25,859 bases of DNA from a virus. The stretch's first letter is position 1; the number at the start of each line of letters is the position of its first letter. Made by a program: the position numbers and the translations under genes. Shown here piece by piece: positions 1 to 25,859 of this stretch. The stretch spans positions 1 through 25,859 of the IMG/VR virus record IMGVR_UViG_3300049215_000120. One strand, given 5' to 3'. The notes beneath the pieces are model-generated. The model made no database searches. It had not been told where the DNA came from and was given only the letters and a program-made list of their open reading frames with translations.

Positions 1-1
1 C

Positions 2-754
2 CGGATCCTCAACACCCCGGACGGCAAGAACTGGACGCTGCTTGAGCTTCCGGGGTTCGCCGATCCGACTGACGAACGGCCCGACGCGATCGGCCGCGCG
101 AAGGGCGACGTCTTGTGGCCGGAAGGGCCGCCGTTACCACGTCCGGAGACGGGCGAGATCAGCCGCCGGCAGTTCGACGCGCTCGTGCAGCAGCGTCCGA
201 CTGCGCGCGACGGCGCTATCTTCAAGCGTCCGTGGTTTGATCTCAACGAGCGCTACAACGAACCGCCGCCGTTCTCGACGACGGTCGCCGCGCTCGACGG
301 TGCGTGGAAAGAAGGCGTCGGCAACAGCCGGTCCGCCATCACCCTTTGGGGCAAAGCGCGCGACGGCTACTACCCGTTGCACGCATGGGCCGATCGGGTC
401 GAGTATCCCGATCTGAAGGCCAAAGTGCTGTCGTTCGTCGCCCGTCATCGTCCGCGCAAACTGCTTATCGAAGATGCTGCGTCGGGCATGGCGCTGATCC
501 AAGAGCTGAGGCGCTCGACGTCGATCTCGATCATCGGCGTGCCGGCGAAGGGCTCGAAAGAGTCTCGAGCGGAGGCCGCGAGCGCAGCCTTCGAAGGCGG
601 TCGCATCCATCTGCCGGCTGAGGGCGAGTGGGTCGACGAGTGGATCGAAGAGCACATACGATTCCCCGCCAAGCCGAACGACCTCGTCGACACGACGTCG
701 ATCGCGCTCGAGCATCTCGGACGAAGCGCGTCCTGGTCGCCTGAAAGCGTCTGA
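2..754 (+). CDS. Terminase large subunit, C-terminal nuclease part (5' end outside window)
   Basis: This is the end of the DNA-packaging motor subunit. The frame is open from base 2 and has no start inside the window, so the N-terminal ATPase domain lies upstream. What remains is the RNase H-fold nuclease domain that cuts concatemeric DNA during packaging. Visible landmarks are an Asp in LDGAWKEG followed by an NSRSAITLWG strand, the second acidic strand LLIEDAASG, and the terminal acidic helix NDLVDTTSIAL. These match the three acidic positions known in terminase large subunits. The stop is followed by a GGGAGG ribosome site for the portal gene 11 nt downstream. The assignment is firm; the subfamily is less certain, although the spacing resembles the terminase_6C type. 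Confidence 0.9.
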   Translation, partial: RILNTPDGKNWTLLELPGFADPTDERPDAIGRAKGDVLWPEGPPLPRPETGEISRRQFDALVQQRPTARDGAIFKRPWFDLNERYNEPPPFSTTVAALDGAWKEGVGNSRSAITLWGKARDGYYPLHAWADRVEYPDLKAKVLSFVARHRPRKLLIEDAASGMALIQELRRSTSISIIGVPAKGSKESRAEAASAAFEGGRIHLPAEGEWVDEWIEEHIRFPAKPNDLVDTTSIALEHLGRSASWSPESV

Positions 755-765
755 AGGGAGGGAGC

Positions 766-2229
766 ATGTCCGTACCGATGCTCCTGGGCCCGTCAGGCCA
801 GCCGGTGTCGACCAAGAAAGCCGGCGGGATCGGCGGCATCGGGCTCGAGGGCATGGGCCCGGCGCTCTCGGGCGACGCCACCGTTTCCTCGGTCATCTCG
901 TCCGGTGCGTCCGCGCGCGTTCCCGACCTCGAAGTGTACTGGATGCTCGCGACGTCGCACCCGTACGTCAACACGTGCATCACGCTGATTGCAGACGCTG
1001 TCGGCTCCGACGGCTGGGACGTTGCGCCGAGCGACGCCGAGGAAGCCCGTCCGCTCTCACCGAGCGACGATTCGCGCGTCGGTGCGATCCGCACGTTTTT
1101 TGAGAACGCCTCCGCGACGACGACCGAACGCGCGCGCCGATTCCAGCTCGCGTTCGATCTGCGCACCTACGGATTCGCTGCGCTGCGCAAGAAGCGTGCG
1201 GGCCGCACGATCGTAGCGCTCGAGCGCGTGGATCCGCGCACGCTGACCGCGCGCGTCAACGCGGCCGGCACGGAAATCCTCGCGTATATCATCCGTCGGC
1301 GCAGTGCGTCGGGCGTTTGGGATCCGACCTACGTCCCCGACGTCGTGAAGCCCGAGGACATCGTGTTCTTCAGCTCAAGCGGCGGTGACGCGTTGTCGTC
1401 GTTCGCCTCACCGCTGGAAGCGCTCGATCTGACCCTCGCCGTCGATATGAGCCAGCGCCGCTATCGCGAAGCCTACGGGCGATTGGGCTCGAAGGTCGGC
1501 CTGGTGATGTCGGGCGAGGACATTTCCGAAGACGACTTTATGAAGGCGAAGGAAGAGATCCGCACGTCGCGGACCGGCGCCGATAACGCGTACAAGACCC
1601 TACTGCTGCCCGGCAAGTGGAATCTGCTCAACAAGCCGCAGGCGGGCAAGGACGACGCCGACTTCATCAACGGCGCGAAGCTCAATCGTGAAGACGTCTG
1701 CGGCGTCTACCGCGTGCCGGTCGGCATGGTCACGTACAGCGGCAACGCTCTGGGCTCGTCGGGTAAGGGCGATGACCGCGAGTTCTTCGAGACGTTCGCC
1801 GTGCTGCCGTGCGAAGAGCTGATTTACGAACGGCTGACGATGGCGATCTTGCGCGACGAGTTCGGCATCCCGGATCTGTCGATCGTCCCGAAGCGCCGCA
1901 ACCGCGTGCGCCTTGATCGCTTCCAGAGTGCCCAACTGCTCGTGCAGTTCGGCGGCACCGGCAACGAAGCGCGCCGGCTCGCGAACCTCCCGGCGATTGA
2001 TGACCCGAAGTACGACATGGACGCGCCGCTCTTCATCACCGCTCATTCCGCACAGGGCGTGATTGGGGACGAGCCGCTGAATCCGTCCGAAGACACCGGC
2101 TTGCCCGCAACTCCGCCGCAAGGCGACGCGGGCACCGTGCATTCGGCAGCGCAAGGCGCGGTCTCGACGCACAACGAGGTGGCCCAGAAGGGCGCGGCCC
2201 GCTTTCGCCGATCTCGCCTCCGATACTGA
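766..2229 (+). CDS. Portal protein
   Basis: This is the dodecameric portal ring protein at the unique capsid vertex, through which DNA enters and leaves and onto which the neck is built. At 487 residues it is in the usual size range. The region PDLEVYWMLATSHPYVNTCITLIADAV near the start is the typical portal opening helix, and the stretch with GMVTYSGNALGSSGKGDDREFF followed by a long helix ending in FGIPDLSIVPK is the typical C-terminal stem/wing part. The ATG is preceded by GGGAGGGAG. The last 40 residues are low complexity, and the final nine after KGAA become Arg-rich (RFRRSRLRY), which looks like out-of-frame translation. The next gene reads sensibly in the +1 frame from exactly there, so the true product may be longer or fused to the MuF domain. 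Confidence 0.88.
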   Translation: MSVPMLLGPSGQPVSTKKAGGIGGIGLEGMGPALSGDATVSSVISSGASARVPDLEVYWMLATSHPYVNTCITLIADAVGSDGWDVAPSDAEEARPLSPSDDSRVGAIRTFFENASATTTERARRFQLAFDLRTYGFAALRKKRAGRTIVALERVDPRTLTARVNAAGTEILAYIIRRRSASGVWDPTYVPDVVKPEDIVFFSSSGGDALSSFASPLEALDLTLAVDMSQRRYREAYGRLGSKVGLVMSGEDISEDDFMKAKEEIRTSRTGADNAYKTLLLPGKWNLLNKPQAGKDDADFINGAKLNREDVCGVYRVPVGMVTYSGNALGSSGKGDDREFFETFAVLPCEELIYERLTMAILRDEFGIPDLSIVPKRRNRVRLDRFQSAQLLVQFGGTGNEARRLANLPAIDDPKYDMDAPLFITAHSAQGVIGDEPLNPSEDTGLPATPPQGDAGTVHSAAQGAVSTHNEVAQKGAARFRRSRLRY

Positions 2230-2290
2230 CGCGCTCGTTGCGAAACGGGCGAAGCGGTTCGTCGCGAAACTGCTCGCCAAGCGCAACGAG

Positions 2291-2998
2291 GTGCTCGCCA
2301 AGATCGCCGGCACCACCGAGAAGGCCGACCCGAACGAAGAGGCGGCGCTCACCGCGGCGCAGCTGAAGCGGCTGCAAACGGAGATCGCGGCGCTCGGCGA
2401 CGACGACGCCTCCGCGTACGCCGACGTCATCTACTCGCAGTTGGGAGCGATCGTCGAGATTAGTTTCGACTTCGTGCGCGACATGCTGCACCTCGAAAGC
2501 GGCTTCGACGTCGTGCCGACGTGGGCGCTCGACGCAGCACAAGAAGCGTCGCAGAACGTCGGCAGCATCCTTGTGCAGCGCGACAAGGACGCCCTCGACG
2601 CGCTCGTGACCCAGGCGATGATCGACGGCCAGTCCTCGAAGGCGCTTGCGAAGGCGATCGTCGCGGCCGGCATCACGTCGGACAACAAGACGATGGACGC
2701 GAGCGACTGGGCGCTCATGGTCGCGCGCACCGAGCTGCAGCGTGCGGCCGTGGACGGGCAGATCGCGCTCTACGAAGCCGCTGGCATCGAGAAGGTGCGG
2801 TGGCAAGCCGCCGAGCCGTGCGACGAGTGCGCCGACTACGATGATCAGATTTTCGTGCTTGCGGACATGGAAGACGTTCCGCCGCTTCATCCCAACTGCC
2901 GATGCGTGCTCATCCCGGAGGATAAGGACCTCGGCTCGCATCGCGGCACCGACGAAGAACGCGCAACCGCGCGTCAAGGAAACCAAGAGGAGGAGTGA
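2291..2998 (+). CDS. MuF-type head morphogenesis protein (start uncertain; possibly fused to portal)
   Basis: This protein belongs to the phage Mu gpF (MuF) family, minor capsid components that associate with the portal and help head assembly. The decisive signature is at the C-terminus: EPCDECADYDDQIF, then PPLHPNCRCVLIP, the Cys/His arrangement that defines the MuF domain. The upstream helix DWALMVARTELQRAA is also typical. The first standard start codon in frame is GTG 2291, but no good ribosome site precedes it. The same frame reads 30 more residues of coding-like, amphipathic sequence upstream (from about 2201, ADLASDTDALVAKRAKRFV) with no ATG, GTG or TTG back to the in-frame stop at 2060. 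Either a +1 frame change joins it to the portal gene, or a non-standard start is used. Confidence 0.85.
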   Translation: MLAKIAGTTEKADPNEEAALTAAQLKRLQTEIAALGDDDASAYADVIYSQLGAIVEISFDFVRDMLHLESGFDVVPTWALDAAQEASQNVGSILVQRDKDALDALVTQAMIDGQSSKALAKAIVAAGITSDNKTMDASDWALMVARTELQRAAVDGQIALYEAAGIEKVRWQAAEPCDECADYDDQIFVLADMEDVPPLHPNCRCVLIPEDKDLGSHRGTDEERATARQGNQEEE

Positions 2999-3171
2999 TG
3001 GCTGCAGACCCGGCGGGCCCGACGACGACCTTCACAGGCGGCGAAGAGATGTGGCTCTATTTCGACCAGGCGATCCAACAAGAGCGGGCCGGGAAAAATC
3101 GCGCGTACGTCGTCGCCCACCTCCAAGCGGAACAAGCGCGCCGCGTTCCCAATCGGGCGCACACGGTTTAG
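2998..3171 (+). CDS. Small 57-residue unknown protein
   Basis: This short gene starts at an ATG whose A is the last base of the MuF stop codon (TGATG). A very strong ribosome site, AAGAGGAGG, sits just upstream, which makes translation likely. The 57-residue product begins MAADPAGPTTTFTGGEEMW and has one predicted amphipathic helix, YFDQAIQQERAGKNRAYVV, then an Arg-rich end. There is no membrane segment or signal peptide. I recognise no family. Its position between MuF and the next gene, one base from that gene's ATG, suggests translational coupling within the head operon. Small proteins of this kind in head operons can be decoration or assembly factors, but nothing in the sequence shows that. 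Confidence 0.65.
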   Translation: MAADPAGPTTTFTGGEEMWLYFDQAIQQERAGKNRAYVVAHLQAEQARRVPNRAHTV

Positions 3172-3172
3172 G

Positions 3173-3643
3173 ATGCAGCCGGACGGAGAAACGCTCTGGT
3201 CGTTCGCGGCGCTCCGCGACACCGGGTTGCTCTGGCTCATCAATCGGGAAGTGCTCCATCCGCGCGGGTTCTCGCTCGCGATCGATCAGGACGCCGACGG
3301 CAACGCGATGGGCTGGAGGCTCACGGGCGACGGATCGCAGCCGTTCGACTTCGGTCCGGAGGTTGATCAAGCCGACCGGCTTACGCGCGTGAAATCGCTG
3401 TTCTCGACTACTGTCGCCGCGCAGCAGATGCTCGGAGTATCGGCGGTGCATCTCACCGTTGTGCAGGGCGGCAAGCAATCGGGGCCGGTCGCAGCGCCCC
3501 TCGTCAGCGGCGCTGCAGCGATGGTGCCCTACGACGAGCGTAACTTCGCGAGCATCGTCAGCGTGCGTCCGCGTCACGGCGCCGTGTGGTTCGGTCAGAC
3601 GACCGCGACCGACGGCAGCCACGCGCTCGAACACCCGCAATGA
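3173..3643 (+). CDS. Hypothetical phage protein with a GLLWLINREVLHPRGF-type N-terminal domain
   Basis: The 156-residue product starts one base after the stop of the 57-residue gene; there is only a GGA upstream, so it is probably translated by coupling. Residues about 10-60 read TGLLWLINREVLHPRGFSL followed by DADG, GWRLTGDG and F, a pattern I associate with a recurring small phage protein of unknown function that is found next to head genes. The second half (from about residue 68) is a different, beta-rich stretch, VSAVHLTVVQGG... and FASIVSVRPRHGAVWFG. It could be a head decoration or minor capsid protein, but no catalytic motif is visible. The 3' end overlaps the next gene as ATGA. Confidence 0.7.
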   Translation: MQPDGETLWSFAALRDTGLLWLINREVLHPRGFSLAIDQDADGNAMGWRLTGDGSQPFDFGPEVDQADRLTRVKSLFSTTVAAQQMLGVSAVHLTVVQGGKQSGPVAAPLVSGAAAMVPYDERNFASIVSVRPRHGAVWFGQTTATDGSHALEHPQ

Positions 3644-3999
3644 ACTCCGTCTGTTATCACTTTCGCCCCGAGATCGCGGCGCAGATCAAAGAGAACGCCG
3701 ACAGGCTCGTAGCGAAGCGTCGTTTCGGCCTACTTACGTCTCACGAAGTGCGTTTTTTGCAAGCAGCGTTCGTCGCTAAGCTGATGAGCGCCGACGGCGC
3801 GCGCGACGAAAGCGATCCGCAGCGCAACGTCGCTTCCAAGTGTCCGGACTGCGAACGTGTGCACGTCATGAACGCCGACGTGCTGCGCTTCGTGTGTCCG
3901 TGCATGCCCCATCTTCACCGCGTAGCGGCGGCATGCCGTACCGAACTGACCGGGCGCCAGCGTCTTGTGCTGGGGTCTCACGGAGGACCTTCGTCATGA
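3640..3999 (+). CDS. Small zinc-ribbon-like protein
   Basis: The start is taken at ATG 3640, which overlaps the previous stop (ATGA), rather than at an upstream in-frame GTG that would run through the preceding gene. The 119-residue product has an N-terminal helical part with a hydrophobic patch (EVRFLQAAFVAKLMS) and then a cysteine cluster: Cys68-Pro-Asp-Cys71, fourteen residues, Cys86-Pro-Cys88, with histidines at 75, 91 and 93 nearby. This is what is expected of a small zinc ribbon or zinc knuckle. Possible roles are nucleic acid or protein binding during head assembly; none can be chosen from sequence. It overlaps the protease gene by ATGA at its end, so the run of genes is translationally coupled. 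Confidence 0.65.
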   Translation: MNSVCYHFRPEIAAQIKENADRLVAKRRFGLLTSHEVRFLQAAFVAKLMSADGARDESDPQRNVASKCPDCERVHVMNADVLRFVCPCMPHLHRVAAACRTELTGRQRLVLGSHGGPSS

Positions 4000-4550
4000 A
4001 CATCGACTCCCGCACGGCTTCCCCGATCGACGTCGTTCGCAGCGCGCGCGAAGCCGCGGCCGCGGCAACCCAAGCCCAAGCAACGGCCCCGACGCAGGAA
4101 GGCAAAGGCGGCGCAACGCCCGTCGCGTTCGCAACCGTCAAAGCCGGAACGGGCGCGAACTCGGGCGTGATCTACGGCGTCGCGGCGTCGGTCAACGTCG
4201 ACCTCGACAACGAGCAGCTCGAACAGCCGTCGCTCATGTCGTTCGCCCACGACTTCGTGGCGTCGACGCAGCGCACGTTCAAGGCGAACCACACCGAGTA
4301 CGTCAAGGTGCAGCTCGCCGAATCGTGGACCGGCATCCCGCTGATCCAGGACGGCGAAACCGTGCGCGCGCTGAAAGCCGGTGAAGTGCTCGATCCGAAG
4401 GCGGAAGTCGTCGGCATCAGCTTCAAGGGCGAGCCGACGCACTGGTTCATCGGCATCAAGCCCGACGACGCGTCGATCCTCGAGGCGCACAAGGCCGGTG
4501 AACTGGTCGGCTTCTCGTGGGGCGCGTTCGTGCAGAAGCAGGTGGCGTAA
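3996..4550 (+). CDS. XkdF-like putative prohead protease (peptidase S78_2 type)
   Basis: The ATG at 3996 overlaps the preceding stop and has GGAGG eight bases upstream, so it is preferred over upstream starts in this frame. The 184-residue product resembles the XkdF family of the Bacillus PBSX prophage, which is grouped with the SH-clan prohead proteases. It has IYGVAASVNVDLDNEQ, then a helix (LMSFAHDFVASTQ), His99 in KANHTEYVKVQLAESW, and a C-terminal block WFIGIKPDD...LVGFSWGAF with Ser174. His99 and Ser174 fall where the family has its predicted catalytic His and Ser. The likely role is cleaving scaffold and other head proteins inside the prohead. It lies directly before the scaffold gene, the usual order. 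The first 45 residues are Ala/Gln-rich and probably disordered. Confidence 0.78.
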   Translation: MNIDSRTASPIDVVRSAREAAAAATQAQATAPTQEGKGGATPVAFATVKAGTGANSGVIYGVAASVNVDLDNEQLEQPSLMSFAHDFVASTQRTFKANHTEYVKVQLAESWTGIPLIQDGETVRALKAGEVLDPKAEVVGISFKGEPTHWFIGIKPDDASILEAHKAGELVGFSWGAFVQKQVA

Positions 4551-4552
4551 CC

Positions 4553-5839
4553 GTGCCGCCCGTCGTGAAACTGTCGGGCAAGAAGCTCGACGAGATGTCG
4601 CTGATCTACAAGACTGGCCCGGACGGCAAAGCCTGGGGTCCGCGCAACCCCGAGGCGATGATCCTCGGCACCAAGGGCGGTCCGACCGACACGAAGAGCT
4701 GGCGCACCGCGCTGCGTTCCGTGCTGAAGGGCTGGGGCGTCGTCTTGGACGACGTGCCGGACAACATCGACGGCGACGGCGACGGCGCGCAAGACTACCA
4801 GCTCATTTACGAGCTGCTCTCCGCGACGTACTACGATCTGCAGTCCGCCGTGTGGATGACCAACGACGAAGCGCGTTCCGTCGCTGTCGTGAAGCTGATC
4901 GACAGTTTCAAGACTGCGTTCGAGGACATCTGCTCGGGCGGCATGGGCCGCAAGGCCGGAGCGCGGCACAGCGCGGCCGACATGAAGCAGCTCGACTCGA
5001 TCAAGGACCACGCGAACAAAATTCTCGACGCGCACGCGCAGCTGACGAACACGGCCAACGCTCCGGCCAACGGCGACTCGAAAGCCGATAAGGAGTCGCA
5101 GCAGGGCGCGAAGGACGGCGAGGGCGACGACGACGCGAAGGGCGGTCCCGCCAAGACGCTCGTCACGACCAAAGCCGCCGATGCGTACGACCCGGCGAAG
5201 TACGACGTCGACGAAGACGGCCAGCTCGTGCTCAAGGCCGACAAAGAGCCGTACGGCGACGTCGAGTACGCCGATCCGGGCTACCAGGACGACAAGAAGC
5301 AGCGGTATCCGATAGACACCGCCGATCACGTCCGTTCGGCCTGGTCGTACATCAACAAGGACTCGAACGCATCGAAGTACTCGTCCGACGATCTCGCCAA
5401 GGTGAAAGCGAAGATCAAGGCCGCGGCCAAGAAGTTCGACGTCGAGATCAGCGACGACGCAAACAAGGGCGGCGCGCTGCCCGACTTCGCGGCGATCATG
5501 CAGAAGGCGCTCGCGCCGATCGTCACGCGGCTCGACGCGATCGAGAAGGCCGCGCCCGCATCGCCTGCGCCGGCGCCGGAACCCGCGCCTGCGAAGAAGG
5601 CCGGCCAAGACGCGCTCGACGAGGCCAACGCCGCCATCGCCGCGGTGATCGGCGCGCGCGCGAACTCGTCGCCCGGCGCGCTCCCCACCGTCGCGCGGCC
5701 CGGCGGCGATCCGAACCCCGTGTTCAGCACCCGCGGCGGCGTCGCGCCGCTGCCCACCCTCGATCCGCACACCCCGCCCGACAAAGCGTTCCACGCCCTC
5801 GTCGACGCGCAACGAAGCGCAACGACCTCGCACGCCTAA
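4553..5839 (+). CDS. Scaffold-like head assembly protein with DUF6582-like segment
   Basis: The GTG at 4553 is the best start, three bases after the protease stop and just after AGGTGG. The 428-residue protein is highly charged and mostly helical with disordered linkers, as expected of a capsid scaffold. Residues about 240-298 (YADPGYQDDKKQRYPIDTAD, then SAWSYINKDSNASKYSSDD, then a Lys/Ala helix) match the DUF6582-type segment often attached to phage protease or scaffold proteins. Residues 165-205 are Asp/Gly/Lys-rich linker, and residues 334-350 are a Pro/Ala hinge (PASPAPAPEPAPAKKA), with a helix ADFAAIMQKALAPIVTRLDAIEK-like before it. The N-terminal 130 residues (KLSGKKLDEMSLIYKTG...) form a separate domain I do not recognise. 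The C-terminus probably contacts the capsid protein encoded next. Confidence 0.68.
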   Translation: MPPVVKLSGKKLDEMSLIYKTGPDGKAWGPRNPEAMILGTKGGPTDTKSWRTALRSVLKGWGVVLDDVPDNIDGDGDGAQDYQLIYELLSATYYDLQSAVWMTNDEARSVAVVKLIDSFKTAFEDICSGGMGRKAGARHSAADMKQLDSIKDHANKILDAHAQLTNTANAPANGDSKADKESQQGAKDGEGDDDAKGGPAKTLVTTKAADAYDPAKYDVDEDGQLVLKADKEPYGDVEYADPGYQDDKKQRYPIDTADHVRSAWSYINKDSNASKYSSDDLAKVKAKIKAAAKKFDVEISDDANKGGALPDFAAIMQKALAPIVTRLDAIEKAAPASPAPAPEPAPAKKAGQDALDEANAAIAAVIGARANSSPGALPTVARPGGDPNPVFSTRGGVAPLPTLDPHTPPDKAFHALVDAQRSATTSHA

Positions 5840-5868
5840 CCAGCGCGCGCTTTCTCACACCCATCTGA

Positions 5869-5895
5869 CCCGGCACCTAAGGTGCGCGGGTTTTT
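5869..5895 (+). terminator. Intrinsic-terminator-like hairpin before the capsid gene
   Basis: A nine-pair stem (CCCG-GCACC, loop TAA, GGTGC-G-CGGG with one bulged G) is followed directly by TTTTT. This is a canonical rho-independent terminator layout. It ends exactly where the GGAGG ribosome site of the capsid gene begins (5896-5900), leaving no room for a promoter in between. It may act as a partial terminator or as a 5' stabilising structure on a processed capsid mRNA. Confidence 0.7.
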
Positions 5896-5908
5896 GGAGG
5901 TTGCTCGG

Positions 5909-6943
5909 ATGCAGTTCGTACAGAAGGCCGCGCTCGACACGGTTCTCGGCGCCAACTTCGCTCGTCAGGACCTTTCCCCGATGATCAGCCTGCTCTCGAC
6001 GCGTCCGCGTCCGGTGTCGCAATACGCCGAACGCATCGCCGCGACGAACACGATCCACCAGTGGGTCGAGCAGGGCCGCAACGGCGTCGCCGGTCAAGGC
6101 GGCGCAACGGTGCCGTCGTACGCCGACGGTACCCTGCCGGCCACCGCGGCGAAGGCGCCGACCCGTCCGCAGAATGTCACGTGCCTCATGGGCCTCACCG
6201 CGCAGGTGACGGACCTCATGACCGCCGTGTGGTACGGCGGCGGCAAGTGGCAGCTGGAGACGGGCGAAGAAGTTCGCCTCCTCGCCGAGGCGATGGACCT
6301 CGAAACCATGCTCTGCTCGCTCGACACGCTCGACTTCATCGAATGGATGCAGATCTCGGGCGACTCGTCGAATCCGCAAGGCTTCGCTGGCGGCCAGTTC
6401 GACGGCTTGCTGAAGTGGATCAACGCGTCCGGCATCGTCGTCAACACGGGCGGCACGTCCGCGACGGCCGTGAACATGTCCGAGACGTTCATCAAGGACG
6501 GCGCGCGTCTGTCGGCCGAGCAGTTCCCGACGGTGTTCGCGGACACGATGCTCACCCCGCCGGAGCTGATCGTCGACGTCAACTCGTACGTCGCCAACGG
6601 CGCCGCGCGTCCGATCGTGCAGCTCGCCGCAACCGGTCCCGACGGCGTGTCCGGTCTTGTCGCCGGCAATCAGGTCGGGTGGTACAACACGGGCTACGGC
6701 GTCGTGAAGGTCGAGCTGGAGCCGAACCTCTCGCCGACGTTCAACCCGTACCTCACCAACCCGGCGATCATCCTCTACAACAAGTCCGCGGTCAAATACG
6801 CCGAGCTGATCAAGTTCGGCGCGACGCCGCTTGCCAAGACCGACACGTCGGTTAAGAAGATGATCAACAACGTCGCGACGCAGGAGCACCGCGTTGCGGC
6901 GCACGGCATCCTGATCCCGAACGTGAAGTCGGCGATCACCTAA
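5909..6943 (+). CDS. Major capsid protein (HK97 fold, SU10-like)
   Basis: This is the shell protein of the head. The ATG at 5909 follows GGAGG by eight bases; an upstream GTG at 5882 lies inside the hairpin and is rejected. The 344-residue product begins MQFVQKAALDTVLGANFARQ and continues with LSPMISLLSTRPRPVSQYAERI, resembling the N-terminal arm of SU10-type capsid proteins, then mixed alpha/beta sequence with an A-domain-like helix (SAEQFPTVFADTMLTPPELIVD) and a late beta strand (GYGVVKVELEPN). Position directly after the scaffold and its isolation between two hairpins support a highly expressed capsid gene. No fused protease or decoration domain is visible. The family assignment rests on pattern and context rather than a diagnostic motif. 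Confidence 0.85.
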   Translation: MQFVQKAALDTVLGANFARQDLSPMISLLSTRPRPVSQYAERIAATNTIHQWVEQGRNGVAGQGGATVPSYADGTLPATAAKAPTRPQNVTCLMGLTAQVTDLMTAVWYGGGKWQLETGEEVRLLAEAMDLETMLCSLDTLDFIEWMQISGDSSNPQGFAGGQFDGLLKWINASGIVVNTGGTSATAVNMSETFIKDGARLSAEQFPTVFADTMLTPPELIVDVNSYVANGAARPIVQLAATGPDGVSGLVAGNQVGWYNTGYGVVKVELEPNLSPTFNPYLTNPAIILYNKSAVKYAELIKFGATPLAKTDTSVKKMINNVATQEHRVAAHGILIPNVKSAIT

Positions 6944-6960
6944 TCCCTCAACGGGTAGCA

Positions 6961-6988
6961 GCGGGGCTCGGCTTCGGCCGGGCCTCGC
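6961..6988 (+). terminator. Ultra-stable UUCG hairpin after the capsid gene
   Basis: Twelve base pairs (two are G-T) close on a C(TTCG)G tetraloop at 6973-6976, one of the most stable RNA loops known. The stem is followed by a weak pyrimidine tract, TCTCTGTTTCC, and then by the GGAGG of the next gene. It probably terminates most transcripts or protects the 3' end of the capsid mRNA, lowering expression of the genes downstream. Confidence 0.7.
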
Positions 6989-7010
6989 TCTCTGTTTCCT
7001 GGAGGCCCTC

Positions 7011-8120
7011 TTGCCCAAGACCGCTCGTCGCACGGATGCGCCGGAAGTCGAACGGACGATCAACCACGTCTGGCTTCGCTGCCCGACATTTATGTGCGAA
7101 GACGGCTACGGCAACTCTGCCGAGCAGATGGCGCTCGCGATCCAACGCGCCGGTGTCGACATCTCCGTCGGAGGCACGTCGCAAGGCGGCGGCATGAACC
7201 GCTTCGGGCACTCGAACGCGACCGAAATCGCGGACCGCTCGTACAACGACACCAGGATCGGCGACGCGCTGATCTGGTACTCGCAGCCCCCGGCCTGGTA
7301 CAAGACCGGCCGCAAGAAGACCATCGGCTTCACGATGTTCGAAAGCACCGCGATCCCCGACGAGTGGATAGCGGGACTTGCGAAGGTCGATGAAATCTGG
7401 GTGCCCTCACCGTTCTGCGCCGAGGTGTTCGGCCAGTACGAGATGCGCGCGCCGATCGAGGTCGTTTCCCTCGGCGTCAACCCGAAAGACTTCCCGCCCA
7501 TGCGCCGGCAGCGCCGCGAGAAGCTGCGCTTCTTGCACGACATGACGCACCTGGGCGAACTGCGCAAAGGCGCGCAACTCGCGATCGACGCGTTCCTCGA
7601 AGCGTTCCCCGACCGTCCCGACGTCGAACTCGTCGTGCGCGCGGCGTGGCCGGACGCGACGCAATCGATCCAAACGAAAGACCCGCGCGTGACGCTGCGC
7701 GTCGAACGGCTACGCACACTGCAGCTGTGCGCGGTCTACCACGACTTCGACGCGATGATCTACCCGAGCAGAGGTGAAGGCTTCGGGCTCATCCCCTTGC
7801 AGGCGATGATGACCGGGATGCCCACGATCTACCCGGACGCGACGTCGCTCTCGGCCTTCAAGCCCTACGGCCTTCCGGTCAGCGCGAAGAAAGTGCCGAC
7901 GCGGGTCGGCGACGGCCGGCCGGGCGTGCCGCTGTGGAACTTCCGCAACGGCGCCTACTGGTTCGAGCCGAACATAACGGAACTCGTCGATCGGTTGCGT
8001 GAGATCGACCAGAACTACGACGCGGTGCAAGACACCGCGTCCGCCCAGGCCGAGTCGATCGGCGAAGAGTGGAATTGGGACCGCACGGCGGCGCGGATGC
8101 TGGAGCGACTCGAAGCGTGA
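7011..8120 (+). CDS. GT4-like glycosyltransferase (GT-B fold)
   Basis: The start is a TTG at 7011, five bases after GGAGG; no ATG fits. The 369-residue protein has the two Rossmann-like halves of GT-B enzymes. The N-terminal half contains CEDGYGNSAEQMALAIQRAG, a glycine-rich acceptor-side loop and helix. The second half has EVVSLGVNPKDFPP, KLRFLHDMTHLGELRKGAQLAI and then YPSRGEGFGLIPLQAMMTGMP. The last block is the donor-binding EX7E region of the GT4 family, but the second Glu is replaced: Glu256 is present and position 264 is Gln. It would transfer a nucleotide-activated sugar; the acceptor is unknown. Being placed between capsid and connector genes, a virion protein is the likeliest acceptor. 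The alternative is host surface modification. Confidence 0.85.
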   Translation: MPKTARRTDAPEVERTINHVWLRCPTFMCEDGYGNSAEQMALAIQRAGVDISVGGTSQGGGMNRFGHSNATEIADRSYNDTRIGDALIWYSQPPAWYKTGRKKTIGFTMFESTAIPDEWIAGLAKVDEIWVPSPFCAEVFGQYEMRAPIEVVSLGVNPKDFPPMRRQRREKLRFLHDMTHLGELRKGAQLAIDAFLEAFPDRPDVELVVRAAWPDATQSIQTKDPRVTLRVERLRTLQLCAVYHDFDAMIYPSRGEGFGLIPLQAMMTGMPTIYPDATSLSAFKPYGLPVSAKKVPTRVGDGRPGVPLWNFRNGAYWFEPNITELVDRLREIDQNYDAVQDTASAQAESIGEEWNWDRTAARMLERLEA

Positions 8121-8143
8121 ACGAGCCGAAAGGTCGTGCTCGT

Positions 8144-8788
8144 ATGAGCATCTCCGCCGTGCTGATCGTGCGCAACGAAGCGTCCCGCATCGAACGCACC
8201 GTGCGCGCGATCCGGCCGCACGTGCAGGAAGTCCTCGTCGTCGACCAAGCCTCGAACGATCACACGTACGACATCCTCTACGGGCTCTACCAGGCCAGCA
8301 TCGTCGACACGCTGCTCCGCGACGACAACCACGGCACCGCAGAAGTCTCGCGGCCGGCGGCCGTCAAGCTCGCTCAAGGACCGTGGGTGCTCATACTCGA
8401 TGCGGACGAAGAACTGCATCCAGACTTCGCAGCGAACCTTCCGCGCCTCGTGGCCAGCGACGAGGACTTCTGGCAACTTCGCCGGGTGACGACGATCGGC
8501 GGCCACGTCTACGAAGACGCGCCGCACAACCGGCTGTTCAAGAAGACCGCCGCGCACGTGCCGGAGTACCAAAACATCGGGGACTACGCACATTCGAGCG
8601 TCACCCCGCTGGAAGGCGTGAAGGTCGGCGCGTGGTCCGATAACGTGGCGATCGTGCACGAGAAATCGTGGCAAGAACAAGAGATCGACAACGCCCGCAG
8701 TGATCAGCTGCTCTCGATGCGCGCCGACGGTGATCCCGGCAAGCAGTTCGTCGGAACCTATCCCTGGTTGCCGTCCGAATCGGACTGA
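8144..8788 (+). CDS. GT2-like glycosyltransferase (GT-A fold)
   Basis: Residues begin MSISAVLIVRNEASRIERTV, the standard opening of family 2 glycosyltransferases, followed by VLVVDQASNDHTYDI (nucleotide-binding Asp) and VLILDADEEL, whose Asp86-Ala-Asp88 is the metal-binding DXD motif. At 214 residues it covers only the catalytic domain. An alternative start is GTG 8117, which overlaps the previous stop (GTGA) and would add nine residues; ATG 8144 is chosen because the conserved strand begins immediately after it. His654-like residues cannot be judged, but a late IVHEKSWQEQEI segment resembles the GT2 C-terminal metal-ligand His region. It probably acts in sequence with the upstream GT-B enzyme, for example adding a second sugar. 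Confidence 0.83.
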   Translation: MSISAVLIVRNEASRIERTVRAIRPHVQEVLVVDQASNDHTYDILYGLYQASIVDTLLRDDNHGTAEVSRPAAVKLAQGPWVLILDADEELHPDFAANLPRLVASDEDFWQLRRVTTIGGHVYEDAPHNRLFKKTAAHVPEYQNIGDYAHSSVTPLEGVKVGAWSDNVAIVHEKSWQEQEIDNARSDQLLSMRADGDPGKQFVGTYPWLPSESD

Positions 8789-8799
8789 GGAGGCGTGCC

Positions 8800-8937
8800 G
8801 TGCAGACGATCGCGCAAGACGTCACCTGGCTCGTCCTTACGCACCCGCACAACAAGATCGCCGTCGTCGGCCGGCTGCCCGCGACGCCCAAGCGCGCGGC
8901 CGAGACCTTTTCGCTGTCCTGGGTGAACCCGAACTAG
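8800..8937 (+). CDS. 45-residue mini-protein
   Basis: A GTG at 8800 sits six bases after GAGGAGG, which itself overlaps the stop of the preceding glycosyltransferase. The 45-residue product begins MQTIAQDVTWLVLTHPHNKI and ends FSLSWVNPN; it is a short beta-prone peptide without a membrane segment or signal. Its stop lies one base before the ATG of the adaptor gene, the same arrangement seen at 3171/3173. I do not recognise a family. It may be a real small virion or assembly protein, or a leader whose translation drives the adaptor gene, which has no strong ribosome site of its own. Confidence 0.5.
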   Translation: MQTIAQDVTWLVLTHPHNKIAVVGRLPATPKRAAETFSLSWVNPN

Positions 8938-8938
8938 G

Positions 8939-10141
8939 ATGGGGCTGCTGCTGAGCAACCAGTCGTACGTCACGGTAGCTGACTTCAAGTTGATGCCGCT
9001 CGACTACGATCTTTCGGACTACACGGACGCGCAGATTCAAGACATCCTCGTGCGCGCGTCCGGTGCCGCGAACTCAATCATGCGACGGTCGCAGTTGGCC
9101 GAAGAGCGGATCGACACGTTCTACGGCGACGGCTCGAACATCATGCCGATCGGGCGCCGGCCGCTGCTCTACGTGCGGCAGATGCAGTTCGTGCAGCCCG
9201 GCATTGTCGGGTTCGTGGTCCCGCCGAACCGCGTGCTCGTCGATTACACGAAAGCCCAGATCGTCCAGTACTCGCCGCTCGAACTGCAGGGCGTCGGCTT
9301 CGTGTCGGTCTTCCCCGACGGACTGCCGATCGCAATCACCTACGGGTGGGGCTACGGCTACAATCCGGCCACGGCGCCGAGCTGGACCGGCTCCGACACG
9401 CTCGCTCCGTTGAACGGTCTCGCGCCGGGCTCGTACGTCGTGGGTATCACGACGCGCACGCAATGGGGCGATACGATGCCGTCGTATCAGACGGTCGTCT
9501 CGGCCAACGGCGGGATCCTCGCGGTCATCAATCCCGTGCTCGGCGCGTGGAAGTACCGCGTCTTCATCACCCAAGGCACGCTGTTCTCGCTTTCGCAAAG
9601 CATCAACGCAGGCGACTCGTCGATCTACATCACCGGATCGACCATGCCGACGACGGGGCAAACGCTCATCCTCGACGCGTCGGCGAACGGGTTGGCCGAG
9701 GCGGTCGTCGTGACGTCTGCGGCCGGCGGGGTTGTGAATCTGCAATCTCCGACGCAGTACGATCACGGCATCAACGCCGTGATCGCGCCGCAGTGCAACT
9801 TCGCCCAAGAGATTCCGTCCACGACGTTCGGCGGCGAGGCCACGCAGGGCACCGTGTCGTCGCTCGTGCCGCCGTCCGGGTACTATCCCGAAACGGCACC
9901 ACTCACGGACACCTCGGCTGTGCCGTTGCCGCAAGAGATCCGCGAGGCGGTTCGTCTGTTGGCTCTTGGCCAGATGTACGAGCAGAACAACCTCGCGAAC
10001 CGCGGCATCGCGTCGACCGATAGCGGTCGGAAATCGATTAAGTGGCGTCCGACGACGGGAACGGGCGGCCGGGGAACGCCGACGCTCTGGCAGCAGGCCG
10101 AAGAGATCCTGAAGCCCCAGAAGCTCGCGACGATCTTCTGA
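8939..10141 (+). CDS. Head-tail connector (adaptor) with large inserted beta domain
   Basis: The ends of this 400-residue protein look like a gp6/gp15-type adaptor that docks under the portal. Residues 10-60 have YVTVADFKLMPLDYDLSDYT and a helix AQIQDILVRASGAANSIMRR, with a beta hairpin around 75-140 (PLLYVRQMQFVQ, GLPIAITYGWGYG). The C-terminal helix at 330-355 (PLPQEIREAVRLLALGQMYE) is typical. Ordinary adaptors are 100-200 residues; here about 145-325 is an insertion of beta sequence. It contains an Ig/FNIII-like part (GLAPGSYVVGITTRTQWGD) and a module at 221-283 (TTGQTLILDASANGLAEAVV, then a DHG ending) that recurs in the tail tube and hub proteins. The insertion is probably displayed on the neck surface. 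Confidence 0.72.
   Translation: MGLLLSNQSYVTVADFKLMPLDYDLSDYTDAQIQDILVRASGAANSIMRRSQLAEERIDTFYGDGSNIMPIGRRPLLYVRQMQFVQPGIVGFVVPPNRVLVDYTKAQIVQYSPLELQGVGFVSVFPDGLPIAITYGWGYGYNPATAPSWTGSDTLAPLNGLAPGSYVVGITTRTQWGDTMPSYQTVVSANGGILAVINPVLGAWKYRVFITQGTLFSLSQSINAGDSSIYITGSTMPTTGQTLILDASANGLAEAVVVTSAAGGVVNLQSPTQYDHGINAVIAPQCNFAQEIPSTTFGGEATQGTVSSLVPPSGYYPETAPLTDTSAVPLPQEIREAVRLLALGQMYEQNNLANRGIASTDSGRKSIKWRPTTGTGGRGTPTLWQQAEEILKPQKLATIF
9599..9787 (+). other. Recurring beta module inside the adaptor
   Basis: This stretch codes for residues 221-283: a Gly-Asp start, an LILDA strand, an E-AVVVTS strand, a connecting loop and a final HGINAVIA. The same order (GxTxLVDAG, then E-VV, then NHxxGxxV) occurs twice in the tail tube protein and once in the giant hub protein. 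The similarity is by eye and is at domain level, not nucleotide level. Confidence 0.5.
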
Positions 10142-10144
10142 CCG

Positions 10145-12064
10145 ATGCCGCTGCTCGTCAGTCAGCGCGCGGGCGCGCAGGGCAGCAGCACGTCCGCTGT
10201 CGTCCATCTCACTAGCTCGCCTGCCCTGGGCGACTTCTTACTCGGCGGCGTGCACTGCGCCGGCGCGCCGTCGGCGGGATCGGGCTACTCGGCGCTGCGG
10301 ACGGCAACCAACGGGCTCGTCGTCGATCAGGTTGCCACGTCGGGCGAATCCAGCGCGCAGACGATCTCGACGTTCCCAAGCGGCTCGTACGAAGCGTACC
10401 TCTACGATCTGATCGGCGCCGCGTCGACGCCGATCTTCGGCACGGCTGAAGCGGTTGGTGACGGCGGCACCATCTCGCTCGGCGTCGACGGCTCGGCGCC
10501 GTCGGGATCGCTCGCATTCATCTTCGTGCTCGGCACGGGCGACATCTCACCGGCGCCGACCGTCGCGACGCCGTCCGGCTACCTGGCGGACTATTTTCAG
10601 ACGCTCGGGAGCTCGGTGCTCGCGGTGTACCGATCCAACGGCTACGTGTCCGGCGACGTCACGACGACCGTCTCCTACGCCAACTTCGCAAGCGCGCCGA
10701 CGGCCGTGCTCGTCGTCGTGCAACCGCAAGGCGCGTCGCTCAGCGCGAACGCGTCCGCATCGGTCTTCAACTCGCACGGCTCGCTCAGCGCAGGCGCGTC
10801 CGCGTCGATCAAGCGGTATCGGAACGGCGAGACCATCACGGCTCCGCTCGTCGTGCAGGAAACGATCTCGGCACCGTGCGCGGTGGAAGAGATCATGACG
10901 TCATCGGGCGGCGTCTCGTCGGAGACGCCCTCCCGCGTCTACCCGGTTCCTCCGACGCCCCCTCCGCCCGCGCTCATTCTTCCGCCGTGGAACGACGACA
11001 CAATTCCCGCCGGCGCGCTCGTCGGCAAGACCTCGAGCACCGCATTTGATTCGAGCGAGCAGGCTGCGATTGCATCGAACTGGCCGAGCATCGTCTTCAT
11101 CATCCATTCGGGCTCGACGGGCTACTGGGAAGATCAAGTCTCGGCGCTTTACACGCCGTACAAGACGCGCAACCCCAGCGGCCTCATGGGCTTCTACGTC
11201 GGCTTTCACCAGCAGCGAACGCAGCTCTATCGCTATTGGCAGCAGCCCGAATTGCAGACGTGGTACGCCGAGTACGGCGGTCAGTACGTCAAAGGGAAAG
11301 ACGTCGAGAACGCAGCGTTTAGGGATGCGTGGTCGACCGACGTCGCGTGGCTGCTCGCGAACTACCCGTTCGACGGCGTCTTCGTCGACTCTCTCGGCCC
11401 CGGCTTCGACCCGAACAAATACGCGATGATCGCGGAGCTGCGCAAGAAGATCCCCGCGGGCAAATTCATCTGGGGCAACTGCGCTCCGACGCTCACGCCG
11501 GGACAGACGTATTTCGACGGCAACGCGTTGCATGGGTGCTTCAACGAAACGTCGGTCGGCGCACCGAATGGCAACGGCACGTCGCCGATCTACCTGAAGC
11601 AAACGCTCCAGCAGTGGATCGCGTACGCGAAGACTGGCTGGCCAGGCATCATGAAAGTGTGGCCGGGCTTCTGGTTCAACGATGAAAAAGGCCCGACGTG
11701 GCCGACGACGTACGGCGCGCGCGTCGTTGCGGCTCGCGCGACCAACGCCATCTCGTTCGCCCTCGGTTATTTCCTGTGCGGCATGTACCCGTACAGCTAC
11801 GTGCAGTACTCGTGGGGATATAACTACGACGGCGGCAATCTCGTCCTTGAGTACGATGCGAACGGGAACATCATCGGCGATCCGAGCGGCACCGTCGACA
11901 CGTCCTGGTACGCCGACTTCTTCAACGCCCTCGGTGCGCCGACGGGCGATGCGGTCTTCGGAGGAACGGGATTAGGCGCGGGCTACTTCGTCACGCGCTC
12001 GTTCGCGCACGCGACCGTGTCGGTCAACCTCGTTGCGCAAACCGCAACCGTCACGTTCGACTGA
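10145..12064 (+). CDS. Neck fibre-like protein with glycoside-hydrolase-like TIM barrel
   Basis: This 639-residue protein has three parts. Residues 1-190 form a beta-rich module (starts MPLLVSQRAGAQG) that is clearly homologous to the N-terminus of the giant hub gene at 21816, sharing GSGYxxL, SLAFIFVLG and a terminal VVVQPQ-like strand. Residues 195-223 hold about two copies of a 14-residue Ala/Ser repeat (GASLSANASASV). After a Pro-rich linker (PVPPTPPPPALILPP), residues about 290-630 look like a TIM-barrel glycosidase. They contain GLMGFYVGFHQQR, FDGVFVDSLGPGFDP with Asp410 and Asp415, FIWGNCAPT, CFNETSVG with Glu468, and MKVWPGFWFND. The DGVFVD strand followed by a Glu strand resembles putative GHL/DUF4015-type hydrolases. 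It could be a polysaccharide-degrading appendage. Its place within the connector genes is unusual. Confidence 0.7.
   Translation: MPLLVSQRAGAQGSSTSAVVHLTSSPALGDFLLGGVHCAGAPSAGSGYSALRTATNGLVVDQVATSGESSAQTISTFPSGSYEAYLYDLIGAASTPIFGTAEAVGDGGTISLGVDGSAPSGSLAFIFVLGTGDISPAPTVATPSGYLADYFQTLGSSVLAVYRSNGYVSGDVTTTVSYANFASAPTAVLVVVQPQGASLSANASASVFNSHGSLSAGASASIKRYRNGETITAPLVVQETISAPCAVEEIMTSSGGVSSETPSRVYPVPPTPPPPALILPPWNDDTIPAGALVGKTSSTAFDSSEQAAIASNWPSIVFIIHSGSTGYWEDQVSALYTPYKTRNPSGLMGFYVGFHQQRTQLYRYWQQPELQTWYAEYGGQYVKGKDVENAAFRDAWSTDVAWLLANYPFDGVFVDSLGPGFDPNKYAMIAELRKKIPAGKFIWGNCAPTLTPGQTYFDGNALHGCFNETSVGAPNGNGTSPIYLKQTLQQWIAYAKTGWPGIMKVWPGFWFNDEKGPTWPTTYGARVVAARATNAISFALGYFLCGMYPYSYVQYSWGYNYDGGNLVLEYDANGNIIGDPSGTVDTSWYADFFNALGAPTGDAVFGGTGLGAGYFVTRSFAHATVSVNLVAQTATVTFD
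10727..10813 (+). repeat. Two copies of the 14-residue Ala/Ser repeat
   Basis: Two units (14 and 15 residues) with the pattern xxxSLSAxASASV/I follow the N-terminal module. They correspond to the seven-unit array in the hub gene at 22392-22688. Only the protein pattern is conserved, so this is an old or diverged expansion. Confidence 0.6.
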
Positions 12065-12074
12065 GGAGGCCCAG

Positions 12075-12431
12075 ATGATCGTCTTTCAGTCGAAGATGCA
12101 GGCCGGCGAAGTCGGCTTCCAGATCACGTGGGACCCCGAGGCCGGACAGACGGGGAACATCCAGAGCCTGCTCGGCGCGAACGTCTCACTCCAGGTCTCG
12201 CAGCCCGGCTCCGGCTACAATCCGGACCCGTTCACCGCGTGCAGCGTCTCGGGCGATGGTCTGACCGCGTGGTACATCACGCAGGCGTCGACCGATTTTC
12301 CCACGGGCGGTGTGTACTACATCCAATGGACCGCGACGTGGTCGGACGGCTCGACGTTCGAGTCCGAGATCATCCAGTACAACGTCGGCCTCACGCTTCC
12401 CGACCTGCCCTTCGGTGTGCCGCAGCGATGA
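12075..12431 (+). CDS. Small beta-sandwich protein (Ig/BppU-like)
   Basis: The ATG at 12075 follows GAGGAGG, which overlaps the preceding TGA. The 118-residue product is all beta: VGFQITWDPEAGQTGNI, GANVSLQVSQPG, GLTAWYITQASTDFPTGGVY and YIQWTATWSDGSTFESEII. This alternation, with ligand-like Trp/Tyr residues, resembles small Ig-like or BppU-N-type domains that phages attach to necks and baseplates. No catalytic motif is seen. Directly following the glycosidase-like fibre, it may be the partner or anchor of that protein, or a head decoration protein. It overlaps the closure gene by ATGA. Confidence 0.6.
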   Translation: MIVFQSKMQAGEVGFQITWDPEAGQTGNIQSLLGANVSLQVSQPGSGYNPDPFTACSVSGDGLTAWYITQASTDFPTGGVYYIQWTATWSDGSTFESEIIQYNVGLTLPDLPFGVPQR

Positions 12432-12799
12432 GCGCGCAACTGCGAACCAACGCGATCCCGTGGCTGACGGATACGGAAACGGTCACGATCGTTCGTCGTT
12501 CCGGACCCGACACGACGGGTGCGCCGACGCAAACGACGATCTACTCAGGCGCGGCCGACGTGCAGATCGAAGTCGGCATGACGTTCGTCGACCCGTCCGG
12601 ATTGGTGCAGAGCGCGGACGGCACACTCGCGATCACGCCGGACTCGAACGGCAACCTTCCCGCAGTCGAATCGGGCGACGTCGTGCAGCTGAACGGCGCG
12701 GAGTATCGCATCGAGCAAGTTTACGTGTGGAACGCGCAGCCGATCCATCTCGAAGCGCGGCTGAAGGTTGGTCCCAAGAGCTACCACGGCCCGCGATGA
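12428..12799 (+). CDS. Head closure (stopper) protein
   Basis: The ATG overlaps the previous stop (ATGA). The 123-residue product has the layout of SPP1 gp16-like closure proteins: a short N-terminal strand with VTIVRRSGPDTTGAPT, TIYSGAADVQIEVG, a loop, LPAVESGDVVQLNGAEYRIE and a final strand PIHLEARLKVG. Closure proteins bind under the adaptor, block DNA leakage after packaging and provide the tail docking surface. Size, order after the adaptor and before the morphogenesis and terminator genes, and the GD-V-LNG-EYRIEQV core support the call. It overlaps the next gene by ATGA. Confidence 0.7.
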   Translation: MSAQLRTNAIPWLTDTETVTIVRRSGPDTTGAPTQTTIYSGAADVQIEVGMTFVDPSGLVQSADGTLAITPDSNGNLPAVESGDVVQLNGAEYRIEQVYVWNAQPIHLEARLKVGPKSYHGPR

Positions 12800-13326
12800 T
12801 CACGGTTTCGATCGACGGCGGCGACGCGCTGCTTTCGCGCGTGCGCGCGATGAAGGCTGCGACGCAGAACATGGAGCCGGCGCTCTTACGCGGCGGTATC
12901 GCGGCGTTAAAGGCCGCGGCGGATCGCATCGACGCGGGCGGTCCCGGCTGGCCGCCGTTGGTCGGTCCTCCGCATTCTCTGCTCCACGTCACCGGACGGC
13001 TGTTGTCGTCGCTGACGGTCGGCGGTCCCGGCAACGTCGTGCAGCTCAATCCGAACTCGATCCAGGTCGGCACGAACATCAAGACCGACGACGGCAACTG
13101 GAACCTCGGCGCGCTCTTGCAGGGCGGCACTGGCGTCTACGCCGGGAAGGGTCCGATCACGGCCAAGAACGGGAAGGCGCTGCGGTTCGAGCTCGGCGGC
13201 GCCGTCGTCTTCGCACGATCAGTGAAGGGCGTTCCACCGCGTCCGTTTTTGCTGATCGACGAACCGTTAGCGGATACGGTCGCCAAGATTTTCGCCGCGC
13301 ACATCATGGGCACACCGGAGGCATAG
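12796..13326 (+). CDS. Phage virion morphogenesis / tail completion protein
   Basis: The 176-residue product matches the virion morphogenesis family (Phage_tail_S, Mu gpG / P2 S type). It has an N-terminal helical arm (GDALLSRVRAMKAATQNMEP), WPPLVGPPHSLLHVTGRLLSSLTV, IQVGTNI, a GALLQGGTGVYAG loop, and FARSVKGVPPRPFLLI followed by a C-terminal helix. In this family the protein helps complete the tail end that joins the head. It starts at an ATG that overlaps the closure gene's stop and is followed by the terminator gene with only one base between. Confidence 0.78.
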   Translation: MITVSIDGGDALLSRVRAMKAATQNMEPALLRGGIAALKAAADRIDAGGPGWPPLVGPPHSLLHVTGRLLSSLTVGGPGNVVQLNPNSIQVGTNIKTDDGNWNLGALLQGGTGVYAGKGPITAKNGKALRFELGGAVVFARSVKGVPPRPFLLIDEPLADTVAKIFAAHIMGTPEA

Positions 13327-13327
13327 C

Positions 13328-13867
13328 GTGGCCGTTCAAGCCTCGAGCGACGAGCTGTCGAAGCTCATGTGGGACCAGCTCGTCGCGGTTCTGCAAGCGG
13401 AGATGACGCCGACCGGCCGTCTGTCCACGGTCCAGGACTTGCGGCGCGGCATCCAGCTGTGGCGCGACGTGTCGCCGGCGATCGGCGTGCAGCACTACAA
13501 CTACACCGAGAAGCCGTACGCAACGCACAAGCATCAGATCGCGAACAACTTCCAGATCGCGTGCGCGTGCGCGTCGGTGCCGACCGTCGTCAACGGCTCG
13601 GTGACGAAGATCGCCAACCTCGACGATGCGAACGCGCAGCTCGACCTCTTGCTGTCGGACGGCAACGGGAACGGCGTCGGCCCCGTGCTGCGCTCGACCG
13701 TGAACAACGGCCTGTTCGATCCGACGCTCAACGGCAAGCTCGGTCTCCGCTCGGAGATCACGTCGCTGCAACGCTCGTGGGATATTCGCGCGGGCTCCGA
13801 CGACAACGAACGCGTGTGGGCCTACGGCCTCTACACGTACACCGTCTACACCTATGTCATCATCTGA
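13328..13867 (+). CDS. Putative tail terminator protein
   Basis: The GTG at 13328 is preceded by GGAGG at the right distance. The 179-residue product begins with a helix (SDELSKLMWDQLVAVLQAEM) and then has strand sequence including GIQLWRDVSPAIGVQHYNYT, NNFQIACACASV and RVWAYGLYTYTVYTYVI. Tail terminators cap the growing tube when the tape measure length is reached and bind the head closure ring. Identification rests on size, mixed alpha/beta layout and position between the morphogenesis and tail tube genes; I see no diagnostic motif. Confidence 0.52.
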   Translation: MAVQASSDELSKLMWDQLVAVLQAEMTPTGRLSTVQDLRRGIQLWRDVSPAIGVQHYNYTEKPYATHKHQIANNFQIACACASVPTVVNGSVTKIANLDDANAQLDLLLSDGNGNGVGPVLRSTVNNGLFDPTLNGKLGLRSEITSLQRSWDIRAGSDDNERVWAYGLYTYTVYTYVII

Positions 13868-13879
13868 GAGGAGAACTGC

Positions 13880-14152
13880 ATGAAAGTGCGTTGCGCGCCC
13901 GCGCACGGGCTTCCGTCGATCAGCACAGTCGACCTCACGTCGTTGGCCGGCGGCATCCATTGGGATCGGGACGAGGAGCGCGACGTGCCGGCAGAGATCG
14001 GCGCGGAGCTGCTGCGCACCGGGCACTTCGTCGAGCTCTCGGACTCCGAGCCGTCGTTCATCGTCGATCAGGACCCCGGCGCCGAGGCTCCGGGCCAAGA
14101 TGATCCCGGCTACATTGCGCCGCCGGAACGCCCGGCATTCACGGAGGACTAG
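13880..14152 (+). CDS. 90-residue unknown protein before the tail tube
   Basis: A GAGAGGAG ribosome site precedes the ATG. The product has a beta-like start (MKVRCAPAHGLPSISTVDLT), a short acidic helix (PAEIGAELLRTGHFVEL) and an acidic, Pro-rich, probably disordered tail. I do not recognise a family by motif. Small genes at this location are common in siphoviruses, and the order suggests a role in head-tail joining or tube assembly, but this is positional inference only. Confidence 0.6.
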   Translation: MKVRCAPAHGLPSISTVDLTSLAGGIHWDRDEERDVPAEIGAELLRTGHFVELSDSEPSFIVDQDPGAEAPGQDDPGYIAPPERPAFTED

Positions 14153-14155
14153 ACC

Positions 14156-15643
14156 ATGCCCGCTCCAGGTGTAGGCGAACTATCTACGCATATCATCTCA
14201 AGAGAGACGACGTTCGGCACGCTCGCAGGCGGTCCGTGGCTGCTCCACGCCGCGGAAGCGTTCACGCCGACGACCAAGAACGTGTTCAACCCGCGTCCCG
14301 GTTCGCGCGGGGCGCCGGACGAAGTGTACGATGCGACCGGCCCACTCGAGATCTCGCTGACGTTCCGGCCGGAATCGCAGGCGGGCATCCTCGAGCAGCT
14401 GATCGCGTACTCGATGGGTACGCAGGCCACGCCGGTTCTGTACGGCACGGGCACGTTGGGCGCAGCGATCACGACGGCGCCGGGTTCGGTGTCGGTCGCG
14501 CTGTCCGGCCTCCCGCTCAACTCGATCCAGGCGGGCACGATTCTGCTCGTCGACGCGGGCACGGCGCAGGGCGAAGTCGTCATCGCCGGCACGGGCTCGT
14601 CGTACACGGGACTCCTCGCAACGACGTTCGCCAACAACCACTCGAAGGGCGCGACGATTCAAATCGTCGGCGAGTACGGCACGATCGCGGCAGCGATCAC
14701 GTCGTCGGGCTCGGCGCAGACGGTCACGACGACGAACACCTCGGGCTCGATCCTTCCCGGTCAGACGGTCTACGTCGACTACGGCTCGGCGACGAGCTAC
14801 GAAGCCGTCGTCGCGCTCGCCGGTTCTGGCGGTTCGACGCTCAAAGCCGTGTTCTCGAAAAACCATTCGACGAACGTCAAGATCGCGGCTTCGTCGGTCG
14901 CCTATCAGAACGTCTTCACCTTCGGTAAGCTGAAAGTGCTGCCGTCGTTCTCGCTCCAGCGCAACCGCGGCACGATCGACACCGTCGACTTCCTCGGCTG
15001 CTCCGTCGACCAGGTGAAGTTCCAGCTCGATTCAGCCAAGAACCTGATGAGCGACTTCACCATCCTCGCGCAGCAGTTCCAGCTCGACGGCTCGCCGGTT
15101 ACGCCCACGCAGGGGCTGTTGGGGCCGTACAAGATGGAAGCCTCGGCAACGGCGTGGTCGATCAACAGCGTCGTCGTCGGCACGGGCTCCGTGTCGCCGG
15201 ACGTCCTTTCTGCGACGTGGTCGCTCAACAACCAGCTCGGCAAGAACCGCCGCAGCGCAGGCTCGGGCCGACTCGTTACCGACTTCCCGCTCGGTCAGCG
15301 CAAGCTCTCTGGCACGATGAAGCTCGGCTTCGAAGACGACTCGATCCAACGGCTGTTCTTCAACGGCGGTCTCGGCGGCACGCCGACGGTTCCCGGCTCG
15401 GTCGTCACGGGCGTGCCCATGACGTTCCTGATCGCGGCGTCGGACATCGTCGACACGGTCCTCTCGCTGCCGTACTTCATCCAGTTCTACTTCCCAAACT
15501 GCGAGATCGAAGCGGCGGAGGTCCCGCACGTCGTCTCGGGCGCGCTCGAGCAGAACGTCACGTTCACGCCGAAGCAGTCGGTACCCGGCGCCGGCGATTC
15601 GCTGACCGTGACCGTCTGCAACGCAAACTCGACGGCGTACTGA
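14156..15643 (+). CDS. Major tail (tube) protein with two inserted beta modules
   Basis: This protein forms the hexameric rings of the tail tube. The 495 residues are long for the family, which is usually around 300. Residues 1-100 (ISRETTFGTLAGGPWLLHAA, YDATGPLEISLTFRP) and 250-480 (FSLQRNRGTIDTVDFLGCSV, SVSPDVLSATWSLNNQLGKN, YFIQFYFPNCEIEAAEVPHV) form the tube fold of the Phage_tube_2 type. Residues 106-245 are an insertion made of two similar beta modules: first NSIQAGTILLVDAGTAQGEV ending NNHSKGATIQIV, then LPGQTVYVDYGSATSYEAVV ending KNHSTNVKIA. Such insertions are expected to project outward as decorations along the tail. It is preceded by GGAGG. Confidence 0.82.
   Translation: MPAPGVGELSTHIISRETTFGTLAGGPWLLHAAEAFTPTTKNVFNPRPGSRGAPDEVYDATGPLEISLTFRPESQAGILEQLIAYSMGTQATPVLYGTGTLGAAITTAPGSVSVALSGLPLNSIQAGTILLVDAGTAQGEVVIAGTGSSYTGLLATTFANNHSKGATIQIVGEYGTIAAAITSSGSAQTVTTTNTSGSILPGQTVYVDYGSATSYEAVVALAGSGGSTLKAVFSKNHSTNVKIAASSVAYQNVFTFGKLKVLPSFSLQRNRGTIDTVDFLGCSVDQVKFQLDSAKNLMSDFTILAQQFQLDGSPVTPTQGLLGPYKMEASATAWSINSVVVGTGSVSPDVLSATWSLNNQLGKNRRSAGSGRLVTDFPLGQRKLSGTMKLGFEDDSIQRLFFNGGLGGTPTVPGSVVTGVPMTFLIAASDIVDTVLSLPYFIQFYFPNCEIEAAEVPHVVSGALEQNVTFTPKQSVPGAGDSLTVTVCNANSTAY
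14471..14890 (+). repeat. Tandem pair of beta modules inside the tail tube gene
   Basis: Module 1 (about 14471-14671) and module 2 (about 14699-14890) share the order Gly-x-Thr-x-Leu/Val-x-Val-Asp, then E-VV/AVV, then K/N-N-H-S-x-x, then a terminal I-I/A strand. They are about 65 residues each and probably arose by duplication; the nucleotide sequences have diverged. Confidence 0.6.
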
Positions 15644-15645
15644 GA

Positions 15646-16365
15646 GTGGATCCAAAGGAACGTGCGGAGGCGCTCGCGGCAGCGCGAGCGGAATCCCTTC
15701 GCGGAGAAACCGTTTCTGAGGATTTGAAGGAGGCTGCGGACAAAGCCGCGGCCTCCAAGGGCCCCGACATGGCGGACCCTGAGTATCAGCGGCTCGTCCT
15801 CGGCCCCGAATCGTGGAAATACAAGCTCGCGCTCGAAACCGCCGAAGGCGGCATTGAAGAGCACGAGATCGAGGTTCCCACGAAGTTCTCGCTGCGCGAC
15901 ATCGAGCATCGTCGCGTGTTCGATAACGCGTCGGCGTACTATCAGCTCGTCCAAGGTCTTCTGCGCGATATGCGCGTCATCTCGACGGACGAAGAGTTTC
16001 TCCGCAAGCGCTCTCACTACGTCGATGCGGTCGTGCAGCGATCGGAAGTCCAAGACCTCGGCCGTCACACGATTTCGAAGATCGCGACGTACACGGAACC
16101 GTGGGAAGCATGGATCACTGATCCGCAAAATCCGAAAAAGAAGCGGCCGGTCACGTACTATCGGCCGTCGATCGAGCACCTCGCTGAAGGACTCGATCCG
16201 GCACTGTTGGGCGTGATCATGATGCAGATCGTCGGTGCGTGCAACACGGAGAACGCGCGCCGAAAAAACGCAGTAGCGGCGGCGCGGCAATCGGCCTCGC
16301 GTCCGCCTTCGGCCGTATCAAGCGGGTCCGACCCGAACTCACCTGGGACGGATTCTACGACCTAA
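15646..16365 (+). CDS. Tail assembly chaperone (lambda gpG-like), unshifted product
   Basis: The GTG at 15646 lies two bases after the tube stop and is probably reached by re-initiation, as there is no strong ribosome site. The 239-residue product has a charged helical N-terminus, then LGPESWKYKLALETAEGGIE, TKFSLRDIEHRRVFDNASAY and a helix-rich body. It lies between tube and tape measure genes, where gpG-type chaperones that coat the tape measure protein are always encoded. The last 33 residues after Asn208 are Ser/Ala-rich and unlike the rest, which fits a product made when the ribosome fails to shift at 16263-16269. An internal AAGGAGG at 15727 has no usable start close enough. Confidence 0.82.
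   Translation: MDPKERAEALAAARAESLRGETVSEDLKEAADKAAASKGPDMADPEYQRLVLGPESWKYKLALETAEGGIEEHEIEVPTKFSLRDIEHRRVFDNASAYYQLVQGLLRDMRVISTDEEFLRKRSHYVDAVVQRSEVQDLGRHTISKIATYTEPWEAWITDPQNPKKKRPVTYYRPSIEHLAEGLDPALLGVIMMQIVGACNTENARRKNAVAAARQSASRPPSAVSSGSDPNSPGTDSTT
16263..16307 (+). promoter_or_regulatory. Programmed -1 frameshift signal: A_AAA_AAC plus stem-loop
   Basis: The heptamer AAAAAAC at 16263-16269 is in the correct phase (A, AAA, AAC) for simultaneous -1 slippage. Eight bases later begins a stem, GGCGG-CGCG at 16278-16286, pairing with CGCG-T-CCGCC at 16298-16307 with one bulged T. Spacing and stability are what is expected of a bacterial frameshift stimulator. The shift opens the frame of the gpT-like extension. 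Confidence 0.85.
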
Positions 16366-16481
16366 CCTCCGAGCAGCTTGAACTCTGGCTGTTCGTTGCC
16401 GACGAACTCGAAGACGAGCGAGCGAAACGCACGGCCTACGAGATCGCGATCGCTGTGATGAAGACGTTTTTCGGGAAATGA
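16269..16481 (+). CDS. Tail assembly chaperone (lambda gpT-like) C-terminal extension, made by -1 frameshift
   Basis: This frame has no proper start of its own and is read after slippage at 16263-16269, adding 70 residues to the first 208 of the upstream protein for a 278-residue gpG-T fusion. The extension includes GRIKRVRPELTWDGFYDLTS followed by the helix EQLELWLFVADELEDERAKR and ends in MKTFFGK, the short acidic/helical pattern typical of gpT. In lambda the fusion recruits tail tube subunits to the tape measure while the unfused form coats it; both forms are needed in a set ratio. The stop is followed closely by GGAGG for the tape measure gene. Confidence 0.82.
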   Translation, partial: RSSGGAAIGLASAFGRIKRVRPELTWDGFYDLTSEQLELWLFVADELEDERAKRTAYEIAIAVMKTFFGK

Positions 16482-16493
16482 CGGAGGTGCTCT

Positions 16494-19400
16494 GTGTCTG
16501 TTGACCAGACGCTGAACGTCACCATCAACTCCGAAGCCGGTGCGGCGACGGCAGACATGGGTCGCGTCGAGTCGCTCCTGGTGCAGATCGAAGCCGACCT
16601 GGCGAAGATGGGTGCGACGGGCGCGGCGACGCTCCCCGCCCTGACGGATGGGCACCGCGCGGCGGCCGGCGCCGCAACCTCGCACGCCGAGGCCGAGACC
16701 ATTCTCGGCGCGACGATTGGCAAGACGGAAGTCGCGACGAACGCGGCTGCTCGTGCGTTCGCTGCCTTCGGATTCGAGACCGGCGAAGCGACGGAGCGCG
16801 TCCTCGGATTCACCGAAGCGCTCGATGCGGTCGGCGCCGCGGCTGGTCCGCTCCTTCTCGTCGGCGGTGCGTTACTCGGTCTCGGTGCGGGGATCGAGTT
16901 CCTCAAAGACGGCGTGGATGAGGCGGCTAAGTTCCAGGCGCAGATGACGTCGCTTGGTGTCGCGGTGAAGAACCAAGGCGCTGCGTGGAACGAGACGACG
17001 CAGAACGGCGTCGAGCGCTACTTGAAGGCAATCGAAGAGTCGACGACATTCTCTCAAGGCGAAGCGCTGGAAGCGCTCAACAAACTGACGACGGCTGGCA
17101 TCTCTCTCGCCGACGCGCAAAAGATCGTCGCTATCTCGACTGACGCCGCCGCGGCGAAGCATATTTCGCTGATGGACGTTGTCGACCGCATCATGCAGGC
17201 GGAAGCCGGTCGCGGTCGCGGTCTCGTTCAGCTCGACGCGAACTTGAAGGACATCATCGCGCGTCACGGGACGCTGCAAGAAGTACTCGATCAGCTTGCT
17301 CGCGACATGCAGGGTCAGGCGACGGCTGCGCTTGACACGTACGAAGGGCGCTGGAAGCAAGTCACGAACACCTTCGAAGAAACGTCAAAAGAACTTGGCA
17401 CTGAGTTGCTCCCGCTTTTAATGGTGGGCGCCGACCTCACGTTAACCTTCGCCAAGAGCTTCGAAGACGGCAGCCCCAAGATTCTCGGCAGCATCAATCA
17501 GTGGACCGAGAAGATGGGCGAGTTCATCGACACCATCGCGGCCTACTACGAGTTTGCAAAGAAATGGATCGACCTTACCGGCCAGGTCCTCAATGCGCCG
17601 AAGAACGCTATCGCTTGGTATCAGCAGAAAGAAGCTGATTGGACCAAGATGCCCCAGGACCAGATCGAGCCGACGGTCTCTGCGAAGACCGGCGGCGTGC
17701 AGGGTCTCAAGGGCGGCGGTTTCGGTGATTGGAACGCGCCTGGCTCGTCGATGGGCGACACGATCGTCAACCTCGGCGTCGGCGAGATCGCGGACAAGAT
17801 CAAAGCCGACATCGAGCACGCGCGTAAAGAGCTGGACGAGTTCCGCAATCAGCCCCTCGGCAACAATCCGATCATGGGCAACGCGAAGGCCGGTAGCTCC
17901 ACGCCGATTCCCGACTTGCCCGAGGACGCATCGCAGAAGGCGCAAGCCTTCACTATGGTTCAAAAGAACCTCGAGGACCAACTCAAGGCGACGACGCAAG
18001 CCGAAGCGCTGCTCAAGGCGCAGATCGACGCCATCGCGGACCCGCAGCAGAAGGCCGCTGCTCAACAGGAGTACGCGAACCGCGTCTACGCCGACGCGAC
18101 GCACGCGATCTCCGAACTGTCCGCTCAGCAGATCTACTTCACGAACGAAAAGATGCGGCTCACCGCTGAGTTCAACGCGGAGCAGCAGGCCGTCACGCGC
18201 ACCGCCGCGGCGTACGACGCCACGAAGAACGCGCTCGGCTCGACGAACACGCCGGAAGAGACGAAGCACGTCGAGGAACTCCGCCGCGCCCACGAGCAGG
18301 CGGAGACCGCCCTGAACGCGACCCGCGCGTCTCTCAACCAACTGAACTCGACCATCGAACAGAACTCGACGCTGCTCGAGCAGAACCGCGTGAAGCAGGC
18401 GCAGGCCAAAGCGGACGAGCTGAAAGCCTTCGAGGACCTCTACCGCGCCTTCGTGGCGTCGGAAGAGCAGAAGGTCAAGGCGCACCAAGAGTCGTCCGAT
18501 CAGATGATCTTGGATATCGGTCGCTGGCTGGCCGCGCACAAGGGCGCGACGCAGGCCATGATCGACGACTGGCTCGCCAAGGTTGAAACGGTTGAAAAGT
18601 CCGACGCCGACACGACCGTCCGGCTCATGACCGATCGTCTCAACCTGAAGCAGATTTCGCTCAGCGCCGCGATCGAAGAACTGCAGACGGACCTCGCCAT
18701 GTACAAGGCGATGGGTGACGCAGGCCAAGAGGCATATCAGCGCATCCAGCAAGCCCTGGTCGAACTCGAGAAGAAGCGCGAAGAGATCAATCAGAAGGCG
18801 CTCGACGACGCACAGAAGTTCGAGCAAGAGCAAGAGAAATACGCGACCGAACTCGCGACCAAGTTCGTCGATCTGATGGACTCCGCGACGACCAAGGGCA
18901 AGAACCTGTGGAAGTCGTTCGGCGACGAGTTCAAGACCGTGCTCGGCGATATGGAGAAGGCGCTCGCGACGAGCGTCCTCGCGTCTCTCTTCGCCGGCAC
19001 GTTGGGATTGCCGAGCGCGGGCCCGACCGGCACGTTCTCTGCGATCTTGGGCAAGGAACTCGGGCTGCCGTCTGCACCGCAGATGACGCCGGATCAGCAG
19101 AAGGCCATCGCCGCGGCGACGGACACGGCCACGAACACCGCGGCGACGGCCAAGAACACCGACGCGATGACGGTGCAACTCGACACGAGCGGTCCGATCG
19201 CAAGCGGCATCGGCGGCGTGAATCAGACGAACCAGAACGGGTTCGCGCAGGTCATCCAGCTCCTGCAACAACTCGTCACGGTCACGCAGCAGAACGCTAC
19301 GCCGTCGGCTACCAATGCGCAGAGCCCCGGTGGGTCGCTTGCGGCGCTTGCGGCGCAGTACGGTATCACGGGCGTCTTCACCGGTGCGCAGGCCGGGAGC

Positions 19401-20522
19401 ATCATCGGCTCGCTCGACACGACGAGCATGTTCTCGGTGCTCGCCGGTCCCGGTCTCAGCACGTCAGCCGGGGCAGCAGCTGGGGCGGCAGCGGGCGCGT
19501 CCGCAATCGGCGGAAGCGGTGGCGGCGGCATCCTGGGCGCCCTGGGCGGCATCGGCGGTGCTGGCGCCCTTCTGGGCGCCCTGGGCGGCATCGGTGGCGC
19601 GATCGGTATCGGCGGAACGCTCGACAACTTCGTCGGCGCATCCGGCGGGAGCCATGGCGAGAACTCCGCGATCGCGGGCATCGCGACGGCGCTCGGTCTC
19701 GGCGCGTGGGTGATGTCTGCGGGCCTGCCGTTCGCTGCAGCCTTTGGACCCGTGGGCCTCGGCATCGTCGCCGCAGCCGCGCTCTTCGGCGGACTCTTTG
19801 GCGGCGGTGCGACGCCGGCGACGTCACCCGACATCTTCAACACGTCGCAGTACGGCCAATGGGTCGCAAACGCGACCGGTCACGAAGCCGGTGCGAACGG
19901 GCAGAGCTTCTATCCGTCGCAGTCGTTCCTCAACCAAACCGGGGGACAAGGCGGCATCTCGTTCATCGAGGAGCAGCTCGCCGGCGCGAAGATGACCAGT
20001 AACGGCGAATACTTGATGCCGGACGGCTCGATTATGACGCCGGCTCAGTACAACGAATACGTGAGCGCCTTCGGTATCAGCTCGACGGGTTCAGGGAAGC
20101 TCAATTTCGGCCACAACATCGGGCAGGAGTGGATCTCCGGTGCACAGGGCGCGTCGAGCAGCCCGCAGTCGTATCTCACGCTCGATCAGCTGATGCAGTC
20201 GTTCATGAAAGCCGGTGGCGACGGCGCGAGTTTGATCTTCTCGATCGCGCGCACGTATCCGAACTTCGCCGGCTCGACGACGGCCGCGGGTGCGTATCAG
20301 GAAACGCCGACGACGATTTCCGTCGGCGGCTATCCCGTGTCGTCGACCGCGAAGACCGCGAACGGCACGACGATCAACGTCAACATCACGGGCCCGGTCG
20401 TTGGCCCTCAGGGGCTTGCGAGCGTGGCACAGCATATCGCGCAGGTCTTGCGTCGCTACGGTGCGGGCGAAGTGCCCGGCAGCTATCAGTCCAACCCGCA
20501 ACTTCGGTACCAGGGCAACTAG
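16494..20522 (+). CDS. Tape measure protein
   Basis: The GTG start lies six bases after GGAGG. The 1342-residue protein sets tail length; at the usual rule of about 1.5 angstrom per residue this gives roughly 200 nm. Residues 118-140 are a hydrophobic helix (AGPLLLVGGALLGLGAGIEF). Residues 140-330 form the conserved tape-measure core (DGVDEAAKFQAQMTSLGVAV, AIEESTTFSQGEALEALNKL, LDTYEGRWKQVTNTFEETSK). Residues about 478-796 are long coiled coil. Residues 992-1049 are Gly/Ala-rich with repeated GALGGIGGA, and 1071-1105 are hydrophobic (LPFAAAFGPVGLGIVAAAAL), a likely membrane-inserting segment at infection. The last 200 residues are mixed. No peptidase or lysozyme domain is evident. Confidence 0.93.
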   Translation: MSVDQTLNVTINSEAGAATADMGRVESLLVQIEADLAKMGATGAATLPALTDGHRAAAGAATSHAEAETILGATIGKTEVATNAAARAFAAFGFETGEATERVLGFTEALDAVGAAAGPLLLVGGALLGLGAGIEFLKDGVDEAAKFQAQMTSLGVAVKNQGAAWNETTQNGVERYLKAIEESTTFSQGEALEALNKLTTAGISLADAQKIVAISTDAAAAKHISLMDVVDRIMQAEAGRGRGLVQLDANLKDIIARHGTLQEVLDQLARDMQGQATAALDTYEGRWKQVTNTFEETSKELGTELLPLLMVGADLTLTFAKSFEDGSPKILGSINQWTEKMGEFIDTIAAYYEFAKKWIDLTGQVLNAPKNAIAWYQQKEADWTKMPQDQIEPTVSAKTGGVQGLKGGGFGDWNAPGSSMGDTIVNLGVGEIADKIKADIEHARKELDEFRNQPLGNNPIMGNAKAGSSTPIPDLPEDASQKAQAFTMVQKNLEDQLKATTQAEALLKAQIDAIADPQQKAAAQQEYANRVYADATHAISELSAQQIYFTNEKMRLTAEFNAEQQAVTRTAAAYDATKNALGSTNTPEETKHVEELRRAHEQAETALNATRASLNQLNSTIEQNSTLLEQNRVKQAQAKADELKAFEDLYRAFVASEEQKVKAHQESSDQMILDIGRWLAAHKGATQAMIDDWLAKVETVEKSDADTTVRLMTDRLNLKQISLSAAIEELQTDLAMYKAMGDAGQEAYQRIQQALVELEKKREEINQKALDDAQKFEQEQEKYATELATKFVDLMDSATTKGKNLWKSFGDEFKTVLGDMEKALATSVLASLFAGTLGLPSAGPTGTFSAILGKELGLPSAPQMTPDQQKAIAAATDTATNTAATAKNTDAMTVQLDTSGPIASGIGGVNQTNQNGFAQVIQLLQQLVTVTQQNATPSATNAQSPGGSLAALAAQYGITGVFTGAQAGSIIGSLDTTSMFSVLAGPGLSTSAGAAAGAAAGASAIGGSGGGGILGALGGIGGAGALLGALGGIGGAIGIGGTLDNFVGASGGSHGENSAIAGIATALGLGAWVMSAGLPFAAAFGPVGLGIVAAAALFGGLFGGGATPATSPDIFNTSQYGQWVANATGHEAGANGQSFYPSQSFLNQTGGQGGISFIEEQLAGAKMTSNGEYLMPDGSIMTPAQYNEYVSAFGISSTGSGKLNFGHNIGQEWISGAQGASSSPQSYLTLDQLMQSFMKAGGDGASLIFSIARTYPNFAGSTTAAGAYQETPTTISVGGYPVSSTAKTANGTTINVNITGPVVGPQGLASVAQHIAQVLRRYGAGEVPGSYQSNPQLRYQGN
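19533..19594 (+). repeat. In-frame 23-bp direct repeat in the tape measure gene
   Basis: The 23-bp sequence beginning CTGGGCGCCCTGGGCGGC occurs at 19533-19555 and again at 19572-19594, offset by 39 bp (13 codons). It encodes LGALGGIG twice within the Gly/Ala-rich segment, and reflects a recent small duplication in a low-complexity region. Confidence 0.75.
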
Positions 20523-20531
20523 GAGGCCACG

Positions 20532-21044
20532 ATGGCGGCACCCACCTTCCAGCTCTCCGAATCGAACGGTTCGGGCGCAACGGTCACGGACAACATTCCG
20601 CAGATCGCGTATGCGTCGGTCGATTCAGCGTCGTCGTCGAGCCTCTCCAGCTCGAACCCGATCACCGCGGGCAACAACTCCTACGAGAAGTACAACCGCG
20701 TGAAGTGCACGGGCGCGGCGCCGAACTCGATCGGCAGCTTCGGGTTCTACTACTCGTCCACCGCACCGCAAGACTCGGCCGGCTCATCGTCCACGGTGTC
20801 GCTCTATTACGACGCGGCGTCGAACCCGTCGTTTGCGACGCCGGTCGCGACGACGTCCTCGGTCGCAACCTCGAACACGACGGGCAACACGTCGTCGCCC
20901 GGTCAGTCGTTGAACGCGCCGGCCAACTCGTCCGGGTCGTACTCGGGCTACATGGTGACGCAGTTCCGCTCGACCTCCGGCGCTGCGGGCGGCAACTGCA
21001 CGTTCGCGTCGCCCGAACTCACCATCGGCTACGTCTGGAGCTGA
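20532..21044 (+). CDS. Beta-rich, Ser/Thr-rich structural protein of the tail tip
   Basis: AGGAGG follows the tape measure stop and precedes the ATG. The 170-residue product is rich in Ser, Thr, Gly and Asn, with strands such as NSYEKYNRVKCTGAAPNSIG, FGFYYSSTAPQDS and GYMVTQFRSTSG...LTIGYVWS, and no charged helices. This composition is typical of virion surface proteins rather than enzymes. In siphoviruses the gene after the tape measure normally encodes the distal tail protein, but this sequence does not show the usual Dit pattern (a hydrophobic ring-forming N-domain), so I leave the role open. It might be a small fibre or a tail decoration. Confidence 0.6.
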   Translation: MAAPTFQLSESNGSGATVTDNIPQIAYASVDSASSSSLSSSNPITAGNNSYEKYNRVKCTGAAPNSIGSFGFYYSSTAPQDSAGSSSTVSLYYDAASNPSFATPVATTSSVATSNTTGNTSSPGQSLNAPANSSGSYSGYMVTQFRSTSGAAGGNCTFASPELTIGYVWS

Positions 21045-21045
21045 G

Positions 21046-21774
21046 ATGTCCGACTATCCAATCGACGAAGCGAAGCGCGCGCACGACGAAGAACTTGCGG
21101 CGCATACTGCATGGGTGAACGACCCGAAGACCGCGTCGTACATCTGGGAGCTGGTGCGCGACGGTCAGGTGCTCCTCAAGGAGCGCACCGACTGCGGCGA
21201 CGGGCCGTGCGGCGACCATCACGTGCCGATCGCGGAATGGCCCGGCGCGTGGAAGCCCAACGTCATCGGCACGGCCGAACTCGACGTGCTGGTCAGCGGT
21301 CGCCCGCGGCGGCTTCTCCGCGATGCCGTCACTCGGCCGTACGTCAACGGCCGCGGCGAGCCGGCAATCGAAGTACTCGAACCCGCGGTGTTCGAGGAAG
21401 CCGACAATCCGGTCTTCGAGAAGCGCACCGTCGAACAGTCCGAACCCGTCTTCGCGGCAACCGAGCCGTTCGAGCCGTTCCAGATTTTCGTCACGCCCGT
21501 AACACTCGATCATCAGAAGCTGCCGACGCACGTGATCCCGGTTGATCCCGGCACGCAAGTGATCTGGGGGCACCGCAACGTGAAGCGGTACGACGCCAAC
21601 GGCCACGTCGTCGCGCACGAAGAGACGATGGTGATCGGTACGCGCATCGACGGCGTCGAGCACGTCGTGCTCACGTATCCCGACGGCGCAACGTTCGAGC
21701 ACGCATCGCTTTCCGACGCGCTGAAGCACGCGCACGTCTACGCCGACGACTCCGTTTCTCACCCCACCGCCTAG
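21046..21774 (+). CDS. Unknown tail-region protein with a possible metal site
   Basis: The ATG is one base after the previous stop. The 242-residue product has an N-terminal acidic helix (IDEAKRAHDEELAAHTAW), then Cys50-Gly-Asp-Gly-Pro-Cys55-Gly-Asp-His58-His59, a tight Cys/His cluster that could hold zinc or iron. The middle is Pro/Glu-rich (EPAIEVLEPAVFEEADNPVF), and the end is beta plus a helix (LTYPDGATFEHASLSDALKH). I recognise no family. It sits between the beta-rich protein and the giant hub gene, and so is probably a tail tip or assembly protein. Confidence 0.55.
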   Translation: MSDYPIDEAKRAHDEELAAHTAWVNDPKTASYIWELVRDGQVLLKERTDCGDGPCGDHHVPIAEWPGAWKPNVIGTAELDVLVSGRPRRLLRDAVTRPYVNGRGEPAIEVLEPAVFEEADNPVFEKRTVEQSEPVFAATEPFEPFQIFVTPVTLDHQKLPTHVIPVDPGTQVIWGHRNVKRYDANGHVVAHEETMVIGTRIDGVEHVVLTYPDGATFEHASLSDALKHAHVYADDSVSHPTA

Positions 21775-21815
21775 TCTCGATCGTTCCCTAGCGTACTGAC
21801 AGGAGGCTTTCTTCG

Positions 21816-24800
21816 ATGGCCTTGTCTGTCGTCCAAAAAGGACAGGGGAACGGCACCAATGCCAACTGCACCATCACGCTCGGTGCAGCGCCGACGTCGG
21901 GCGATCTCTTAGTCGCGATCGTACGCGGCGCGAACGCGCTGACGGTCGGTTCGGGCTACGCGACGCTACAATCGACGACCAACGCGCAGCTCAACACGAA
22001 GACGGCCGGCGGCTCGGAACTTGCGGGCCAAGTCACCGCAACGCAGACGTTGGGCAAATACGACGGCTATATCTACGAAATCAGCGGGCAGTCCGGCGCA
22101 ACGCCCGTCTCGACGAAGGCCGCGCCGGTCTCGAACACGATCTCGCTGTCGGCATCGGTCCCGAATAGCGAAACCGGCTGGCTCGCGTTCATCTTCGTCG
22201 TCGGGTCCGCACCGTCGAGCCCCACCGCGTCGACCCCGACCGGCTTCACCCAGGATTACTTCGGCAACGACGGCACGAACGTCATCGCCGCGTACTCGTC
22301 GCCCTCGACGGTTTCGGGAACGGTCAACCTGTCGCTCTCGATCTCGGGGATGAGCAACGGTGAGGGGTTCCTCATCCTCGTTCCCGTTGCGCAAAGTGCA
22401 TCGATCACGGGCACCGCCTCGGCGACGATCAAGGCATCGGGATCGGTCACGTCGAGCGCGTCGGCCACGGTGCGCGCGAGCGCCTCGCAAACCGCGACGG
22501 CGTCGGCGGACATTCAGAAGAGCGGCTCGCAGACGAGCGCGGCGAGCGCGACCGTCAAGACGAGCGGCTCGAAAACGTCCGGCGCGACGGCCACCGTTGT
22601 TTCTCCCGGTTCCGTCGCGTCGGGCGCCTCGGCCGACATTCACGGCAACGGCGTTGCTCTGTCGTACGGCGCCTCGGCCTACATCGAGCGTCCGCTCGCG
22701 CTCACCCCGATCTCGCAGCTCGACGTCCGGATCACCGTCTGGAACCCGGCCAAGAGCGTTATTCTGGTTGAGGACTGCGTCAGCACGGGCGATCTCGCCG
22801 GCGGCGCCGTGAAGTACGAAGACACGCCCTCCGGATGCGGTGCGGGCGAACTGACTCTGGGGCTTCGCCTTGAGGAAGCGCGCGCGCGCGGCTACTGGGC
22901 CGGCATGAACATCGTCGAGATCAGCACGGCCGACAATATCCTCCAGTCGTCGCTCGTGCAAAATCTCGTTCCGTTCTCCGATCTTCTCGTCAACGACGCG
23001 TCGAGCGGATGGACCGACACCTCGAGCGGCGCGCTGGTGTGGAGCGACAACGCAGCGCCGGGCGGGAAAGAAGGCGGCTTCACGGCCACCGGCACCGGCG
23101 CTACGGTCAGCGGCAAGCAGTACAGCCCGTCATTCACCGTCACCGGCACGGTCAAGTTCTCGGGCTACATCAAGCCGACGTACTGCTCCGGAAACACGCC
23201 GCGGATCCTCATCATGGATCCGACGCTCACGACGACGTACGCGACGCTGAACGCAACCAACGGCGCCGCCGGCCAGCAGCTCACGGCCACCGCGACCTTC
23301 GCGAGCCCAACGACCGTCGTCTACGTCTTCGACGCGAACGGTACGACGCTCGCCTCCGGTCAGCCGCTCATCTTCGCTCTGCCGCTTCTGACCGAACAGA
23401 CGCAACTCGCCAACGGGCACTACATCTCGAGCGCGGCCGCCGGCGTCGCGTATCTGGATACGATCTGGACGTTCGATCCGGCGCAAGGCGAAGACGGTCA
23501 GCAGGCATACTTTTGGGACGGCGCCACGCTGACGATGCTCTGCCCCGTGACGAAGGTCGGCACGGACGCGACGGGACCATACATCGAGGTCGGCCAGTCG
23601 CTCGCCGGTGGTCTCATGGGCTCGTACGCTGCCGGAACCCTCGTCGGACGCCGTCGCTACACGGGAAGAATCGTCCGACGCTCGCAGACGAACGACTATC
23701 AGCCCAACGGCACCGTGACGCTCGTCGGCATGGCGAAGGCGCTGGATCAAGCCTACGGCACCTTCAACGTCGGTGCCGCTGCAAACGTGGACACGGGCAC
23801 CGTCATCTATCAGACGCTGCTTCAGCTCTCGCCGGGGCACTGGCCGTTCTTCACGCTCGACCCGTCGAACTTCCCGACGGTCGGCTCGATCTATTCCGGC
23901 TCGAATACCGACTACAGCGCGACACAGCAGATCGCGGACTGCCTCAACTCGATTCCGACCGGAGACGTGTGGACGCTGCGAGTCGGCCACGATCTCGTTC
24001 CGCGGCTCATCAAGCTCTACGACGCGACGTCGAACACGTACACGTACAACGTAACGCTCGATCAGCACGCCGCGATGTTCGTTCCCGTCGCGGTGCAGAT
24101 CGACGACGAGGACGTGTCGGGGATCTACAACGCGCTGAAGGCGACCGGTGACCAGGATCCGACGACCAAACAGCCCGTCTCGGCCATCGTCGATGATCCC
24201 GATTCGATCGAGTTCTACGGCTTCCAGATCGACGGGCAGCCGGTTAATAATCTGGGCTGTAAGACGTCGCAGGATTGCGCCAATTATGCCACCGGACTCC
24301 TCAACCAGTTCTCGATCGCGCGCTCAAATCAGCAATTCCAGGTCTTCACCCGCAACGATCAGCTCTACAACATCCCCGCCAACGTCGGGGGCGTGACGCA
24401 GGGCGACGTCGTGCGCGCGATCGCCAACACGACGGTTGCGGGCTTCGAGAACGAAAGCACGACGAGCCCGGCCACGACGAACGAACCCGTGCCCCCCATC
24501 TACGGCCTCGGCACGTCCGTGCAGACGGTGATCGATTTCGATAAGCTCGACCGCTGGCAGCTCGTACAGTTCAGCGCCGTGGAACCGGATTGGTCGACGG
24601 CGCTGAAAGAGAAGGCGAACGCGCTTTCGAACGCGTTCTCGGGCTCCGGGTTTTTGACCGGCCTCGATCAGTACTTTGTCGACTCGAACGCGTTCAACGG
24701 CGTGACGTGGAGCGGCCTCGTCGTCAGCACGCCGAAGTTCTTCGCGGTCTTCACACTCGGCACGAACCCGGTGTTCTGCGGCGGGTCGTCCGCCTTCACC

Positions 24801-25859
24801 GTGGGCGGTGGAACCGTCGACACGTCGACGACGCAAGGCATCACCGGCAGCAGCTCCGCACAGACGGTGCCTGTCGTGTCCTCGTCCGGACTCGGCACGG
24901 GGTCGTTCGTGGGCATCGATGCCGGCGCCAACTACGAACTCGTCGAGGTCATCTCGGCGCCCGACGGTACGCACATTCGCGGCATCTTCCTGAAGAATCA
25001 CGCGAACGGCGTACCGGTCCAACAGGGGCCAATGGTCAGCTACGTATGGCTGAATCCGGACACGACGTGGACGGTCAAGGCGAACGATCCGACCGTGGTC
25101 TCCGGCGCCATCCTCTACGCGATATTCACGTCGCACTCGGGCGCGATCGTCGGGTATCAGCAGAAGGCCGCGATTGGCTTCATCTCGGTGCCGGGCTCGT
25201 ATTTCATCGGCGGCTCGCAGTACACGCCGACGTTCACGACGGGCAGCCCGACGATCTCGAACAAGGGTCAGATCGCGGCGCAGATCTCCATCGCGTTCGA
25301 GGTCACGAATCAGCCGCAAGACGGCTCGTACGCGAAGATGGTCTACGTCTACCGCCAGCACGGTCAGCCGGACTGGCTCGAACTCGGCCAAGACCTTCCT
25401 CGAGATGCGTCCTCGTCGCCGGGTGCGGTTTTGCAGAACGGCGTCGTGTCGGCCAACGGGAAATACGTGCTCAACTTCCCGGACGCGGCAAACGGGATTG
25501 CGTACGATTTCGGGTTTGCGATGCAGTCAGGCGGCCAGGCGCAAACCGACATCGAAACGCTCGCGTCCAATTTCGTCTCGTCCGACTCTCCGCCGAATAC
25601 CGCATCGCTTTCGGTGACATGGGGCACGCCGACCGTGCTCAGCCCGAGCGGCGCGACGACGATCATTCTGGGCTTCAGCGTATCGTATTCATTCGCGGGC
25701 GTTAGCGGCGACGTGTCGTGGCTCGGCCAGTTCCAGATCGCGATCTACAACGGCGACCCGCTCAACCCGCTCCCAACTCCCGTGTCGGTCTTGCCGGCGC
25801 AGCGCACGTCGACGAGCGGCACGCTCAACTTCCAGGTGCAGTTGCCGCCGAACTGGACG
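21816..25859 (+). CDS. Giant tail hub/fibre protein (3' end outside window)
   Basis: The ATG at 21816 follows AGGAGG and the frame is open to the last base, at least 1348 codons. Residues 1-190 (MALSVVQKGQGNGTNANCTI...) are homologous to the N-terminus of the 10145 gene. Residues 193-291 are seven 14-15-residue Ala/Ser repeats. From about 295 a hub-like region begins (QLDVRITVWNPAKSVILVED); around 610 it has LVGRRRYTGRIVRRSQTNDY...GTVTLVGMAKALDQAYGTF, resembling baseplate hub (Tal/gp27-type) proteins. About 1008-1070 carries the beta module shared with adaptor and tube (SFVGIDAGANYELVEV, then LKNHANGVPV). The rest consists of FNIII-like beta domains (ISIAFEVTNQPQDGSYAKMV). It likely forms the tail tip that contacts the host and carries receptor-binding or fibre domains. 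Confidence 0.75.
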   Translation, partial: MALSVVQKGQGNGTNANCTITLGAAPTSGDLLVAIVRGANALTVGSGYATLQSTTNAQLNTKTAGGSELAGQVTATQTLGKYDGYIYEISGQSGATPVSTKAAPVSNTISLSASVPNSETGWLAFIFVVGSAPSSPTASTPTGFTQDYFGNDGTNVIAAYSSPSTVSGTVNLSLSISGMSNGEGFLILVPVAQSASITGTASATIKASGSVTSSASATVRASASQTATASADIQKSGSQTSAASATVKTSGSKTSGATATVVSPGSVASGASADIHGNGVALSYGASAYIERPLALTPISQLDVRITVWNPAKSVILVEDCVSTGDLAGGAVKYEDTPSGCGAGELTLGLRLEEARARGYWAGMNIVEISTADNILQSSLVQNLVPFSDLLVNDASSGWTDTSSGALVWSDNAAPGGKEGGFTATGTGATVSGKQYSPSFTVTGTVKFSGYIKPTYCSGNTPRILIMDPTLTTTYATLNATNGAAGQQLTATATFASPTTVVYVFDANGTTLASGQPLIFALPLLTEQTQLANGHYISSAAAGVAYLDTIWTFDPAQGEDGQQAYFWDGATLTMLCPVTKVGTDATGPYIEVGQSLAGGLMGSYAAGTLVGRRRYTGRIVRRSQTNDYQPNGTVTLVGMAKALDQAYGTFNVGAAANVDTGTVIYQTLLQLSPGHWPFFTLDPSNFPTVGSIYSGSNTDYSATQQIADCLNSIPTGDVWTLRVGHDLVPRLIKLYDATSNTYTYNVTLDQHAAMFVPVAVQIDDEDVSGIYNALKATGDQDPTTKQPVSAIVDDPDSIEFYGFQIDGQPVNNLGCKTSQDCANYATGLLNQFSIARSNQQFQVFTRNDQLYNIPANVGGVTQGDVVRAIANTTVAGFENESTTSPATTNEPVPPIYGLGTSVQTVIDFDKLDRWQLVQFSAVEPDWSTALKEKANALSNAFSGSGFLTGLDQYFVDSNAFNGVTWSGLVVSTPKFFAVFTLGTNPVFCGGSSAFTVGGGTVDTSTTQGITGSSSAQTVPVVSSSGLGTGSFVGIDAGANYELVEVISAPDGTHIRGIFLKNHANGVPVQQGPMVSYVWLNPDTTWTVKANDPTVVSGAILYAIFTSHSGAIVGYQQKAAIGFISVPGSYFIGGSQYTPTFTTGSPTISNKGQIAAQISIAFEVTNQPQDGSYAKMVYVYRQHGQPDWLELGQDLPRDASSSPGAVLQNGVVSANGKYVLNFPDAANGIAYDFGFAMQSGGQAQTDIETLASNFVSSDSPPNTASLSVTWGTPTVLSPSGATTIILGFSVSYSFAGVSGDVSWLGQFQIAIYNGDPLNPLPTPVSVLPAQRTSTSGTLNFQVQLPPNWT
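22392..22688 (+). repeat. Seven-unit 14-residue Ala/Ser repeat array in the hub gene
   Basis: Six units of 14 residues and one of 15 follow without gaps, consensus xSGSxTSxASATVx (examples ASGSVTSSASATVR, KSGSQTSAASATVK). The 42-bp units differ at the DNA level. Regular small-residue repeats of this kind fit a stalk or a beta-helical stem between the N-terminal module and the hub domain. Confidence 0.75.
24840..25026 (+). other. Recurring beta module in the hub gene
   Basis: Coding for about residues 1009-1070, this has the same order of elements as the tail tube and adaptor modules: a GxFVGIDAG strand, E-LVEVIS, a connecting strand, then KNHANGVPV. It is the fourth copy in the window, lying outside the hub core. 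Confidence 0.5.

Follow-up and report, generated by a model that had tools for sequence, protein, structure and literature searches.

Does a gene lying among the head-tail connector genes of a phage encode a polysaccharide-active enzyme, and would the particle carry that enzyme at its neck? The question is raised by an open reading frame (ORF) of 639 aa with an ATG start (positions 10145-12064, + strand), found in a linear virus record of an uncultivated phage that was analysed over its whole 25,859 bases (the window). An earlier note had described the product as a fibre-like protein with a glycosidase-like TIM barrel, encoded in the head-neck gene block. The ORF and its place in that block were confirmed in the sequence, as were the motifs FDGVFVDSLGPGFD (Asp410, Asp415), FIWGNCAPT, and CFNETSVG (Glu468), all at the residues that the note had assigned. 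Features of the gene and its surroundings are collected in Table 1.

Table 1. Coordinates of the ORF 10145-12064 domains, of the putative active-site residues and of the surrounding genes in the window.
Feature	Positions	Strand	Basis or conservation
Adaptor-position gene (Ad1-like)	8939-10141	+	Gene position and a matching short motif (hhalign E 0.005, at a probability of just 7%)
N-terminal module, residues 1-262	10145-10930	+	Paralogue of the N-terminus of the 21816 protein
Pro-rich linker, residues 263-280	10931-10984	+	Sequence
GH168/GHL15-like (beta/alpha)8 barrel, residues 281-639 (modelled ~276-639)	10985-12064	+	Sequence and model
Asp410, first Asp of DGxFxD	11372-11374	+	Conserved in 75/76 cellular and 3/3 phage sequences
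Asp415, GH168 nucleophile position	11387-11389	+	Invariant in 76/76 cellular and 3/3 phage sequences
His463-Gly464, columns receiving the canonical acid/base Glu	11531-11536	+	H/H/D and G/M/G in the three phages
Glu468, alternative acid/base candidate	11546-11548	+	Invariant in the three phage proteins
Small Ig-like protein between ORF 10145-12064 and head closure	12075-12431	+	Pfam Kre9_KNH E 0.002, below cut-off
Head-closure-position gene	12428-12799	+	Position; weak profile matches only, including DUF6093
Tail completion / Neck1	12796-13326	+	phrog_26, E 5e-6
Tail tube	14156-15643	–	26.8 bits to Phage_tube_2, slightly below the cut-off
Large protein downstream of tape measure	21816-25859, runs off window	+	N-terminal module at 21816-22601

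The gene order of the window was: terminase, portal, MuF-like, protease/scaffold-like, capsid (Pfam SU10_MCP), two glycosyltransferases, adaptor-position gene, ORF 10145-12064, small Ig-like gene, head-closure-position gene, Neck1, tail-terminator-position gene, tail tube, tape measure, and the large protein that runs off the window end. Some of these names were given by position only, the adaptor and head-closure labels were based mainly on gene order, and the adaptor label is weaker than the other neck labels in the window. Three bases separate the stop of the upstream gene from the start of ORF 10145-12064 and the next gene follows closely; this tight spacing on both sides places the ORF inside the neck gene block. 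The small Ig-like protein is possibly a BppU-like neck piece, with profile support below the cut-off. The glycosyltransferase genes, one GT4-type (7011-8120; Pfam Glyco_trans_1_4, E 4e-9) and one GT2-type (~8144-8788; PF00535, E 2e-14), sit in an odd place between the capsid and adaptor-position genes and could point to modification of virion or host glycans. Scans for Rfam families and for sigma-70 sites gave no match.

The C-terminal domain (residues 281-639) matched solved GH168 enzymes in a phmmer search (E 1.6e-12 to 9nhf) and the Pfam family GHL15 (PF14885; 26.7 bits and E 6.5e-6 for the domain alone, 23.7 bits for the whole protein). An AlphaFold2 model was built from a 44-row alignment consisting mostly of relatives out of bacterial genomes. 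In the barrel region most ten-residue blocks had pLDDT values of 65-96, with loops below 50. Model residues 276-639 superposed on the GH168 structures 9joo, 8rg3, and 9nhf with a Z score of 36 and an rmsd of 2.3 over ~320 residues; the next folds scored Z 16. Given the phmmer and GHL15 E-values together with this Z score, the match to GH168 is not a chance one. The model supports residues ~276-639 as a predicted TIM barrel of the GH168/GHL15 fold, in agreement with the glycosidase fold that had been proposed. The right-handed beta-helix of tailspike depolymerases was absent from the C-terminal domain, which was modelled as a TIM barrel, and a Foldseek search of viral predicted structures gave no informative match (best E 3.8e-7, TM about 0.3). 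The PF14885 gathering score of 27 bits was not reached by the window domain or by its relative in the phage record L079 (25.4 bits), and was passed by the relative in L092 (42.6 bits). Because the window domain falls short of this cut-off and lacks several conserved residues, it is called GH168-like here and is not filed as a member of GH168.

The same note had proposed Asp415 and Glu468 as a catalytic pair, and the two residues fared differently. Asp415 corresponds to FunA D206, MeGH168 D167, and 9jp3 D171. In FunA, D206 and E264 are critical (PMC7401878), and in MeGH168, Asp167 is the predicted nucleophile and Glu237 the predicted acid/base (PMC12210190). With its conservation throughout the cellular and phage sequences, Asp415 is supported as the putative catalytic residue. 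Glu468 was likewise invariant in the phages but lay off the GH168 acid/base column. The canonical Glu, in the motif M-x-E-H, was present in 75/76 cellular relatives. The phages had no Glu at the aligned position, its column falling on His463 or Gly464 of the window protein, depending on the aligner. Glu468 lies 4-5 residues beyond that column, invariant amid a poorly conserved stretch, and in a sliding PSSM test, which is a weak one, the loop from Glu468 to the next helix agreed to within a residue in L079 and L092. Glu468 may be the acid/base, as a candidate that the alignment places off the GH168 Glu column. His463 was considered as a replacement and dropped, as L092 has Asp or Gly there and Glu468 is invariant. 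Asp/His pairs are listed for GH107 (PMC11943901).

Elsewhere in the domain, Asn445 was invariant in the three phage proteins. At columns 319, 320, and 353 (P0001 numbering) the window/L079 residues were I/N, I/I, and G/G; the cellular relatives had E319 in 74/76, K320 in 73/76, and N353 in 74/76. Because the canonical Glu is missing at its aligned position and E319, K320, and N353 are replaced, activity could be lost. With GH168-conserved residues around the pocket lost, the substrate is probably not sulfated fucan.

A terminase query retrieved five related viruses and a later adaptor query retrieved L092; the latter was found by its adaptor alone, the enzyme domain not being required. Three phages, all of them metagenomic fragments, carried the GH168-like domain: the window, L079 (48-51% identity to the window domain), and L092 (46%). 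The L079 ORF (15406-16986, 526 aa) comprised a head-closure domain in its first ~145 residues, a Pro linker, and the GH168-like domain, and lay after an Ad1 adaptor (phrog_442, phrog_477) and before a homologue of the L081 Neck1-type gene. A model of the L079 protein showed the same barrel fold (Z 35.6 to GH168 structures), and its head-closure domain was modelled with low confidence (pLDDT mostly 28-65) and not used. That head-closure domain stands alone in L081 as a 143-aa protein (32% identity, E 6e-15) and is joined to a different C-terminal module in L082 (47%, E 4e-33). The window product of the head-closure-position gene was 29% identical to it in a three-way alignment. In the L092 ORF (8026-10029, 667 aa), an N-domain of ~300 aa was joined through a Pro-rich linker to the GH168-like domain. 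This ORF was flanked by an Ad1 relative on one side and by a tail sheath gene (phrog_23, E 6e-23) on the other, the latter marking a contractile-tailed phage. The L092 N-domain (8026-8928) had no convincing family match; lying ahead of the sheath gene, it may be a tail terminator.

Whole-record searches found the domain once only in L079 and once only in L092, at the neck each time, preceded as in the window by a Pro-rich linker. Within the window, the domain is not fused to any connector protein. Neck mounting, which the earlier note had suggested from gene position, gained support from two fusions of the same domain, one with a head-closure protein (L079) and one with a different protein of the neck block (L092).

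The fibre-like architecture ahead of the linker was as the note had it, with an N-terminal module and a short repeat stretch. The N-terminal ~262 aa shared 32% identity with the N-terminus of the 21816 protein (E 1.9e-27), and the repeat stretch, of Ala/Ser type, lies at residues ~196-240 within the module. Residues 1-262 had no Pfam or PHROG match. AlphaFold2 gave pLDDT values of 25-42 over the module, too low for fold assignment; the low-confidence model before residue 276 contained strands and no long helix. The module may be an adhesin or an anchor. The 21816-25859 protein shares both the module and the Ala/Ser repeat stretch, so the module occurs on two virion-type proteins of the phage.

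The three phage domains (46-49% identity) formed one clade against 76 cellular sequences, separated by a long branch (SH-aLRT 100 in a quick tree that gave long-branch warnings). The known cellular relatives are genes of bacteria, e.g., marine Flavobacteriaceae, Planctomycetota, and Verrucomicrobiota. In search of a host, a three-phage profile was run over 392 genomes from the phylum to which a Planctomycetota record (L003) belongs and 388 from that of an Opitutaceae record (L006, Verrucomicrobiota). The phage-type domain was found in none of them; these genomes gave distant GH168 relatives only, with E-values down to 7e-30. The phage domains would be the first phage family related to GH168.

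Among the matches listed, the window terminase had about 34% identity or less, and the window capsid protein had no match among 50,697 phage records. The window phage is far from cultured phages. In tblastn searches the 10145-12064 protein had no match in the 50,697 phage records or in 72,556 plasmids, and the large 21816 tail protein and the L092 fusion had none in the phage records. Scans of viral contigs came up empty when the query was the 10145-12064 protein, its N-module, the capsid protein or the GH168 alignment, and gave matches with the terminase and adaptor; the scans relied on short exact peptides and thus underestimate the spread.

The neck slot of L082/L090 (the same record), between head closure and Neck1, held other cargo: two additional proteins, and one of 484 aa that carries a GDSL acylhydrolase domain (PF13472, E 2e-14). 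This GDSL/SGNH acylhydrolase (L090 9334-10788) also has a Cleaved_Adhesin-like stretch. In the same record, the C-terminal extension of the head-closure protein (6900-7739) and the next protein (7770-8291) have a common 'LAIVPANFPGGDV / IAVIPANFPPGDV' motif, which may indicate that decoration modules are repeated at the neck. The L081 slot held nothing extra. In total, five phages had a resolved neck (the window, L079, L081, L082, and L092): 3/5 had a GH168-like domain, 1/5 a GDSL esterase, and 1/5 none, which in a small sample picked partly by relatedness is a pattern to test and not a rate. The presence of a predicted carbohydrate-active-type enzyme domain in the slot of 4/5 of these phages strongly supports a neck-mounted enzyme or lectin.

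On this evidence we lean towards reading the 10145-12064 product as a neck protein of the virion that holds a GH168-like barrel on a flexible arm and acts on host-surface polysaccharide. The identity and fold of the domain, the conservation of Asp415, the position in the neck block, and the fusions in L079 and L092 are the data on which this reading stands. The protein would form part of the head-tail neck, its C-terminal barrel displayed by the flexible Pro-rich arm. The barrel would act on a surface polysaccharide of the host, be it capsule, slime or a different envelope glycan, and would probably cleave it. The mechanism would be a retaining one, in which Asp415 is the presumed nucleophile and has a presumed acid/base partner. 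Such cutting would let the particle reach the envelope, or release it from a coat. It is rather doubtful that the neck-mounted barrel has instead lost catalysis and become a lectin-like binder of host glycans, an auxiliary adhesin comparable to the carbohydrate-binding modules of the lactococcal neck passage structure (NPS) proteins. The residues in the aligned acid/base column, the loss of GH168-conserved residues, and the NPS precedent, which mostly binds rather than cuts (PMC6669499), would all suit a binder. Yet the nucleophile Asp415, Asp410, and Asn445 have stayed invariant among the phages, a phage-specific Glu468 is kept where its surroundings are not, and the GDSL esterase in the same slot of a related phage points to enzymes.

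Two further readings concern where the protein goes. That it is an ordinary tail-end fibre that happens to be encoded in the neck block, docking on the tail tip by means of the N-terminal module, is improbable: the module does recur on a protein encoded downstream of the tape measure, but there it precedes a large C-terminal part and need not be the virion anchor, and the L079 and L092 domains are covalently within head-tail connector-block proteins. Least credible is a non-structural moron cargo, a polysaccharide enzyme co-transcribed with the neck genes and set free at lysis. Inserted morons do occur in phage genomes and the slot is empty in L081, but the direct fusion of the L079 domain to a head-closure domain and the multi-module, fibre-like architecture of the window protein speak for a structural role, and we give the moron reading very little weight.

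A broader proposal is evenly poised, namely that in a group of uncultivated phages the connector is an exchangeable platform. Its adaptor-to-tail slot would take polysaccharide-active enzymes (GH168-like, GDSL), some fused to core connector proteins, with tails of both non-contractile type and contractile type, and the phage-specific GH168-like family would have moved its acid/base. A glycosidase-type domain in a head-closure protein would put such tools also at the head end of the particle. A question is thereby made testable: does an enzyme at the neck clear away the polysaccharide surrounding the particle, or does it help progeny to escape from slime? The adaptor-to-Neck1 or adaptor-to-sheath interval is a place to look for unrecognised depolymerases.

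The whole-domain TIM-barrel fold of the window domain is common to the GH168 endo-fucanases (FunA/Fun168A, Fun168E, PbFucA, MeGH168), as are the DGxFxD motif with its nucleophile Asp, the conserved Asn445, and a Y-x-x-Y-x-W-G motif. In contrast to these secreted enzymes, the window domain is part of a phage neck-block protein, has 22-26% identity to them in the structure alignment, belongs to a separate deep clade, lacks the acid/base Glu at the aligned place, and has lost conserved pocket-region residues. The earlier note knew of no described neck appendage that binds or degrades polysaccharide. This does not hold for carbohydrate-active neck parts in general (PMC6669499; PMC5380687) and, as far as the literature was searched, does hold for the GH168-like family and its fusions. 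The lactococcal NPS are neck proteins whose C-termini fall into CBM, beta-helix, and esterase-CBM-like classes (PMC6669499). Among reviewed depolymerases, nearly every one is borne on a tail fibre or tailspike, a pre-neck appendage depolymerase being named as the exception, and P22 gp4 is a neck lysozyme (PMC5380687). A literature search combining head closure and glycoside hydrolase gave nothing relevant, with a limited coverage that is not proof of novelty; as far as searched, no description was found of a GH168-like barrel in phages, of its fusion to a core connector protein, or of interchangeable enzyme cargo in one slot.

The NPS resemble the window protein as neck-block proteins with variable C-terminal modules of carbohydrate-active type (CBM and beta-helix in the NPS). 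The NPS are separate collar proteins with a BppU-like N-terminal beta-sandwich (~180 aa) and a trimeric coiled coil between collar and C-terminal module, in a collar seen by EM. In the phages here the C-terminal module is a predicted TIM barrel, and L079 has a direct fusion to the head-closure domain. phi29 gp12 and the staphylococcal pre-neck appendage Dpo7 are polysaccharide-degrading appendages of the neck region, like the proposed window protein, and unlike the phage fusions here are not fused to connector proteins. They belong to another appendage protein class and are not known to be TIM barrels. P22 gp4 places an enzyme activity in a head-tail connector protein, as is proposed here, but is a small muralytic protein without a displayed glycoside-hydrolase-like barrel. 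The attachment of the domain to different neck-block proteins in two other phages suggests that sugar-degrading tools are, in some phages, mounted on the neck and not at the tail tip alone. What sets these phages apart from known neck modules is the enzyme family, the direct joining of the domain to a core connector protein, and its occurrence on different neck-block proteins, including that of a contractile-tailed phage.
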